Positions 1-64,000 of a stretch of DNA of 64,000 nt are shown in pieces. The DNA is taken from contig NC_011894.1 of assembly GCF_000022085.1 (NCBI RefSeq), forward strand, positions 2,259,501-2,323,500, given 5' to 3'. Under the pieces are notes generated by a model that saw only the letters and a list, made by a program, of their open reading frames with translations, made no database searches and was not told the DNA's origin. Positions within the stretch are counted from its first letter, which is position 1. Every line of letters begins with the position of its first letter. The translations under genes and the position numbers were made by a program. The stretch comes from Methylobacterium nodulans ORS 2060. Its GTDB lineage: Bacteria; Pseudomonadota; Alphaproteobacteria; Rhizobiales; Beijerinckiaceae.

Positions 1-654
1 GGCGCCGGCGCGGCGGAACTCGCCCTCGACGGCGCGTGGCAGGAGCGGGCCGAGCTCGCCCGGGCCTATCTCGCCGCCACCACAGCAGCGACCAGCGAGG
101 AGGCGGATTTCGCCGAGCGGGTCGCGGGGGCGGATGCCTTCGTGCATGCCTTCGACGTCGCCGAGCGGGATCTCCTCGACGGGGATGCGGCGGCCGATGC
201 GCTCGGCGGCTTCGCGGCGGCGGCAGCGCTGGCGGGTGCCGCGCCCGCGCTCTACAGCCTCGACGTCAGCCGGCCCGAAGCGCCCCGGGCCCGCAGGGCG
301 GAGGAGGATGTGGCGCGGCTGGTGCGCGGACGCCTCGCGCATCCGCGCTGGATCGCGGCGCAGCTCGGCCATGGCTGGCGCGGGGCGCAGGAACTCGCGC
401 AGGGGCTCGACGCGGTCTTCGTGCTTGCCGCGACCACGGAGGCCGTGAGCGACGCCGACCTCGACCGGCTGTACGATGCCTATGTGGGCGACCTCGCGGT
501 GCTGGAGCGTATCGAGGCGACGAATCCGGCGGTGGCGCGGGCGATCCTCGACCGATTCGCAGAGTTGCGCCGCCGCGGGCTGTGGCGCAGCCGGCGCAAC
601 TCGCTGGCGGCGCTCGACGCGATGGCCGCGCAGGCCCGGGAGGCGGCGGAATGA
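1..654 (+). CDS. cobN: Cobaltochelatase subunit CobN, C-terminal part
   Basis: This is the last 217 or so codons of a gene that enters from the left edge. Its open frame begins at the first base of the window. CobN is the large, magnesium-chelatase-H-like subunit of the aerobic cobaltochelatase (with CobS and CobT), which inserts cobalt into hydrogenobyrinic acid a,c-diamide. The visible tail has the features of the CobN C-terminus: a run about being at the wrong site (HPRWIAAQLGHGWRGAQE) and the following D-x-L-YDAYV segment, ending with NSLAALDAM. It overlaps cobG by ATGA, so the two are probably translationally coupled. No start or promoter is visible here. Confidence 0.9.
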   Translation, partial: GAGAAELALDGAWQERAELARAYLAATTAATSEEADFAERVAGADAFVHAFDVAERDLLDGDAAADALGGFAAAAALAGAAPALYSLDVSRPEAPRARRAEEDVARLVRGRLAHPRWIAAQLGHGWRGAQELAQGLDAVFVLAATTEAVSDADLDRLYDAYVGDLAVLERIEATNPAVARAILDRFAELRRRGLWRSRRNSLAALDAMAAQAREAAE

Positions 655-2087
655 CCCCGGCTCCCCGCCGCGGATGGTGCCCCGGTGTCGCCCGGCCGAT
701 GCCGACCGGCGACGGGCTGCTGGTGCGCGTCCACCCGCCGGCCGGCCTGCTCACTGCCGCGCAGGCCCGCGCGGTGGCGGAGGGGGCGCGGGAGAACGGC
801 AACGGGCTCATCGATGTGACGGCGCGGGGCAACCTGCAGGTGCGCGGCGTGCGGCCGGAGACACATGAGGCGCTCGCCACCCGGATTGCTGCGGCGGGGC
901 TCGGCGACCGGCGCGGCGATGGCGGCCCGCAGCGGCTGACGCTGAGTTCGCCACTGGCGGGCCTCGATCCCGGGCTGGCGTGGCTGATCGAGGCGGTGGA
1001 GGCGGCCGGCCGGGCGGTGGCGGGGCTGCCGGCGAAGACGCTGGTGGCCGTGGAGGGTGATGCGTGCGGGCTCGGGCCGGTCGAGGCTGATATCTGGATC
1101 CGGCGGATCGGCGGGATGCGCGGGATCCCCTCTCCCGTGCGGGAGAGGGGTAGGGGTGAGGGTCCCGGACCCTTCCGCCATGAATCACTAAGCGTTGTGC
1201 TGGCAGCGGGACGGTTCAGTCTTCCTGCTGAACCACCCGGACCCTCACCCCTGCCCCTCTCCCGCACGGGAGAGGGGTTCCCCGCGGCGGGTTCAGAGAT
1301 GTTCGCCCTGGCGGTGGCCGGGGCGGAAGGGCCGGTCTGGGCGGAGCCGGTCGCGGCCGAGCGGGTCGAGCCCGCCGTCACCGCAATCCTGACGGGCTTC
1401 GCCCGGACCGGCGCACGCCGTGTCCGGGAACTCGACCCGGCGGCGCGGTGCGGACTCCTTGCCGCCGCGGATCTCGATTCGGGCGGGTCACCCCCCGCGG
1501 CCGCGCAGCCGCCCGCTCCGGGCCTGCGACCGCTCGGCGACGGCCGGGTCGCGCTCGTCGCCGAACTCCCCTTCGGCCGCTGCGACGCCGCCCGGCTCGT
1601 CCGTCTGGCCGAGGCCGGCGCGCGGAACGGCGATGGCCTCCTCCGGCTGACGCCCTGGCGCGGGGTGATGATGGTCGCGGCGGATGAAGCCGGCGCCGCG
1701 CGGCTGTGGGACGCGGCACAAGAGAGCAGCCTGATCGTCGGCCCGGCGGATCCGCGGCGCGCCGTCGCGGCCTGTCCGGGCGCGCCCGCCTGCGCCTCCG
1801 GCGGCACGCCGGCCCAGGCGCATGCGGCGCGCCTTGCCGCAGAGCGGGCGGACCTCGCGAGGCTTGGCCTGACCGTCCATGTCTCGGGCTGCCCGAAGGG
1901 CTGCGCGCATCCGGCCCCGGCCGACCTCACCCTCGTCGGCCGGCCGGACGGGCGCTACGGGGTGGTGCGCGGCGGACACGCGGGGGCGGACACCCGCCTC
2001 ACGCTCACTTTCGAGGCGGTGCTTGAGCGGCTAAACAGCCCCGTGACCGCCACCGACCTCATCGACGCGTTTCGGGAGCCCGCATGA
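651..2087 (+). CDS. cobG: Precorrin-3B synthase CobG with an in-frame repeat insertion
   Basis: CobG is the oxygen-dependent hydroxylase that makes precorrin-3B from precorrin-3A, and it is the hallmark of the aerobic B12 route. The 478-residue protein belongs to the nitrite/sulfite reductase ferredoxin-like family. Four cysteines that should bind the 4Fe-4S cluster are present: C375 and C381 (ACPGAPAC) and C414 and C418 (SGCPKGC). The start ATG overlaps the cobN stop (ATGA), and the end overlaps cobH the same way. Residues of about 157-212 do not look like CobG. They are the translation of a nested palindromic repeat (see the repeat entry) and make the protein longer than I would expect for the family. 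The flanking halves read normally, so the gene is probably functional. Confidence 0.92.
1119..1286. repeat. Nested palindromic repeat (type A) inside cobG
   Basis: Two 24-bp palindromes of the form CCCCTCTCCC-GnnC-GGGAGAGGGG (1127-1150 and 1254-1277) lie in inverse order around a core of about 100 bp. Inside them the arms TAGGGGTGAGGGT and ACCCTCACCCCTG are also inverted. A second copy with a related core lies at 7671-7819. Both cores contain ACT-n2-GCGTTG-n-GCTGGCAGC and a downstream CGGTTC. The span 1119-1286 is 168 bp, or 56 codons, and keeps the cobG frame open. The core homology shows that this is a mobile or amplified element, not a chance hairpin. Confidence 0.85.
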
Positions 2088-2716
2088 GCACGCGCCTCGA
2101 CTATATCCGCGACGGCGCCGCGATCTATGCGCGCTCCTTCGCGATCATCCGCGCCGAATCCGACCTGTCGCGCTTCCAGGGTGCGGCCGAGCGGGTCGTG
2201 GTGCGGATGATCCATGCCTGCGGCATGACCGACCTGCCGGCGGATGTCGTCGTCTCGCCCGGCTTCGCGGAAGCCGCGGAGGCGGCGCTGCGGGAGGGCG
2301 CGCCGATCCTGTGCGATGCCCGCATGGTGGCGGATGGGGTGACGCGGGCGCGGCTGCCGGCGGACAACGCGGTGATCTGCACGCTCGCGGATCCTCGGGT
2401 GCCAGGGCTCGCGGCGGAACTGGGGACGACCCGCACGGCGGCGGCGATGGAATTGTGGCGCGAGCGGCTGCCCGGCTCCGTCGTGGCGGTGGGCAACGCG
2501 CCGACGGCCCTTTTTCGGCTGCTCGAACTCCTCGACGAGGGTGTGGCGCCGCCGGCTGCGGTCATCGGCGTGCCGGTCGGGTTCGTGGGCGCGGCGGAAT
2601 CGAAGGAGGCGCTGGCCGAGGATGGCCGGGTGCCCTTCCTGATTGTGCGCGGCCGGCGCGGCGGCAGTGCCATGGCGGCGGCGGCGGTCAACGCGCTCGC
2701 GAGCGAGGCCGAGTGA
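2084..2716 (+). CDS. cobH: Precorrin-8X methylmutase CobH
   Basis: CobH moves a methyl group from C-11 to C-12 of precorrin-8X to give hydrogenobyrinic acid, the last ring-modification step of the aerobic route. The 210-residue length fits the family. The conserved histidine that acts as the catalytic base is visible as H44 in MIHACGM, and the later segment [13 protein letters not shown] and the [13 protein letters not shown] stretch are family signatures. The start overlaps the cobG stop by ATGA, and the end (TGATG) overlaps the cobI start by one base, so expression should be coupled within the cobN-G-H-I-J run. Confidence 0.96.
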
Positions 2717-3507
2717 TGGAGGGCTTAAGCGTACTTGCGCCCGCGGAGCCGGCCGGCGGCGCGGAGCGCCCGGCGGCTGCCGCGACCGGAACGCTCTACG
2801 GCGTCGGGATGGGGCCGGGGAACCCCGACTATCTCACGGTGCGGGCGGTGCAGGTGCTGGAGCGGGCGCATCACATCGTGCATTTCTGCAAGGCGGGCCG
2901 GCGCGGCAACGCCCGGACGATTGCCGACGCGGTGGTGCGCGACCCCGCCCGCGAATGGGCGCTCGCCTATCCGTACACGACCGAGCTGCCGCCGGATGAC
3001 CCGACCTATGTCTCGGCGCTGGCGCGGTTCTACGACGAGGCGGCGGAGCGGATGGCCGGCGCGCTCGGGGCGGGGCGCGACGTGGCGATCCTGTCCGAGG
3101 GCGACCCGTTCTTCTACGGCTCGTTCATGCATCTGTGGCGGCGCCTGAAGGACCGTTTCCCGGTGGAGGTGGTGCCGGGCGTCACCGGTATGTCGGGCTG
3201 CTGGACGCGGGCCGGCACGCCGATCACCTGGGGCGACGACGTGCTGACCGTGCTGCCCGCGACGCTGCCGGGCCCGGTGCTGGCGCAACGCCTCGCCGGG
3301 ACGGATGCGGCGGTGATCATGAAGCTCGGGCGCCACCTGCCCAAGGTCCGGGCCGCCCTGGCGCAGGCCGGGCTGCTGGCGCGGGCGGTCTATGTGGAGC
3401 GCGGCACCATGGCGGGCGAGTGCATCGTGCCGCTCGCCGACAAGCCCGACGACGAGGCCCCGTATTTCTCGATGGTCCTCATCCCCGGCGAGGGCCGCCG
3501 CCCATGA
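2716..3507 (+). CDS. cobI: Precorrin-2 C20-methyltransferase CobI
   Basis: CobI is the SAM-dependent methyltransferase that converts precorrin-2 to precorrin-3A. The 263-residue protein has the tetrapyrrole methylase fold signatures: GVGMGPGNPDYLTVRA near residues 30-45, then SEGDPFFYGSFMHL and VPGVTGMSGCWTRAG in the middle, and IMKLGRH later. The first 25 residues (rich in Ala, Pro and Glu) are an extension before the domain. The start is fixed by the one-base overlap with the cobH stop (TGATG), and the end overlaps cobJ by ATGA. Confidence 0.95.
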   Translation: MEGLSVLAPAEPAGGAERPAAAATGTLYGVGMGPGNPDYLTVRAVQVLERAHHIVHFCKAGRRGNARTIADAVVRDPAREWALAYPYTTELPPDDPTYVSALARFYDEAAERMAGALGAGRDVAILSEGDPFFYGSFMHLWRRLKDRFPVEVVPGVTGMSGCWTRAGTPITWGDDVLTVLPATLPGPVLAQRLAGTDAAVIMKLGRHLPKVRAALAQAGLLARAVYVERGTMAGECIVPLADKPDDEAPYFSMVLIPGEGRRP

Positions 3508-4343
3508 AAACTCATGGGGTGCAGGGGCCCGCGGCCCCTGCCGGGTCCAGGGGCGGAGCCCCGGCGGGTCCAGGGCGGAGCCCTGGCGGTTCAGTCTGCG
3601 TGATCGGCCTCGGCCCCGGGGACCCGCGCTATCTCACGCCTGCCGCGGCGGCGGCGCTGGCGGAAGCCGAGGACCTGATCGGCTACGCTCCCTATGTTGC
3701 CCGCGTTCCGGAGCGTCCGGGCCTGACGCGCCACGCCTCCGACAACCGGGTCGAGGTGGAGCGGGCGCGGCACGCCCTCGAACTCGCCGCGCAGGGCCGG
3801 CGGGTCGCAGTGGTGTCCGGCGGCGATCCGGGCGTGTTCGCGATGGCGGCGGCCCTGTTCGAGGCGCTGGAGCACGGTGATCCGGCCTGGCGGTCGCTGG
3901 CCATCACGGTCGAGCCCGGCATCACGGCGATGCTCGCCGCCGCCGCCCGGGTCGGCGCCCCGCTCGGGGGCGATTTCTGCGCGCTGTCGCTGTCGGACAA
4001 CCTGAAGCCCTGGGAGGTGATCACGGCTCGGCTCGAAGCGGTGCTGCGGGCGGACTTGGTGATCGCGCTCTACAACCCGATCTCGCAGGCGCGGCCCTGG
4101 CAGCTCGGCGCGGCGCTGGGGCTCGCGGCGGAGCACCGGGCGCCGGATACCCCGGTGATCCTGGCTCGCGCAATCGGGCGGCCGGACGAGGCGGTGCGGA
4201 TCCTGCCGCTCGCCGAGGCGCGGGAGGCACCGGCCGACATGGCGACGCTCGTGATCATCGGCGCCTCGGCGACGCGGCTGGTGGAAAGGGAGGGCGCGCC
4301 GCCCTTCGTCTACACGCCCCGGCGGGTGGAGGCGGCGCGATGA
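3504..4343 (+). CDS. cobJ: Precorrin-3B C17-methyltransferase CobJ
   Basis: CobJ methylates C-17 and contracts the ring of precorrin-3B to give precorrin-4. The methylase domain starts at about residue 31 (VCVIGLGPGDPRYLTP) and continues through VVSGGDPGVFAMA, VEPGITAMLAAAARVGAPLG and ALYNPIS, all typical of CobJ/CbiH. The 30 residues before it are low-complexity Gly/Pro/Ala and are the translation of a repeat cluster (see that entry), so the extension is probably not functional. The start is set by the ATGA overlap with cobI. The last 34 bases overlap the end of the antisense gene cobK. Confidence 0.94.
   Translation: MKTHGVQGPAAPAGSRGGAPAGPGRSPGGSVCVIGLGPGDPRYLTPAAAAALAEAEDLIGYAPYVARVPERPGLTRHASDNRVEVERARHALELAAQGRRVAVVSGGDPGVFAMAAALFEALEHGDPAWRSLAITVEPGITAMLAAAARVGAPLGGDFCALSLSDNLKPWEVITARLEAVLRADLVIALYNPISQARPWQLGAALGLAAEHRAPDTPVILARAIGRPDEAVRILPLAEAREAPADMATLVIIGASATRLVEREGAPPFVYTPRRVEAAR
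3515..3587. repeat. Palindrome and tandem GC-rich repeats at the cobJ 5' end
   Basis: A palindrome GCAGGGGCC-CGC-GGCCCCTGC (3519-3539) is followed by two near-identical tandem units, each reading GGGTCCAGGG(G)CGGAGCCC then YGGC, at 3543-3565 and 3566-3587. Each unit contains its own hairpin (AGGGGCGGAGCCCC or AGGGCGGAGCCCT). The array is translated in frame as the N-terminal extension of CobJ. It is unrelated in sequence to the type A element in cobG, so a second repeat family has entered the same operon. Confidence 0.75.
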
Positions 4344-5071
4344 GCCTCCAGCCAGGCAAGCGCGGCCTCCAACGTGCCGACCTGTTCGACCGCGGGCGGG
4401 GCGGGCTGGCGCACGATCACCACCGGAAGCGCGAGGGCGCGGGCGGCCGCGATCTTGCCGTAGGTGGCGCTGCCGCCGGAATTCTTGGTCACCAGCACCT
4501 CGATGCGATGGTCCCGCATCAGCGCCAATTCGTCCGCCTCGGAGAAGGGGCCGCGGGCCGCGATGGCGACGAGATCAGGTACCGGCAGAGCCTCGCCCAC
4601 GGGCTCGATGGTGCGCACCAGATAGGCGTGCTGCGGGGCGGCCGCGAAGGCCGCGAGTTCCAGGCGCCCGACGGTGAGGAACACGCGCCGCGGTGCGACG
4701 CCGAGGGCCGGCACGGCGGCGGCGACGCTCTCGACCTCGTGCCAGCGGTCGCCTGCCTGCGGGGTCCAGGCCGGGCGGCGCAGGGCGACGAGCGGGAGCT
4801 TCAGGCGCGCGCAGGCCTGCGCGGCGTTGTGCGAGATGCGCTGCGCGAAGGGATGGGTGGCATCGACCACGGCGGCAACGCCCTCCGCCTCAAGCCAGCG
4901 CGCGAGGCCCTCGGGGCCGCCGAAGCCGCCGATTCGGGTGTCGAAGGGCGCCGCGACCGGCGCCGCGGTGCGGCCGGCGAGCGAGAGGGTGGGGCGGAAG
5001 GACGGGTGCTCCGCGAGGCGGCGGACGAGGCCCGTCGCCTCGGTGGTGCCGCCGAGGAGGAGGATGCGCAT
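4310..5071 (-). CDS. cobK: Precorrin-6A reductase CobK
   Basis: CobK reduces precorrin-6A to dihydro-precorrin-6A with NADPH. The 253-residue protein starts with the expected [12 protein letters not shown] nucleotide-binding motif and has the family segments VVDATHPFAQRIS (about residue 70-82), FLTVGRLEL and LVTKNSGG. It is the only gene of this part of the cluster on the opposite strand. Its start codon interlocks with that of cobL (a single CATG contains both), and its end overlaps cobJ by 34 bases. The GAGAAGG ahead of its start lies inside the cobL coding sequence. Confidence 0.95.
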   Translation of the reverse strand: MRILLLGGTTEATGLVRRLAEHPSFRPTLSLAGRTAAPVAAPFDTRIGGFGGPEGLARWLEAEGVAAVVDATHPFAQRISHNAAQACARLKLPLVALRRPAWTPQAGDRWHEVESVAAAVPALGVAPRRVFLTVGRLELAAFAAAPQHAYLVRTIEPVGEALPVPDLVAIAARGPFSEADELALMRDHRIEVLVTKNSGGSATYGKIAAARALALPVVIVRQPAPPAVEQVGTLEAALAWLEAHRAASTRRGV

Positions 5072-6314
5072 GGACGCCTTCTCGCCTGACCCTCTGCGCC
5101 TGTCGAGCGCCGGGCCGTGGCTGGCGATCGTGGGAATCGGAGAGGATGGCCGGGCCGGGCTGTCGCCCGCGGCCGCGCGGGCCCTCGATGGGGCGAGCCT
5201 CGTCGTCGGGGGGCGGCGGCACCTCGCGCTCGCGGCGCCGCTCGCGGCCGAGACGCTGGCTTGGCCGAGCCCGATCCATGCCGCCTATCCGGCGATCCTC
5301 GCCCGGCGCGGCCAGCCGACCTGCGTGCTCGCGACGGGCGACCCGTTCCATTACGGCGTCGGGGCCGAACTGGCGCGGCTGGTGCCCGCGGCGGAGATCG
5401 CCTGCTACCCGCAGCCCTCGGCCTTCAGCCTCGCGGCGGCGCGGCTCGGCTGGCCGCTCGCGGAATGTGCCTGCCTGACCGTGCACGGGCGTGCGATCGA
5501 GCGGGTGATCCCGCATCTCCAGCCCGGGGCGCGGCTGCTGGTGCTGTCCTGGGACGGGTCAACGCCGGGCCGGCTCGCCGCGCTGCTCGCGGAACGGGGA
5601 TTCCCGGCGTCGCGCCTCACGGTGCTGGAGGCGATGGGGGGCCCGCGCGAACGGCGCCGGGATAGTGTCGCGGCCGGGTTCGACGAGGCCGGGATCGACC
5701 CGCTCAACACGGTCGCGATCGCGGTCGTGGCGGACCCGTCGGCACGGGTGATCCCGCTCAGCCCCGGCCTCGACGATGCCTGGTTCGAGAGCGACGGGCA
5801 GCTCACCAAGGCGGAGATCCGGGCGGTTACCCTCGCGGCGCTGCGGCCCCGGGCCGGGCAGCTGCTGTGGGATGTGGGCGCCGGTTCCGGCTCCGTGGCG
5901 ATCGAATGGTGCCTGCGCCACCCGGCGAACCGGGCGGTGGCGATCGAGGCCCGGGAGGAACGGGCGGAGCGGATCGGCCGCAACGCCCGGGCGCTCGGGG
6001 TGCCGGACCTCGCGGTGGTGCGCGGCCGGGCGCCGGAGGCGCTGCGGGAGCTGAGCCGGCCGGATGCGGCCTTCATCGGGGGCGGCGTGTCGGACCCGGC
6101 GCTGATCGCGGCGGTCTGGGCAGCTCTGCCGCCGGGCGGCCGACTGGTGTGCAATGCGGTGACGCTGGAGAGCGAGCCGGTGCTGATCGAGGCGCATCGC
6201 CGGCATGGCGGGATGCTGCGGCGGATCGCGGTCGCCCGCGCCGAGCCCGTTGGGCGGATGCAGGGATGGCGACCGGCCATGCCGGTGACGCAGTGGGCGG
6301 TGACGAAGCCGTGA
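5070..6314 (+). CDS. cobL: Precorrin-6Y C5,15-methyltransferase (decarboxylating) CobL
   Basis: CobL methylates C-5 and C-15 and decarboxylates the C-12 acetate to give precorrin-8. The 414-residue protein is the usual two-domain fusion. The N-terminal CbiE-like domain starts at [16 protein letters not shown] and contains [14 protein letters not shown]. The C-terminal CbiT-like SAM domain contains [16 protein letters not shown] and [22 protein letters not shown] motif upstream of the ATG lies within the start of antisense cobK. The stop overlaps the proposed cobE start by GTGA. Confidence 0.95.
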
Positions 6315-6865
6315 GGGGGGCGGAGCTCATCGGCCGCAGCCCTGCGGCGCGGGCCTGGGACTCCGCTCCGGCGGCCGCGGCTGCGTGGATCGCCAGGGGT
6401 GTGCCCGACGGAATGTCCGGCGCGGCGAGCGGCAGCGATCCGGCCGGCACCGACGTGTCGGCGGTGCCCGCCCGCGGCCCGGTCATCGCAGGCGTCGGAT
6501 TCCGTCACGCGACGACGCCCGACGAGATCGCGGCGCTGGTGCGCGACGCGCTCGGGCAGGCCCGGCTCGCCGGCGCGCGCCTCGGCGGCCTTGCCACCGC
6601 GGAGGACCGGGCCGGCGAGGCGGCCCTGCAGGAAGCGGCCGCTTCGCTCGGCGTGCCGGTCATCGGCATCGCCGTCGAGGACTTACGGGCGGCGGGACGG
6701 CGCGCCGTGACCCGCTCGGCGCGCATCGAAACCCTGCGGGGCGTCGGCTCGCTCGCGGAGGCCGCGGCGCTGGCGGCGGCCGGGCCGGAGGGCCGGCTCG
6801 TGCTGGCCCGCATCGCGAGCCCGGGCGCCACCTGCGCGCTTGCCGCATCCGGAGATCCGTCGTGA
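6311..6865 (+). CDS. cobE: CobE / CbiG C-terminal-domain protein
   Basis: The domain from [16 protein letters not shown] onward matches the CobE/CbiG C-terminal family, with the characteristic T-AEDRAGE and [13 protein letters not shown] segments. CobE is needed for aerobic corrin synthesis, but its exact role is less well defined than that of its neighbours. The GTG at 6311 overlaps the cobL stop and follows the coupling pattern of the operon. The alternative ATG at 6413 has an AGGGG ahead of it and would give a compact 150-residue protein. The extra 34 codons have high third-position GC, so I prefer the longer form with modest confidence. The end overlaps cobM by GTGA. Confidence 0.82.
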
Positions 6866-7704
6866 CCATCCACTTCATCGGCGCGGGGCCGGGCGCGGCC
6901 GACCTCATCACTCTGCGCGGGCGCGACCTGATCGCCCGCTGCCCGGTCTGCCTCTATGCGGGGTCGATCGTCGCGCCGGAGATCCTGGCTTGGTGCCCGC
7001 CGGGCGTGCGGCTCGTCGACACGGCGCCCCTCGATCTCGACGCGATCCTGGCCGAGATGCGGGCGGCCCACGCCAGGGGCGAGGACGTGGCCCGGCTGCA
7101 TTCGGGCGACCTGTCGGTCTACAGCGCCGTAGCCGAGCAGACCCGGCGGCTCGAGGCGCTCGGCATTCCCTACACACTGACGCCGGGCGTGCCGGCCTTC
7201 GCGACGGCGGCGGCGGCGCTCGGGCGGGAGCTGACGGTGCCGGAGGTCGCGCAATCGGTCGTCCTCACGCGCACCAGCGGGCGGGCCTCCGCCATGCCCG
7301 CGCCCGAGCGCCTCGCCCTGTTCGCGCAGACGCAGGCGACGCTGGCGATCCATCTCTCGATCCATGTGATCGCCGAGGTGGCGGCGGAGCTGATTCCGCA
7401 TTACGGGCCCGACTGCCCGGTCGGCGTGGTCTACCGGGCCTCCTGGCCGGACGAGCGGGTGTTGCGCGGCACGCTCGCTGACATCGCCGAGCAGGTGGCG
7501 GCGGCGCGGTTTGAGCGGACGGCGCTGATCCTGGTCGGGCGGGCGCTTGCGGCCGGCGATTTCCGTGAGAGCGCGCTCTATTCGGCCGGCTACGACCGCC
7601 GGTTCCGGCCGGGCGGCGGGACGAGGGTGTTGGGCGATGAAGTCCAGTTAAGTCCAGTAAGGCGCGGGAACCCCTCTCCCGAGTGGGAGAGGGGTAGGGG
7701 GTGA
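6862..7704 (+). CDS. cobM: Precorrin-4 C11-methyltransferase CobM
   Basis: CobM methylates C-11 of precorrin-4 to give precorrin-5. Tetrapyrrole methylase signatures are clear: [19 protein letters not shown] at the start, [32 protein letters not shown] and [14 protein letters not shown]. The GTG start overlaps the cobE stop. The natural end of the family is near [16 protein letters not shown]. Here the frame continues into a type A palindromic element, which supplies the last dozen or so residues ([13 protein letters not shown]) and the stop codon. Confidence 0.94.
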
Positions 7705-7819
7705 GGGTGGAGACGCTTCAGGTTTAAACACTGCGCGTTGAGCTGGCAGCAGTGCGGTTCTGGATTCTTGCGGAAATGTAGCACCCTCACCCCTGCCCCT
7801 CTCCCAAACGGGAGAGGGG
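7671..7819. repeat. Nested palindromic repeat (type A) at the end of cobM
   Basis: This 149-bp copy is bounded by two 24-bp palindromes (CCCCTCTCCC-GAGT-GGGAGAGGGG and the same arms around AAAC) at 7671-7694 and 7796-7819. It carries the same inner inverted arms and the same core words (GCGTTG, GCTGGCAGC, CGGTTC) as the element inside cobG. The cobM stop codon lies at 7702-7704, inside the left part of the element. It may also form a strong stem between cobM and the convergent cbiD. Confidence 0.85.
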
Positions 7820-7875
7820 TTCCTGCGCCAGGTCACGATGTCTCTGCGCTACTTCTCTGCGCTGCGGCCCATGAC

Positions 7876-8970
7876 CTACCCCGCCGCTCGAAACGGCGCA
7901 TGCCCGACCACGCCGCCGTCGCGGTCGAACACCACCACTTCGAGGGCGATTCCCGATCCGGCAAGCGACGAAGCGGCCGTCGTCCAGGCGTAGCGGGCGA
8001 CGAGATCGCCGAGGGGGAGGTCCTGCGCCTGAGCGAGCCGCAGGACTTCGAGCGCGGTATTGGCCCGCGCCGCCCGCGCGGCGAGATCCTGCCCGCCGCC
8101 GGCCTCGGAAACCCGCTCGGCGAGCCAGGCGAGGTCCACCGGCCCGGACCGGGAATGCAGGTCGAGGAGCCCGTGGCCGAGCTTCGTCATCTTGGCGATG
8201 CCGCCCGCCACCGTGACCCGCTGCACCGGGTGGCGGCGCAGGTATTTCAGCATGCCGCCGGCGAAATCGCCCATGTCGATCAGCCCCTCGGGCGGCAGCC
8301 CGTGCAGGCGCTGAACCGCCTCCTCGGAGGTCGATCCGGTGGCCCCGGCCACATGGGTCAGGCCGGAGGCCCGTGCCACGTCGATGCCCCGGTGGATCGT
8401 GTCGATCCAGGCCGCGCAGGAATAGGGCACGACCACGCCTGTGGTCCCCAGAACCGAGAGTCCGCCCAGGATGCCGAGCCGCGGATTGAGGGTGCTCTGC
8501 GCGATCGCCTCGCCGCCCGGAATCGCGATCTCGACCACCACGTCCGGCACGCCTCCCTCCACCTCGGCGAGGGCTGCCGCGATCATGCGGCGGGGCACCG
8601 GGTTGATGGCGGGCTCGCCGACTGGCAGGGGCAGGCCGGGACGGGTCACCCTGCCGACGCCCGGCCCGGCCCGGAACCCGACGCCCGTGCCCGGCGGCCC
8701 CGGACGCACCGTCGCCAGCACGAGGACGCCGTGAGTGACATCCGGGTCGTCGCCCGCATCCTTGATCACCCCGGCGCGGGCGCCCTCCGGCAGCCTCTCC
8801 GTCGTCGCGAGGGCGAAGGCGGGGCGCAGGCCCCCGGGCAGCGGGATCTCGACCGGATCCGGGAACGCGCCGGTGCGCAGGGCCGCGAAAGCGGCCTTGG
8901 CCGCCGCCGCCGCGCAGGCGCCGGTGGTCCAGCCGCGCCGGAGAGGGCCGCTCGGTCGGGTGTCGTCCAT
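7876..8970 (-). CDS. cbiD: Cobalt-precorrin-5B C1-methyltransferase-type protein CbiD
   Basis: The 364-residue protein has the CbiD signatures RRGWTTGACAAAAAKAA near the N-terminus, TLNPRLGILGGLSVLGTTG in the middle and VAGATGSTSEEA and VAGGIAKMTKLGHG later. CbiD is the C-1 methyltransferase known from the anaerobic pathway. Here it sits among aerobic genes, and no cobF (the aerobic C-1 methyltransferase) is present, so it presumably replaces CobF. I placed the start at MDDTRPSGPL because the upstream 19 codons run into the divergent spacer with cobB. A start at 9027 is possible but less likely. Confidence 0.93.
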   Translation of the reverse strand: MDDTRPSGPLRRGWTTGACAAAAAKAAFAALRTGAFPDPVEIPLPGGLRPAFALATTERLPEGARAGVIKDAGDDPDVTHGVLVLATVRPGPPGTGVGFRAGPGVGRVTRPGLPLPVGEPAINPVPRRMIAAALAEVEGGVPDVVVEIAIPGGEAIAQSTLNPRLGILGGLSVLGTTGVVVPYSCAAWIDTIHRGIDVARASGLTHVAGATGSTSEEAVQRLHGLPPEGLIDMGDFAGGMLKYLRRHPVQRVTVAGGIAKMTKLGHGLLDLHSRSGPVDLAWLAERVSEAGGGQDLAARAARANTALEVLRLAQAQDLPLGDLVARYAWTTAASSLAGSGIALEVVVFDRDGGVVGHAPFRAAG

Positions 8971-9029
8971 GGCGCGTGGTATCACCCGGCCGCGTCCGGG
9001 TAAAAGGCGGCGCGCCAGGAGGACCAATC

Positions 9030-10355
9030 GTGACCGATCGTGCCGCCCGCGGCCTTCTCGTCGCCGCCCCCCGCTCGGGCTCCGGCAAGACCACCGTGAC
9101 CCTCGCGATCCTGCGGGCGCTCGCCCGCCGGGGTGTCGCGGTGGCGGGGGCGAAATGCGGGCCGGACTACATCGACCCGGCGTTCCATGCCGCGGCGACG
9201 GGCCGGCCGAGCTTCAATCTCGACAGTTTCGCGATGACGGAGACGCTGCTCGATGCGGTGGCGGGCACGGCCGGGCAGGGGGCCGAGTTCCTGATCGCCG
9301 AGGGCTCCATGGGCCTGTTCGACGGGGTGGTGGCGGAGGAGGGCCGCAGCGGCGCGAATGCCGATATCGCGGCACGCTACGGCTGGCCGGTGATCCTGGT
9401 GCTCGACGTGTCCGGCGCCGCGCAATCGGCGGCGGCGGTGGCGCTCGGCTGCCGGCTCTACGACCCGCGCCTGCAGGTCGCAGGCGTGATCCTCAACAAG
9501 GTCGCGAGCCCGCGGCACCGGCGGCTCGTGGAGGCGGGGCTCGCCCGGACGGGCCTGCCCGTGCTCGGCGCGCTCGCCCGCGATACCGCCCTGGCACTCC
9601 CCGAGCGCCATCTCGGCCTCGTCCAGGCGGAGGAGACCGGCGACCTCGCCGCCCGGCTCGACCGCCTGGCCGATCTCGCCGAGACGGCTCTCGACCTCGA
9701 CGCGATCGTGGCGGCGGCCGCCGGCCGGGTGCCGCCGGCAGGCTTGAGTCCCCTCCCGGAACCGCCCGGACAGCGAATCGCGCTCGCGCGGGACGCCGCG
9801 TTCTCGTTCATCTACCCGCATATGGCAGCGGGCTGGCGGGCCGCCGGCGCCGAACTCGTGCCGTTCTCGCCGCTAGCCGACGAGCCGCCGCCAGAGGGCT
9901 GCGACGCCTGCTGGCTCCCGGGCGGCTATCCGGAGCTGCATGCCGGCCAGCTGGCGGCGGCCGGCCGCTTCCTCGCGGGCCTGCGGGACTTCGCCCGCAC
10001 CCGGCCGGTCCACGGGGAATGCGGCGGCTACATGGTGCTGGGCGAGGGGCTGGAGGATGCCGAGGGCCGGCGGCACGCCATGGCGGGCCTGTTGCCCGTG
10101 GCGACCTCCTATGCCCGGCGCAAGCTGCATCTCGGCTACCGGGTCGCCACGCTCCTCGCCGACGGACCGCTCGGACCCGCCGGCGCCGTCCGCGTCGGGC
10201 ATGAATTCCACTATGCCAGCGAGCTCACCGCGGCGCCGGACGAATCCGCGGCGCTCGCCCGGGTGACGGATGGGGAAGGGCGCCTGCTCGGCGTCGCAGG
10301 CCATCGGCGCGGCCGGGTCAGCGGCAGCTTCTTTCACCTGATCGGCCCGCGCTGA
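9030..10355 (+). CDS. cobB: Hydrogenobyrinic/cobyrinic acid a,c-diamide synthase CobB
   Basis: CobB amidates the a and c side chains of hydrogenobyrinic acid using glutamine and ATP. The N-terminal dethiobiotin-synthetase-like domain has the P-loop APRSGSGKTTVT and KCGPDYIDPAFH. The C-terminal class I glutamine amidotransferase domain has GGYPELHA and the nucleophile cysteine in VHGECGGYMVLGEGL, with a late GHEFHYA segment supplying the histidine. The GTG start has AGGAGG seven bases upstream. The 59-bp gap to the divergent cbiD must hold both promoters. A strong hairpin follows downstream. Confidence 0.95.
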   Translation: MTDRAARGLLVAAPRSGSGKTTVTLAILRALARRGVAVAGAKCGPDYIDPAFHAAATGRPSFNLDSFAMTETLLDAVAGTAGQGAEFLIAEGSMGLFDGVVAEEGRSGANADIAARYGWPVILVLDVSGAAQSAAAVALGCRLYDPRLQVAGVILNKVASPRHRRLVEAGLARTGLPVLGALARDTALALPERHLGLVQAEETGDLAARLDRLADLAETALDLDAIVAAAAGRVPPAGLSPLPEPPGQRIALARDAAFSFIYPHMAAGWRAAGAELVPFSPLADEPPPEGCDACWLPGGYPELHAGQLAAAGRFLAGLRDFARTRPVHGECGGYMVLGEGLEDAEGRRHAMAGLLPVATSYARRKLHLGYRVATLLADGPLGPAGAVRVGHEFHYASELTAAPDESAALARVTDGEGRLLGVAGHRRGRVSGSFFHLIGPR

Positions 10356-10434
10356 GCGCCCGACCGGCCTCGCGACCATCCGGACGGAGAAAAGGTGCCG
10401 GAGAAGCGATGCCCGCTTCTGCCGGACCAGCTCC

Positions 10435-10467
10435 AGAGCCGTGCCCGACCGGGTCGGGCACGGCTCT
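10435..10467. terminator. Strong hairpin between convergent cobB and the XRE regulator gene
   Basis: AGAGCCGTGCCCGACC is followed, after a single G, by its exact reverse complement, giving a potential 16-bp stem (fewer pairs once a loop is allowed). It lies in the 172-bp gap between cobB and the convergent regulator gene, 79 bp after the cobB stop. There is no clear U-run on either side, so it may work as a bidirectional or processing hairpin and not as a classic intrinsic terminator. A smaller GAAGCG-CGCTTC hairpin lies just before it. Confidence 0.6.
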
Positions 10468-10527
10468 CAAGCCTTGTTCTCACGCGCTCCCTTGCGCCGA
10501 ACCGGTGTCCGCTTCGGCGGGAGCGCC

Positions 10528-10932
10528 CTAGTCGGCGCTGCCGTTGGCGATCCCCGTCGACCGGCTCAGCCGGGCGGCCGAGCGGACGATGGCGAGCACC
10601 TCGCGCCGGAGCTGGTCGTCCTCGATCTGGACATAGGCGCGCAGGATGTCGACGGCGCCCTGCGTGCTCAGGAAGCCGAACACGTTGTCGTCGCGGCCCG
10701 CCGCATCGTTCGGCTCCTCGAAGAAGGCCGAGACCGGCACTTCGAGGAGGCGCGCGATCTCGCGCAGGCGGCCCGCGCCGACGCGGTTCTGCCCCTTCTC
10801 GTATTTCTGCACCTGCTGGAAGGTCACGCCGACGGCATTGCCGAGCGCGGTCTGGCTCAGGCCCTTCGCCTTGCGCAGTGCAGTGATCCGGATGCCGACG
10901 AGGCGATCGACCTCGGTAGTCTGCTTAGGCAT
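10528..10932 (-). CDS. XRE-family helix-turn-helix regulator
   Basis: This 134-residue protein has an N-terminal Cro/CI-type HTH: RLVGIRITALRKAKGLSQTAL then VGVTFQQVQKYEKGQNRVGAGRL, with LEVPVSAFFE closing the domain at about residue 75. The C-terminal half is family-typical and ends with a helix rich in Leu/Arg (LRREVLAIVRSAARLS). Rhizobial relatives of this architecture (the PraR-like group) are repressors of surface or symbiosis functions. That is knowledge of the group, and the target here is unknown. The upstream gap of about 520 bp leaves ample room for control. Confidence 0.88.
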   Translation of the reverse strand: MPKQTTEVDRLVGIRITALRKAKGLSQTALGNAVGVTFQQVQKYEKGQNRVGAGRLREIARLLEVPVSAFFEEPNDAAGRDDNVFGFLSTQGAVDILRAYVQIEDDQLRREVLAIVRSAARLSRSTGIANGSAD

Positions 10933-11451
10933 GTGTCCTCGACACTCTGTCTCACATCCCGCTCCGGCCCCTGGCATCGTGCCGGGCTCGGGCCGCGCGG
11001 CCTCCCTCCCCAAGCGGCAGCCCCCGGAGCACGACGCCCCGGCCGCCCCGCGGCCATCGCCCTGACGTGCCGGACGCGGACACTCCGCGTGTCCCGGACG
11101 CCGTGACATCCTGCGGCCCCGCGGATCCCGCGGAGGCCGGTACATGACAGCGCTGCCACGCTGCGCGATCGGATGCCGCCCGCCGGACAAAGCGGGGCTT
11201 GGAGCGCCAAGCTGCGCCCCATCGATCTGCCATGCAACCGGACCTGCGTCTACACGTAGAACATGAATTCCCAAGAGGAATGCAGAAGAAAGCGCAGCCG
11301 AGGCGGCCGGCGGATCAGCAGCCCGGAGGGGCCTGGACGATCGGCGGCCCGCCCGGACCCGCCTTGATTGCGGCAACGAAATCGCCTTCTGTCGGCGTCG
11401 ACGCCGCGGCGGCCGCGTCCGGCCGTGCCCGCACCGACAAGGAATTGCCCC
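10933..11451. other. Intergenic region between XRE regulator and heme monooxygenase genes
   Basis: No convincing gene is present in this 519-bp divergent spacer. It should contain the promoters of both flanking genes. Small hairpins occur, for example GGACAC-n5-GTGTCC near 11086-11102. Around 11257-11272 there is a short partly symmetric AT-richer patch, GTAGAACATGAATTCC, in an otherwise very GC-rich stretch. It faintly resembles the iron-control elements of alphaproteobacteria but does not match well enough to call. Confidence 0.4.
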
Positions 11452-11781
11452 ATGTTCATCGCCATGAACCGGTTCAAGGTCTACAAAGATGCCGCGGCCG
11501 AGTTCGAGCGGGTCTGGCTCGGGCGAGACAGCCATCTGGACGAGATGAAGGGCTTCGTCGCGTTTCATCTCCTGCGGGGCCCCGAGCATGAGGATCACAT
11601 CCTCTATGCCTCCCACACCGTGTGGTCGTCGCGGGCGGATTTCGAAGCCTGGACCCGCTCCGAGCAATTCCGGAAGGCCCATAGCCGGGCGCCCGGGACG
11701 AAGCCGCTTTACCTCTCGCATCCCCAGTTCGAGGGATTCGAGGCGGTGCAGACGCTGGGCCGGGCCGAAGCGGCGGAGTGA
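11452..11781 (+). CDS. Antibiotic-biosynthesis-monooxygenase-fold protein, probable heme-degrading monooxygenase
   Basis: This 109-residue single ferredoxin-like ABM-domain protein opens with FIAMNRFKVYKDAAAEFE and has GFVAFHLLRGP in the middle and an SEQFRKAH segment towards the end. Rhizobial heme oxygenases of the HmuD/HmuQ (IsdG-like) type have this size and these motifs. They open heme to release iron. I infer the same role here. No heme-uptake genes are adjacent, so the context does not confirm it. AAGGA lies seven bases before the ATG. The stop codon is the first three bases of a hairpin-rich repeat (TGATACC). Confidence 0.72.
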   Translation: MFIAMNRFKVYKDAAAEFERVWLGRDSHLDEMKGFVAFHLLRGPEHEDHILYASHTVWSSRADFEAWTRSEQFRKAHSRAPGTKPLYLSHPQFEGFEAVQTLGRAEAAE

Positions 11782-11907
11782 TACCACCGGTCATTGAAAA
11801 TGACCGGTGGTTCCGCTCTCGAATTTTCGCCAAGCCTTTGGCTTGATGTCGGAAATTCGAGATGGATCAACGGCCCGCTGCGCCAGCAGCCTGGGCCGTT
11901 GGTATGA
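11779..11907. repeat. Hairpin-rich repeat unit (type B, first copy)
   Basis: Three hairpins sit in series. The first is ACCACCGGTCATT-GAA-AATGACCGGTGGT, a 13-bp perfect stem directly after the stop codon of the monooxygenase gene. The second is TCGAATTTTC with GGAAATTCGA around AAGCC-TTT-GGCTT. The third is CAACGGCCC with GGGCCGTTG. The outer ends are inversely related (TGATACCA and TGGTATGA). The first stem could end transcription of the upstream gene, although no U-run follows. Confidence 0.65.
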
Positions 11908-12021
11908 TACGGCTTCCGGTTGATTCCCTCCAAGACGAGGATGCGCGGGATCCCCTCTCCCGATTGGGAAAGGGGATCCCGCGTGGACTCATCTCGGAAC
12001 AGATCAACCGGAAACCGTATC
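11906..12021. repeat. Nested palindromic repeat (type B, second copy)
   Basis: Outer arms GATACGGCTTCCGGTTGAT and ATCAACCGGAAACCGTATC (11906-11924 and 12003-12021) are inverted with few mismatches. At the centre (11946-11982) a second palindrome pairs GCGGGATCCCCT with AGGGGATCCCGC around a type-A-like CTCCCGATTGGGAA. The right arm overlaps the stop codon of the antisense MFS gene, whose end reads TGATACGG. The copy at 37130-37248 has the same plan. Confidence 0.8.
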
Positions 12022-13255
12022 ACGCGCTCCGCAGCGGCCCGCCGAGCCGGGGCAGGAAGACCGCGAGGAGGCCGATCGCGGGCAGGAAGGCGCAGAGCGC
12101 ATAGACGAACTCGATGCCCGTGCGGTCGGCGAGTTCGCCGAGCACCGCCGCGCCGAGGCCGCCCATCCCGAAGGCGAAGCCGAAGAACAGCCCGCCCACG
12201 AGTCCGACCCGGCCCGGCAGGAGCTCCTGAGCATAGACCAGGATCGCCGGCATCGCGGATGCCAGGATGAGGCCGATCGGGACCGTGAGGACGACCGTCC
12301 AGAACAGATTCGCATGCGGCAGCGCGAGCGTGAAGGGCAGCACGCCGACGATCGAGCTCCAGATCACCACCTTGCGCCCGAACCGGTCCCCGATCGGGCC
12401 GCCGATCACGGTTCCGACCGCCACCGCGCCCAGGAACACGAAGAGAAACACCTGCGCTTCCTGCACCGAGACCCCGAACCGGTGCAGCAGGTAGAAGGTG
12501 AAGTAGGACGTGAAGCTCGCCATGTAGAAGTACTTGGAGAAGATCAGCACCAGCAGGATCGCCACCGTGAGCACGATCCGCCGGCGCGACAGCGGCGCGC
12601 CGCTGCCCGGGCCCGTCCGGCGGGGCCGTGCCGCGCCGAGGGCGAGCCGCTCCCGGTACCAGCGGCCGACGAGGCTCAGCACGACGAAGCCGGCCAAGGC
12701 CGCGAGCGCGAAGAGGGCGACGCTGCCCTGCCCGTGCGGGACGACGATGAAGGCCGCCAGCAGCGGGCCGATCGCCGTCCCGGCATTGCCGCCGACCTGG
12801 AACACCGATTGGGCGAGCCCGTAGCGGCCGCCGGAGGCGAGGCGGGCGACCCGCGAGGCTTCCGGATGGAAGATCGCCGATCCGGTCCCGACGAGCCCCG
12901 CCGCGACGAGAAGGCTCGCGAAGCTCCACGCCTGCGAGAGCAGGAGGAGGCCGGCAAGCGAGAGCAGCATGCCCGCCGCCAGGGAGAAGGGCTGGGGCCG
13001 CCTGTCGGTGGAAAGACCCACCACGGGTTGCAGCAGCGACGAGGTGAGCTGGAAACCCAGCGTGAGGAGGCCGATCTGGCCGAAATCGAGCCGGTAGCTC
13101 TGCTTGAGCAGGGGGTAGATCGCCGGCAGCAGCGACTGGATCAGGTCGTTGAGGAGATGCGACAGGCTTAAGGCCGCGAGCACGGCAGCCGTCGGCCCCG
13201 CAGCCGGGCGCGCCGCAGCGCCCGCCAAACCGCCCTCGCTCGCGCGCGCATCCAT
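12020..13255 (-). CDS. fsr: Fosmidomycin-resistance-type MFS transporter
   Basis: This 411-residue protein has 12 predicted membrane segments and belongs to the major facilitator superfamily. The stretch HLLNDLIQSLLPAIYPLLK then IGLLTLGFQLTSSLLQP and the family motif G-L-STDRRP match the Fsr subfamily of E. coli, an inner-membrane efflux pump. The substrate in this organism is unknown. The start is at MDARASEGG. An upstream extension would be Arg-rich and lacks support. The gap of 241 bp to the divergent sugar transferase gene holds no other gene. The gene ends inside a palindromic repeat arm. Confidence 0.88.
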   Translation of the reverse strand: MDARASEGGLAGAAARPAAGPTAAVLAALSLSHLLNDLIQSLLPAIYPLLKQSYRLDFGQIGLLTLGFQLTSSLLQPVVGLSTDRRPQPFSLAAGMLLSLAGLLLLSQAWSFASLLVAAGLVGTGSAIFHPEASRVARLASGGRYGLAQSVFQVGGNAGTAIGPLLAAFIVVPHGQGSVALFALAALAGFVVLSLVGRWYRERLALGAARPRRTGPGSGAPLSRRRIVLTVAILLVLIFSKYFYMASFTSYFTFYLLHRFGVSVQEAQVFLFVFLGAVAVGTVIGGPIGDRFGRKVVIWSSIVGVLPFTLALPHANLFWTVVLTVPIGLILASAMPAILVYAQELLPGRVGLVGGLFFGFAFGMGGLGAAVLGELADRTGIEFVYALCAFLPAIGLLAVFLPRLGGPLRSA

Positions 13256-13496
13256 GAGTGCTCTCCGGGTTGCCGGCAGGTCTTCTAGCACCATCCCGTC
13301 GGGGCGGATCCGGCTTCGCCGCAAGGCCGGGTTGCACCCGTGGGACAGGTCGCTGCGGTCCCTCCTTTGCTGTGTCACGGACATCCGTCCGGACGGGGCG
13401 CGTAAGCGTCCCATTCCGGCACGGACAGCCCGTGAGACCGAACCGACGGGGGCCGCACCGGCTCCTCGGCGGGACAAGCCGGAACAGCTTTAAGGC

Positions 13497-14993
13497 ATGC
13501 GACACGAACGGTTCACCATCGAGGGCGCCGCGACCGCGACCGGCGCCGAGCGGCGCGCGATCTGGGCCGCCCTGCTGCCGCGGCGGCGCCGCGGCGCGTT
13601 GCGGCTCGCCATCGGCATCGGGGCGGCTGCGGCGGAGTTCCTCGCCGTGCTCGCCACGGTGCTCGTGGCCCAGACCCTCTACCACGCGGCGGTCCTGCGC
13701 ACCGAGGTTCCGGTCGCCTCCGCGCTGCAGGTCGGGCTGCTCCTCGGATCGTTCGTCGTGCTGCCGAACGTCGCGCGGGGCGACTACAGCATCGAGAACT
13801 ACCTGTCGCGCGGGCCGCACCTGCGCCGGAGCGCGAGCCTGTGGCTCGGTGCCTGGACGCTGCTCCTGACGATTGGGTTCCTCACCAAGACCACCAGCGA
13901 GGTCTCGCGCGTGGCGGCGGTCACCGCCTTCGTGGCGGGGCTTCCGGTCCTCTGGGCGACGCGGGCCCTGTCGCTCGCCCTGGTGCGGCGGCTGATCACC
14001 CCCCGTTCGGGATCGGCGCGCCGCGTCCATCTCATCGGCTACGAGACCGACATTGCGGGCTTCTATTCCGGCCACGATGCCGAAGCGCTCGGCGTGCGGG
14101 TGATCGGGGCGAGCTACCTGCGTCCGGTACCGCTGGGGGCCGGTGCGGCGGAGCGGCGGCGCCAGCTCGGGGAGGATCTCGACCTCGCGGTCTCGGTGGT
14201 CCGCTTCCTGCGGCCGGACGACATCTTCGTTCTCGTCCCCTGGACGGATGTCGAGGATGTCGAGCTCTGCGTCGATGCGTTCCTGCGGGTCCCGGCCGCC
14301 CTCCACCTGCGGCCCGGGCAGGTGATGGACCGCTTCACGGATATCCGCCTCGTCCGGGTCGGACGCCTCACCGGCCTCAATGTCGGCCGCGCCCCTCTGA
14401 GCCCGCTCGAGATCGCGCTCAAGCGCAGCTTCGACCTCGCGGCGGCGAGCCTCGCGCTCGTCGTGCTGTCGCCCGTCCTGGCGATGATCGCGATCCTGAT
14501 CCGCCTCGACAGCCCGGGGCCCTGCCTGTTCCGGCAGAAGCGCTACGGCTTCAACCAGGAGGCGTTCTCGGTCTACAAGTTCCGCAGCATGCGGGCGGAG
14601 CCCGAGGGTGCCTTCCGGCAGGCGACGCGCAACGATTCCCGCATCACCCGCATCGGCCGCATCCTGCGCCGCACCAACCTCGACGAATTGCCCCAGCTCC
14701 TCAACGTCATCCGGGGCGACATGTCGCTGGTCGGCCCGCGGCCGCACGCGCTCGCCCATGACCGCAGCTTCGAGCGGCGGATCGCCCGCTACGCCCGCCG
14801 CCACAACGTGCGGCCCGGCATCACCGGTTGGGCGCAGGTCAACGGCCTGCGCGGCGAGACGCTGACCGACGCCGACATGCAGCGCCGCGTCGAGCATGAC
14901 CTGTATTACATCGACAACTGGTCGCTCTGGTTCGACCTGCAGATCCTGGTGATGACCCTGGTGGCGCGCAGCGCCTTCCGCAACGCCTATTGA
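13497..14993 (+). CDS. Exopolysaccharide polyprenyl glycosylphosphotransferase
   Basis: This 498-residue membrane enzyme transfers a sugar phosphate to undecaprenyl phosphate to start a surface polysaccharide repeat unit. The N-terminal half has four or so membrane segments and a CoA-binding-like domain (ARRVHLIGYETDIAGF). The C-terminal bacterial sugar-transferase domain begins with KRSFDLAAASLALVVLSP and carries FRQKRYGFN, VYKFRSMR, TNLDELPQLLNVIRGDMSLVG, GITGWAQVNGLRGET and YYIDNWSLWFDL, all typical of WcaJ/ExoY-type enzymes. No other polysaccharide genes are nearby, so it appears as an orphan. Confidence 0.92.
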   Translation: MRHERFTIEGAATATGAERRAIWAALLPRRRRGALRLAIGIGAAAAEFLAVLATVLVAQTLYHAAVLRTEVPVASALQVGLLLGSFVVLPNVARGDYSIENYLSRGPHLRRSASLWLGAWTLLLTIGFLTKTTSEVSRVAAVTAFVAGLPVLWATRALSLALVRRLITPRSGSARRVHLIGYETDIAGFYSGHDAEALGVRVIGASYLRPVPLGAGAAERRRQLGEDLDLAVSVVRFLRPDDIFVLVPWTDVEDVELCVDAFLRVPAALHLRPGQVMDRFTDIRLVRVGRLTGLNVGRAPLSPLEIALKRSFDLAAASLALVVLSPVLAMIAILIRLDSPGPCLFRQKRYGFNQEAFSVYKFRSMRAEPEGAFRQATRNDSRITRIGRILRRTNLDELPQLLNVIRGDMSLVGPRPHALAHDRSFERRIARYARRHNVRPGITGWAQVNGLRGETLTDADMQRRVEHDLYYIDNWSLWFDLQILVMTLVARSAFRNAY

Positions 14994-15027
14994 GGGAGAA
15001 AGGGACCGGGACGAGGAAGGCTGCGCT

Positions 15028-15318
15028 TCAGGCGAGCAGGGCGAGCGGCCTGCGCTCGCCGGCCTCCGGCGGCGCGAGGCGCGGCGCGGGCCGCATGAAG
15101 CTCAGCCGCCCGCGCTTCACCCCGAACAGCGGCTGGGCCAGGGTGCACACCGCTTCGGCCGCGTCCCTCGCGTCGAGCACGACGAGATCCGCCGCGCAGC
15201 CCGGGGCGATGCCGTAATCGGCCTGCCGCATGATCCGTGCCGCCGAGACGGTCACGAGGTCGAGGCAGTCCTCCCGGCCGGGCGGCTGGGCATTGGTGAA
15301 GAGGCGATCGACCGCCAT
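15028..15318 (-). pseudogene. C-terminal remnant of an amidohydrolase (cytosine-deaminase type)
   Basis: The 96 codons read as the tail of a metal-dependent amidohydrolase: LDLVTVSAARIMRQADYGIAPGCAADLVVLD followed by LAQPLFGVKRGR. The catalytic barrel with its metal-binding histidines is missing, so it cannot be active alone. The apparent start lies five bases after the stop of the SnoaL-like gene on the same strand, which suggests that a deletion brought the fragment there. It might still be translated by coupling. Confidence 0.7.
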
Positions 15319-15323
15319 GGCCG

Positions 15324-15737
15324 TCAGGCCCCGAGGCCCGGGTCGAGGATGCGCTCGGCGCTGTCGTTCCAGACCTCATGCGAGACGATCAGGCCGTCGC
15401 GCACGACGAACCGGTCGATGTAGCGGTTGCCCTCGAAGGGCGTGCCGTCCGGCCATTCGCCGTAGAGCGTGCCGAGATTGTAGACGATGGTCTCGTCGGG
15501 CCCGGGCACCACGTCATTGCGCAGGATGCGCTTCTTCACCCAGCGGTAGCGCTTCGCGTTGAAGGCCGTCGCCTCGCCCGGATGGCCGAAGACGCGCCCG
15601 CCCGTGAACACGATGCGCACGTCCGGCGTCATGAAGGCCGCCGCCGCAACGGGATCCGGCCGCATCGAGGCTTCGAGGAAGGCATCGACGATGCGGGCGG
15701 CCTCCGCGGCCGCCTGGGTGGGATCGGGTCGAGTCAT
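15324..15737 (-). CDS. SnoaL/NTF2-like nuclear-transport-factor-2-fold protein
   Basis: This 137-residue protein has the NTF2-like cone fold pattern: an N-terminal helix (RIVDAFLEASMRPDPVAAAAFM), strands around DVRIVFTGGRVFGH, and the late GNRYIDRFVVRDGLIVSHEVWNDS segment typical of SnoaL-like proteins. Members range from polyketide cyclases to dehydratases and limonene-epoxide-hydrolase relatives, so no reaction can be given. It is followed immediately by the amidohydrolase remnant. A GGAGA motif precedes the start. Confidence 0.78.
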   Translation of the reverse strand: MTRPDPTQAAAEAARIVDAFLEASMRPDPVAAAAFMTPDVRIVFTGGRVFGHPGEATAFNAKRYRWVKKRILRNDVVPGPDETIVYNLGTLYGEWPDGTPFEGNRYIDRFVVRDGLIVSHEVWNDSAERILDPGLGA

Positions 15738-15955
15738 GACGGGTCTCCTGCAGGGAGGATGCGAATCCGGAGGGCGCCCGGATCGTATGCCATTTCGGCA
15801 GCCGGCCGTGTCCCGGACTGCGCGGCCGCAACGCCCTCGGCCTCATCGCCCGAGTGACGGCCGCGCCCATGCGTGAGGACCGCGCCGGCGCGGCAGCAGA
15901 TCGTTAAGGATCCGCCTCCTAGGGTGAAGGCTGTCTCAACGATTGGGGGGCGGCC

Positions 15956-16267
15956 GTGTCCCTGCGTCTCAACCTCGCCACCGGAACTCTCGCGGTGCTC
16001 GGCTTCGGCACGGTCTGCGCCGTGTCGGCGGTGAATCTCGACCGCCTGCCCTCGGCCTCCGCGCCGATCCCGCAGGTGGCTGCCGTGCGCGCCGCGCCCG
16101 CGGAGCCGGCGGCGACGGGCTCGATCGCGCCGGCTCCGGTTCCCTCCAAGCCGCGGGCCAAACCCGCGAAGGCCGAGGCGGCGCGCGATCCGGCCTTCGA
16201 TTCCGAGCGTCTCGCGCAGCTGCTGAGTGCCGCCGCGGCCGGGACCGCCAGACCGATCGACCACTGA
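15956..16267 (+). CDS. Small exported or membrane-anchored protein of unknown function
   Basis: A GTG-started frame encodes 103 residues. It opens with an N-terminal hydrophobic segment (LATGTLAVLGFGTVCAVSAV), then a Pro/Ala-rich linker and a short C-terminal helix (DSERLAQLLSAAAAG). The composition suggests a periplasmic or inner-membrane-anchored protein. Third codon positions are strongly GC, as in neighbouring genes. I recognise no family. The spacing upstream to a possible GGGGGGCGG motif is short, so the start is uncertain. Confidence 0.5.
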   Translation: MSLRLNLATGTLAVLGFGTVCAVSAVNLDRLPSASAPIPQVAAVRAAPAEPAATGSIAPAPVPSKPRAKPAKAEAARDPAFDSERLAQLLSAAAAGTARPIDH

Positions 16268-16406
16268 GAACCGGCCGATCCCGGCCATCCCGGGATGCCG
16301 CGGGCCGGCCGGGGACGGCGCACTGCGGAAGGTCTTGCATTCAGCGCAAGAATGCTTCGGCCCAAGCGGCAGATGACGAGGACAACCCAGGAATGGGGGC
16401 TTGTCC

Positions 16407-16655
16407 ATGTCCAGCACCACCATCGCCCGGGCAATGGCACCGCTGCTCATCGCCACGACGCTGGTCGTGTCGGTCGTCGTCTCGGTCTTCCTGAGCCTGA
16501 TGCTGCTGATCTCCTATGCGGTCCTTGCCGTCCTGTTCAGCCTCGGGTCGATCGGGATCGGCGTCGCCACGGCCATCATCAAGATGCTGTGCCTGACCAT
16601 CATCGTCAGCTCCTTCGCCGTCGGCCGATTGCTGTGGTCCGGCCAGGGGCGGTGA
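16407..16655 (+). CDS. Small two-segment membrane protein of unknown function
   Basis: The frame encodes 82 residues. The middle is almost entirely hydrophobic (from APLLIATTLVVSVVV through LLISYAVLAVLFSLG to MLCLTIIVSSFAV), giving two or three membrane segments. A GGGGG motif precedes the ATG, and a TTG six bases earlier is an alternative start. It ends with a short basic tail. I recognise no family. The gene lies alone between the small exported protein and aspS. Confidence 0.55.
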   Translation: MSSTTIARAMAPLLIATTLVVSVVVSVFLSLMLLISYAVLAVLFSLGSIGIGVATAIIKMLCLTIIVSSFAVGRLLWSGQGR

Positions 16656-16816
16656 CGGACCGCGGATCAGGCGGCGGCCCGCGCGGTGCGGAGCCAGCCC
16701 GCGCTTGACTTGCGCACCCGTGCGTGAATGGGTGCGCCGACCTCTGCCCGGGAGGTTGCGCCGTCGCCGGCCGCTCCCGCGGCACTCGACCAAGAAGCCG
16801 CCCGAAGAAGCCAACC

Positions 16817-18631
16817 ATGCATCGCTATCGTTCCCATACCTGCGGCGCGCTCCGCCCGTCCGACGTCGGCTCGACGGTCCGGCTCTCCGGCTGGTGCCAC
16901 CGCGTCCGCGATCATGGCGGCGTGCTGTTCATCGACCTGCGCGACCATTACGGGCTCACGCAATGCGTGGTCGACGCCGATTCCCCGGCCTTCCGGGCCG
17001 CCGAGGCCGTGCGCTCGGAATGGGTGATCCGCATCGATGGCCGCGTGCGCCAGCGGCCCGCCGGCACCGAGAACCCGGACCTGCCGACCGGCGCCGTCGA
17101 GGTCTACATCGCCGATCTCGAGGTGCTGGGCCATGCGGTCGAGCTGCCGATGCCGGTCTTCGGCGACCTCGACTACCCGGAGGAGACGCGGCTGCGCTAC
17201 CGTTTCCTCGACCTGCGCCGGGAGAAGCTGCACGCCAACATCATGAAGCGCGGGGCGATCATCGATTCCCTGCGCCGCCGCATGCGCGAGGGCGGGTTCT
17301 TCGAGTTCCAGACGCCGATCCTCACCGCCTCCTCGCCGGAGGGCGCGCGCGACTTCCTGGTGCCCTCGCGGCTGCATCCGGGCAAGTTCTACGCCCTGCC
17401 GCAGGCGCCTCAGCAGTTCAAGCAGCTCACGATGATCGCGGGCTTCGACCGCTACTTCCAGATCGCGCCCTGCTTCCGCGACGAGGATGCCCGCGCCGAC
17501 CGCTCGCCGGGCGAGTTCTATCAGCTCGACATCGAGATGAGCTTCGTCACGCAGGAGGACGTGTTCCAGGCGGTGGAGCCGGTGCTGCGCGGCGTGTTCG
17601 AGGAATTCGCGGACGGCTGGCGCGTCACGCAGAGCTTCCCGCGCATCCCCTACGCCGAGGCGATGCTGAAATACGGCGTCGACAAGCCGGACCTGCGCAA
17701 CCCGCTCCTCATCGTCGACGTGACGGAGGAATTCTCGGCCGAGGCCGTGACCTTCAACGCCTTCAAGAACTTGATCAGGGCGGGCGGCGTGGTGCGGGCG
17801 ATCCCCGCCCCCGGCGCCGCCTCGCAGCCGCGCTCCTTCTTCGACAAGCTCAACGACTGGGCGCGCAGCGAGGGCGCGCCGGGCCTCGGCTACATCGTGT
17901 TCGAGGAGGAGGGCGGGCAGCTCATCGGCCGCGGGCCGATCGCCAAGTTCGTGCCCGCCGAGGTCCAGGCGGCGATCGCGGGCAAGGCCGGCCTCAAGGC
18001 GGGCGACGCGGTGTTCTTCTCGGCCGGCACCGAGGCGAAGGCGGCGGGCCTCGCCGGCAAGGCGCGCATCCGCATCGGCGACGACCTCGGCCTGTCCGAC
18101 AAGGACCAGTTCGCCTTCTGCTGGATCACCGACTTCCCGATGTACGAGTGGAACGAGGACGAGAAGCGGATCGACTTCTCGCACAACCCGTTCTCGATGC
18201 CGAACTACGACCACAAGGCGTTCCTGGCCCTCGACCCGGCGGATGCGGACACGATCCTGGGGATCAAGGCGTTCCAGTACGACATCGTGTGCAACGGCAT
18301 CGAATTGTCCTCGGGCGCGATCCGAAACCATCGCCCGGACGTGATGGAGAAGGCCTTCGCCATCGCCGGCTACGGCCGGGACGTGCTGGAGCAGAAGTTC
18401 GGCGGCATGCTGAACGCGCTGCGCATGGGCGCGCCGCCCCACGGCGGCATCGCGCCGGGGGTCGATCGCATCGTGATGCTGCTCTGCCACGAGCCGAACA
18501 TCCGCGAGGTGGTGCTCTTCCCCATGAACCAGCGGGCCGAGGACCTGATGATGGGCGCCCCCTCCGAGGTGACGGCCAAGCAGCTGCGCGAGCTGCACAT
18601 CCGGCTCAACCTGCCCGAGAAGTCGGCCTGA
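16817..18631 (+). CDS. aspS: Aspartyl-tRNA synthetase
   Basis: This class II enzyme charges tRNA-Asp. In organisms that lack AsnRS it may also charge tRNA-Asn. The 604-residue protein has the bacterial-type architecture: an N-terminal OB-fold anticodon-binding domain ([23 protein letters not shown]), the catalytic core with motif 2 ([19 protein letters not shown]), the inserted GAD domain (about residues 300-420) and motif 3 ([13 protein letters not shown]). The start at [10 protein letters not shown] matches the usual N-terminus. An acetyltransferase gene follows after 10 bp. Confidence 0.97.
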
Positions 18632-18641
18632 CCTCCGACCC

Positions 18642-19094
18642 GTGCCGAGCCTCGTCGCACGCGTGAGCGACCCGGGCGTCATCCGCGAGATCCGCGACGG
18701 CGACGAGGCGGCGCTGATCGCCCTCTGGCATGCCGCCGGCGTCTCGCGCCCCTGGAACGACCCGCAGCGGGACATCGCCTTCGCGCGCGGCTCGCCGCAC
18801 GCGACGATCCTGGTGGCGCAGGCCGGCGATGTCCTCGTGGCCTCCGCGATGGTGGGCGAGGACGGGCACCGGGGCTGGGCCTATTACGTGGCCGTGGCGC
18901 CCGAGCGGCAGAAGACCGGGCTCGGCCGGGCGATCATGCAGGCGGCCGAGATCTGGCTCCTCCGCCGCGGCATCTGGAAGCTGCAACTCCTCGTGCGGGC
19001 GGACAATGCCGGGGCGGTCGGCTTCTACGAACGCCTCGGCTACCACGACACGCGCACCGTCTGTCTCCAGAAAGTGATCGAGCCCGCGGCCTAA
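18642..19094 (+). CDS. GNAT-family acetyltransferase (YpeA-like)
   Basis: This 150-residue single-domain N-acetyltransferase has SRPWNDPQRDIAFA near residue 35-48, VAVAPERQKTGLGRAIMQ for acetyl-CoA binding and NAGAVGFYERLGY as the closing motif. The combination of RPWNDP and the E-R-LGY end resembles E. coli YpeA. The substrate is unknown. It follows aspS by 10 bp on the same strand and may be cotranscribed. The GTG start is the first available. A later start is possible because the domain only begins at about residue 13. Confidence 0.85.
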   Translation: MPSLVARVSDPGVIREIRDGDEAALIALWHAAGVSRPWNDPQRDIAFARGSPHATILVAQAGDVLVASAMVGEDGHRGWAYYVAVAPERQKTGLGRAIMQAAEIWLLRRGIWKLQLLVRADNAGAVGFYERLGYHDTRTVCLQKVIEPAA

Positions 19095-19103
19095 GACCGG
19101 CTC

Positions 19104-20342
19104 TCACACCCGCCCGTCCGGCCACATCACCCAGTGCAGGTCCGGCGTCACAGGGAACATGCGGCGGTGCTGGCTCACCGCATAGTTGTCCGTCATTCCG
19201 GCGATGAAGTCGGCGACGCGCCGAGGGGTGCGGGGATCGTCCGGGCCGCGCAGGCCCGCCTGCCACTCCTCCGGCATCCGCGCCGGATCGGCCATGAAGG
19301 CATCGAAGAGGTCGCACAGGATCCGGGCGGCCCGGTCCCGCACCGCCATGACCCCCGGATGCCGGTACATGCGGGCGAACAGGAAGGTCTTGATCGCCCG
19401 GTCGGCCGCCGCGATCGGCTCCGAGAAGGCCGCCACGGCCGTGCCGGCCCCGCGGATCGCCGCGACATCGCCGGGCCGAAGCACCTCGAGCCGCCGCCCG
19501 GTCTCGGCGATCACGTCCTCGACGAAACGGGTGATGACCCGGCGGGTGAGCTCGTGCACCACGCGCGAGCGGTCGAGGCCCGGATGGAGCGCCGCGATCT
19601 CGTCGAGGAGCCCCGCCAGGAAGGGCACCTCGCGCAGGTCGCCGAGGTCGAACAGGCTGGCGCGCAGGCCGTCGTCGAGGTCGTGGGCGTCGTAGGCGAT
19701 GTCGTCGGCGAGCGACGCGACCTGGGCTTCGAGGCCCGGATGGGTGTCGAGGGCGAGATCCTGCAGGGCGTTGTATTCGAGGATCGCCGCCGGGACGCCG
19801 CTCTCGGCGAAGCGGGGCATCGGCGTGCCGTCGGCCCTGAGGAGCGGGCCGTTGTGCTTGACGAGGCCTTCGAGCGTCTCCCAGGTGAGATTGAGGCCGT
19901 CGAAGGCGGCGTAGCGCCGCTCCAGCCGGGTGACGAGGCGCAGCGCCTGCGCGTTGTGGTCGAAGCCGCCATGGGCCGCCATGCAGGCATGCAGGGCGTC
20001 CTCGCCCGTATGGCCGAAGGGCGTGTGGCCGAGATCGTGGGCGAGGGCGAGGGCTTCCGCCAGATCCTCGTCGAGGCCGAGCGCCCGCGCCAGCGCGCGG
20101 GCAATCTGACTCACCTCGAGCGTATGGGTGAGGCGGGTGCGGTAGTGATCGCCCTCGTGATGGACGAAGACCTGGGTCTTGTGCTTGAGGCGCCGGAACG
20201 CCGCCGAATGCACCACGCGGTCGCGGTCGCGCTGGAAATCCGACCGGGTCGGCGAGGGCGGCTCGCCGATGAGGCGCCCTCGCGACGCCGCCGGATCGCT
20301 GGCATAGGGCGCCCGCCAGCGCTCCCCGTTCCGTCCCCGCAC
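19104..20342 (-). CDS. dgt: Deoxyguanosinetriphosphate triphosphohydrolase-like HD-domain protein
   Basis: This 412-residue HD-superfamily dNTPase cuts dGTP (and often other dNTPs) to nucleoside and triphosphate. The metal-binding residues are visible in [14 protein letters not shown] (H73) and [15 protein letters not shown] (H102, D103), with [16 protein letters not shown] supplying the last aspartate. I chose the GTG at 20342 because GGAGGG lies eight bases upstream. A TTG two codons earlier sits too close to it. It is divergent from erpA with a gap of about 100 bp. Confidence 0.92.
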
Positions 20343-20444
20343 GACCAATCCCTCCCCCGATGCCCCGCGCCGTTCCGGTTGCGGTCGGGGCCGTCGGTTC
20401 CTATCTTGCGAAGCACCAAACCGGCCTTTTAGCTAGGGCTGTCG

Positions 20445-20771
20445 ATGACCGAGATCACCCTTACGCCGCGCGCCGCACGCCGCATCAACGAGATCATGGG
20501 CGCCGAGCCGCCCGGCTCCATGCTGCGCATCAGCGTGAACGGCGGCGGCTGCTCCGGATTCCAGTACGCCTTCGACATCGCGCGCGACCGCGCCGGCGAC
20601 GACATCGCCGTGGAGCGGGACGGGGCGACCGTGCTGGTCGATCCCCTGTCGCTGGAATACATGCGCGGCTCGACCATCGACTTCGTCAACGACCTGATCG
20701 GCCAATCCTTCAAGATCGAGAACCCGCAGGCGACCGCATCCTGCGGCTGCGGCACCTCCTTCTCGCTCTGA
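20445..20771 (+). CDS. erpA: Iron-sulfur cluster insertion protein ErpA/IscA type
   Basis: This 108-residue A-type carrier protein passes Fe-S clusters to apoproteins. The three conserved cysteines are C36 (NGGGCSGFQY) and C100 and C102 (SCGCGTSF). The sequence LTPRAARRINEI and the segment IDFVNDLIGQSFKIENPQA fit the ErpA/IscA family. It stands alone, divergent from dgt, as is common in Rhizobiales. The exported protein gene begins 30 bp downstream on the same strand. Confidence 0.95.
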   Translation: MTEITLTPRAARRINEIMGAEPPGSMLRISVNGGGCSGFQYAFDIARDRAGDDIAVERDGATVLVDPLSLEYMRGSTIDFVNDLIGQSFKIENPQATASCGCGTSFSL

Positions 20772-20801
20772 TCCCATCGTTTCGTGCAGGAACCCGACGC
20801 C

Positions 20802-22625
20802 ATGACCCGCTGGACTCGAACGGGCATGGCCCGAGCCCTGCTCCGCACCGCTGCCTGCGCGGCGCTGCTCGGCGGGCTGCCCGCCGCAGGATCCCTCGGC
20901 TTCATCGGACCGGCGCTGGCGCAGCAGGCCGGGACCGTCGCCCTCGACGACGTCTCGTTCCGGTTCGGCACCACCCTGGTGAAGGTGCCGCGCCTCGAAC
21001 TGCGCGACACCGCGCTGTCGCGCGCCGACCTGCAGGCGATCCTCGATCCCGCCAGCACCGAGCCCTGGCCCGCGCGGCTCAAGCGGCTCTCGGGCGGCAG
21101 CCTCGCGATTCCGCTGCTGCGGGTCGAGCAGGCGGTGGGCGACAAGGTGCAGGTGGTGGTCTATCGCGACCTGGTCGCCCGCAGCCTGACGGAAGGCCGG
21201 ATCGGCAGCCTGGAGGCGGCCGGCGCCGTGCTGACCGTCGAGGGAAGCGGGCCGGATTCCGGCGCGGGCGCCTACGGCCACATGGCCGCGAGCGACCTCG
21301 ACCTGACCGGCCTCGCCCGGCTTCTGACCGAGGCGGGGGGACCGGACGCGCCGAGCATCCGGGTCTACGGATCCGTCGCCGTCGACGACATCGCGCTCAG
21401 CGGCCCGAAGGGCGAAGCCTTCCGCATCGGCCATGTGGAGGGGCGGGATTTCGGCGGACGCCCGACCGCGACTCCCTGGGGCGAGGCGTTAAGCGCGCTC
21501 ACGGCGGGCGATCCGGCGAAGGCGGCCCCGGCCGACCGGGACCGGGGGACGGCGCTTGCCGCCGACCTTCTCGACGCGGTCGCGATCGGCCCCGTCGAGA
21601 TGCGCGATCTCTCCGTGACGGATCCGGGGGAGGGCACGCCGACCCGCTTCACGCTGGCGCGCCTCTCCTACGGCAGCGAGGCCGGCACGGGCACGGTCCG
21701 CACGGAGGCGCTGGCCCTCGACGGGCCGGCCCTGCGCCTCGGGCTCAAGGCGCTCACGCTCTCGGGCCTGTCTCTGAAGCCGACGCTTGACGGCCTGCGC
21801 CGCAATGCGGCCGGCAGCCTCGACCCAGCCGAACTGCGCCGCTACGCGCCGCTGATCGGGCGAGTCGCGGTGGACGGCCTGGAGGTGGATATCCCGCCGG
21901 GCCCGGAGCGCGGCCCTGCCAAGGATCCCGCCAAGGATCCGGCGAAGCCCGAGGCGCCGCTGCGCGTGGCCCTGCGCGCCGCCTCCCTCGAGATGAGCGC
22001 ACCGCGCGACGGCATCCCGACCGCGGCCCGCCTCAACCTCGACGGCCTTGCCTTCCCGGTGCCGGTCGATGCTCCGGCACTCGCCGCCCTCGCCTCCCTC
22101 GGCTACAGGAATGTGGACGTCTCGGGCGTGCTCGATTCGAGCTGGAACGAGGAGGCGCGCGAGGTCTCGGTGCGCGAATTCTCGCTCACCGGCAAGGACA
22201 TGGGCCGCGCCCGGCTGACCGCGACGCTCGGCGGGATCGGCCGCGAGGTGTTCAGCCCGGACGTGGCGGTCTCGTCCCTCGCCCTCCTCGGAGCGACCGC
22301 CAAGGCGCTGGCGCTAACGGTCGAGAATACCGGGCTGTTCGACCGCTTCGTGGCCGATCAGGCCAAGGCCCAGAGCCTCAAGCCGGCCGAGCTGCAGCGG
22401 GAATACAGCACCGCGGCCATGCTCGGCATCCCGGCGGTGCTCGGAAATTCCGCGGGCGCCAAGGCGCTGGGTCAGGCCGTGGCCCGCTTCGTGACGAAGC
22501 CCGGCCGCCTCACCATCACGGCGGCTGCCAAGGATCCGGCCGGCCTCGGCTTCCTCGACCTGAGCACGGCCGCGAGCCCCGGCAAGCTGTTCGACCGGCT
22601 CAACGTGACGGCGACGGCGGAGTAG
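20802..22625 (+). CDS. Large exported protein of unknown function
   Basis: The frame encodes 607 residues with a clear signal peptide: a basic start (MTRWTRTGMARALLRTAACA), a hydrophobic core and an ALA-QQ cleavage site near residue 41. The mature part is rich in Ala, Leu, Asp and Gly with alternating strand-like segments and no cysteine-rich or catalytic motif that I know. A short KDPAKDPAKDPAK run occurs near residue 370. It looks like a periplasmic or outer-membrane-associated protein. ATG 20802 is preferred over a GTG at 20784 because AGGA lies correctly before it. Confidence 0.75.
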   Translation: MTRWTRTGMARALLRTAACAALLGGLPAAGSLGFIGPALAQQAGTVALDDVSFRFGTTLVKVPRLELRDTALSRADLQAILDPASTEPWPARLKRLSGGSLAIPLLRVEQAVGDKVQVVVYRDLVARSLTEGRIGSLEAAGAVLTVEGSGPDSGAGAYGHMAASDLDLTGLARLLTEAGGPDAPSIRVYGSVAVDDIALSGPKGEAFRIGHVEGRDFGGRPTATPWGEALSALTAGDPAKAAPADRDRGTALAADLLDAVAIGPVEMRDLSVTDPGEGTPTRFTLARLSYGSEAGTGTVRTEALALDGPALRLGLKALTLSGLSLKPTLDGLRRNAAGSLDPAELRRYAPLIGRVAVDGLEVDIPPGPERGPAKDPAKDPAKPEAPLRVALRAASLEMSAPRDGIPTAARLNLDGLAFPVPVDAPALAALASLGYRNVDVSGVLDSSWNEEAREVSVREFSLTGKDMGRARLTATLGGIGREVFSPDVAVSSLALLGATAKALALTVENTGLFDRFVADQAKAQSLKPAELQREYSTAAMLGIPAVLGNSAGAKALGQAVARFVTKPGRLTITAAAKDPAGLGFLDLSTAASPGKLFDRLNVTATAE

Positions 22626-22634
22626 GAGCCGGGC

Positions 22635-22751
22635 TCAGGGCCTGTCGAGGTCGATCGGGCGCCCGACAGGCTCCCGGAAGCGGCGCTTCTTGCGGAAGGC
22701 GTCGCCGCATGGCGAGATCGGCCGGCGATTGGGTTCGTCGCCCAGGCCCAT
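22635..22751 (-). CDS. Possible small basic protein
   Basis: A 38-codon frame encodes MGLGDEPNRRPISPCGDAF and a basic continuation (RKKRRFREPVGRP). A good ribosome-binding sequence (GGAGACGAGG) precedes the ATG, and codon third positions are GC-rich. It lies in the short gap between convergent genes, just downstream of maeB on the same strand. Nothing is recognised. The support is only the start context and composition. Confidence 0.35.
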   Translation of the reverse strand: MGLGDEPNRRPISPCGDAFRKKRRFREPVGRPIDLDRP

Positions 22752-22807
22752 GCGCCTCGTCTCCCGCCGCCTCGACGGCGGCGGGGACGGAGGGCGAACG
22801 GCTCCGC

Positions 22808-25168
22808 TCAGCCCGAGATCAGCGGCGTACCGGTCTCCGCGCTCGTCTCCGGCACAGGGGGGGCGGTGCCCGAACTCGCCTGCGCCTCCACCACCGCCGC
22901 CGCCGTGATGTTGACGATGCCGCGGGCCGTCACCGACGGGGTGAGAATGTGGGCGGGCTTGGCCGGGCCGATCAGCAGCGGGCCCACCGGCAGCGCATTC
23001 GCCAGCATCTTGGCCATCTGGAAGGCGATGTTGGCCGCGTCCAGGTTCGGCATGATCAGGACGTTCGCCTCGCCCTTGAGGCGCGAGTTCGGCAGCACCC
23101 TGTCGCGGACCACCTGGGAGAGGGCGGTATCGGCGCCCATCTCGCCGTCGATCTCGAGGTCCGGCGCCCGCTCGCGGATGAGCGTGAGGGCGTTGCGCAT
23201 CTTGCGGGCCGAGGGCGTGTCGAAGGAGCCGAAATCGGCGTGGCTGACGAGGGCGATCTTCGGGGTGAGGCCGAAGCGCCGCACCGTGTCGCCGCAGGCG
23301 ATGGCGACGTCCGCGATTTCCTCGACGCTCGGGTCCGGCCGCACATGGGTGTCGGCGAGGAAATAGGCCCCCTGGGCGGTCACGATCAGGCTCAGCGCCG
23401 CGAAGTCCTTGGAGCCCGGCGCGAGGCCGATGATGTCGTGGATCGTGCGCAGCTTGCTCTCGAACCGGCCCTCCAGCCCGCAGATCAGCGCGTCCGCCTC
23501 GCCCCGCTGCACCATCAGGGCGCCGATCACCGTGGTGTTGGTGCGCACCAGCGTGCGCGCGGCGTCCGGCGTGATGCCGCGCCGGCCCGCGAGATCCATG
23601 TAGGTCTGGACATAGTGGCGGTAGCGCGGATCGTCCTCGGGATTGATGAGCTCGAAATCCTCCCCGCGGCGGATCGAGAGGCCGAAGCGCTTGAGGCGCG
23701 TCTCGACCACGTTCGGGCGCCCGACCAGGATGGGCTTGGCCAGCCCCTCCTCGACGATGGCCTGCACGGCGCGCAGCACCCGCTCGTCCTCGCCCTCCGC
23801 GTAGACGACGCGGCGGGGATCCTGCTTCGCCTGGGTGAAGACCGGCTTCATGATGAAGCCGGAGCGATGGACGAAGCGGTCGAGGGATTCGGCGTAGGCC
23901 TGGATGTCCGGCAGGGGCCGCTTGGCGACGCCGGTCTCCATCGCCGCCTTGGCGACTGCGGGCGCGATGCGCAGGATCAGCCGCGGATCGAAGGGGCTCG
24001 GGATGAGGGAGTGGGGGCCGAAGGGCCGCGCCTCGCCGCCATAGGCGCGCGCCACCACGTCCGAGGGGGTCTCGCGGGCAAGCCCCGCGATCGCCTTCAC
24101 GGCCGCCGCCTTCATCTCCTCGTTGATCGTCGTCGCGCCGACGTCGAGCGCGCCGCGGAAGATGTAGGGGAAGCACAGGACGTTGTTGACCTGATTCGGG
24201 AAGTCCGACCGGCCCGTGCAGATCATGGCGTCCGGGCGCCGTTCCTCCGCGAGATTCGGCATGATCTCCGGATACGGATTGGCGAGCGCCAGGATCAGGG
24301 GTTTTTCCGCCATCCTGTCGAGGTATTCGGGCTTGAGCACGCCGCCCGCCGAGAGGCCGAGGAAGATGTCCGCGCCCGGGATGACCTCGGCGAGCGTACG
24401 GGCGTCGGTCTTCTGCGCGTAGACCGCCTTCCAGCGATCCATCAGCGCCTCGCGCCCCTCGTAGACCACACCCTCGATGTCGGTGACGGTGATATTCTGG
24501 CGCCGCGCGCCCAGCGACACGAGCAGGTTGAGGCAGGCGAGCGCCGCCGCGCCCGCGCCCGAAGTGACGATTCGGACGTCGGAGAGCTGCTTGCCGGCGA
24601 GTTCGAGGGCGTTGAGCACCGCCGCCGCCACGATGATCGCGGTGCCGTGCTGGTCGTCGTGGAAGACCGGGATGTTCATCCGCGCCCGGCACTGCTCCTC
24701 GACCTCGAAGCATTCCGGCGCCTTGATGTCCTCCAGGTTGATGCCCCCGAAGGTGGGCTCCAGCGCCGCCACGACGTCGACGAGCCGCGAAACCTCCTTC
24801 TCCGCCACCTCGATGTCGAAGACGTCGATGCCGGCGAACTTCTTGAACAGGACCGCCTTGCCCTCCATCACCGGCTTGGAGGCGAGCGGGCCGATGGCGC
24901 CGAGGCCGAGCACCGCCGTGCCGTTCGAGACCACGGCGACGAGGTTCTGGCGGGAGGTGAGGGTCGCGGCCTCCTCGGGGTCGGCGGCGATCGCCTCGCA
25001 GGCGGCGGCAACGCCCGGGGAATAGGCCAGCGCGAGGTCGCGCTGGTTGCCGAGCGGCTTCGTCGGCTGGATCTCCAGCTTACCGGGGCGCGGATTGCGG
25101 TGATAGAACAGCGCGCCGCTCTTGAGGTCGTCAGAAATCGTCTCGCTCACCGCGTTCTCCCCTCGCAT
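22808..25168 (-). CDS. maeB: NADP-dependent malic enzyme with phosphotransacetylase-like domain
   Basis: The 786-residue protein is the long MaeB type. The N-terminal malic enzyme domain (about 1-430) oxidatively decarboxylates malate to pyruvate. It contains [48 protein letters not shown] and the dinucleotide fold [14 protein letters not shown]. The C-terminal part (about 445-775) is phosphate-acetyltransferase-like ([22 protein letters not shown] segments) and is thought to be regulatory, not catalytic. A GTG six codons in would give the more usual start [12 protein letters not shown]. No neighbouring gene shares the strand upstream. Confidence 0.95.
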
Positions 25169-25522
25169 CGCGCGCCTGGGCCGAGCCGCGGCGGCGAGAC
25201 CACGCCGGCCGGAGCCCGGACCGGCCTTGAGATTTCCTGCACCGCCGGCCCAGGAGGCGCAACCCTCGCGATGAGGGCGGCGGGCCGGGAGCGGCGAGAA
25301 CCGGACCGGGACCCCGACTGACGCCGATGGCGCGGGCGGTCCTACCGGCGCCCGCCGAAGAGCATCTCCATCTGCAACTCGGCAAGGGAGAAGCGGTCAT
25401 CGTCCCGGCGGCTGCCGCCAGGCTCCCGCATCCGCGCGCATCCGTTCCGCGTTCACACCCATTCCTCCCCGCATAAAAGCAGGGCAAGCTGCCTGTAAAC
25501 CACTGTCCAGGGAGAGAGCGCC
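25169..25522. other. Intergenic region between divergent maeB and mmsA
   Basis: This 354-bp spacer must hold both promoters. No known family is encoded. A 29-codon frame on the minus strand (25342-25431, with a tail reading FSLAELQMEMLFGGRR) has a coding-like look but a weak start context, so it is not called as a gene. A GGAGAGAG motif directly before 25523 serves mmsA. Confidence 0.4.
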
Positions 25523-27025
25523 ATGGTGCTGCGCGAGGTCGGGCATTTCATCGGGGGCGAGCAGGTCGCGGGCCGCTCGGGCCGTCATTCGGACATCTTC
25601 CAGCCGATGACCGGCGAGGTGGTGGGGCGCCTCGCGCTGGCGAGCACCGCGGAGGTGCGGGGGGCGATCGAGAACGCCGCCCGGGCGCAGCCCGCCTGGG
25701 CCGCCACGAATCCGCAGCGCCGCGCCCGGGTGATGATGCGCTTCCTCGACCTCGTCGCCCGGGAGATCGACAGCCTCGCCGACCTGCTCGCGCGCGAGCA
25801 CGGCAAGACCATTCCCGACGCGAAGGGCGACATCCAGCGCGGCGTCGAGGTGGTGGAGTTCGCCTGCGGCATCCCGCACCTCCTCAAGGGCGAGTTCACC
25901 GAGGGGGCGGGGCCGGGCATCGACATCTACTCGATGCGCCAGCCCCTCGGCGTCGTGGCCGGCATCACGCCGTTCAACTTCCCCGCCATGATCCCGATGT
26001 GGAAATTCGCGCCCGCCATCGCCTGCGGGAACGCCTTCATCCTGAAGCCGTCCGAGCGCGACCCGGGCGTGCCGATGCGGCTCGCCGAGCTGATGATCGA
26101 GGCGGGGCTGCCGGCCGGCATCCTCAACGTCGTCAACGGCGACAAGGAGGCGGTGGACGCGCTCCTCGACGACGACCTGATCCAGGCGGTGGGCTTCGTC
26201 GGCTCCTCCGACATCGCCCAGTACGTCTATGCCCGCGCGACGGCGAGCGGCAAGCGCGCCCAGTGCTTCGGCGGCGCCAAGAACCACATGATCATCATGC
26301 CGGATGCCGACATGGACCAGGCGGTCGACGCGCTCATGGGCGCGGGCTACGGTTCGGCCGGCGAGCGCTGCATGGCCGTCTCGGTGGCGGTGCCGGTCGG
26401 CGAGAACACCGCCGATGCGCTGATGAGCAAGCTCGTGCCGCGGGTCGAATCCCTCAAGATCGGCCCCTCGACGGATCCGAGCGCCGATTACGGCCCGCTC
26501 GTCACCAGGGCGGCGCTGGAGCGGGTGCGCAACTACGTCGATATCGGCGTGCGCGAAGGCGCCAAGCTCGTCGTGGACGGGCGCGGCTTCAAGATGCAGG
26601 GCTACGAGAACGGGTTTTATCTCGGCGGCTGCCTGTTCGATCACGTCGCGCCCGAGATGCGCATCTACAAGGAGGAGATCTTCGGGCCGGTCCTGTCCGT
26701 GGTGCGCGCGAAGGACTACGCGGAGGCGCTGCGGCTCCCCTCCGCGCACGAATACGGCAATGGCGTCGCGATCTTCACGCGCGACGGCGACGCCGCCCGC
26801 GACTTCGCCGCGAAGGTCAATGTCGGGATGGTCGGCATCAACGTGCCGATCCCGGTTCCGCTCGCCTACTACACCTTCGGCGGCTGGAAGCGCTCTGGTT
26901 TCGGCGACCTGAACCAGCACGGCCCGGATTCGGTCCGATTCTACACCAAGACCAAGACCGTCACGGCGCGCTGGCCCTCGGGTGTCAAGGAAGGCGCGCA
27001 GTTCTCGATGCCGATCATGCACTGA
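25523..27025 (+). CDS. mmsA: Methylmalonate-semialdehyde dehydrogenase (CoA-acylating)
   Basis: MmsA converts methylmalonate semialdehyde (and malonate semialdehyde) with CoA and NAD to propionyl-CoA or acetyl-CoA, the last step of valine degradation. The 500-residue aldehyde dehydrogenase has GVVAGITPFNFPAMIPMWK, the NAD-binding GFVGSSDIA and the nucleophile C283 in GERCMAVS. The missing general-base glutamate (FGGAKNHM in place of an E-L-GGK motif) is typical of the CoA-dependent subfamily. It starts a three-gene valine set with the acyl-CoA dehydrogenase and mmsB. Confidence 0.96.
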   Translation: MVLREVGHFIGGEQVAGRSGRHSDIFQPMTGEVVGRLALASTAEVRGAIENAARAQPAWAATNPQRRARVMMRFLDLVAREIDSLADLLAREHGKTIPDAKGDIQRGVEVVEFACGIPHLLKGEFTEGAGPGIDIYSMRQPLGVVAGITPFNFPAMIPMWKFAPAIACGNAFILKPSERDPGVPMRLAELMIEAGLPAGILNVVNGDKEAVDALLDDDLIQAVGFVGSSDIAQYVYARATASGKRAQCFGGAKNHMIIMPDADMDQAVDALMGAGYGSAGERCMAVSVAVPVGENTADALMSKLVPRVESLKIGPSTDPSADYGPLVTRAALERVRNYVDIGVREGAKLVVDGRGFKMQGYENGFYLGGCLFDHVAPEMRIYKEEIFGPVLSVVRAKDYAEALRLPSAHEYGNGVAIFTRDGDAARDFAAKVNVGMVGINVPIPVPLAYYTFGGWKRSGFGDLNQHGPDSVRFYTKTKTVTARWPSGVKEGAQFSMPIMH

Positions 27026-27056
27026 GGCCGCCGGCGCCGCACGCCGAAGCGCGGAA

Positions 27057-27094
27057 AACCCCTCTCCCGTGCGGGAGAGGGGATCCCCGCGCCC
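27057..27094. repeat. Solitary type-A-like palindrome in the mmsA-acd gap
   Basis: The arms CCCCTCTCCC and GGGAGAGGGG around GTGC form the same 24-bp palindrome that bounds the type A elements. It is followed by ATCCCCGCG, also a common flank. The core and the second palindrome are absent, so this is a half-element or a solo hairpin. It lies 33 bp after the mmsA stop. Confidence 0.7.
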
Positions 27095-27158
27095 CGTGCG
27101 GGATGGCGCCACACCACGACAGCCGGGACGAAAAACCGCCGGACGAGGGGAGGCCGCC

Positions 27159-28301
27159 GTGAGCCTGTTCACGCTGCCCGAGGACCAGATCGCCATCCGC
27201 GACATGGCGCGGGACTTCGCGGCGGAGCGCATCGCCCCCCGCGCCCTCGACTGGGACGCCGACAAGCACTTTCCCGTGGACGTCCTCCGCGAGGCCGGGG
27301 CGCTCGGCATGGGCGGCATCTACATCCGCGAGGAGCACGGCGGCTCGGGGCTCACGCGGCTCGACGCGGCCCTGATCTTCGAGGCGCTGGCGACGGGATG
27401 CCCCACGGTTTCGGCCTTCCTGTCGATCCACAACATGGCGAGCTGGATGATCGACCGCTACGGCTCCGGCCAGCAGCGGGAGCGCTGGCTGCCGGAACTC
27501 TGCCGGGCCGAGACGCTGGCCGCCTACTGCCTCACCGAGCCGGGATCGGGCTCCGATGCGGCGGCTCTGCGCACCACCGCCCGGCGCGAGGGCGACGACT
27601 ACGTCCTCAACGGCACCAAGCAGTTCATCTCGGGGGCCGGCGCCGTCGACCTCTACGTGGTGATGGCGCGCACCGGCGAGGCGGGCCCGCGGGGCATCTC
27701 GACGCTCGTGGTGCCGGCGACCACGCCCGGCCTCTCCTTCGGCCCGAACGAGCGCAAGATGGGCTGGAACGCCCAGCCGACCCGGCAGGTGATCTTCGGG
27801 GAGTGCCGGGTGCCGGTGGCCAACCGCCTCGGCGAGGAGGGAACCGGCTTCAGGATCGCCATGGCGGGCCTCGACGGGGGGCGGCTCAACATCGGCGCCT
27901 GCTCGCTCGGTGGTGCGCAGAGCGCCCTCGACAAGGCTCTCGCCTATACGCGCGAGCGCCGCGCCTTCGGGAAACGCCTCGACGAATTCCAGGCCCTGCA
28001 GTTCCGCCTCGCCGACATGGCAACGGAGCTGGAGGCGGCCCGCCTGATGATCTACGCGGCCGCGTCCAGCCTCGACCGCGGCGACGCGGATGCGACGCAG
28101 CGCGCCGCGATGGCCAAGCGCTTCGCCACGGATGTCGGCTTCAAGGTCGCCAACGAGGCGCTCCAGCTCCATGGCGGCTACGGCTACCTGTCGGAATACG
28201 GCGTCGAGAAGATCGTCCGGGATCTGCGCGTTCACCAGATCCTGGAGGGGACGAACGAGATCATGCGCCTCATCGTGGCGCGGGGGCTGGTGCAGCCGTG
28301 A
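27159..28301 (+). CDS. Acyl-CoA dehydrogenase, probable isobutyryl-CoA dehydrogenase
   Basis: This 380-residue FAD enzyme oxidises an acyl-CoA to the 2-enoyl form. Family signatures are AYCLTEPGSGSDAAALRT, YVLNGTKQFISGAG, RRAFGKRLDEFQALQFRLADM and the catalytic E363 in ILEGTNEIMR. Its position between mmsA and mmsB points to isobutyryl-CoA (valine pathway) as the substrate. That is context, not sequence proof. The GTG start has GAGGGGAGG just upstream. It is followed by mmsB after 56 bp, or overlaps an alternative mmsB start. Confidence 0.92.
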   Translation: MSLFTLPEDQIAIRDMARDFAAERIAPRALDWDADKHFPVDVLREAGALGMGGIYIREEHGGSGLTRLDAALIFEALATGCPTVSAFLSIHNMASWMIDRYGSGQQRERWLPELCRAETLAAYCLTEPGSGSDAAALRTTARREGDDYVLNGTKQFISGAGAVDLYVVMARTGEAGPRGISTLVVPATTPGLSFGPNERKMGWNAQPTRQVIFGECRVPVANRLGEEGTGFRIAMAGLDGGRLNIGACSLGGAQSALDKALAYTRERRAFGKRLDEFQALQFRLADMATELEAARLMIYAAASSLDRGDADATQRAAMAKRFATDVGFKVANEALQLHGGYGYLSEYGVEKIVRDLRVHQILEGTNEIMRLIVARGLVQP

Positions 28302-28357
28302 CCGCGGCCTCAAAGCAGGCCGCATCACCATTCCAATCGATCGAGGGAGCAGCGGAC

Positions 28358-29248
28358 GTGACACAGATCGCCTTCCTGGGCCTCGGCAACATGGGCGGGC
28401 CGATGGCGGCCAATCTCGTGAAGGCCGGGCACACGGTTGCCGGCTACGACCTCGTTCCGGCGGCCCGCGAGGCCGCGCAGGGGGAGGGGGTGCGCATCGC
28501 GGAATCCGCCGTCGCGGCTCTGGCCGGGGCCGAGGCGGTGATCACCATGCTGCCGGCCGGCCGGCACGTGCTCGGCCTGCTCGACGAGATCCTGCCGCAG
28601 GTGCCGGCGGGAGCCCTCGTCATCGACTGCTCGACGATCGATGTCGCGAGCGCCCGCGCGGCGCATGCGAAGGCGGCGGAGCGGGGCCTGGCGAGCCTCG
28701 ATGCCCCGGTCTCGGGCGGGGTCGGCGGCGCAAGGGCCGGGACGCTCACCTTCATGGCCGGCGGCAGCCCGGAGGCCTTCGCCCGCGCCGAGCCGCTCCT
28801 CGCCCGGATGGGCCGCAAGGTCGTGCATTGCGGCGAGGCCGGGGCCGGGCAGGCGGCCAAGATCTGCAACAACATGATCCTCGGCATCTCGATGATCGGC
28901 GTCGCCGAGGCCTTCGTGCTCGCGGAGAAGCTCGGCCTCTCGCATCAGGCCCTGTTCGACGTTGCCTCCACCTCCTCGGGCCAGTGCTGGTCGCTGACTA
29001 GCTACTGCCCGGTTCCGGGGCCGGTCCCGGCCTCGCCCGCCAACAACGACTACCGGCCGGGTTTCGCCGCCGCGCTGATGCTGAAGGATCTGCGCCTGTC
29101 GCAGGAGGCCGCACAGGCGGCCGGGGCCGCGACGCCGCTCGGGGCGCATGCGGAGGCGCTCTATGCGGCCTTCGAGGCGGCGGGCCAGGGCGGCACCGAC
29201 TTCTCGGGCATCATCCGGTACCTGCGCGAGATGCACCGGGAGAGCTGA
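28358..29248 (+). CDS. mmsB: 3-hydroxyisobutyrate dehydrogenase
   Basis: MmsB oxidises 3-hydroxyisobutyrate to methylmalonate semialdehyde with NAD, the substrate of MmsA. The 296-residue protein has the N-terminal Rossmann motif IAFLGLGNMGGPMAANLVKAGH, the substrate motif DAPVSGGVGGARAGTLTFM, and the catalytic lysine region GAGQAAKICNNMILG. The GTG at 28358 has GAGGGAG ten bases upstream. Another GTG at 28298 overlaps the upstream stop but would add 20 unlike residues. Confidence 0.95.
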   Translation: MTQIAFLGLGNMGGPMAANLVKAGHTVAGYDLVPAAREAAQGEGVRIAESAVAALAGAEAVITMLPAGRHVLGLLDEILPQVPAGALVIDCSTIDVASARAAHAKAAERGLASLDAPVSGGVGGARAGTLTFMAGGSPEAFARAEPLLARMGRKVVHCGEAGAGQAAKICNNMILGISMIGVAEAFVLAEKLGLSHQALFDVASTSSGQCWSLTSYCPVPGPVPASPANNDYRPGFAAALMLKDLRLSQEAAQAAGAATPLGAHAEALYAAFEAAGQGGTDFSGIIRYLREMHRES

Positions 29249-29266
29249 GGTCACGAAAATGCCTCG

Positions 29267-29290
29267 TCCCCTCACGCTTGCGGGGAGGGG
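29267..29290. repeat. Diverged type-A-like hairpin before argS
   Basis: CCCCTCACGC-TT-GCGGGGAGGGG is an imperfect form of the palindrome seen elsewhere in the window. It lies in the 129-bp gap between mmsB and argS. It could act as a terminator of the valine operon, but there is no U-run. Confidence 0.45.
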
Positions 29291-29377
29291 CCGCGCCGTG
29301 AGATGAGCCCGGCTTTAAGCGCCGACGCCGCGATCCTTCGCGCGCCGGCCCAGCCCGGTCCCATCTTCGGTCGCATC

Positions 29378-31150
29378 ATGAACATCTTCGCCGCCTTCGA
29401 GGAGCGCATCGGCGAGGCGCTCGCCAGCCTCACACGCGCCGGGCAGCTGCCCGAGGGCCTGGATCTCGGCCGCGTGGTGGTCGAGCCGCCGCGCGATCCG
29501 AGCCACGGCGACCTCGCCACCAACGCCGCGCTGGTGCTCGCCAAGGAGGCGCGCACCAACCCGAAGGCGCTGGCCGAGCGCCTCGCCGCGGAGCTGCGCA
29601 GCGATCCCCGGGTCACGGAGGCGAGCGTCGCCGGGCCGGGCTTCCTCAACCTGCGGCTCGCGCCGCAGGTCTACGGCGACGTGGTCCGGGCGGCCCTGCG
29701 CGCGGGCGAGGCCTTCGGGCGCGGCGCAAAACAGCCGGGCCTCGTCAACGTGGAATACGTCTCGGCGAACCCGACCGGGCCGATGCATGTCGGCCACGGC
29801 CGCGGCGCCGTGTTCGGGGATGCGCTCGCGAATCTCCTCGTCGCGGCCGGGCGGGAGGTGGTGCGCGAGTACTACATCAACGATGCGGGCGCCCAGGTCG
29901 ACGTGCTCGCCCGCTCGGCCTTCCTGCGCTACCGGGAGGCCCTGGGCGAGGAGATCGGCACGATCCCTGAGGGCCTCTATCCGGGCGACTACCTCAAGCC
30001 GGTCGGGGCGATGCTCGCAAAGACGCATGGCCGCTCGCTCCTCGGCAAGCCGGAGGCCGAGTGGCTGCCCCTGGTGCGCGAGGCGGCGATCGGCGCCATG
30101 ATGGAGCGGATCCGCGAGGATCTGGCGGCGCTCGGCATCCGTCACGACGTGTTCTTCTCCGAGCGCACGCTCCAAGAGGGCGGCAAGGAGGGCGGCGAGG
30201 GCGGCGCCGTCGCGCGCCTGATCGAGGCGCTGCGGGCCCGGGACCTCGTCTATGTCGGCCGCCTGCCCCCGCCGAAGGGCCAGCTCCCGGAGGACTGGGA
30301 GGATCGCGACCAGACGCTGTTCCGCTCCACGGCCTTCGGCGACGACATCGACCGGCCGCTGCTGAAGTCCGACGGCTCCTACACCTATTTCGCGTCGGAC
30401 ATCGCCTACCACGCCTCCAAGGTGGAGCGCGGCGCCACCGAGCTCATCGACGTTCTCGGCGCCGATCATGGCGGCTACGTCAAGCGCATGCAGGCGGCGG
30501 TGCGCGCCGTGTCCGACGGCCGCGCCAGCCTCGACGTCAAGCTCTGCCAGCTGGTGCGCCTTCTGCGCGGCGGCGAGCCGGTGAAGATGTCCAAGCGCGC
30601 GGGCGAGTTCGTCACCCTGCGGGAGGTCATCGACGAGGTCGGGCGCGACCCCGTCCGCTTCATGATGCTCTACCGCAAGAACGACGCGACCCTGGATTTC
30701 GACCTCGCCAAGGTGGTGGAGCAGTCGAAGGACAACCCGGTCTTCTATGTGCAGTATGCGCATGCCCGCACGGCCTCGGTGTTCCGGCAGGCCCGGGAGG
30801 CCTTTCCGGGCGAGGATCTGTCGGCGGAGGCGCTCGCGGGCGCCGATCTGTCGCTGCTCACCGATTCGGGCGAGGCCGAGATCATGCGGCTCATCGCGCA
30901 GTATCCGCGCGTCGTCGAATCGGCGGGCAGCGCCCACGAGCCGCACCGGCTGGCCTTCTACCTCTACGAACTCGCCAGCGCCTTCCATAGTTTTTGGAAC
31001 AAGGGCAAAGACTTGCCGCAATTACGGTTTGTTAATCAAACCGACCGAATGTCCACCCTGTCGAGGCTGGCCCTCGTCGCGGCGCTGCGAGGCGTTCTCG
31101 CCTCCGGCCTCGGGATCCTCGGAGTCACTGCGCCCGACGAGATGCGGTGA
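29378..31150 (+). CDS. argS: Arginyl-tRNA synthetase
   Basis: This class I synthetase charges tRNA-Arg. The 590-residue protein has the N-terminal additional domain ([19 protein letters not shown]), the HIGH-type motif in [20 protein letters not shown], the KMSK-type loop in [14 protein letters not shown], and a C-terminal DALR helical domain ([19 protein letters not shown]). The start at [10 protein letters not shown] is preferred; the upstream 25 codons are not family-like. It is followed by a SPOR-protein gene, the usual alphaproteobacterial order. Confidence 0.97.
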
Positions 31151-31296
31151 CCCGTCGGGCCCCCGCCGCGATGCGGGGCCGGACGCCGGCATGGTAGGAT
31201 ACGCCACGACCCGGAGGGGAGCGGCGGCCTGTGACGCCGCGCCGGGATCGAGGGATCGCGGTGAGGTGACGCAGGCGTGAACAGGATGGGGCTGCC

Positions 31297-32703
31297 ATGA
31301 CGACCAACGCTTCCCGGATCCCCGTCGATTATGACGGGTACGAGCCGGACCAGCAGCAGCCCGCCGAGCGCCCGAGCCAAGCCAAGAGCAATCAGGCAAG
31401 GAGCGATCAGGCCAAGGGCGACCAGGCGAGGAGCGACCCTCTGGCCGAACTCGCCCGCATCGTCGGGCAGGACGATCCGTTCCGGGCCCTGCTCGCCGCC
31501 AAGGATTCGCGCCGGGCAGGCGGCCCGGAGGGCGGGGGCGGGCGGGTCGAGCCGCAGCTGCCGGATTATGCCGGCGCGCCGGCTGAGCCGGCTCCCGGCC
31601 CGTCGATGGATGCCTTCAACCAGTATCTTTCCGCCGTGCAGCGGGAATCCGTGCCGGAGCCGGACCCTGCGCCCGAGCCGCAGCCGGAACCGCTGGATGA
31701 ACCGGCCGGGGAGGTCGCGCCGGAGCGCCCGCGCGGCCGCAGCCGGCTCGCCCTCGTGGGCACCGCGCTCGGCATCGTGGCCGTCGCGGTCGGCGGCGCG
31801 CTGACCTGGAAGGCCCTGCATCCGCATCGCGGCTCCGGCACGCCGATCGTCGTGATGGCCGATCAGGCGCCGCTGAAGATCGCGCCCCAGAATGCCGGCG
31901 GGGTCGAGATCCCGGATCAGAACAAGCAGATCTACGAGCGCAACGCCAAGGACGGCCAGATCAAGATCGTCAACCGCGAGGAGCAGCCCCTCGACGTCAA
32001 GCAGGCGGCCCGCGCGCTCACCAGCGAGGCCCCGACCGCCGGGACGCCCGGCCCGGCTCCGGGCGCGCCGGTCAATCTCCTCACCGAATCCCTCGGCGAA
32101 CCGCGCCGGGTCCGCACGGTCAGCGTGCGGCCCGAGCCGCCGCCCGTCGAGGCCCAGCGGGCCGCGCAGGGCACGCAGGGCGGGCCGGCCCCGGCCCGGC
32201 CGGAGGCCGCGCCGATCCCGACCATGACGCTGCCCGAGGCGACGCCCGCCGCCGCGACGCCGCGCTCGGCGAGCCGCTCGATCCAGGCCGCCACGACCCC
32301 GGCTCCGGCTCCGGCTCCGGAGCCGCAGGCCCCCGACACGGTCGCCTCGACCACCGTCGCCGCGCCGAAATCCAACCCCGCCCCGCAGCGGGTCGCCTCG
32401 GCCGAGCCGCCTCCCGCCAAGCCGACACCGGCCGCCACGCCCGACGCGCAGGCTCCGGTCGGCGGCTTCTCGGTGCAGCTCTCGGTCCGCGCCACCGAGA
32501 AGGAGGCCCGCGCGGCCTTCGCTCAGGCGCAGGAGCGCTACCACGCGGAACTCGCCGGCCAGTCCGCGCTGATTCGTCAGGCGGAGGTGAACGGCAAGAC
32601 GATCTTCCGCGTCCGCGTCGGCCCGATGTCGAAGGAGAGCGCCAACAGCCTCTGCAGCAAGCTGCAGGCGTCCGGCGGCACCTGCTTCGTGGCGAAGAAC
32701 TGA
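31297..32703 (+). CDS. SPOR-domain cell-division/envelope protein
   Basis: This 468-residue single-pass inner-membrane protein has a cytoplasmic N-terminal part with a short repeat (QAKSNQARSDQAKGDQA), a membrane segment around residues 150-168 (LALVGTALGIVAVAVGGAL), a long Pro/Ala-rich periplasmic linker and a C-terminal SPOR domain (FSVQLSVRATEKEARAAF to CFVAKN). SPOR domains bind septal peptidoglycan stripped of its stem peptides. The argS-SPOR-nagZ-scpAB order is conserved in alphaproteobacteria and links the protein to wall turnover. Confidence 0.9.
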   Translation: MTTNASRIPVDYDGYEPDQQQPAERPSQAKSNQARSDQAKGDQARSDPLAELARIVGQDDPFRALLAAKDSRRAGGPEGGGGRVEPQLPDYAGAPAEPAPGPSMDAFNQYLSAVQRESVPEPDPAPEPQPEPLDEPAGEVAPERPRGRSRLALVGTALGIVAVAVGGALTWKALHPHRGSGTPIVVMADQAPLKIAPQNAGGVEIPDQNKQIYERNAKDGQIKIVNREEQPLDVKQAARALTSEAPTAGTPGPAPGAPVNLLTESLGEPRRVRTVSVRPEPPPVEAQRAAQGTQGGPAPARPEAAPIPTMTLPEATPAAATPRSASRSIQAATTPAPAPAPEPQAPDTVASTTVAAPKSNPAPQRVASAEPPPAKPTPAATPDAQAPVGGFSVQLSVRATEKEARAAFAQAQERYHAELAGQSALIRQAEVNGKTIFRVRVGPMSKESANSLCSKLQASGGTCFVAKN

Positions 32704-32822
32704 CGCCCCGGGAGGCGCCGGATCGGACCGGCCTCCTCCCGGAGCCCGTCCCGGAGAAACGGAATCCGGTTCTCCCTCCGGACGGATTCGAGCCCACCGC
32801 GAACAGACGAGACCCGCCGTCG

Positions 32823-33842
32823 ATGACGAGCCTTGCCCTGATCCTCGGCTGCACCGGACCGACCCTGAGCCCCGAGGAGGCCGCCTTCTTCCGGGACACC
32901 CGGCCCTGGGGCTTCATTCTGTTCAAGCGCAACATCGAATCGCCCGAGCAGGTGCGGGCCCTCACCGCCGCCTTGCGCGAGACCGTGGGCCGCGCCGAGG
33001 CGCCGATCCTGATCGACCAGGAGGGCGGGCGCGTGCAGCGCATGGGGCCGCCGCATTGGCGCGCCTACCCGTCCGGCAGCCGCTACCTGCAGGTGGGCGG
33101 CCGCGAGAACGGCCCGGCCCTGGCCCGTCTCGGCGCGCGGCTGATGGCGCATGATCTCGCCTCGGTCGGCGTCAACGTCGACTGCGCCCCGGTTCTCGAC
33201 GTGCCGGTGGCGGGCGCGAACGAGGTGATCGGCGACCGCGCCTACGGCACCGAGCCCGAGGCCGTGGCGGCGATCGGCCGCGCCGTCGCCGAGGGGCTGA
33301 TGGAGGGCGGGGTCCTGCCGGTCATGAAGCACATGCCCGGCCATGGCCGCGCGAATGCCGACAGCCACTTGGCGCTGCCGGTGGTCGAGGCGGACCGCGA
33401 CAGCCTCGAATCCCACGACTTCCGGCCCTTCCGGGCCCTGGCGGACCTGCCCCTCGGCATGTCGGCCCATGTGGTCTTCACTTCCCTCGACCCCGACCAT
33501 CCGGCAACGACCTCCGCGCGGGTGATCCGCGAGGTGGTGCGCGGGGCGATCGGCTTCGACGGCCTGCTGATGACCGACGATTTGTCGATGAAAGCCCTCA
33601 CGGGCAGCTTCCGCGCCCGGACGGAGGCCGCGTTCCGGGCGGGCATCGACGTGGCGCTCCACTGCAACGGCGACCGAAGCGAGATGGAGGAGGTCGCGTC
33701 TAGCACCCCCGCCCTTGCGGGCGAGGCGCTCCGCCGCGCCGAGGCGGCGCTCGCCTCCTTGCGTCCCGCGACCGGGTTCGACGCAGACGAAGCCCGCGCC
33801 CGCTTCGAGGCCGGGCTGGCGCGGTCCATCGCTGCAGCCTGA
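32823..33842 (+). CDS. nagZ: Beta-N-acetylhexosaminidase NagZ
   Basis: This family 3 glycosidase removes GlcNAc from recycled muropeptides in the cytoplasm. The 339-residue protein has the NagZ signatures PWGFILFKRNIE, LIDQEGGRVQRM and the conserved loop with K169 in MKHMPGHGRANADSH, plus FDGLLMTDDLSMKAL carrying the nucleophile aspartate. scpA follows after 10 bp, so the gene is probably cotranscribed with scpAB. Confidence 0.96.
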   Translation: MTSLALILGCTGPTLSPEEAAFFRDTRPWGFILFKRNIESPEQVRALTAALRETVGRAEAPILIDQEGGRVQRMGPPHWRAYPSGSRYLQVGGRENGPALARLGARLMAHDLASVGVNVDCAPVLDVPVAGANEVIGDRAYGTEPEAVAAIGRAVAEGLMEGGVLPVMKHMPGHGRANADSHLALPVVEADRDSLESHDFRPFRALADLPLGMSAHVVFTSLDPDHPATTSARVIREVVRGAIGFDGLLMTDDLSMKALTGSFRARTEAAFRAGIDVALHCNGDRSEMEEVASSTPALAGEALRRAEAALASLRPATGFDADEARARFEAGLARSIAAA

Positions 33843-33852
33843 TCACCCGGCC

Positions 33853-34635
33853 ATGGCAGCAGGGCAGGGAAGCGCCTTCGACGGGGATGCCGTGCCGGAC
33901 GGGCCGACGCTGGTGGTCGACGTCGACGGCTTCGAGGGGCCCCTCGATCTCCTGCTCGAACTGGCCCGCCGCCAGAAGGTCGACCTCTCCCGGATTTCGA
34001 TCCTGGCGCTCGTCGAGCAGTACCTTGCCTTCATCGAGGAGGCGCGGCGGCTGCGCCTCGAACTCGCGGCCGACTACCTCGTGATGGCGGCGTGGCTCGC
34101 CTATCTGAAATCGCGCTTGCTCCTGCCGGCGCCGCCCCGCGGCCCGGAGCCCAGCGCCGACGAACTCGCTACCGTGCTCGCCTTACGCCTGCGCCGCCTG
34201 GAGGCGATCCGCGCCGCGGCCGGCCGGCTCTTCGCCCGCGCGCAACTCGGCCGCGAGGTCTTTGCGCGCGGTGAGCCGGAGGCCCCCCCGCGCCCGGCGG
34301 GCGGCGGCCCGTTCACGGCGACGCTGCACGATCTTCTGGCGGCCTATGCGCGCCAGCGGCAGGAACGGGCGCTGGCCCGGGTCTCCCTGCGCCAGCGCCA
34401 GGTCTGGTCGCTGGTCGAGGCGCGGGCGGCGCTGGAGCGCCTGATCGGCCCGCGCGACGACTGGACCACCCTCGACGCCTGTCTGGAAGCCTATCTCGCG
34501 GAGCCGGAGCAGCGCGCGAGCGTGCGGGCCTCCTCGCTCTCGGCATTGCTCGAACTCGCCCGCGAGGGCCGCATCGCGCTGCGCCAGGACGCGCCCTTCG
34601 CGCCGCTCTGGCTGCGCCCCACCGATCTCGGCTGA
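33853..34635 (+). CDS. scpA: Segregation and condensation protein A
   Basis: ScpA is the kleisin that bridges SMC heads in the bacterial condensin. The 260-residue protein starts its domain with FEGPLDLLLELARRQKVDLSRISI and has the typical ADYLVMAAWLAYLKSRLLLP, then a charged linker and a C-terminal winged-helix-like region (SLSALLELAREGRI). It lies between nagZ (10 bp) and scpB (4 bp), which supports one operon. Confidence 0.95.
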   Translation: MAAGQGSAFDGDAVPDGPTLVVDVDGFEGPLDLLLELARRQKVDLSRISILALVEQYLAFIEEARRLRLELAADYLVMAAWLAYLKSRLLLPAPPRGPEPSADELATVLALRLRRLEAIRAAAGRLFARAQLGREVFARGEPEAPPRPAGGGPFTATLHDLLAAYARQRQERALARVSLRQRQVWSLVEARAALERLIGPRDDWTTLDACLEAYLAEPEQRASVRASSLSALLELAREGRIALRQDAPFAPLWLRPTDLG

Positions 34636-34639
34636 GCCG

Positions 34640-35302
34640 ATGCCCCGCCGCTCCCCGCTTGCCCTCCTGCCGGAGGCCGCCCCCGCGCCGGACGCCGAGG
34701 TCCTGCGCCTCGCCGAGGCGCTGATCTTCGCGGCGAGCCGGCCGGTCGAATCCGCGGCGCTTGCCGCGCGCCTGCCTGCCGGCAGCGACGTGGAGGCGGT
34801 GCTCGCCGAGCTGCGGCGGATCTATCTGCCCCGCGGCATCAACCTCGTGCGGGTCGCGGGCGGCTACGTCTTCCGCACCGCGCCCGATCTTGCCGCGGCC
34901 CTGCGCGGCGATGCCCCGGAGCCCCGCAAGCTCTCACGGGCCGCCATCGAGACGCTGGCGATCGTCGCCTATCACCAGCCCGTGACCCGGGCGGAGATCG
35001 AGGAGATCCGCGGCGTCTCGACCTCGAAGGGATCCCTCGACCTGCTGCTGGAGACCGGCTGGGTGCGCCTGCGCGGGCGCCGCCGCACACCGGGGCGGCC
35101 GGTCACCTACGGGACGACACCCGCCTTCCTGGAGCATTTCGGCCTCGACGCGGTGTCGGACCTGCCGGGCCTCGACGAGCTCAAGGGCCTCGGCCTGATG
35201 GACGGGCGGCTGCCCGCCGGCTTCAGCATCCCGATGCCCTCCGATGCCACCGCCCTGCACCTGGACGAAGAGCCGCTCGCCGAGGGGCCCGACGAGGACT
35301 GA
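34640..35302 (+). CDS. scpB: Segregation and condensation protein B
   Basis: ScpB is the winged-helix partner that binds ScpA in the SMC complex. The 220-residue protein has [16 protein letters not shown], then the central signature [29 protein letters not shown] and [24 protein letters not shown]. The acidic tail ([11 protein letters not shown]) is common. It follows scpA by four bases. A 127-bp gap then leads to tatA. Confidence 0.95.
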
Positions 35303-35429
35303 ACAAGGCCCTGCGGCTGTTGGCGGCCCGAGGAAGCGCTTGTTTTCGCCCCCCGCGCTCCTTAGGTTCCGGCCAGCTTCAAAAATACCACGCCGCGCCC
35401 CTTGTTTCGGCGCGGTGCAGGAGACAGCC

Positions 35430-35702
35430 ATGGGTGGCGCAAGCATCTGGCACTGGATCGTCGTTGGCGTGATCGTCATGCTGCTGTTCGGGCGCGGCAA
35501 GGTGTCCGAGCTGATGGGCGACGTGGCCAAGGGCATCAAGGCCTTCAAGAAGGGCATGGCCGACGAGGACCAGCCGCAGGCCCCCGTCGCGAACCAATCG
35601 CCGCCGCCCGTGTCGGCGACGGAGCCGGTCCGCACTCTGCCCCCGCATCAGGGCGAGCCGGCACCGGCCGCGAACGCGTCTGTGGACCGCAAGGTCGGCT
35701 GA
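35430..35702 (+). CDS. tatA: Sec-independent translocase subunit TatA
   Basis: TatA polymerises to form the pore that carries folded twin-arginine substrates. The 90-residue protein has a single membrane helix at the N-terminus ([20 protein letters not shown]), the FGRGK hinge, an amphipathic helix ([18 protein letters not shown]) and a polar Pro-rich tail. The 164-bp gap to tatB holds no gene and may carry a second promoter or an mRNA-processing site. Confidence 0.95.
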
Positions 35703-35866
35703 TCCGTCGGGACGGCCGGCAGCGGCGCGGGAGCGCCGGAGAGAGGATGCGGGATCGAGGCGATCTCGGGACGGAACCGTGGCCTCTTGCGCCCATCCGT
35801 GCTTGAGAGAGCCCGCCGCGCGCTGCCCGGGCAGGGCTGTCGCGCAAGCTGCAGGGCCGTGATGCC

Positions 35867-36340
35867 ATGTTCGATATGAGTTGGGGCGAAGTGATGCTGA
35901 TCGGCGGCGTCGCGCTGATCGTCATCGGCCCGAAGGATCTGCCCCGCGCGCTGCGCACCGTCGGACAGATGACGGCCCGGCTCAAGCGGATGGCCGGCGA
36001 GTTCCAGGCCCAGTTCAACGAGGCCATGCGCGAGGCGGAACTCGACGAGGTGCGCCGCGAGGTGGACGGCATCAACCGCTCCGTTTCGTCGGCGAGCACG
36101 TCCTTCAACCCGATCCAGTCGATCCGCAACGAGATCCGCAGCGCCGTCGAGACTCCGCCCGCGCCGCCGTCGAACGAGACGCTCGCCGCCGCAACCGCGC
36201 AGCTTCAGGCCGAGGCCGCGGTGCCGCCCGCGCTGCCGCCCAAGTCGGAGGCCGAGACGGAAGCGTCGGAAGCCAAGACGGAAGCGACCGCCGAGCCCCC
36301 CGCTCCCCCGGCACCGCCCACCACAGGCCAGACGCCATGA
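35867..36340 (+). CDS. tatB: Sec-independent translocase subunit TatB
   Basis: TatB forms the twin-arginine receptor with TatC. The 157-residue protein opens with the typical MFDMSWGEVMLIGGVALIV helix, followed by GPKDLPRALRTVGQMTARLKRM and a long amphipathic helix, then a Pro/Ala/Glu-rich tail. The stop overlaps the tatC start by ATGA, so the two are coupled. Confidence 0.96.
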   Translation: MFDMSWGEVMLIGGVALIVIGPKDLPRALRTVGQMTARLKRMAGEFQAQFNEAMREAELDEVRREVDGINRSVSSASTSFNPIQSIRNEIRSAVETPPAPPSNETLAAATAQLQAEAAVPPALPPKSEAETEASEAKTEATAEPPAPPAPPTTGQTP

Positions 36341-37131
36341 CCACCGAGGCCGACGAGGCCGAGATCGAGGCCTCGCGCGCACCCCTCATCGACCATCTCA
36401 TCGAATTGCGGGCGCGGCTGATCAAGTCGCTCATCGCCTTCGCGGTGATGTTCTTCGTCTGTTTCTTCTTCTCCCAGCACATCTACAATGTGCTGGTCCA
36501 TCCTTATGTGCAGGTGGTGGGGGCCGAGAAGGCGCGGCTGATCGCGACGCACTTCCTCGAACAGGTCTTCACCAACATCAAGCTGAGTGTGTTCGGGGCG
36601 GCCTTCCTCTCCTTCCCGATCGTCGCGACGCAGATCTACGCCTTCGTGGCGCCGGGCCTCTACCGCAACGAGCGGCGCGCCTTCCTGCCCTACCTCATTG
36701 CCACACCGATCTTCTTCGTGCTCGGCGCTCTCGTCGTGTTCTTCGTGGCGATGCCGATCCTGATCAAGTTCTCGGTCAGCCTGCAGCAGATCGGCCAGCC
36801 GGGCGAGGCCACCATCGAGCTTCTGCCGAAGGTGGACGAGTATCTCTCGCTCATCATGACGCTGATCTTCGCCTTCGGCATCGCCTTCCAGATGCCGGTG
36901 ATCCTGACGCTGCTGGCGCAGATCGGCCTGATCGACTCCAAGTTCCTGGCCGAGCGGCGGCGCTATGCGATCGTGCTGGTATTCGTCGCCGCCGCCGTGC
37001 TGACGCCGCCCGACGTGATCAGCCAGCTCTCCCTCGCAGTGCCGATGCTCCTCCTCTACGAGGCCTCGGTGATCTCGGTCCGCACCATGGAGAAGCGCCG
37101 CCGCCGCGCCGAGGCTGCCGTCGCGGAGTGA
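36337..37131 (+). CDS. tatC: Sec-independent translocase subunit TatC
   Basis: TatC is the six-helix membrane receptor for twin-arginine signal peptides. The 264-residue protein starts with the conserved PLIDHLIELRARLIKSL and has QIYAFVAPGLYRNERR and FAFGIAFQMPVILTLL. The glutamate in the first loop region (FLEQVFTNIKLS) is also present. The stop codon TGA forms the first bases of a type B palindromic element (TGATACG). Confidence 0.97.
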   Translation: MTTEADEAEIEASRAPLIDHLIELRARLIKSLIAFAVMFFVCFFFSQHIYNVLVHPYVQVVGAEKARLIATHFLEQVFTNIKLSVFGAAFLSFPIVATQIYAFVAPGLYRNERRAFLPYLIATPIFFVLGALVVFFVAMPILIKFSVSLQQIGQPGEATIELLPKVDEYLSLIMTLIFAFGIAFQMPVILTLLAQIGLIDSKFLAERRRYAIVLVFVAAAVLTPPDVISQLSLAVPMLLLYEASVISVRTMEKRRRRAEAAVAE

Positions 37132-37248
37132 TACGACGTCCGGTTAATCCGCTCGGAGACAAGAGGGCGCGGGGAACCCCTCTCCCGTCGGGAGAGGGGT
37201 TCCCCGCGCCTCCCGCCTCGGAAGGAAGCAACCGGACGGACGTCGTAT
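37130..37248. repeat. Nested palindromic repeat (type B, third copy)
   Basis: The outer arms GATACGACGTCCGGTTAAT and AACCGGACGGACGTCGTAT pair inversely with a four-base offset. The centre is a perfect palindrome: GCGGGGAACCCCTCTCCC with its reverse complement around a short CG. The architecture matches 11906-12021. The element starts in the tatC stop codon and lies between convergent genes, so it may act as a terminator or an mRNA 3'-end stabiliser. Confidence 0.8.
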
Positions 37249-37288
37249 GTGTTAGCCACCGGCCGAGGCCGATTGGGCTTTGGCGCCC

Positions 37289-38176
37289 TCAGGCGTCGTC
37301 GAGGCGCCGGCCGAGCCGTCCCGCGAGATCCTGAATGTACTGGAAGGCGGTGCGGCCCGAGCGCGAACCCCTTGTCGTCGCCCATTCCAGCGCCTCGGCC
37401 CGCAGCTGCGCCGGCTCCAGTTCCAGGCCGTAGCGGGTGACATAGGCGTCGATCATCGCCAGATACTCGTCCTGCGAGCACTTGTGGAAGCCGAGCCAGA
37501 GGCCGAAGCGGTCGGAGAGCGAGACCTTCTCCTCCACGGCCTCGCCGGGGTTGATCGCCGTCGAGCGCTCGTTCTCAACCATCTCGCGGGCGAGGAGGTG
37601 GCGCCGGTTGGAGGTGGCGTAGAACAGCACGTTCTCCGGCCGCCCCTCGATGCCGCCGTCGAGCGCGGCCTTCAGAGACTTGTACGAGGTGTCCTGTCCG
37701 TCGAAGGAGAGGTCGTCGCAGAACACGACGAAGCGGTGCGGATCGGGCCGCAGCAGGCCCATCAGCTCCGGCAGCCCCTCGATGTCCTCGCGATGGATCT
37801 CCACCAGCTTGAGCGGGCGGGTTCCCCCGCTGCGGCGGGCATTGATCTCGGCATGGACCGCCTTCACGAGCGACGACTTCCCCATGCCCCGGGCGCCCCA
37901 GAGCAGGGCGTTGTTGGCGGGCAGCCCCCGGGCGAAGCGGTCGGTGTTGTCGAACAGGGTGTCGCGCATGCGGTCGATGCCGCGCAAAAGGCCCATCTCC
38001 ACGCGGTTCACCTTCGCCACCGGCTGAAGGCGCCGCTCGGAGAGCCACACGAAGGCGTCCGCCACCGTGAAGTCCGGCGCGGCCGGGGGTTCGGGGGCGG
38101 CGCGCTCCAGGGCGTCGGCGATCCGGCTCAGGAGGGGGAGAAGGGAGGCGAGGGTCGGGTCGGCGAAAGCAGTCAT
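37289..38176 (-). CDS. DUF815-family AAA ATPase
   Basis: The 295-residue protein belongs to the DUF815 group of AAA-like ATPases. The P-loop is in LWGARGMGKSSLVKAVH (about residues 93-109), the Walker B region is FVVFCDDLSFD, and the sensor segment is VLFYATSNRRHLL. A conserved pattern HKCSQDEYLAMIDAY follows. The biological role of the family is not established. It is encoded alone, convergent to tatC and divergent from yajC with a gap of about 250 bp. Confidence 0.9.
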   Translation of the reverse strand: MTAFADPTLASLLPLLSRIADALERAAPEPPAAPDFTVADAFVWLSERRLQPVAKVNRVEMGLLRGIDRMRDTLFDNTDRFARGLPANNALLWGARGMGKSSLVKAVHAEINARRSGGTRPLKLVEIHREDIEGLPELMGLLRPDPHRFVVFCDDLSFDGQDTSYKSLKAALDGGIEGRPENVLFYATSNRRHLLAREMVENERSTAINPGEAVEEKVSLSDRFGLWLGFHKCSQDEYLAMIDAYVTRYGLELEPAQLRAEALEWATTRGSRSGRTAFQYIQDLAGRLGRRLDDA

Positions 38177-38423
38177 GCGGGCGAGCTAGCAGAAGCCTTC
38201 CGCGGGCAGAAGCCCTGAGAAGGCGGGGGGATCGTGCCCGGCCATCATGCATCCCGCGCCGCCGCGCGACGTCCCGCAGGCGGCGCGCCGGCCGGTGGCC
38301 AAACCGTCGCGGCCCGCCACCGGCGTTGCTTTCGGGTCGCCCCTGGCTATAGTCCGCCCGCTTTTGCAAGGCCGCCGGATGCCCGCGCGGCCCGTTTTCG
38401 TCTTGAACCGGGAGACCTCCAGA

Positions 38424-38759
38424 GTGATCACGCCCGCCTTCGCGCAGGGAACGGGGGCCGCGGCCAGCGGCACGGATATCATCTTGCAGGTGGTCCCCTT
38501 CGTCCTCATCTTCGTGATCATGTACTTCCTGATCCTGCGCCCGCAGCAGCGGCGGGCGCGCGAGCATCAGGACATGGTCAAGAATGTCCGCCGGGGCGAC
38601 ACCATCGTCACCACCGGGGGCATCGTCGGGCGCGTCGCGAGGGTGACCGACGATGCGAGCGAAATCGAGGTCGAGATCGCCGAGGGCGTGCGCGTCAAGG
38701 TGGTCCGCACCATGATCGCCGAGGTGCGCGCCAAGGGCGAGCCGGTCAAGGCGGCCTGA
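38424..38759 (+). CDS. yajC: Preprotein translocase subunit YajC
   Basis: YajC is the small accessory membrane protein of the SecDF complex. The GTG start gives VITPAFAQG, the standard N-terminus of rhizobial YajC, followed by a membrane helix (VVPFVLIFVIMYFLILRPQQ) and the RRAREHQDMVKNVRRGDTIV segment. A GGGAGA motif lies nine bases upstream. An ATG 45 bases earlier would add a non-family extension. It is followed by secD after 43 bp. Confidence 0.93.
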   Translation: MITPAFAQGTGAAASGTDIILQVVPFVLIFVIMYFLILRPQQRRAREHQDMVKNVRRGDTIVTTGGIVGRVARVTDDASEIEVEIAEGVRVKVVRTMIAEVRAKGEPVKAA

Positions 38760-38802
38760 CACCGGGCCAGCGACGGCCAAACGCACGGGTAGGATCGCGC
38801 CG

Positions 38803-40407
38803 ATGCTCCGTTTCTCCACCTCGAAGATCGTCGGGACGCTGGCGGTGATCATCGTCGGGCTCGCCCTCGCGATCCCGAGCTTCTTCTCGCCCGAGCAGCG
38901 CAAGGCCTTCGTGGCCTCGGCGCCCTCCTGGCTGACCGCAATCGTGCCGACCCGCGCGATCGTGCTCGGCCTCGACCTGCAGGGCGGCTCGCAGATCGTG
39001 CTGGAGGTCGACCGGCCCGATCTGCAGCGCACCATGGCGCAGCAGCTGCGCGACGACGTGCGCCGGGCGCTCCGCGAGGAGGGCGTCCAGGCCGATGGCG
39101 GCATTCAGCTCACGCCCCGCGGCGTGCAGCTGCGCATCGGCGACGCGGCGAATCGCGCCAAGGCCATGCCGAAGCTCCAGGCCCTGTCGCAGCCGGTCGC
39201 CGACGCGGTGCTCGGCCAGACCGGCGCCCGCACGCTCGAGCTGCGTGAGGAGCCGAACGGCTCCATCCAGCTCGCCTTCACGGAGGCCGGGATCAATGCC
39301 CGCATCCGCCGCGCCGTCTCGCAGGCGATCGAGGTGGTGCGCCGCCGCGTCGACCTCGGCGGCACAACGGAACCCTCGATCCAGCAGCAGGGGGCGGACC
39401 GTATCCTCGTCCAGGTGCCGGGCCTGCAGGATCCGCAGCGCCTGGAGGAGCAGCTCGGCAAGACCGCCAAGCTCGAATTCCGCATGCTCGCCGACAGCCC
39501 GGCGGGCGACGTCGACATGCTGCCCTCCCGCGATGCCGGCGGCCAGAAGGTGCCGGTGGAGCGCCGCGTGATGGCGGACGGCGCCGACCTCACCGACGCG
39601 CAGCCGGGCTTCGACCAGAAGACCAACGAGCCGATCGTCAACTTCAAGTTCAACCTGCGCGGCGCCCAGCGCTTCGGCCAGGCGACGAGCGAGAATGTCG
39701 GCCGGCCGATGGCGATCGTCCTCGACAACGAGGTGGTCTCCGCGCCGCGCATCCTGCAGCCGATCACCGGCGGCCAGGGCCAGATCTCCGGCCGCTTCAC
39801 GGTCCAGCAGGCCAACGACCTCTCGGTGCTGCTGCGGGCGGGCGCGCTGCCGGCCAAGCTCAACATCATCGAGCGCCGGACCGTCGGCCCGGGCCTCGGC
39901 CGCGACTCGATCGAGGCCGGCAAGCACGCCACCCTGGCGGCGACGCTCCTCGTCGTCACCATGATGTTCGCCTGCTACGGCGTGTTCGGCCTCTTCGCCA
40001 ACATCGCCCTCCTGGTCCATGTCGGGCTCATTCTCGGCCTGATGTCGGTGCTGGAGGCGACGATGACGCTGCCCGGCATCGCCGGCATCGTGCTCACCAT
40101 CGGCACGGCGGTCGACTCGAACGTGCTCATCTACGAGCGCGTGCGCGAGGAGGTGAGGGCGGGCCGCTCCATCCCCTCGGCCCTGCAGGCGGGCTTCGAC
40201 CGCGCCTTCGCGACCATCGTCGATTCGAACTCGACCATGGCGATCGCCGCGATCATCCTGTTCTTCCTCGGCTCGGGTCCGGTGCGCGGCTTCGCGGTGG
40301 TGTTCATCCTCGGCATCATGACCACCGTGATCACGGCCGTCACGCTGACCCGGATGATGATCGCGGTCTGGTATCACCGCTTCCGGCCGAAGGTTCTGCC
40401 GATCTGA
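38803..40407 (+). CDS. secD: Protein translocase subunit SecD
   Basis: SecD uses the proton gradient to pull exported chains through SecYEG on the periplasmic side. The 534-residue protein has one N-terminal membrane helix, then VLGLDLQGGSQIVLEVD, a large periplasmic domain with VDLGGTTEPSIQQQGADRILVQVPG, and five C-terminal helices including GIVLTIGTAVDSNVLIYERVREE. The order yajC-secD-secF is standard. secF follows after 84 bp. Confidence 0.97.
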   Translation: MLRFSTSKIVGTLAVIIVGLALAIPSFFSPEQRKAFVASAPSWLTAIVPTRAIVLGLDLQGGSQIVLEVDRPDLQRTMAQQLRDDVRRALREEGVQADGGIQLTPRGVQLRIGDAANRAKAMPKLQALSQPVADAVLGQTGARTLELREEPNGSIQLAFTEAGINARIRRAVSQAIEVVRRRVDLGGTTEPSIQQQGADRILVQVPGLQDPQRLEEQLGKTAKLEFRMLADSPAGDVDMLPSRDAGGQKVPVERRVMADGADLTDAQPGFDQKTNEPIVNFKFNLRGAQRFGQATSENVGRPMAIVLDNEVVSAPRILQPITGGQGQISGRFTVQQANDLSVLLRAGALPAKLNIIERRTVGPGLGRDSIEAGKHATLAATLLVVTMMFACYGVFGLFANIALLVHVGLILGLMSVLEATMTLPGIAGIVLTIGTAVDSNVLIYERVREEVRAGRSIPSALQAGFDRAFATIVDSNSTMAIAAIILFFLGSGPVRGFAVVFILGIMTTVITAVTLTRMMIAVWYHRFRPKVLPI

Positions 40408-40491
40408 TCCCGACCACGCGCCGCCGCCCGGGCGGCGCCCGCCGGGGCGGCCGCGCCGTCCCGCCCGATGCCGAATTCCGCGAGACCCGCG

Positions 40492-41442
40492 ATGCGCCTC
40501 CTCCGCCTCTGGCCCGACGAATCCCATTTCGACTTCATGCGCTTCCGGCGCTTCAGCTTCCCGTTCTCGGCGCTGATGTCGGTGGGCACGCTGGTGCTGT
40601 TCCTGATGATCGGCCTGAACTTCGGCATCGACTTCAAGGGCGGCACCCTGATCGAGCTGCGGCCGAAGTCCGGGCAGTCCGATGTCGCCGCCGTGCGCCA
40701 CACCGCCAACGGCTTCGGCTTCGGCGAGACCGAGGTGCAGGAATTCGGCAACCAGGGCTCGATCTCGATCCGCTTCCCCCTCCAGGCCGGCGGCGAGACC
40801 GGCCAGACCCTGGTGATGCAGAAGGCGCACGCGGCCTTCGACAAGGACTACGTCTTCGACCGCGTCGAGACCGTCGGCCCGCGCGTCTCGGGCGAGCTCG
40901 TCCAGTCCGGCACGATCGGCGTCGTGCTCTCGGTGGTGGCGGTGCTGCTCTATCTCTGGTTCCGGTTCGAGCGGGAACTTGCCCTCGGCGCCATTGTCGG
41001 CACGCTGCACGACATCGTGCTCACGGTCGGCGTCTTCGTCATCTCGCGTATCGAGTTCAACATGACCTCGATTGCCGCCATCCTCACCATCGTCGGCTAT
41101 TCGCTGAACGAGACAGTGGTGGTGTTCGATCGCACGCGCGAGCTGATGCGGCGCTACAAGACCATGCCGACCGAGCAGCTCCTCAACCTCTCGATCAACA
41201 CCACCATGTCGCGCACGGTGATGACCGCCACCTCGACCGCGCTGTCGCTCATGGCCCTGGTCCTGTTCGGCGGCGAGGCGATCAAGGGCTTCTCGGTGGT
41301 GATGCTGATCGGCGTGCTGATCTGTACCTACTCGGCGATCTTCGTCTCCTCGCCCTTCCTGATCTATATCGGCCTGCAGGCGGGAGGCGGTCTGCGGGCG
41401 ACGGGCCGTGAATCGACCGCGCTGCCCCAGGCGGCCGAATGA
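40492..41442 (+). CDS. secF: Protein translocase subunit SecF
   Basis: SecF partners SecD. The 316-residue protein has the rhizobial N-terminus MRLLRLWPDESHFDFMRFRR, a membrane helix, the motif FGIDFKGGTLIELR, a periplasmic domain and the C-terminal bundle with VGYSLNETVVVFDRTREL. An ATG at 40468 would add eight residues (MPNSARPA) and is less likely. The stop overlaps the next gene by ATGA. Confidence 0.95.
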   Translation: MRLLRLWPDESHFDFMRFRRFSFPFSALMSVGTLVLFLMIGLNFGIDFKGGTLIELRPKSGQSDVAAVRHTANGFGFGETEVQEFGNQGSISIRFPLQAGGETGQTLVMQKAHAAFDKDYVFDRVETVGPRVSGELVQSGTIGVVLSVVAVLLYLWFRFERELALGAIVGTLHDIVLTVGVFVISRIEFNMTSIAAILTIVGYSLNETVVVFDRTRELMRRYKTMPTEQLLNLSINTTMSRTVMTATSTALSLMALVLFGGEAIKGFSVVMLIGVLICTYSAIFVSSPFLIYIGLQAGGGLRATGRESTALPQAAE

Positions 41443-41828
41443 GCGGGGGCGGCCGCCACTACGAAGGCTTCGTTCCCGGGCGCCACCTGATCGACGCCTA
41501 TGGGAGCGGGGGCTTCCGCTTCGCCGAGATGTCGCATCGCGGCTCGATTCTGGCGCTGCCCTCCGGCATCCACGCCTGGGACGTCACCGAGCCCGCCGGG
41601 ATCGATGCGGCGAGCCTCGCGCCCGTCTTCGCCGCCGCGGCCGAGGTGGATCTCCTGCTGATCGGGACCGGCCCCGAGCTCGTCTTCCTGCCCGACGCCC
41701 TCCGCCAGCGCCTCAAGGCGGCGGGGATCGGCCTCGATGTCATGCAGACGGGCGCGGCGGCCCGGACCTACAACATCCTGGCGGCTGAGAACCGCAAGGT
41801 CGCGGCGGCGCTCATCGCGGTGGCATGA
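41439..41828 (+). CDS. Mth938-domain protein, NDUFAF3-like
   Basis: This 129-residue protein is of the Mth938/DUF498 fold. Its signatures are IDAYGSGGFRFAEMSHRGSILALPSGIHAWDV and LLIGTGPEL, ending with TYNILAAENRKVAAALIAV. The mitochondrial homologue NDUFAF3 is a complex I assembly factor, so the bacterial protein may assist NADH dehydrogenase assembly. The start overlaps the secF stop by ATGA, and the next gene encodes an NDUFAF6-like protein, which fits a shared role. Confidence 0.9.
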   Translation: MSGGGRHYEGFVPGRHLIDAYGSGGFRFAEMSHRGSILALPSGIHAWDVTEPAGIDAASLAPVFAAAAEVDLLLIGTGPELVFLPDALRQRLKAAGIGLDVMQTGAAARTYNILAAENRKVAAALIAVA

Positions 41829-41838
41829 TGAGGACGGC

Positions 41839-42708
41839 ATGAGCGCCGAGACGGCCGGCCGCGGCCTCGATTGGGCCTATGCGCATTGCGAGGCGCTGGT
41901 GCGGGACGGGGATCCGGACCGCTACTTCGCCACCCTGTTCGCGCCGCCGGCCAAGCGCCCGCACCTGTTCGCGCTCCACGCCTTCAGCCTGGAGGTCGCC
42001 CGGGTGCGCGACGCCGTGTCGAGCCCGATGCCGGGCGAGCTGCGGCTGCAATGGTGGCGCGATGCGCTCCAGGGCGAGGCGCGCGGCGACGTCCGCGCCC
42101 ATCCGGTGGCCGCCGCGCTCGACGACACGCTCGTGCGGCACCGGCTGCCCCGCCAGCCCCTCGTGGCGCTGGTGGATGCCCGCGTCTTCGACCTCTACGA
42201 CGACCCGATGCCCTCGACCGGCGACCTCGAAGGCTATTGCGGGGAGACCGCCTCCAGCCTGATCCGCCTCGGCGGCCTCGTCCTGGCCGATGGCGGCGAG
42301 CCGGGTGGCGCCGCGGCGGCCGGCCATGCGGGCGTGGCCTACGCGGTGACAGGCCTGCTGCGGGCGCTGCCCTGGCACGCGCGGCGGGGACAGGTCTACC
42401 TGCCGGGCGACATCCTCGTCCGGCACGGCGTCACCCGTGAGGACATCGTCTCGGGGCGCGGCGGCCCGGGGCTCAAGGGCGCCTGCGCGGATCTGCGGGC
42501 GCTCGCCCGCCGGCACCTCGACGCCTATGCGGGCGCCCGCGCCGCCATCGCGGCTGCGGCGGGACCGGCCTTCCTGCCGGTGGCTCTCGTCGCACCCTAT
42601 CTGCGCGCCATGGAGCGGGCGGATTACGACCCGTTGCGGACGGTGGTGGAGATCCCGCGCTGGCGCCGCGTCCTGCGGCTCTGGCGCGCATCGCGGGACT
42701 TTCGCTGA
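41839..42708 (+). CDS. Squalene/phytoene-synthase-family protein, NDUFAF6-like
   Basis: This 289-residue protein has the trans-isoprenyl diphosphate synthase fold: CEALVRDGDPDRYFATLFAP, then FALHAFSLEVARVRDAV, LRLQWWRDAL and the second conserved region around YCGETASSLIRL. The prenyl-synthase aspartate motifs DxxxD are not well kept, as in NDUFAF6, the human complex I assembly factor of this fold. A carotenoid or hopanoid role is therefore less likely than an assembly role. GAGG precedes the ATG, ten bases after the NDUFAF3-like gene. Confidence 0.85.
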   Translation: MSAETAGRGLDWAYAHCEALVRDGDPDRYFATLFAPPAKRPHLFALHAFSLEVARVRDAVSSPMPGELRLQWWRDALQGEARGDVRAHPVAAALDDTLVRHRLPRQPLVALVDARVFDLYDDPMPSTGDLEGYCGETASSLIRLGGLVLADGGEPGGAAAAGHAGVAYAVTGLLRALPWHARRGQVYLPGDILVRHGVTREDIVSGRGGPGLKGACADLRALARRHLDAYAGARAAIAAAAGPAFLPVALVAPYLRAMERADYDPLRTVVEIPRWRRVLRLWRASRDFR

Positions 42709-42763
42709 GCCGTCGGGCTCCGCCCGAACCCGCCGGGGCCCTCGGCCTTCCGGCGGGCCTCTA

Positions 42764-44185
42764 TCATTCGGCGGCAGCGGGCAGGGCCGGCTCGCCGAGC
42801 CAGGCGGCAAGGTCGGCGCGGGCACGGTCGGTCAGCGCCCGCTTCTTGGCCTGCGCCTTCTCGGTTCCGCGCAGCCGCCTGCCGTCCGGGGCTTTGGGTG
42901 CCCGCTCAAGAGGCGGGAAGAGGCCGAAATTCACGTTCATCGGCTGGAACGAGCGCGGCGCGCCGGCCTCCTCAGCGCAGACGTGCCCGCCCGTGATATG
43001 GGCGATCAAGGCGCCGAGCGCGGTGGTCGGGGGCAGGGGAGCCAACGTCCGGCCGAGCCGCTCGGCCGCTGCGTAGCGGCCCGCCATCAGCCCCACCGCG
43101 GCGCTCTCGACATAGCCCTCGCAGCCGGTGATCTGGCCCGCGAAGCGCAGGCGCGGATCAGCCTTGAGCCGCAGCGTGGCATCGAGCAGGCGCGGCGAAT
43201 CGAGATAGGTGTTGCGGTGCAGGCCCCCGAGCCGTGCGAACTCGGCCTTCTCCAGGCCCGGGATGGTGCGGAAGATCCTGACCTGCTCCGCGTGGCGCAG
43301 CTTCGTCTGGAAACCCACCATGTTGTAGAGCGTGCCGAGCGCATTGTCCTGGCGCAGCTGCACGATCGCGTAAGCCTTGACCGTGGGATTGTGCGGGTTG
43401 GTCAGGCCGAAGGGCTTCATCGGCCCGTGCCGCAGGGTCTCCGGGCCGCGCTCCGCCATCACCTCGATCGGCAGGCAACCGTCGAAATAGGGGGTCGAGG
43501 CCTCCCATTCCTTGAACGAGGTGGTCTCGCCCGCCGTCAGCGCCGCCACGAAGGCCGCGTATTGCTCCTGGTCGAGCGGGCAGTTGATGTAGTCGGCTCC
43601 GGTTCCGCCCGGCCCCGCCTTGTCGTAGCGCGACTGGAACCACGCCACGCCCATGTCGATCGAATCGCGGTGCACGATCGGCGCGATCGCGTCGAAGAAG
43701 GCGAGCGAGTCGGCGCCGGTCAGCCCGCGGATGCCCTCCGCCAGGCCCGGCGCGGTGAGCGGCCCGGTCGCGACGATCACGCTGTCCCAGGAGGCGGGCG
43801 GAAGCCCGTCGATCTCCTCGCGGGCGATGGTGACCTGGGGATGCGTTTCGAGCGCCGCCGTCACCGCCCGGGAAAAGCCCTCCCGGTCGACCGCGAGCGC
43901 TCCGCCCGCCGGGACCTGATGCGCATCGCCGGAGCGCATGATGAGCGAGCCGAGGCGGCGCATCTCCTGGTGCAGCAGGCCGACGGCATTGAGTTCCGCG
44001 TCGTCGGACCGGAAGGAATTGGAGCAGACGAGCTCGGCGAGGCCATCCGTGCGGTGCGCCTCGGTGCCGCGCACAGGCCGCATCTCGTGCAGCACCACCG
44101 GAATGCCGGCCTCGGCGATCTGCCAGGCGGCTTCCGACCCGGCGAGGCCGCCGCCGATGATGTGGATGGGAGAGGTTCCGGACAT
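42764..44185 (-). CDS. trmFO: tRNA uracil-54 C5-methyltransferase, folate/FAD-dependent (TrmFO)
   Basis: TrmFO makes ribothymidine at position 54 of tRNA with methylene-tetrahydrofolate and FAD. The 473-residue protein starts with the dinucleotide-binding motif [21 protein letters not shown] and has [53 protein letters not shown] and [23 protein letters not shown], all characteristic of the family. The start at MSGTSPIH is preferred over a longer Arg-rich extension. It is convergent with the NDUFAF6-like gene. Confidence 0.96.
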
Positions 44186-44293
44186 GCCCTGGCATATCGG
44201 ATCCGTCCACCGCGAATCAACGCGGACCGTGAAAACGCGAGCGCCCGCCGAAGGGCGGGCGCGCAAGAGCGATAGATGTCGCTGAGGCGGTGA

Positions 44294-44446
44294 CTACGCC
44301 GCGTGGGCGCGGGCGATCCCGGGGATCTCGTAGCGGCTGATGCCGAGATCGTCGAGCTCGCGGTCGCTGAGGCGCGACAGCTCGGTGACGGTCTCCCGGT
44401 AGCGGAGATAGGAGCGGATCTTGCTCAGGATGAGCGACACGAACAT
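44294..44446 (-). CDS. Small DUF1127 protein
   Basis: The 50-residue protein is too short for many gene finders but clearly belongs to DUF1127: LSRLSDRELDDLGISRYEIPGIAR is the family signature and covers the C-terminal half. In other alphaproteobacteria, small DUF1127 proteins affect phosphate and carbon metabolism and RNA turnover. The role here is open. Only about 280 bp of leader region lie upstream. Confidence 0.88.
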   Translation of the reverse strand: MFVSLILSKIRSYLRYRETVTELSRLSDRELDDLGISRYEIPGIARAHAA

Positions 44447-44728
44447 CGGAACTGACCTTCTGGCGGGCAACCCGTGCCGAGGAAGGGGGCACCGGCGCCT
44501 GTTTCTGTTGCAACGCACCATATGGTGGTGCTGGCCCGCCTGAGGAGTCGGAACTCCGTAAGCCAGATATGCACGTCTCGCATGGTCAGCGCAGGATTTT
44601 GTCAACCTTCTGTGCTGCCCGGAGATTGAGCAGGGTGATCAGCCTGGCATCAGCCATGCGTGTGTGGAGTGGCGCCCGCGGCCCGGAGCATGCTGCAGCT
44701 GCGAGAAGCCGGTGCCGCGACCGGCGGC
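44447..44728. other. Intergenic region upstream of the DUF1127 gene
   Basis: The spacer lies between two minus-strand genes. It holds a minus-strand TTGACA (44600-44605), but no good -10 is seen 16-18 bases away. The stretch is less GC-rich than its surroundings, which fits a promoter and leader. No gene or terminator with a U-run is evident. Confidence 0.35.
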
Positions 44729-45700
44729 TCAGTGGAGCCGGGGCGTCACCAGGAACCGCTCCCGATCGGCCGAGTGCACGGTGACGGAGATCGTCCGGCC
44801 GTCCCGCAGGATGGTGAGCGGCACCGCGACGCCGGCCTCGCCGAGGGACCAGACGCGCCGGAAGAAGCTCGCGAGATCGGTCACCGCCGCGTCCGCGACC
44901 TCCAGCACCGTGTCGCCCGCCCGCAGATCGGCCGCCGCCGCGGGGCCGCGGCTCGCGAGGCCCATCACCACAACGCTGCCGTCGATCTCCGTCGCGTAGA
45001 GCCCGAGCCAGGGGCGCGCCGGCCGAGCGACACGGCCCTGGGTGGTGAGATCGGCCAGGATCGGCTTCAGGAGATCGATCGGCACCATCATGTTGATCGC
45101 CCGGGCCTCGCCGCTGCCCTGCTGGAGCTGCAGCGACCCGATGCCGAGGAGATCGCCGGCGGGGCCGATCAGGCCGGCTCCGCCCCAATGCGGATGCGGC
45201 GGAGCGGTGAAGATCGCATCGTCGAGGACGTATTCCCAGTAGCCGGCGAATTCCTGCCGGGCGACGATGCGGGCGGCGACGGAGTGGGAGCGTCCCCCGG
45301 CCCCGGCCACGACCACGGAATCCCCGACTGCGACATCGCCGGACCGGCCGAGCCGCAGGGCCGGGAGATCGAGGCGGCCGAGGGCCTGCACGAGGCCGAA
45401 GCCGGTGGCGGCGTCGAATCCGACGACGTGGCCCTGGACACTGCGGCCCTCCTGGGTGGTGAGCCAGACGGTCTCGGCCTCGGTGATGAGGTAGCCGATC
45501 GTGAGGACGAGACCGTCATCATCGATCAACACACCGTTGCCGGCCCGCTCGGTGCCGAGCGCCTCGGCGGTGAAGGCCCTCTCCGGCACCCGGGACGAGA
45601 GCGAGACGACGGCGGACAGCGCACGGTCGAGGTCGTAGACGTAGTCCGCGGGCCGCGGCTGCACCGCGGCGGGAATCCTCCAATCGCCCGACGACGCCAT
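44729..45700 (-). CDS. HtrA-like protein with degenerate protease domain and PDZ domain
   Basis: The 323-residue protein aligns by eye to the S1C (DegP/HtrA) family: GNGVLIDDDGLVLTIGYLI, then VVGFDAATGFGLVQ, LPALRLGRSGDVAVGDSVVV and a PDZ domain (PWLGLYATEIDG to LVTPRLH, about residues 225-323). In active enzymes these places read TN-x-HV, D-L-A-L and GNSGGP. Here the His, Asp and Ser are all replaced (G69 or Y70, G100-F101 and G173 in HWGGAG). It also lacks a signal peptide. I infer a non-proteolytic scaffold or peptide-binding protein. GAGGAGG precedes the ATG. Confidence 0.82.
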   Translation of the reverse strand: MASSGDWRIPAAVQPRPADYVYDLDRALSAVVSLSSRVPERAFTAEALGTERAGNGVLIDDDGLVLTIGYLITEAETVWLTTQEGRSVQGHVVGFDAATGFGLVQALGRLDLPALRLGRSGDVAVGDSVVVAGAGGRSHSVAARIVARQEFAGYWEYVLDDAIFTAPPHPHWGGAGLIGPAGDLLGIGSLQLQQGSGEARAINMMVPIDLLKPILADLTTQGRVARPARPWLGLYATEIDGSVVVMGLASRGPAAAADLRAGDTVLEVADAAVTDLASFFRRVWSLGEAGVAVPLTILRDGRTISVTVHSADRERFLVTPRLH

Positions 45701-45824
45701 CCCGTGGCCTCCTCGCGTGCAGGCGGCGCGATCGGCGCCCCGCCTCGTGCGGTTATAGGTCGCCGGATCCCAAGCAACACCCGAGCCCGACGGCTTTTGC
45801 CGAGGCGGTCACGCGCAAAACGAA

Positions 45825-45849
45825 ACCGCCCGGCGCGAGGCCGGGCGGT
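45825..45849 (-). terminator. Intrinsic terminator of the beta-barrel protein gene
   Basis: On the minus strand ACCGCCCGGC is followed after five bases by its reverse complement and then a T-rich tail (TTCGTTTTG). It lies 50 bp after the stop of the barrel gene and is a classic Rho-independent terminator for it. Confidence 0.8.
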
Positions 45850-45898
45850 CGGACCGATCGGGACGAGGAGCCGGCGCCGCGGCGCCGGTCCACGCGGA

Positions 45899-46903
45899 TC
45901 AATACTTGCGGATGATCGGAGCGGGCTCGGGCGCCGGCGCCGCCGCCACCGTGTAGAGCGGCGCGATGACGCGGAACCAGCCCTCGGTGCGGTAATCCGC
46001 GCGATTCGTCACAACCGGCACACCGCCGATATTGATCGTCTGACGAGCCGAGGTCGCAACATCGCGGGCGACGTAAGCCTGCACCGAGAACTTGCCGAAG
46101 TCGTAGCCGATCAGGCCGCCGAGGGCGAAGCGGCCGCCGCCGCTCGGGCCGACCGAGCCGCAGATGGCGGGCGAAAGGCCGACGCAGCTCGGACCGAAGG
46201 CACGGAACGCGTTGTTGCGCAGGTTCGTCGTGCCATAGCCGATGGCGCCGAACTCGAAGTTGCCGAACTTCTTCGTCGCCGTCAGATCGAGGTTGAGGGC
46301 GTCCGACGGGAACCGTGCGCCATAGAAGGCCGGAATCAGACCAGGACCTTCGAAGCGGGCCGGAACGTCATAGAAGTTGTAGGTGAGGTTCGCGGTCAGG
46401 TTCCAGCCATCGCCGGTGTAGCTGATCGCCCAGCCCTGGCGGTACGTATTCGAGGCCAGCTGGTTAAGACCACCGAAACGGCCGGCATTCAGGTCGTTGA
46501 GGTACACACCCGCGAGATAGCTGACGCCAACGTTGTTGCCGAGATCCCAGGCGAAGATGCCGCCGATGAACGTGCCGACATTCGCGCTGATGTCACGGCC
46601 GCCGGTGCGGCTGAAGCTGAACAAGGTCGGCGGAGCGACCACAGCCTCGAAACGCGCGCCGAGAACCTTCCAGGGCGTCGACCAGACGAGCACCGGGATG
46701 TTCACGCCCAGATCCGCCGCGCCGGGCTGGTCGGCCCGCTGGTACGTAAAGGTGTCGATCGCATAGACACCTTCCGGCAGCGGCGCACCGACTGCCAGAC
46801 CAACCTGCTCACCCGGCACCGTCGTCGTCTGTGCGAACGCGCCGGTCGCCGTGAAGCCCAAGGACAGAGCAGCCGCCCCCGCGGCGAGCCATTGCTTGAC
46901 CAT
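45899..46903 (-). CDS. Outer-membrane transporter-like beta-barrel protein
   Basis: The 334-residue protein has a signal peptide (MVKQWLAAGAAALSLGFTATG, cut near AFA-QT). The mature part is full of amphipathic strand patterns with aromatic girdles (NLTANLTYNFYDVPARF, LTATKKFGNFEFGAIGYG). It ends with Pro/Ala residues and RKY, not the usual final phenylalanine. It matches the family annotated as 'transporter, MetA-pathway of phenol degradation' (a barrel family of mixed function). Codon use is more even than that of its neighbours, as is usual for an abundant surface protein. An intrinsic terminator follows. Confidence 0.78.
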   Translation of the reverse strand: MVKQWLAAGAAALSLGFTATGAFAQTTTVPGEQVGLAVGAPLPEGVYAIDTFTYQRADQPGAADLGVNIPVLVWSTPWKVLGARFEAVVAPPTLFSFSRTGGRDISANVGTFIGGIFAWDLGNNVGVSYLAGVYLNDLNAGRFGGLNQLASNTYRQGWAISYTGDGWNLTANLTYNFYDVPARFEGPGLIPAFYGARFPSDALNLDLTATKKFGNFEFGAIGYGTTNLRNNAFRAFGPSCVGLSPAICGSVGPSGGGRFALGGLIGYDFGKFSVQAYVARDVATSARQTINIGGVPVVTNRADYRTEGWFRVIAPLYTVAAAPAPEPAPIIRKY

Positions 46904-47359
46904 TTAGTGTTTCCTTCCCGCCGGTGCAGGCTGGTGTTCAGCCCCTCTCGCGCCTGTCGTCGGCACCGCCTGCTTTTGCTGCAAACTTCCGCCGCCGCCG
47001 CCTCGAGCGCCCTCTCCAGCCCCGACACAGTCTGAACGAAATCAGTCTTCTACAGCCACGCTCGGAACGCCAGCGGAATGCCCGCCGCTCAGGCACTTGC
47101 GCCACAACCGTTGCGCAAAAGTCGCAATTCCGACACAGGCAGGCCAGGGTTGCACTGCTCCAGCCGCCGCGGAAGTTGATGAAAAGCGGCCGCTTTGTGG
47201 TCAGAATGGAGCCGCTGTGCCCGAAAAATCCGTCATTCGGCGGTGTTTTCGCGGCAAATTGGATTCTGGCCGGCAATCGGCCGCCGCCGCGCTCCGGACC
47301 GCAGGCGGGCTCTCGCGATGACCCCCGCGGCTCCGGCCGGGCCGAATCGGGCCGCCCCG
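46904..47359. other. Intergenic region upstream of the barrel gene and downstream of uvrA
   Basis: The 456-bp spacer carries the promoter region of the minus-strand barrel gene. An inverted repeat TTGCGC-n10-GCGCAA (47098-47119) stands out and could be an operator. The stretch 47100-47280 is less GC-rich than average. No credible gene is encoded. Confidence 0.4.
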
Positions 47360-50272
<2,913 letters not shown>

Positions 50273-50391
50273 GCGGAGGCTCGCAGCGCAGCCGGAGAGG
50301 AGGGAGCGTCAGGCCGGTTCTGGCAAGGTCCAGGCCGGCTTGGACCGGGCGAAGGTGGGAGCGGATGGGGCTCCCGCCAACCCGCGTGCTA

Positions 50392-50406
50392 GAACAAAAT
50401 ACGTAC
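50392..50406. promoter_or_regulatory. LexA (SOS) box-like site upstream of uvrA
   Basis: GAACAAAATACGTAC matches the alphaproteobacterial LexA box GAAC-N7-GAAC (or GTTC-N7-GTTC) with one mismatch. It lies about 120 bp before the uvrA start, in an AT-richer patch of an otherwise GC-rich spacer. uvrA is a standard SOS gene in this class, so LexA control is likely. The site could also affect the divergent genes. Confidence 0.6.
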
Positions 50407-50457
50407 AACGGCAACCGGGGCGCGTGAGGGCTGCCCGGGCAGGGCGGCGCGGCGGAT

Positions 50458-50655
50458 GTGCGAATCGGCCGAAGTCCGGGCCGCAGGGTCTCGGCCCGGC
50501 TGGTCGTGACGACCCGCAGCGCGGATGCCTTCCAGATCCGCATGCGCGTGCAGCGCGACTTCCGAGGCAGGCCCGCGGGATCGCGGCGGGAACGGGAGGT
50601 CATCCGGCCCGATCCCTTCATCGCGCTCTTGCCGCTGCGCGACAGGCGGGGGTAG
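50458..50655 (+). CDS. Possible small basic protein of unknown function
   Basis: A 65-codon GTG-started frame lies in the gap between uvrA and sppA. Third codon positions are about 85% G or C, which suits coding here. The C-terminal part reads [19 protein letters not shown] and [12 protein letters not shown], with many arginines. No family is recognised, and the start context is weak. It is possible but unproven. Confidence 0.35.
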
Positions 50656-50743
50656 AACAGCGCCGCGGAGCGAGGCGCACCAAGGACTTGCACCAAGCAC
50701 TTGGGGGCCCGCCTCGGGTTGATCAGAAGGGTAGTAGCGCCGC

Positions 50744-51709
50744 ATGGCCATTGATGCCGAACTTCTCCTCGACCGGCGCTCCTTACGCCGGAAGCTCTCG
50801 TTCTGGCGCGTGGTCGGAATCGGCGCGCTGATCGTCGCCGCGGGCGCGGTCGGCTGGCGGGCTGCCGGGGCGCGGGGCCCGTTCCCGGCCATCACCCCGC
50901 AGATCGCCCGCATCAGCATCGACGGCTTCATCGCCGGCAGCGAGAAGACCCGCGAGCTGATGAAGCGGGTGGGCGATTCGTCGGCCGTGTCGGGCGTGAT
51001 CGTGTCGATCAATTCACCGGGCGGCACCACGACAGGCTCCGAGGAGCTGTTCCGCAACCTGCGCCAGCTCGCCGAGAAGAAGCCGGTCGTGGCCTTCGTG
51101 GACGGCACGGCGGCGTCCGGCGCCTACATCACGGCGCTCGCGGCCGATCACATCGTGGCGCGCGAGACCTCGCTCGTCGGGTCGATCGGCGTGCTGTTCC
51201 AGTATCCCGATCTCTCGGGCCTCCTCGACAAGGTCGGGGTGCGGGTCGAGCAGGTGAAGTCCTCGCCCCTCAAGGCGGAGCCGAGCGGCTTCCATCCGAC
51301 CTCGCCCGAGGGGCGGGCCGCGCTCCAGGCCATCGTCGGCGACACCTATGTGTGGTTCAAGAATCTCGTGGCCGAGCGGCGCAAGCTGACGCCCGCCGAG
51401 CTCGGCGCGGTTTCGGACGGCCGGGTGTTCAGCGGGCGCCAGGGCGTCGAGCTGAAGCTGGTGGACGAGACCGGCAGCGAGCGGCAGGCGGTGGCTTGGC
51501 TGGAGCGCGAGCGCAAGGTCGCCAAGGACCTGCCCATCCGGGATTGGAAGCCGCGGAGCGATCGGACCTTCAATCTCTTCTCGGCGGCCTCGCTGCTCGG
51601 CCTTGAGGAGGTGGCGGGCCGCCTGCGCCGCACCACGGAGGACGCAGCCGCGCTCGCGCAGGGTGGCCTGCTGGCGCTCTGGCGGCCGGGCGCGGCGCCG
51701 ACGCCCTGA
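50744..51709 (+). CDS. sppA: Signal peptide peptidase SppA (short form)
   Basis: This 321-residue inner-membrane serine protease degrades cleaved signal peptides. It has an N-terminal membrane anchor ([19 protein letters not shown]). The catalytic serine is S125 in [10 protein letters not shown] and the lysine is K177 in SSPLKAEPS. The motif [14 protein letters not shown] also marks the family. The start has an AAGGGTAG-type motif just upstream. ihfB follows after 76 bp, the usual order in Rhizobiales. Confidence 0.94.
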
Positions 51710-51785
51710 GCCCGATCCCGCCCGTCTGGAGAGCGCCGCCGGCGCTCCGATGATCCGTCGAGACGCCTGCCCGAGACCGCACCCC

Positions 51786-52106
51786 ATGATCAAGTCCGAG
51801 CTCGTCCTCAAGATCGCCGAGCAGAATCCGCATCTCTATCAGCGCGACGTCGAGAACATCGTGAACGCCATCCTCGACACGATCGCCGACGCGCTCGCCC
51901 GCGGCGACCGGGTGGAGCTGCGCGGCTTCGGCGCCTTCTCGGTCAAGCGCCGGGAAGCGCGGCGGGGCCGCAACCCGCGCACGGGCGCCGCCGTTGCCGT
52001 GGCCGAGAAGGCGATCCCCGTGTTCAAGACCGGCAAGGAAATGCGCCTGCGCCTGAACGCCGCCGGAATCGGCTCCGAGGCGCGGGAGCCGGCCGAGGTG
52101 CCCTGA
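51786..52106 (+). CDS. ihfB: Integration host factor subunit beta
   Basis: This DNA-bending protein of the HU/IHF family is 106 residues long. The start [21 protein letters not shown] fits IhfB, and the DNA-binding arm is seen in [23 protein letters not shown] short Glu/Ala tail extends past the domain. The frame continues upstream, but the extension is not family-like. It lies between sppA and a LapA-domain gene, a conserved order. Confidence 0.94.
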
Positions 52107-52150
52107 CCGCCGGGCTCCGTCCGCATTCGTCCTCTTACCCGGGCTGTCCG

Positions 52151-52489
52151 ATGATCCGCTTCCTCAAGGGCCTGATCCTGCTTCCCATCGCCGTCGTCGT
52201 GGTGTTGCTGGCGGTCGCCAACCGCCAGGCCGTGACGGTGTCCTTCGATCCCTTCTCGCAGGGCGCTCCGGCCTTCAGCCTGACCGTGCCGCTCTATGCG
52301 CTCATCTTCGCGGCCGTGGCGCTCGGCATCGTGGTGGGCGGCTGCGGCACCTGGCTCAGCGAGGGCAAGATCCGCCGCGACCGCCGGGCGAAGAGCCGCG
52401 AGCTCGACCGCCTGCGCCACGAGAGCGATCGGCTGCGGATCGCGGCCGATCGCTCCGCCGCGCTGCCGGCCCCTGCTTCCCGCGCCTGA
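52151..52489 (+). CDS. LapA-domain (DUF1049) inner-membrane protein
   Basis: The 112-residue protein has two membrane segments (LKGLILLPIAVVVVLLAVANRQ and VPLYALIFAAVALGIVVGG) and the NRQAVTVSFDPF motif between them. This is the LapA/DUF1049 pattern, related to LapA of E. coli, which works in LPS assembly. The C-terminal tail is a charged helix (DRRAKSRELDRLRHESDRLR) likely to be a coiled coil. It follows ihfB by 44 bp. Confidence 0.85.
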   Translation: MIRFLKGLILLPIAVVVVLLAVANRQAVTVSFDPFSQGAPAFSLTVPLYALIFAAVALGIVVGGCGTWLSEGKIRRDRRAKSRELDRLRHESDRLRIAADRSAALPAPASRA

Positions 52490-52501
52490 TCGCGCTCTGC
52501 C

Positions 52502-53443
52502 GTGAAAGTCCTCTCCGCCGCCGAGGTCGACGCCGCGCTGACGCCCGCCCGTATGGTCGCGGCGCTCGCGGCCGCCTTCCGGGTGGAGACGACCACGCCG
52601 CCGCGCCATCTCCACACGCTGCCGGACCCCGCAGGCGATGCCACGCTCCTGCTGATGCCGGCCTGGGATGCGGAGCATCTCGTGGTGAAGGTGCTGACGC
52701 TCCATCCCGGCAATGCGGCGCGGGGCCTTGCGACCTTCCAGGGCGGCGTGCTCCTGAGCGAGCGGGCGACGGGGCTACCGCTCGCGCTCGTCGACGCGCC
52801 CCGGCTGACCCTGTGGCGGACGGCCGGCGCTTCGGCGCTCGCCGCCCGCTATCTCGCCCGACCCGATACGAGCCGCCTGCTGATGGTCGGGGCCGGCGCC
52901 CTCGCCCCCTTCATGATCCGGGCGCATGCCGCCGAGCGGCCCTTGCGCGAGATCGCGATCTGGAACCGGCGGCCGGATCCGGCCCGCGCGCTTGCCGCCA
53001 GCCTCGCCGCCGAGGGGCTGCCGGCGCGGGCGGTCGAGAATCTCGAAGCGGCCGCACGGGCGGCCGACCTGATCTGCTGTGCCACCCTGTCGGAGGTCCC
53101 GCTCGTTCGGGGCGCTTGGCTCGCGCCCGGCACGCATCTGGATCTCGTGGGCGCCTTCACGCCGCAGATGCGGGAAGCGGATGACGCCGCCCTCCAGCGG
53201 GCCTCCGTCTATGTCGACACGCCCGACGCGCTCGCCAAGGGCGGCGACGTCGCCGTCGCGGTCGCCTCCGGGGCGCTCGCGGCCGAGGCCGTGCGCGGCG
53301 ACCTCGCCGGGCTCTGCCGCGGCACGGTCGCCGGCCGGTCGCGGCCGGAAGAGATCACCGTGTTCAAGTCGGTCGGGGCCGCGCTGGAAGACCTCGCGGC
53401 AGCCGTGGCGGTATGGCGTCACGCGGAGGGCCGCGCCGCCTGA
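52502..53443 (+). CDS. Ornithine cyclodeaminase / mu-crystallin family protein
   Basis: The 313-residue NAD(P)-binding protein opens with LSAAEVDAALTPARMVAALA and has LVVKVLTLHPGNAARGLATFQG, DAPRLTLWRTAGASALAARYLARPD and the Rossmann motif LLMVGAGALAPFMIRAHAA. The family includes ornithine cyclodeaminase, alanine dehydrogenase and ketimine reductases, so the reaction is open. The GTG start follows the LapA gene by 12 bp. It is convergent with the small hsp20-linked gene. Confidence 0.88.
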   Translation: MKVLSAAEVDAALTPARMVAALAAAFRVETTTPPRHLHTLPDPAGDATLLLMPAWDAEHLVVKVLTLHPGNAARGLATFQGGVLLSERATGLPLALVDAPRLTLWRTAGASALAARYLARPDTSRLLMVGAGALAPFMIRAHAAERPLREIAIWNRRPDPARALAASLAAEGLPARAVENLEAAARAADLICCATLSEVPLVRGAWLAPGTHLDLVGAFTPQMREADDAALQRASVYVDTPDALAKGGDVAVAVASGALAAEAVRGDLAGLCRGTVAGRSRPEEITVFKSVGAALEDLAAAVAVWRHAEGRAA

Positions 53444-53459
53444 GGGCGCGGCCCTCCGC

Positions 53460-53750
53460 TCAGTGCAGGGGCCGTGCCGGTCCGGCGGGCCGGGTCTCCA
53501 TCCGGTCGAGCTGCCGGAGCGCCTCGAGGATGGCATCGACGGAGACCGGAGAGGCTGTTCCCGGCAGGTGCCGCAAGCCCGGGTCCGAATCGACGGCGTG
53601 GGCATCGGAGGCCCAGTCCGCCAGGATGGCGCGCTTCTCCGGCGGGGTCAGATGAGGCGCCGCCAGGACCGCGGCGGGATCGGCGAAGGCCCATGCGAGG
53701 CCGGCCGTCTCCGCTTGTGTCGTGTCGCTGCGCGTGAGGTTCGGATGCAT
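53460..53750 (-). CDS. Hsp20-linked small-domain protein (paralogue 1)
   Basis: The 96-residue protein has the pattern FADPAAVLAAPHLTPPEKRAIL-x2-WASDA then SVDAILEALRQLDRME. The same pattern (P-x-x-VF-x-x-P-x-EV, then EKR-x-IL-x-x-W-x-x-D, and a closing E-A-L-x-x-LDR) occurs in two other proteins of the window, both behind Hsp20 genes. It follows the hsp20 stop by 16 bp on the same strand, so it is cotranscribed. The role is unknown. The helical, charged make-up suggests a small adaptor or chaperone-partner protein. Confidence 0.8.
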   Translation of the reverse strand: MHPNLTRSDTTQAETAGLAWAFADPAAVLAAPHLTPPEKRAILADWASDAHAVDSDPGLRHLPGTASPVSVDAILEALRQLDRMETRPAGPARPLH

Positions 53751-53766
53751 CTCGCCGCCTCGCTCC

Positions 53767-54231
53767 TCACGCGGCCTCGGCGCGGCCTTCGATCCGGGCC
53801 GGGGCTGGCGACCCGGCGCCGATCGGGATGCGGCGCGGCTTCAGCGCCTCCGGCACCTCGCGCACGAGATCGATCACCAGGAGGCCGTGATCGAGGCTGG
53901 CGCCGGTGACGGAGACGTGATCGGCGAGGTTGAAGGTCTGGCGGAAGCTGCGCCCGGCGATGCCGCGGTGCAGGAACTGTCGGCTCTCGTCGGACTCGTT
54001 CTTCTGGCCGGTGACGAGGAGCGTGGTTCCGGTTTGCGTCAGCGTGATCTCGTCCGGGCCGAACCCGGCCACCGCCATGGTGATCCGGTAGCTTTCCGCG
54101 GCGGTCTTCTCGATGTTGTAGGGCGGCCAGCCGGTCATCGGCTCGACCCGGCTCGTCTGCTCCATCAGGTCGAGCAGGCGGTCGAACCCGACCGTCAGGC
54201 GGTACAGGGGGGCGATGTCGGTGGTCCTCAT
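53767..54231 (-). CDS. Small heat-shock protein Hsp20 (IbpA type)
   Basis: This 154-residue alpha-crystallin-domain chaperone has the class A rhizobial pattern: APLYRLTVGFDRLLDLME, GWPPYNIEKTAAESYRITMAVAGF and FLHRGIAGRSFRQTFNLADHV, ending with PRRIPIGAG. It holds unfolding proteins in heat stress. I chose the ATG at 54231, eight bases after GGAGG, because the paralogue at 60448-60921 has the same spacing. A ROSE-like thermometer precedes it, and a small-domain gene follows. Confidence 0.95.
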   Translation of the reverse strand: MRTTDIAPLYRLTVGFDRLLDLMEQTSRVEPMTGWPPYNIEKTAAESYRITMAVAGFGPDEITLTQTGTTLLVTGQKNESDESRQFLHRGIAGRSFRQTFNLADHVSVTGASLDHGLLVIDLVREVPEALKPRRIPIGAGSPAPARIEGRAEAA

Positions 54232-54290
54232 CATCACATCCTCCGGATGAGCAACGTGAATCCAAGGTGCGCCGGGATCCGTCCGGCGCC
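54232..54290 (-). promoter_or_regulatory. ROSE-like RNA thermometer in the hsp20 leader (copy 1)
   Basis: On the transcript the leader has a GC-rich hairpin (GGCGCCGG-acggatc-CCGGCGC) and then TTGCTCATCCGGAGGATGTG before the start. In ROSE elements the conserved U-U/C-G-C-U word pairs with the Shine-Dalgarno bases and melts with heat. Here TTGCTC faces GGAGGA across a short loop. The second hsp20 leader (60922-61006) has the same words, TTGCTCAC and GGAGGATGTG. Confidence 0.75.
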
Positions 54291-54507
54291 GCGAGCCTCC
54301 CGGAGGCCTCGCGCGCGCATAACGCGGCAGAGCTTCGCCGGTTCCGCGGCGCCCTGCGCGTTTTCGCGACCGCGCGGCGGGCGCGGCCGCGCGCCAGAGC
54401 GGCATCCGTTCACGGTGGAACGGATCCTGCTCTAGCTTTTTGATTTTGCCGCATTTTCTGCGACGAACCGGCATCCACTTCGTCGGAAAATGCTCTATAG
54501 ACTAGGC

Positions 54508-55182
54508 ATGACGATGCCTCCCGTCCCCGTCCGCGTGAAGATCTGCGGCCTCAGCACCCCGGAGACGCTCGACGCGGCGCTCGCGGCCGGCGCGGACCTG
54601 ATCGGCCTCGTGCATTTCGCGAGAAGCCCCCGGCATGTCGACCTCGCGACCGGGGCGGCTTTGTCGCGGCGGGCGCAGGGGAGGGCGGAGCGCGTCGTGC
54701 TCCTCGTCGATCCCGACGACGCGCTCCTCGACGCGGTCATGGCCGGCCTCGATCCCGACTGGATCCAGCTGCACGGCGGCGAGAGCCCGGAGCGCGCGGC
54801 GGCGGTCCGGGCCCGCACCGGGCGGAGGGTTCTGAAGGCGCTCGGCGTCGCGACCCTCGCCGATCTCGCCCGGGTGGCGGATTATGCGGGCGCCGCAGAC
54901 CGCATCCTGCTCGACGCCAAGCCCGCGCCGGGGGCATTGCCGGGCGGCAACGGCCAAGCCTTCGATTGGCGCCTGATCCGGGAGGCCCGGCTCGCGCCGA
55001 CCTTTATGCTCTCCGGCGGGCTCACGCCCGCGACCGTCGCCGAGGCGGTGGCGCTCACCGGCGCCGCCGCCGTGGACGTCTCCTCGGGCGTGGAGCGCAG
55101 CCCAGGTCGGAAGGATCCGGACCTGATCCGCGCCTTCGTGGCCGCGGCCCGGCAGGGTACGGATCCCGGCGCGGACCACTGA
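54508..55182 (+). CDS. trpF: Phosphoribosylanthranilate isomerase
   Basis: TrpF carries out the Amadori rearrangement in tryptophan synthesis. The 224-residue TIM-barrel protein has [38 protein letters not shown], and the closing [12 protein letters not shown] and [19 protein letters not shown]. An ATG at 54490 would add six residues. trpB begins 125 bp downstream on the same strand, as in other Rhizobiales. Confidence 0.95.
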
Positions 55183-55307
55183 AAGCGTGGCCGTCCTTGG
55201 GGAAATTGCCCTTCGGGCGGATTGGTCCTAAGGCTGGCTCCGCGGGTGTTTCCGGACCGCCGGCCGTCGCGCGCCGCCCCGCACCCGATTCCCAAGGACA
55301 GGCAGCC

Positions 55308-56528
55308 GTGACAGCTCCCCAGACCCCGAACTCATTCCGCACCGGCCCGGACGAGCGCGGCCGTTTCGGCATCTTCGGCGGCCGCTTCGTGGCCGAGACG
55401 CTGATGCCCAACATCCTCGAACTGGAACGGGCCTACGCGGAGGCCAAGGCCGATCCGGCCTTCCAGGCGGAGATGGATTCCTACCTGACCCACTATGTCG
55501 GCCGGCCGAGCCCGCTCTACTTCGCCGAGCGGATGAGCGCCCATTTCGGCGGCGCCAAGATCTACTTCAAGCGCGAGGAGCTCAACCACACCGGTTCGCA
55601 CAAGGTGAACAACGTGCTGGGCCAGATCCTGCTCGCCCGGCGCATGGGCAAGCCGCGGATCATCGCCGAGACGGGAGCCGGCCAGCACGGGGTCGCGACA
55701 GCGACGCTCTGCGCCCGGTTCGGCCTCAAATGCGTCGTCTACATGGGCGCGGTCGATGTCGAGCGGCAGAAGCCGAATGTCTTCCGCATGAAGATGCTGG
55801 GCGCCGAGGTGGTGCCGGTGCAATCGGGCACCCGGACCCTGAAGGACGCGATGAACGAGGCCCTGCGCGACTGGGTCACGAACGTCGCTGATACGTTCTA
55901 CTGCATCGGCACCGTGGCGGGCCCGCATCCCTATCCGGCGATGGTGCGCGACTTCCAGGCGGTGATCGGCCGCGAGACGAAGGAGCAGATGCTCGCCCTG
56001 GAAGGCCGGCTGCCGAACTCGCTGGTCGCCTGCATCGGCGGCGGTTCGAATGCGATGGGCCTGTTTCATCCCTTCCTCGATGACCGGGAGGTGGAGATTT
56101 ACGGCGTCGAGGCGGCGGGCCGCGGCGTGTCGACGGGCCTCCACGCTGCCTCGCTGACGGGCGGCAGGCCGGGGGTGCTGCATGGCAACCGCACCTACCT
56201 GCTGATGAACGAGGACGGCCAGATCGCCGACGCTCACTCGATCTCGGCGGGCCTCGACTACCCGGGGATCGGCCCCGAGCACGCGTGGCTGCACGAGATG
56301 GGGCGGGTCACCTATCTGTCGGCGACCGATCAGGAGACGCTGGAGGCGTTCCGGCTCTGCTCCCTGCTCGAAGGCATCATCCCGGCGCTGGAGCCCGCGC
56401 ACGCGCTCGCCAAGGTGGCCGAGCTCGCCCCGACGAAGCCCCGCGACCACCTGATGGTGGTCAACCTCTCGGGCCGTGGCGACAAGGACATCCCGCAGGT
56501 CGCCGAGATTCTGGGCGACGCGCTCTGA
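55308..56528 (+). CDS. trpB: Tryptophan synthase beta subunit
   Basis: TrpB joins indole and serine by PLP chemistry. The 406-residue protein has [18 protein letters not shown], the PLP lysine K99 in [27 protein letters not shown] and the phosphate loop [14 protein letters not shown]. The GTG start has AAGGA nine bases upstream and the usual N-terminus. The partner gene trpA, normally next, is not here. A tRNA gene follows after 118 bp and then a run of foreign fragments. Confidence 0.97.
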
Positions 56529-56646
56529 GGGCTTGAGGGCCTGGTGCAAAACCAGAGCGGAAGGCTGCGACGGTTTCTTGACAGGCCGCCTCCGACCTCC
56601 CTATATCGCGCCACCGCGACGCCGGGGACGCTTCCCGGCCCGGAGC

Positions 56647-56723
56647 GGCGGAGTAGCTCAGCTGGTTAGAGCAGAGGAATCATAATCCTTGTGTCGGGGG
56701 TTCGAGTCCCTCCTCCGCTACCA
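56647..56723 (+). tRNA. tRNA-Met (CAT anticodon)
   Basis: A 77-base cloverleaf is present. The acceptor stem GGCGGAG pairs with CTCCGCT (G1-U72 wobble) and is followed by A and an encoded CCA. The D arm is GCTC-AGCTGGTTA-GAGC, the anticodon loop is ATCATAA (CAT) on the stem GAGGA/TCCTT, and the T arm is GGGGG-TTCGAGT-CCCTC. The acceptor-stem start is as in elongator tRNA-Met of alphaproteobacteria. Its 3' half also encodes, on the other strand, the last residues of the recombinase fragment. Confidence 0.93.
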
Positions 56724-57162
56724 CAGATCTCCCACTAAGGCCGTCGGATCGCGCTTCACTCACCAGCGCTGACAGACGGCCTTCCACCTCAACTTCGATC
56801 CCGCGGCGGGGCTGTCCCGGTAGAACGGTGACGCTCTTGATCAGGCCGCGGAAGCTCGCGATGAGGCGCCGGCTGGCCTCATCCTCGCCCCGGGCGTAGT
56901 CGCTCAGCGTGCCAGCGAGATCGCGGACCTGATTAAGGTAGCCCGCGACGACGTTGCTCTCGATAGTGAGGAGGCGGCCGGCATCGGCGAGGTGCGCGAG
57001 TTCGGCTTCCAGGTTCGCCCGCTCCGCCTTGATCACGGGCAGCCGCGCCGCGGCATCGGCCTCGGTGATGAAGCCTTTGACGTAGCCGCTCATCAGCCGG
57101 TCGTGTTCGGCGGAAAGCGCCTCCAGGCGGGCCTCGATGCGGCCACGGCCTGCTGGCCGCTC
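56680..57162 (-). pseudogene. C-terminal remnant of a large serine recombinase overlapping the tRNA
   Basis: The frame reads RLEALSAEHDRLMSGYVKGF and AARLPVIKAERANLEAELAHL (coiled coil), then RGLIKSVTVLPGQ and IEVEVEGRLSALV, and ends with VVAEEGLEPPTQGL. This is the C-terminal part of a large serine integrase. The final 14 residues are read from the antisense of the tRNA-Met 3' half, as in integrases whose attachment site is the tRNA. An in-frame TAA cuts the frame at its upstream end, and the catalytic domain with its serine is missing. Confidence 0.8.
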
Positions 57163-57188
57163 TTAAGCAGGTTGCTGAAGAAGCCCAT
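57093..57188 (-). pseudogene. Five-prime stub of an unknown gene joined to the recombinase fragment
   Basis: A good start (GGAG, seven bases before the ATG) opens MGFFSNLLKSGQQAVAA, then the frame runs into the recombinase sequence in another frame and stops after 31 codons. The switch occurs near 57140. It looks like the beginning of a gene that once followed the TAXI gene and was cut by a deletion or recombination. Confidence 0.5.
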
Positions 57189-57249
57189 CTCGATACTCCG
57201 TACTGGTGGGATGCTGCAGGCGATTCCCGGCCCGCGGCGGGTCGTCGGG

Positions 57250-57744
57250 TCACCGCGCGGGGTTGGCGATGGCCTGGATCTCGGGCTTCGCCGCCGCGAA
57301 ATCACGGAGCAACTTGTCGTAGGTCGCTCCGTTGGCATTGATCCACGGGAGGGACACGACGAAGAGGGCGTCGACCGCCATGGTGTCGACGGACTTCGAA
57401 TCGCCGAGCACTCCCCGCGGCTGGAGACGCGGATAGGTGTTGGAGGGAACCTCGCCGTAGACGTAGACGGGCTGCCCGCGGGCATCCTTGGCGGTCTTCG
57501 CCATGTCGCGGTCGTTGGTGGCGACGAGCTCCACCCGGTCGCCCTGTTGCTGCGCGTCCGTCTTCATGAAGGACGAGTTCAGTGCGCCGACCCAGAGCAT
57601 GCACTGCACTTGCGAGCCGTCGGCCACCGCTGTCAGCGCGCGCAACCCGGCGCGCGGGTCCGTCCGCACAGGCTGATACCGCTTCTTGTCCGCGAGGACG
57701 AAGCCCTCCCAGGTGACCCGGCCTCCTCGTCCCGCTGAATGGCT
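57250..57744 (-). pseudogene. Truncated TAXI-family substrate-binding protein
   Basis: The open frame (no proper start) reads WEGFVLADKKRYQPV, then ADGSQVQCMLWVGALNSSFM, PVYVYGEVPSNTYPRLQPRG and DALFVVSLPWINANGATYDK, which fits the C-terminal half of TAXI-type TRAP solute receptors. The N-terminal half and the signal peptide are missing. No TRAP permease genes are near. The frame is intact as far as it goes, so the truncation may be recent. Confidence 0.6.
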
Positions 57745-58061
57745 TCATCAAGACGCTGCTCGATTACCGGCTGGAGGCCAGGAAAGCCGAGGCGTTGAAG
57801 CCCGAGACGGCCCGGGACATCGCCGCTACGGCCGGGCCGGCGGTGTTCGATGCGATCGCCGTGGCCGACCTGACGGACGCGGTGAAGGAGCTGGCCCTGG
57901 CCATCCGCGAGGACACCGCGTCGGACACGGCCCGGCACAATGACCAGCTGATCAGCGTCTTGGAGCGTCTCACCGACCGCCTCGAAGATTTGGAGCAAGG
58001 CGGCCGCGGGCCTCACCAGGGCCAGCCTCGCGGCTCCCGCCGCGACCAGCACCACCGCTGA
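57717..58061 (+). pseudogene. Fragment of an unknown helical protein
   Basis: An open frame without ATG reads LNGFIKTLLDYRLEARKAEA, then DAIAVADLTDAVKELALAI and DQLISVLERLTDRLEDLEQ, with heptad-like spacing. Only TTG could start it, at 57795. It is probably the 3' part of a gene cut at its 5' side, back to back with the truncated TAXI gene. A good terminator follows 25 bp after its stop, which supports past expression. Confidence 0.45.
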
Positions 58062-58086
58062 CTCGGCGCCCCAAGGCACCTCCGAT

Positions 58087-58120
58087 GCCCGCCCGGCACC
58101 CGCCGCGGGCGGGCTTTTCT
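58087..58120 (+). terminator. Intrinsic terminator
   Basis: GCCCGCCC pairs with GGGCGGGC across a 12-base loop, followed by TTTTCT. This is a clear Rho-independent terminator on the plus strand, just after the helical-protein fragment. Confidence 0.8.
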
Positions 58121-58326
58121 ATTGCGTGGAACGTGTCATGCGATCGGATTTCGACCCTCTGCGGACGCTGAGCTGGCAGCTGCTTCGCGCCACTTGCAGA
58201 CCTTCGTCCGGTGCTGTCGGAATGGCCGCTCGCCAGCCGACAGCGGACCTCTAGAAGGTTCTCGGATCGCACCTGCTGATCCACCTCCCATTCGCAGAAG
58301 GCGCGGTACGGAAACAGAGACGCGCC

Positions 58327-58503
58327 TCACGAAGGCATGCGGCGCATGAGCCAGAGGAGCAGGGCCATGACGACGGCAGTGGCCACCACCTGCACGGCTA
58401 TCTGGGCTCCCGTTCCCCAGTCGACTGCGGGGTCGAGATGCCGGCTGAACGCGTCGCGGATGACCGCACCGACCAGACCCGCAACACCTCCGGCCAGCAG
58501 CAT
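58327..58503 (-). CDS. Small two-helix membrane protein
   Basis: A 58-codon frame reads MLLAGGVAGLVGAVIRDAF, a short polar link (SRHLDPAVDWGTG) and a second hydrophobic helix (VVATAVVMALLLWLM) with a basic end (RRMPS). It is too short for many gene finders. The composition is clearly membrane-like. It lies on the same strand as, and about 100 bp downstream of, the heat-shock operon, so it could be read from it. No family is recognised. Confidence 0.5.
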   Translation of the reverse strand: MLLAGGVAGLVGAVIRDAFSRHLDPAVDWGTGAQIAVQVVATAVVMALLLWLMRRMPS

Positions 58504-58604
58504 GCGAGATCGAGGGGTCCGGGAGAGCCCGACGCATCCTCATGGCTGAACAGCCGGCCGCACCCTGAAAGATGCGGGCTGTGCCGAGATCGTTCCTTCA
58601 GTCG

Positions 58605-59351
58605 TCAGGCTCGCAGGCCAGACCGTAGCCGTTCCTCACCGTCGGTGCGCGTGACGATGATGAGCCGAGTACGCTCGGCGCGGTCGAGTGCTGCCAGTGC
58701 CTCCGTCACCTCGTCCAGCTGTGAGGGCTCCCCGCCAGCCATCGCCTCGTCGGCGGCCACCTCCAGCAGCCACGCGTCCCAGGCCCAGCGCCGCAGCACC
58801 TCGCGCTTCTCGGACAATAACAGGCTCGGATCATGCAACACTTCAGCCGGCGAGCCGAACACCGCGGCCGGGTTGACCAGCGCCCGCTCGAAGTCGGGAC
58901 GGCGCTCGACGATCGCCCGGCCATAGCTGGCATCCATCCACGTCAGCGCCGTGGCGTAGAGCTGCCCAGCGGTGTCGCTGTACTCACGATTGCTCGGCAG
59001 CTTCGCAGCGCAGCCGACCGGGACGGCGCACCCGTCGAGCCGGTAGCACAGGCCCTGCCGCTCGGCGTACGCCACCGCGTCCTCGCGTGACGCGAACCGG
59101 AGCTCGACCTGCGTGGCCAGGGTGTCGTCCCCGGCCGTCCAGCCCATCAGCGGCTCGATCTCGGGCGCGGTGTGTCGCTCGAAGCGCAGCACCCACTCGC
59201 CGTCGCGCGCCCGCCCGGAAGTGGTGACCGGGCGCTGGCGGCGCGAGATGCGCACCTGTGTGCCCGGCGGCCAGGACGGCGGCGGGACGATGGGCAGCGT
59301 ACATCCCGAGTTGTGTCCGATGCCGGGGGTGGAAGCGAAGCTGATCGACAT
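58605..59351 (-). CDS. Fusion of NDUFS4-like domain and Hsp20-linked small domain (paralogue 3)
   Basis: The 248-residue protein has two domains. Residues of about 25-105 match the ETC complex I subunit conserved region (NDUFS4 type): SGRARDGEWVLRFERHTAPE, PLMGWTAGDDTLATQVELRF and DAVAYAERQGLCYRL. Residues of about 150-228 carry the small domain of its neighbours: NPAAVFGSPAEVLHDP, SEKREVLRRWAWDAWLLEVA and LDEVTEALAALDRAE. It is the last gene of a minus-strand hsp20 operon, 28 bp after paralogue 2. A true complex I role is doubtful because of the location. The fusion suggests a stress-specific partner. Confidence 0.8.
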   Translation of the reverse strand: MSISFASTPGIGHNSGCTLPIVPPPSWPPGTQVRISRRQRPVTTSGRARDGEWVLRFERHTAPEIEPLMGWTAGDDTLATQVELRFASREDAVAYAERQGLCYRLDGCAVPVGCAAKLPSNREYSDTAGQLYATALTWMDASYGRAIVERRPDFERALVNPAAVFGSPAEVLHDPSLLLSEKREVLRRWAWDAWLLEVAADEAMAGGEPSQLDEVTEALAALDRAERTRLIIVTRTDGEERLRSGLRA

Positions 59352-59379
59352 GGCCCGCTCTCTCCCTACTGCATCCGAG

Positions 59380-59760
59380 CTATTGCATCCGAGTGCCCTT
59401 GCGTCCGCGGGGGCGCCGGCGCAGGCTCTCGACGGCCGAGAGGTACTCGCCCGCTGCCAGGGGATCGAACCGCGACAAGGCGGCGATTACCGCGTCTACG
59501 CGCGAGTGGGACGGTGATCCGGGGACGGCCTTGCACGCGACCTGCTCGGCTACGAGCTCGTCACGCACCCACGACAGCAGGATGGCCCGCTTCTCCTGGT
59601 GCGTGAACCAGGGATGCTGGACCACCTCCTCCGGACTTCTGAACACGCCCAGCGGGTCGACGAGCGCGTCCACGAACGACGGCTCCGACGGACCCGGGGC
59701 TTCTATCTCGGGCGAGAACGGGCGCTCAGCAACGGACGCTTCGGCTCTCTGCAGCTCCAT
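59380..59760 (-). CDS. Hsp20-linked small-domain protein (paralogue 2)
   Basis: The 126-residue protein has a Glu/Pro-rich N-terminal part and then the shared domain: VDPLGVFRSPEEVVQHPWFT, HQEKRAILLSWVRDELVAEQ and SRVDAVIAALSRFDPLAAGE. A basic tail (RRRPRGRKGTR) is specific to this copy. It starts 73 bp after the upstream hsp20 gene and ends 28 bp before the NDUFS4-like fusion gene, all on one strand. Confidence 0.78.
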   Translation of the reverse strand: MELQRAEASVAERPFSPEIEAPGPSEPSFVDALVDPLGVFRSPEEVVQHPWFTHQEKRAILLSWVRDELVAEQVACKAVPGSPSHSRVDAVIAALSRFDPLAAGEYLSAVESLRRRPRGRKGTRMQ

Positions 59761-59833
59761 GGTGTCCCTCCCTCAGGCGAGCGAAGGGGCTGAGGTCCGG
59801 CGCGCCGCGCGGCGCACCGGACCTGATGCGGGC

Positions 59834-60349
59834 TCAGTGCTGGGTCGTGCCCTGGCCGTTGACCGGGATGCGCTTGGCGCGCTCCTGCGCCTTGGCCGAT
59901 TTCGGCAGGGTCACGGTGAGCACCCCGTTCTTGAACACGGCCTGGGCCTTGTCGTCCTCGACCGGGTAGGGCAGCGCGATCACCCGCTCGAAGCGGCCGT
60001 AGGTGCGCTCACTGAAGCCGCGCTCCTTGTCCTCGGTCTCGGCCTTCTTCTCGCCCCGCAGGGTCAGGGTGTCCTCGTCCACCAGGACCTCGACATCCTT
60101 GTCCTCCAGGCCGGGAAGCTCGGCGGAGACGCGCACCTCCTTGTCGGTGGCGCTGACCTCGACACTCGGCCAGGACGGCAGCGGGCTCAGCAGCGAGGGC
60201 ATACCCGTCTCGAAGCGGCTGAACACGTCGTCGAACAGCCGGTTCATCTCACGATGCAGGGTGAGGAACGGGCTCACCTCGGAGCCCGACATCGTTGCGG
60301 GGGCCGTCGTGCGGCCCCGGCCCCAGGGGATCAGGTCTCTTACGGCCAT
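59834..60349 (-). CDS. Small heat-shock protein Hsp20 (second class)
   Basis: The 171-residue protein has an alpha-crystallin domain: WPSVEVSATDKEVRVSAELP, VLVDEDTLTLRGEKKAE, ERTYGRFERVIALPYPVE and FKNGVLTVTLPKSAKA. It differs from the other two Hsp20s and resembles the class typified by HSP18-like proteins, with an N-terminal segment carrying LTLHREMNRLFDDVFSRFE. The start at MAVRDLIPWGRG has GGAGAGAG upstream. It lies 98 bp after the first hsp20 gene of the operon. Confidence 0.95.
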   Translation of the reverse strand: MAVRDLIPWGRGRTTAPATMSGSEVSPFLTLHREMNRLFDDVFSRFETGMPSLLSPLPSWPSVEVSATDKEVRVSAELPGLEDKDVEVLVDEDTLTLRGEKKAETEDKERGFSERTYGRFERVIALPYPVEDDKAQAVFKNGVLTVTLPKSAKAQERAKRIPVNGQGTTQH

Positions 60350-60447
60350 CGTCTCTCTCCATGTCTGGGTCAAGCAGCCGCCGACCGGGGGCCTCCCCAT
60401 GGCCAGTGGCCTGCCATGTCAGTGCGTCAGTTGCTCCGGTCTGCGCC

Positions 60448-60921
60448 TCAGGCCGCCTTGGCCTCGATCTGCGCGGGCGTGTCGTCCTGCCCGAGCGCCG
60501 GGGTGCCCGCTTGGATCGCGATGCGCCGTGGCTTGAGGGCCTCCGGCACCTCGCGCTTGAGGTCGATCATCAGCAGGCCGTTCTCCAGCCCCGCCCCCGT
60601 GACCTTCACGTGCTCGGCGAGGTTGAAGGTCTGGCGGAAGGCGCGTCCGGCGATGCCGCGGTGCAGGTACTGGCGCTCACCCTCGGCCTCCGCCTTCTTG
60701 CCGGCGACGAGGAGGGTGGTGTCGGTCTGCGTCAGCTCGATCTCGTCCGGGGTGAAGCCCGCCACCGCCATGGTGATGCGGTACTGGTCCTCGCCCATCT
60801 TCTCGATGTCGTAGGGCGGCCAGCCGGCCAGCGGCTCGACATCTGTGACCTGGTCGAGCATGTCGAACAATCGGTCGAACCCGACCGTCGAGCGATAGAG
60901 GGGAGAGAGGTCGTATCTCAT
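60448..60921 (-). CDS. Small heat-shock protein Hsp20 (IbpA type, second copy)
   Basis: The 157-residue paralogue of the protein encoded at 53767-54231 shares SPLYRSTVGFDRLFDML, GWPPYDIEKMGEDQYRITM, LHRGIAGRAFRQTFNLAEHV and EVPEALKPRRI. It is the first gene of the minus-strand heat-shock operon. The ATG is eight bases after GGAGG and follows a ROSE-like leader of about 85 nt and an RpoH-type promoter. Confidence 0.95.
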   Translation of the reverse strand: MRYDLSPLYRSTVGFDRLFDMLDQVTDVEPLAGWPPYDIEKMGEDQYRITMAVAGFTPDEIELTQTDTTLLVAGKKAEAEGERQYLHRGIAGRAFRQTFNLAEHVKVTGAGLENGLLMIDLKREVPEALKPRRIAIQAGTPALGQDDTPAQIEAKAA

Positions 60922-61006
60922 AGCCACATCCTCCAGTGAGCAACATGGATATGAGAGCGCCGGACACCCGCCGGCGCCCGAAGTGCCAAGCTGTTCAGCC
61001 TTGGCG
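60922..61006 (-). promoter_or_regulatory. ROSE-like RNA thermometer in the hsp20 leader (copy 2)
   Basis: The leader of about 85 nt folds into a GC hairpin (GCGCCGG-cgggtgt-CCGGCGC) and carries TTGCTCACTGGAGGATGTG close to the start. TTGCTC can mask the GGAGGA ribosome-binding site, as in ROSE thermometers of rhizobia. Length and layout match copy 1, and both precede IbpA-type hsp20 genes. Confidence 0.78.
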
Positions 61007-61012
61007 AGCAAA

Positions 61013-61041
61013 GAGATAGTAACGGTGCTCTCCCGTTCAAG
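61013..61041 (-). promoter_or_regulatory. RpoH (sigma-32) type promoter of the hsp20 operon
   Basis: On the minus strand CTTGAA is followed after 17 bases by TATCTC. CTTGAA is the standard -35 of alphaproteobacterial heat-shock promoters. The predicted start, about seven bases further, leaves a leader of about 85 nt that contains the ROSE-like structure. It should drive hsp20-hsp20-small domain-fusion. Confidence 0.7.
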
Positions 61042-61270
61042 AGTCGGTCAGCACAAATTTTAGAACGTGTAGGCGCATCGCCTTCTCGCTCCGCGGAACA
61101 CCGAAACGACTGGTAGATGATTGGAGCGCGATACACTCGAGGCCGAGGATGATATCCTGAGCGCTGGCTTCGCGCTCGACAGCATTCCGTCTCGGCGGGG
61201 TCGCCTTGATTGACGGCCATCCGGCCCCACGTGGTGGCACGTCACCGTTCACGATGATGGAGGACCCGTC

Positions 61271-61513
61271 ATAGCGGACACGCTGCCGCGGTCGGAGGCG
61301 CGGGCGCTGGCTGGCCCGGTCGACGACCTCACCCTCTCCGAAATCCTCAAGACCGGTGCGACGGCGGCCGAACTCGCCGAGGCCCGCCTCTGGCTGGAGA
61401 ACGACGAGGCCATGCTGAATGAGGGGCGCTCCCCGACATCCGGCTGCGTGAAGCGGCTGATCGCGCTCCTGAAAGCCGCCGACGAGGACGCTCTTCCTTC
61501 GCCCGAGCGGTGA
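61271..61513 (+). CDS. Small protein with an ATA at the start-codon position
   Basis: The frame reads ADTLPRSEARALAGP, DDLTLSEILKTGATAAELAE, ARLWLENDEAMLNEGRSP and SGCVKRLIALLKAADEDA, about 80 codons with strongly coding composition. There is no ATG, GTG or TTG at its beginning. GGAGG (61259-61263) stands seven bases before an ATA codon, exactly where a start would be. Either the start is a rare ATA or it was lost by an ATG-to-ATA change. The next in-frame ATG would leave only 33 or so codons. The family is not recognised. Confidence 0.45.
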   Translation: MADTLPRSEARALAGPVDDLTLSEILKTGATAAELAEARLWLENDEAMLNEGRSPTSGCVKRLIALLKAADEDALPSPER

Positions 61514-61559
61514 GGATGGCGCGCCCTCCGTGCCTCGAGGAGCGGCACGGGCAGCGCCA

Positions 61560-61892
61560 TCACGATCTTCGCAGCCTGGTTGATTGGCGCACCCTCTCCG
61601 CGCGGGCCGCGGCCACGCACGGCCTCGCGCCCGGCACGGGATGCTGGCGTTCGCGGCTGGTGCGTAGCGCCGGTATGGACGCGCTGCTCGCACCTTTTTC
61701 CAGCCGGGACCTCTTCGCCTTCCCTGGCCGCGGCGTACCGGCGTGAGTGTCTGCCGGCTTGCCCGTTGCGCCGACCTGATCCGAGGGCTTGGTAGGGTAC
61801 CGGAGCTCCAGCAGCGCGCGAAACAATGCGGGCGCTGTCAGGACAGGGACGCCGCTCGCGGGAGCGAGCATCAGGATGAATGGCGTCAGCAT
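61560..61892 (-). CDS. Possible small protein downstream of the SPW protein gene
   Basis: The 110-codon frame starts with a hydrophobic segment (MLTPFILMLAPASGVPVLTA) and continues with a basic, low-complexity tail (PRPGKAKRSRLEKGAS). Its ATG overlaps the end of the SPW gene by seven bases, which suggests coupling. Only the first half looks protein-like. It may be a decayed gene. The opposite strand also has an open frame here, with no better support. Confidence 0.3.
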   Translation of the reverse strand: MLTPFILMLAPASGVPVLTAPALFRALLELRYPTKPSDQVGATGKPADTHAGTPRPGKAKRSRLEKGASSASIPALRTSRERQHPVPGARPCVAAARAERVRQSTRLRRS

Positions 61893-62287
61893 GACAGCGG
61901 CTCCCGGCCCCCGCCCGCTGAGGCGCGTCGTGCCCGTTCTACGAGGCTTCTCAGGACACCCGCTTCGCCGGCCTCCAGCCCGAGCGTGAGAATGCCGACG
62001 ATCCAGTGAAGGATCGCGGCAGCGCCCTCACCCGAGAAGCCGAGGAGCCATGGTCCAAGAAGCATCCAGGCCGCGACCAAGGCCGAGAAGGACGCGATCC
62101 AGGACTTCGGGCGAATGATACCCGACAAGCCGAGGCGAGCGATAATGGTGCCGCTGAGGATGGCGCTTGCGGCCGGCATCCTCTGCTGGGCGTACCCCCA
62201 GACCCAAGGCGAGATGATCAGGAGCGCGCCCAGGCTGAGTCGTACAATGGACGGCAGAAGCCGAGCCTGTGTTCTATCGTTCGTCAT
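61886..62287 (-). CDS. SPW-repeat membrane protein
   Basis: The 133-residue protein has four membrane segments. The first contains the SPW motif (LIISPWVWGYA), and a related GPWLLGF occurs in the second half. SPW-repeat proteins are membrane proteins of unknown function, often next to stress and cation-related genes. It begins with a polar MTNDRTQARLLPSIV. A GGAGG-type site precedes the start. Confidence 0.8.
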   Translation of the reverse strand: MTNDRTQARLLPSIVRLSLGALLIISPWVWGYAQQRMPAASAILSGTIIARLGLSGIIRPKSWIASFSALVAAWMLLGPWLLGFSGEGAAAILHWIVGILTLGLEAGEAGVLRSLVERARRASAGGGREPLSC

Positions 62288-62443
62288 GATGACCCTCCTT
62301 CAGAAAGCAAAGGTCATTGCTGCGCGTGAAACACCGCATTAGACAGGCCTCGTTGAGCACCTGTCTTTCACTTAGCGAGCGCATGCTCACTCGCGCGCGA
62401 AACGCAGAACCTGGCCGAAAGTTTCGTAAGCTAGACCTCGTTT

Positions 62444-62580
62444 CAGAGCGATCTTGCGAGGCGTCTGACGAGGATCATGGCGGCAGCGAGCGATCCAGCC
62501 GCAGGTCTGTTTGATGATCGATCGCCGTGGCTACACCGCAAAAGCTGTCGTCCCGTGCTCCGGCTCGACTGGAGGGCGGT
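62444..62580 (-). pseudogene. IS5-family transposase C-terminal remnant
   Basis: Reading the minus strand gives EPEHGTTAFAV-stop-PRRSIIKQTCGWIARCR, which follows the IS5-type pattern FVVLPRRW-V-ERTFAWL-x-R-RR. After a frame change AAMILVRRLARSL and a stop follow, like the final helix of these transposases. The middle is deleted, and there is a stop and a frameshift, so it is dead. No terminal inverted repeats were identified. Confidence 0.5.
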
Positions 62581-62941
62581 CATCGCTGCGGCGGCATCCT
62601 GAGGCGCCAACCTCGGCAGATGTGGATCAGCCTGGAGCGCGCGCCTGCTGGTTGAGGCTTGAGCGAACTATCGGCAACAGGACGTGCGCAGAAAACGACC
62701 GGTTCCGGACAGGCCGCCCCCCACCATTGCAAGCGATGCGATCAGCCTCTTTCAGGTACGGCAATCTGGGGGCGAGGTCGGGATCCTGTTTGTACCGGGT
62801 CGTGACCCGGCTCTCCGAAGGAGTAATGTCTGCGGTGGCCTGCCCCTGATCCAAGCGGATGACCGATCAGCAGCTGGCGCACGCTCTCGATGGCATCGAG
62901 CTGCACGACGTCACGCGGAAACGGTACCGCTGACCGCCCTA
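62581..62941. other. Stretch without a recognisable gene
   Basis: The 361-bp region is less GC-rich and less regular than the core genome. A 24-codon frame (62858-62932, MTDQQLAHALDGIELHDVT) could be a tiny gene or a fragment. Its start has no clear ribosome-binding site. A longer minus-strand frame (62627-62854) shows no coding signs. It is probably debris between the IS remnant and the small paralogue pair. Confidence 0.35.
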
Positions 62942-63148
62942 TCAGACCCGGCGCACGATCACCTCGTACTTTGCCGTCGTTCCGCCCTGGACCTCGACCC
63001 GCCCGACCCGAACCTCGGAAGATTTGGGATCGATCTGTCTGGCTTCCTGAACGATCCCTGCCAGGTACTGCCGCAAGTGGAAATCCATCTGGTCTCCGTT
63101 CTCGACGCTATAGCGCGCGCCCTCGTGCATCTTTTCCTGCTCTGACAT
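62942..63148 (-). CDS. Small protein of an unnamed family (pair member 2)
   Basis: The 68-residue protein reads YSVENGDQMDFHLRQYLAGI, VQEARQIDPKSSEVRVGRVE and YEVIVRRV. It aligns along most of its length with the neighbour encoded at 63245-63466, sharing the pattern MDF/LDF, EA-x-Q, PK, EV-x-VGRVEV and YEV-x-VRRV. AGGAGG lies eight bases before the ATG. The two form a tandem pair with a 96-bp gap. A short strand-helix-strand fold is likely. The function is unknown. Confidence 0.7.
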   Translation of the reverse strand: MSEQEKMHEGARYSVENGDQMDFHLRQYLAGIVQEARQIDPKSSEVRVGRVEVQGGTTAKYEVIVRRV

Positions 63149-63244
63149 ACCTCTGCCTCCTTTAGGCCGGATAGGGAGCGGCTGCCCCGAGCCGCCGCCG
63201 GCAGCTTTGGCAATTCGATCGGGGCCGAGTGCATCTCCGATAGC

Positions 63245-63466
63245 CTACGCCACCCGGCGCACGGTGACCTCGTACACTCCGGCGTGTGGGCCTCTGACTT
63301 CGACCCGCCCGACCACGACCTCGTAAGCTTTCGGGGCAAGCTGGATAGCCTCGTGAACGACGGACGTAAGTGCGCGCCTTTGTTGGAAATCCAACTGCTC
63401 CGCGTTCATAACAGAGTAGTACGACAGCGTACCCATCTTCGCTGGTCCTTTGTTCTCTTTCGACAT
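63245..63466 (-). CDS. Small protein of an unnamed family (pair member 1)
   Basis: The 73-residue protein starts MSKENKGPAKMGTLSYYSVM and continues LDFQQRRALTSVVHEAIQLA and PKAYEVVVGRVEVRGP, ending VYEVTVRRVA. It is the closest relative in the window of the next gene on the same strand. GGGAGGGAG precedes the ATG. It has no cysteine and no membrane segment, so it is probably cytoplasmic. Confidence 0.7.
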   Translation of the reverse strand: MSKENKGPAKMGTLSYYSVMNAEQLDFQQRRALTSVVHEAIQLAPKAYEVVVGRVEVRGPHAGVYEVTVRRVA

Positions 63467-63534
63467 CGGCGGCTCCCTCCCGTCACCTTCGACCAGCCAT
63501 GAGCTTACTGCCGAACACCAGTCAGGAGTTCAGG

Positions 63535-63621
63535 ATGGAAGCTGACGACCTGAGGAGCTGGCCGTGCTGGGTTCTGACCTATGGCGACGGGCAGGCCATT
63601 ATCACCGAGACTGTGATGTAA
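63535..63621 (+). CDS. Possible 28-residue protein
   Basis: AGGAG lies seven bases before the ATG. The frame encodes MEADDLRSWPCWVLTYGDG and QAIITETVM. Its amino-acid make-up is plausible, but the length gives little statistical support. It may be a 5' fragment. The 115 bp that follow are AT-richer and hold nothing clear. Confidence 0.3.
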   Translation: MEADDLRSWPCWVLTYGDGQAIITETVM

Positions 63622-63733
63622 GCAAAACGACGGTTTTCCAGCCGCTTAAACCTGTCAGGTTTGCATGTCAGGAAATTAAACGCGTGTTACCTGCACGGTG
63701 AATGCGCCTCTTGGCTGATTGACCTACCGCGGT

Positions 63734-64000
63734 TCACGACGCCTCGCGATCCTCCAGCTCGTCGAGAACCTTCTCGGGAGCGACGTGCTCCTGCAGTTCA
63801 TCCAGCTGCGGATCCTTTGCCTCCTCGATGCCGAGTCGCTCGGCGATCGCGATCGTCAGCGTCAGCAGGCGCGTGACCTCGTGCTCGGAGAGCAGGTTGA
63901 TCTGCAGATCCAGATCCGCTCGGCTATCGGCGGCCGCCGCTGCCCGGTTCTGGCTGATCAGCACGAACGTCGAGAGGAAGATTGCTTCCACCGACGAGGC
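63734..64000 (-). CDS. DUF1003 membrane protein, C-terminal part
   Basis: The gene runs off the right edge. The visible part begins in a membrane segment (SSVEAIFLSTFVLISQNR) and continues with DSRADLDLQINLLSEHEVTRLL, AIAERLGIEEAKDPQLDEL and a final acidic helix. DUF1003 proteins are inner-membrane proteins of unknown function, often near stress genes. The start is outside the window. Nothing indicates truncation at the 3' end. Confidence 0.85.
   Translation of the reverse strand, partial: ASSVEAIFLSTFVLISQNRAAAAADSRADLDLQINLLSEHEVTRLLTLTIAIAERLGIEEAKDPQLDELQEHVAPEKVLDELEDREAS

Follow-up and report, generated by a model that had tools for sequence, protein, structure and literature searches.

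An unnamed domain encoded beside hsp20 genes in heat-shock clusters of Methylobacterium nodulans and other Alphaproteobacteria

In many bacteria that live in soil or in association with plants, an unnamed protein domain of about 70 residues accompanies hsp20 genes. Small heat-shock proteins (sHSPs) are widespread, and to our knowledge few dedicated bacterial protein partners of them have been recognized; a recurrent unnamed family in clusters with the same RNA thermometers is a direct candidate for such a partner. We put at roughly one in two the probability that this predicted helical domain serves the alphaproteobacterial Hsp20/GroESL heat-shock cluster as an accessory, with the Hsp20 holdase as its probable working partner. 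The case is built on homology, on linkage to hsp20 or GroESL that recurs, mostly on the same strand, across several subfamilies, and on ROSE or CIRCE-like elements at many of the clusters.

Two hsp20 clusters and three copies of the domain

The window, the whole 64-kb stretch of DNA that was analysed, lies on a contig of 7,772,460 bases in a genome of 8.84 Mb and carries two hsp20 clusters on its minus strand, about 5 kb apart as a sequence-only reading of the same DNA had placed them. Cluster 1 runs from a ROSE-like element through an IbpA-like hsp20 to gene A, and cluster 2 from an RpoH-like promoter match and a ROSE element through an IbpA-like hsp20 and a second hsp20 to genes B and C. The features are as follows.

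53460..53750, minus strand: protein A, 96 aa, which carries the domain in its type I form (open reading frame and BLASTP homology)
53767..54234, minus strand: IbpA-like hsp20 5' of A (PF00011, E 1.4e-14; reading frame open to 54474)
54225..54313, minus strand: ROSE-like RNA thermometer of cluster 1 (RF00435 matched over the whole model, positions 1-94, at 36.6 bits and E 0.0016)
58605..59351, minus strand: protein C, 248 aa, with an NDUFS4-like domain at about 59034-59258 and, C-terminal to it, the unnamed domain at 58668-58904
59380..59760, minus strand: protein B, 126 aa, which carries the domain in its type III form (core 59437-59691)
59834..60349, minus strand: second hsp20 of cluster 2, directly 5' of B (PF00011, E 9.3e-22; start set by a ribosome-binding site; reading frame open to 60400)
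60448..60921, minus strand: IbpA-like hsp20, first gene of cluster 2 (PF00011, E 9.4e-17; IbpA-like, E 4.8e-46; start set by the ROSE match; reading frame open to 61011)
60915..61005, minus strand: ROSE RNA thermometer over the cluster 2 start (RF00435, 66.5 bits, E 2e-8)
61014..61041, minus strand: RpoH-like promoter match, CTTGAA-N16-CTATCT (regular-expression scan; a consensus match only)

The neighbours were correctly called hsp20, with PF00011 found in the frames 53767-54474, 59834-60400 and 60448-61011; the start at 54234 in cluster 1 was chosen from the ROSE match and a ribosome-binding site. All three domain genes had been described as lying directly downstream of an hsp20 gene, which holds for A (gap of 16 nt) and B (73 nt) and fails for C, which instead follows B after 28 nt. 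The reading frames of A, B and C are all open on the minus strand at these coordinates, and no minus-strand terminator-like site was found inside either cluster. A terminator-like stem at 61021-61037 overlaps the RpoH-like match at 61014-61041. Elsewhere in the window, two tandem small minus-strand frames (62942-63148 and 63245-63466) look alike by eye and have no Pfam match. At 56647-57093, a tRNA-Met gene is overlapped by a minus-strand frame that by eye resembles the tail of a recombinase; this may be an island junction preceding cluster 2.

A, B and the C-terminal part of C are, by sequence comparison, homologous copies of one domain of about 70 residues. BLASTP aligned A with B at 38% identity over 61 aa (E 8e-10), B with C at 40% over 73 aa (E 2e-11) and A with C at 38% over 66 aa (E 2e-8), and in 1000 shuffles of each pair the observed score was never equalled (z of 11.3, 16.2 and 10.6, respectively). 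The relationship first proposed from the letters thus stands, with E values of 2e-11 to 2e-8. The motif proposed with it survives as a family pattern though not in every letter, with A reading FADPAAV in place of VFxxPxEV, C reading EKREVL in place of EKRxIL, and B ending in FDP rather than LDR. The description as a small domain fits the shared region of about 70 residues; protein C itself is not small, its N-terminal half being an NDUS4 domain (PF04800, E 1e-19, 71 bits against a gathering cut-off of 31.9, residues 32-106).

The shared domain proved to be unnamed, as had been supposed. A and B had no Pfam match at E values up to 1 and C matched NDUS4 only; in NCBIfam, A and C had no match, and the one model found by B was OqxA, at 16 bits where the cut-off is 835. 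Six type II members gave no Pfam match above cut-off, and the Hsp20/alpha-crystallin model PF00011 did not match A, B or C at E values up to 1. Protein search with B recovered 98 relatives besides itself and A as a single query five, and of 8,000 candidates scored with an A-like profile at least 3,710 matched; the 120 profile relatives listed all lacked both a functional name and any precomputed Pfam domain. One relative of B (P0003) is labelled F0F1 ATP synthase delta subunit by one source. In our searches of the open-licence literature we found no published account of the domain family, of a domain gene or of the fusion to an NDUFS4-like subunit; the neighbourhood of ROSE hsp20 operons is already known.

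Short proteins, high GC content and open reading frames overlapping on opposite strands are circumstances in which low-complexity similarity, GC-rich frames and accidental neighbours might mimic a family. Such a chance origin is ruled out for practical purposes by the shuffle scores (z 10.6 to 16.2), the 3,710 profile relatives and a gene order kept across several families.

The model of A has four helices (residues 9-19, 25-30, 36-55 and 71-85; mean pLDDT 70), and in the AlphaFold model of C the region of the unnamed domain is helical as well (residues 151-248, block means of 79 to 96). The conserved residues K39, L43, W46 and D49 of A sit on its longest predicted helix. Among solved folds, the predicted domain fold matched none with confidence. 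The domain is thus predicted to be helical in both models whereas Hsp20 is a beta protein, and what joins the two families is that their genes adjoin and are probably co-expressed.

Linkage to hsp20 from the genus to plasmids

Linkage was examined in 41 genomes (M. nodulans and 40 relatives) with a domain profile. The hsp20 profile of the scripted analyses, built in-house from 13 sequences, recovered hsp20 in 7/7 hsp20 loci of M. nodulans. The 41 genomes gave 40 domain matches, in 23 of them, and 131 hsp20 matches. On the same strand and at most 2.5 kb downstream of hsp20 lay 37 of the 40 domain matches, two of these being pieces of one broken gene. The random expectation of such placement is about 0.08% per place, although p-values on the linkage come out too small because the places are related to each other. 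The three exceptions were a type II copy in M. nodulans, another type II match, in G026, and one match in G022 whose start is 144 bases away from a contig end. That M. nodulans type II copy (C1:54729-54977; L006, L073) sits on a 458 kb contig that holds none of the genome's seven hsp20 matches. Among 25 genomes of the genus in this set, hsp20 genes numbered at least three in all 21 that have the domain and exactly two in all four that lack it (Fisher p 8e-5). At an E cut-off of 1e-8, no type I match came from G482 or G526, two additional members of the genus. A third hsp20 locus of M. nodulans (L002, C7:2453287-2454047) carries a ROSE element of 67 bits and a B-like copy split over two different frames, which on its sequence is a decayed partner gene. 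B-type context was available at three loci, all by hsp20: one intact and one broken in M. nodulans, and one in Phenylobacterium (L020).

An even draw of 249 Hyphomicrobiales gave type I profile matches at 26 places in 20 genomes, 23 of which were refetched with about 5 kb on each side (two places in M. nodulans and G008 being left out). At these A-type loci hsp20 was present in 17/23, and hsp20 or GroESL in 19/23. The nearest detected same-strand upstream feature was hsp20 in 15/23, followed in four of these 15 by DegP. Neither hsp20 nor GroESL was seen at L230, L236, L237 and L239, two of which lie at contig ends. Another sample comprised the best 80 of 176 genome-contig loci, found by one short pattern and mostly from Mesorhizobium; at least two of its loci (L099, L109) are probably the same as L218 and L219 of the 23. 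In these best 80 of 176, hsp20 was present in 68 (46/53 where flanks were long), hsp20 or GroEL lay within 5 kb in 80/80, GroEL was present in 66 and Usg in 61, following A in 60. The commonest order (34/80) was GroEL-GroES divergent from A-Usg-Hsp20-Hsp20, continued at some loci by C, an omega-like protein and SPW. In this Mesorhizobium layout A lies upstream of Usg, and the upstream space is common to A and groES. Repeated linkage to hsp20, first suspected from two loci, was borne out in these three samples (37/40 in the 41 genomes, 17/23, and 68 of the best 80).

Type I copies also occur on plasmids, 135 of the 219 plasmid records being typed conjugative. Nine of 20 listed plasmid matches were opened, hand-chosen across the range of listed matches: five had hsp20, one had GroESL and Usg only, and three had neither. 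In Agrobacterium fabrum, plasmid pAt carries ROSE, Hsp20, DUF982 and the type I gene, in that order. On two Agrobacterium plasmids (L213, L214) the type I gene that follows ROSE-Hsp20-DUF982 lies beside the repair genes Ku and LigD.

A draw across the class found domain matches in at least 20 of 289 genomes, with up to 15 candidates scored per genome and misses therefore likely. Twenty places outside the genus were refetched with up to 8 kb on each side (shorter flanks in L190, L194, L200, L201 and L206) and comprised 3 type I and 17 type II loci. One of the three type I loci had hsp20, on the opposite strand and about 2 kb off. A-type genes away from hsp20 accordingly numbered 12/80, 6/23, 2/3 of the class-wide type I loci and 4/9 of the plasmid loci (one of the four with GroESL).

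Thermometers, operators and possible shared regulation

The ROSE element of cluster 2, next to the hsp20 start, passes the RF00435 gathering cut-off (66.5 versus 45 bits). That of cluster 1 falls below it (36.6 versus 45 bits) over the full length of the model and is termed only ROSE-like. Elements at or above gathering were present at 12/15 loci scanned (L020, L024 and L078 were below) and at 5/5 plasmid loci, which had been picked for having hsp20. CIRCE-like operators (at most 4/18 mismatches, no shuffle control) lay within 700 bases upstream of the domain at 62/77 A-type loci, mostly in the space common to the A-type gene and groES; because this region also serves GroESL, their presence is no proof of control over A. 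Cluster 2 alone showed the RpoH-like pattern, which was absent from cluster 1, from the third hsp20 locus of M. nodulans and from all 77 A-type upstream regions.

In thermometer family, IbpA-like first gene and neighbours, these clusters resemble the hsp20 operons under ROSE control in rhizobia and Agrobacterium (hspAT1; mll2387-mll2386 of M. loti). The excerpts of published accounts of such operons treat the sHSPs, GroEL, Usg and the thermometer, and do not mention the domain gene. Among the top heat-induced genes given for M. loti are the sHSPs mll2386 and mll2387 (6.61 and 6.32), GroEL mlr2394 (5.79) and Usg msl2390 (5.54), with the groES beside mlr2394 listed as heat-unaltered (PMC3989490). 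The A-type gene of M. loti is expected by synteny between msl2390 and mlr2393; the 50 M. loti genes shown in that paper included none identified as A-type. The excerpted account of hspAT1 reports it as heat-induced (PMC2885654). From its position on pAt, the hsp20 of locus L214 is probably hspAT1.

We propose that the domain genes would be made together with Hsp20 upon heating, and that the domain could serve as a small accessory to the Hsp20 holdase by way of its conserved helix EKRxILxxWxxD. This helix may bind Hsp20 oligomers or Hsp20-client assemblies and help to hold them, or the domain may pass clients on to GroESL, DnaK or the DegP protease. Since GroESL, Usg, DegP and SPW are recurrent neighbours too, the domain might partner the heat-shock cluster as a whole and not Hsp20 alone. 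Our searches of the open-licence literature yielded no binding, mutant or expression data on any domain copy.

The same recurrence of GroESL, Usg, DegP and SPW makes shared regulation without contact the strongest rival, quite possible though less probable than an accessory role. The domain protein would then be a heat-shock protein with a target of its own, such as a membrane or respiratory complex, and its adjacency to hsp20 would come from common ROSE, CIRCE or RpoH control together with co-travel on mobile heat-resistance islands. NDUFS4-like genes recur alongside these neighbours, and across the 80 loci GroEL (66) and Usg (61) come close to hsp20 (68). Many type I copies lie on conjugative-typed plasmids (135/219 records), some A-type genes are accompanied by GroESL and Usg with no hsp20 (L218, L219, L211), and C bears the domain on a complex I-like subunit. 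Against this, it is hsp20, not GroESL, that is common to the genus, a Bradyrhizobium locus (L157), two Agrobacterium plasmids and most Mesorhizobium loci, and hsp20 has been reached by two separate branches of the domain.

Branches of the domain and the NDUFS4 fusion

In an unrooted tree of 74 domain sequences, with few columns and several long branches, types I and III stood apart from types II and IV. This split suggests at least two probable entries of the domain into hsp20 clusters, one for A and B and one for C. Two entries, if the tree holds, point to a functional tie over a single inherited accident. The sequence-only reading had looked to homologues lying mostly near hsp20, which, in the samples drawn, is so for A-like, NDUFS4-fused and B-like copies (three loci only for the last) and not for type II, where hsp20 was found at 0/17 loci in other Alphaproteobacteria. 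The linkage is therefore a trait of particular subfamilies, and the fold itself need not bind Hsp20.

Type II copies could instead represent an ancestral general-stress or housekeeping domain whose older, non-chaperone function the hsp20-linked copies retain. Their absence from the vicinity of hsp20 (0/17) and their varied neighbours suit this idea; the 20 neighbour proteins tested, from 12 loci of which two were type I, included an RsmB-type methyltransferase at two loci and, at one, an ECF-type sigma factor encoded about 1 kb upstream. We nevertheless regard it as unlikely, since type II is strongly diverged on a branch separate from A and B, and no type II neighbour is constant enough to suggest a function.

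Like the complex I accessory subunit NDUFS4 (PF04800), protein C has the NDUS4 domain at its N-terminus, and its family profile matches the solved chain 8qby_Q, 'ETC complex I subunit' (E 7e-26); C differs in adding the unnamed domain C-terminally and in its place within hsp20 clusters. Most of the NDUFS4-like matches listed in the 249 Hyphomicrobiales span the NDUFS4 part only. Among these matches, seven of the 249 genomes have the fusion at full length or nearly so, and in six of the seven it adjoins an hsp20 pair (one of the six in two frames). The seventh locus (L164) has no hsp20 in its 1.5 kb flanks. On six opened plasmids with the fusion, an hsp20 pair lies beside it in all four annotated records; the other two carry no annotation.

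The fusion would connect heat-shock chaperones with respiratory complex I in a concrete and testable way. One speculative extension, to which we give little weight, is that the domain is a portable sHSP docking module: A and B would tune Hsp20 assemblies, and the tail of C on a heat-shock NDUFS4 would bring Hsp20 protection to complex I during heat stress.

In rhizobial heat-shock clusters, a small omega-like protein is encoded 3' of the NDUFS4 fusion (L018:8667-8990 and L019:8646-8966). The L018 copy matched Rpb6 below cut-off, and two fusion records annotate this protein as RNA polymerase omega.
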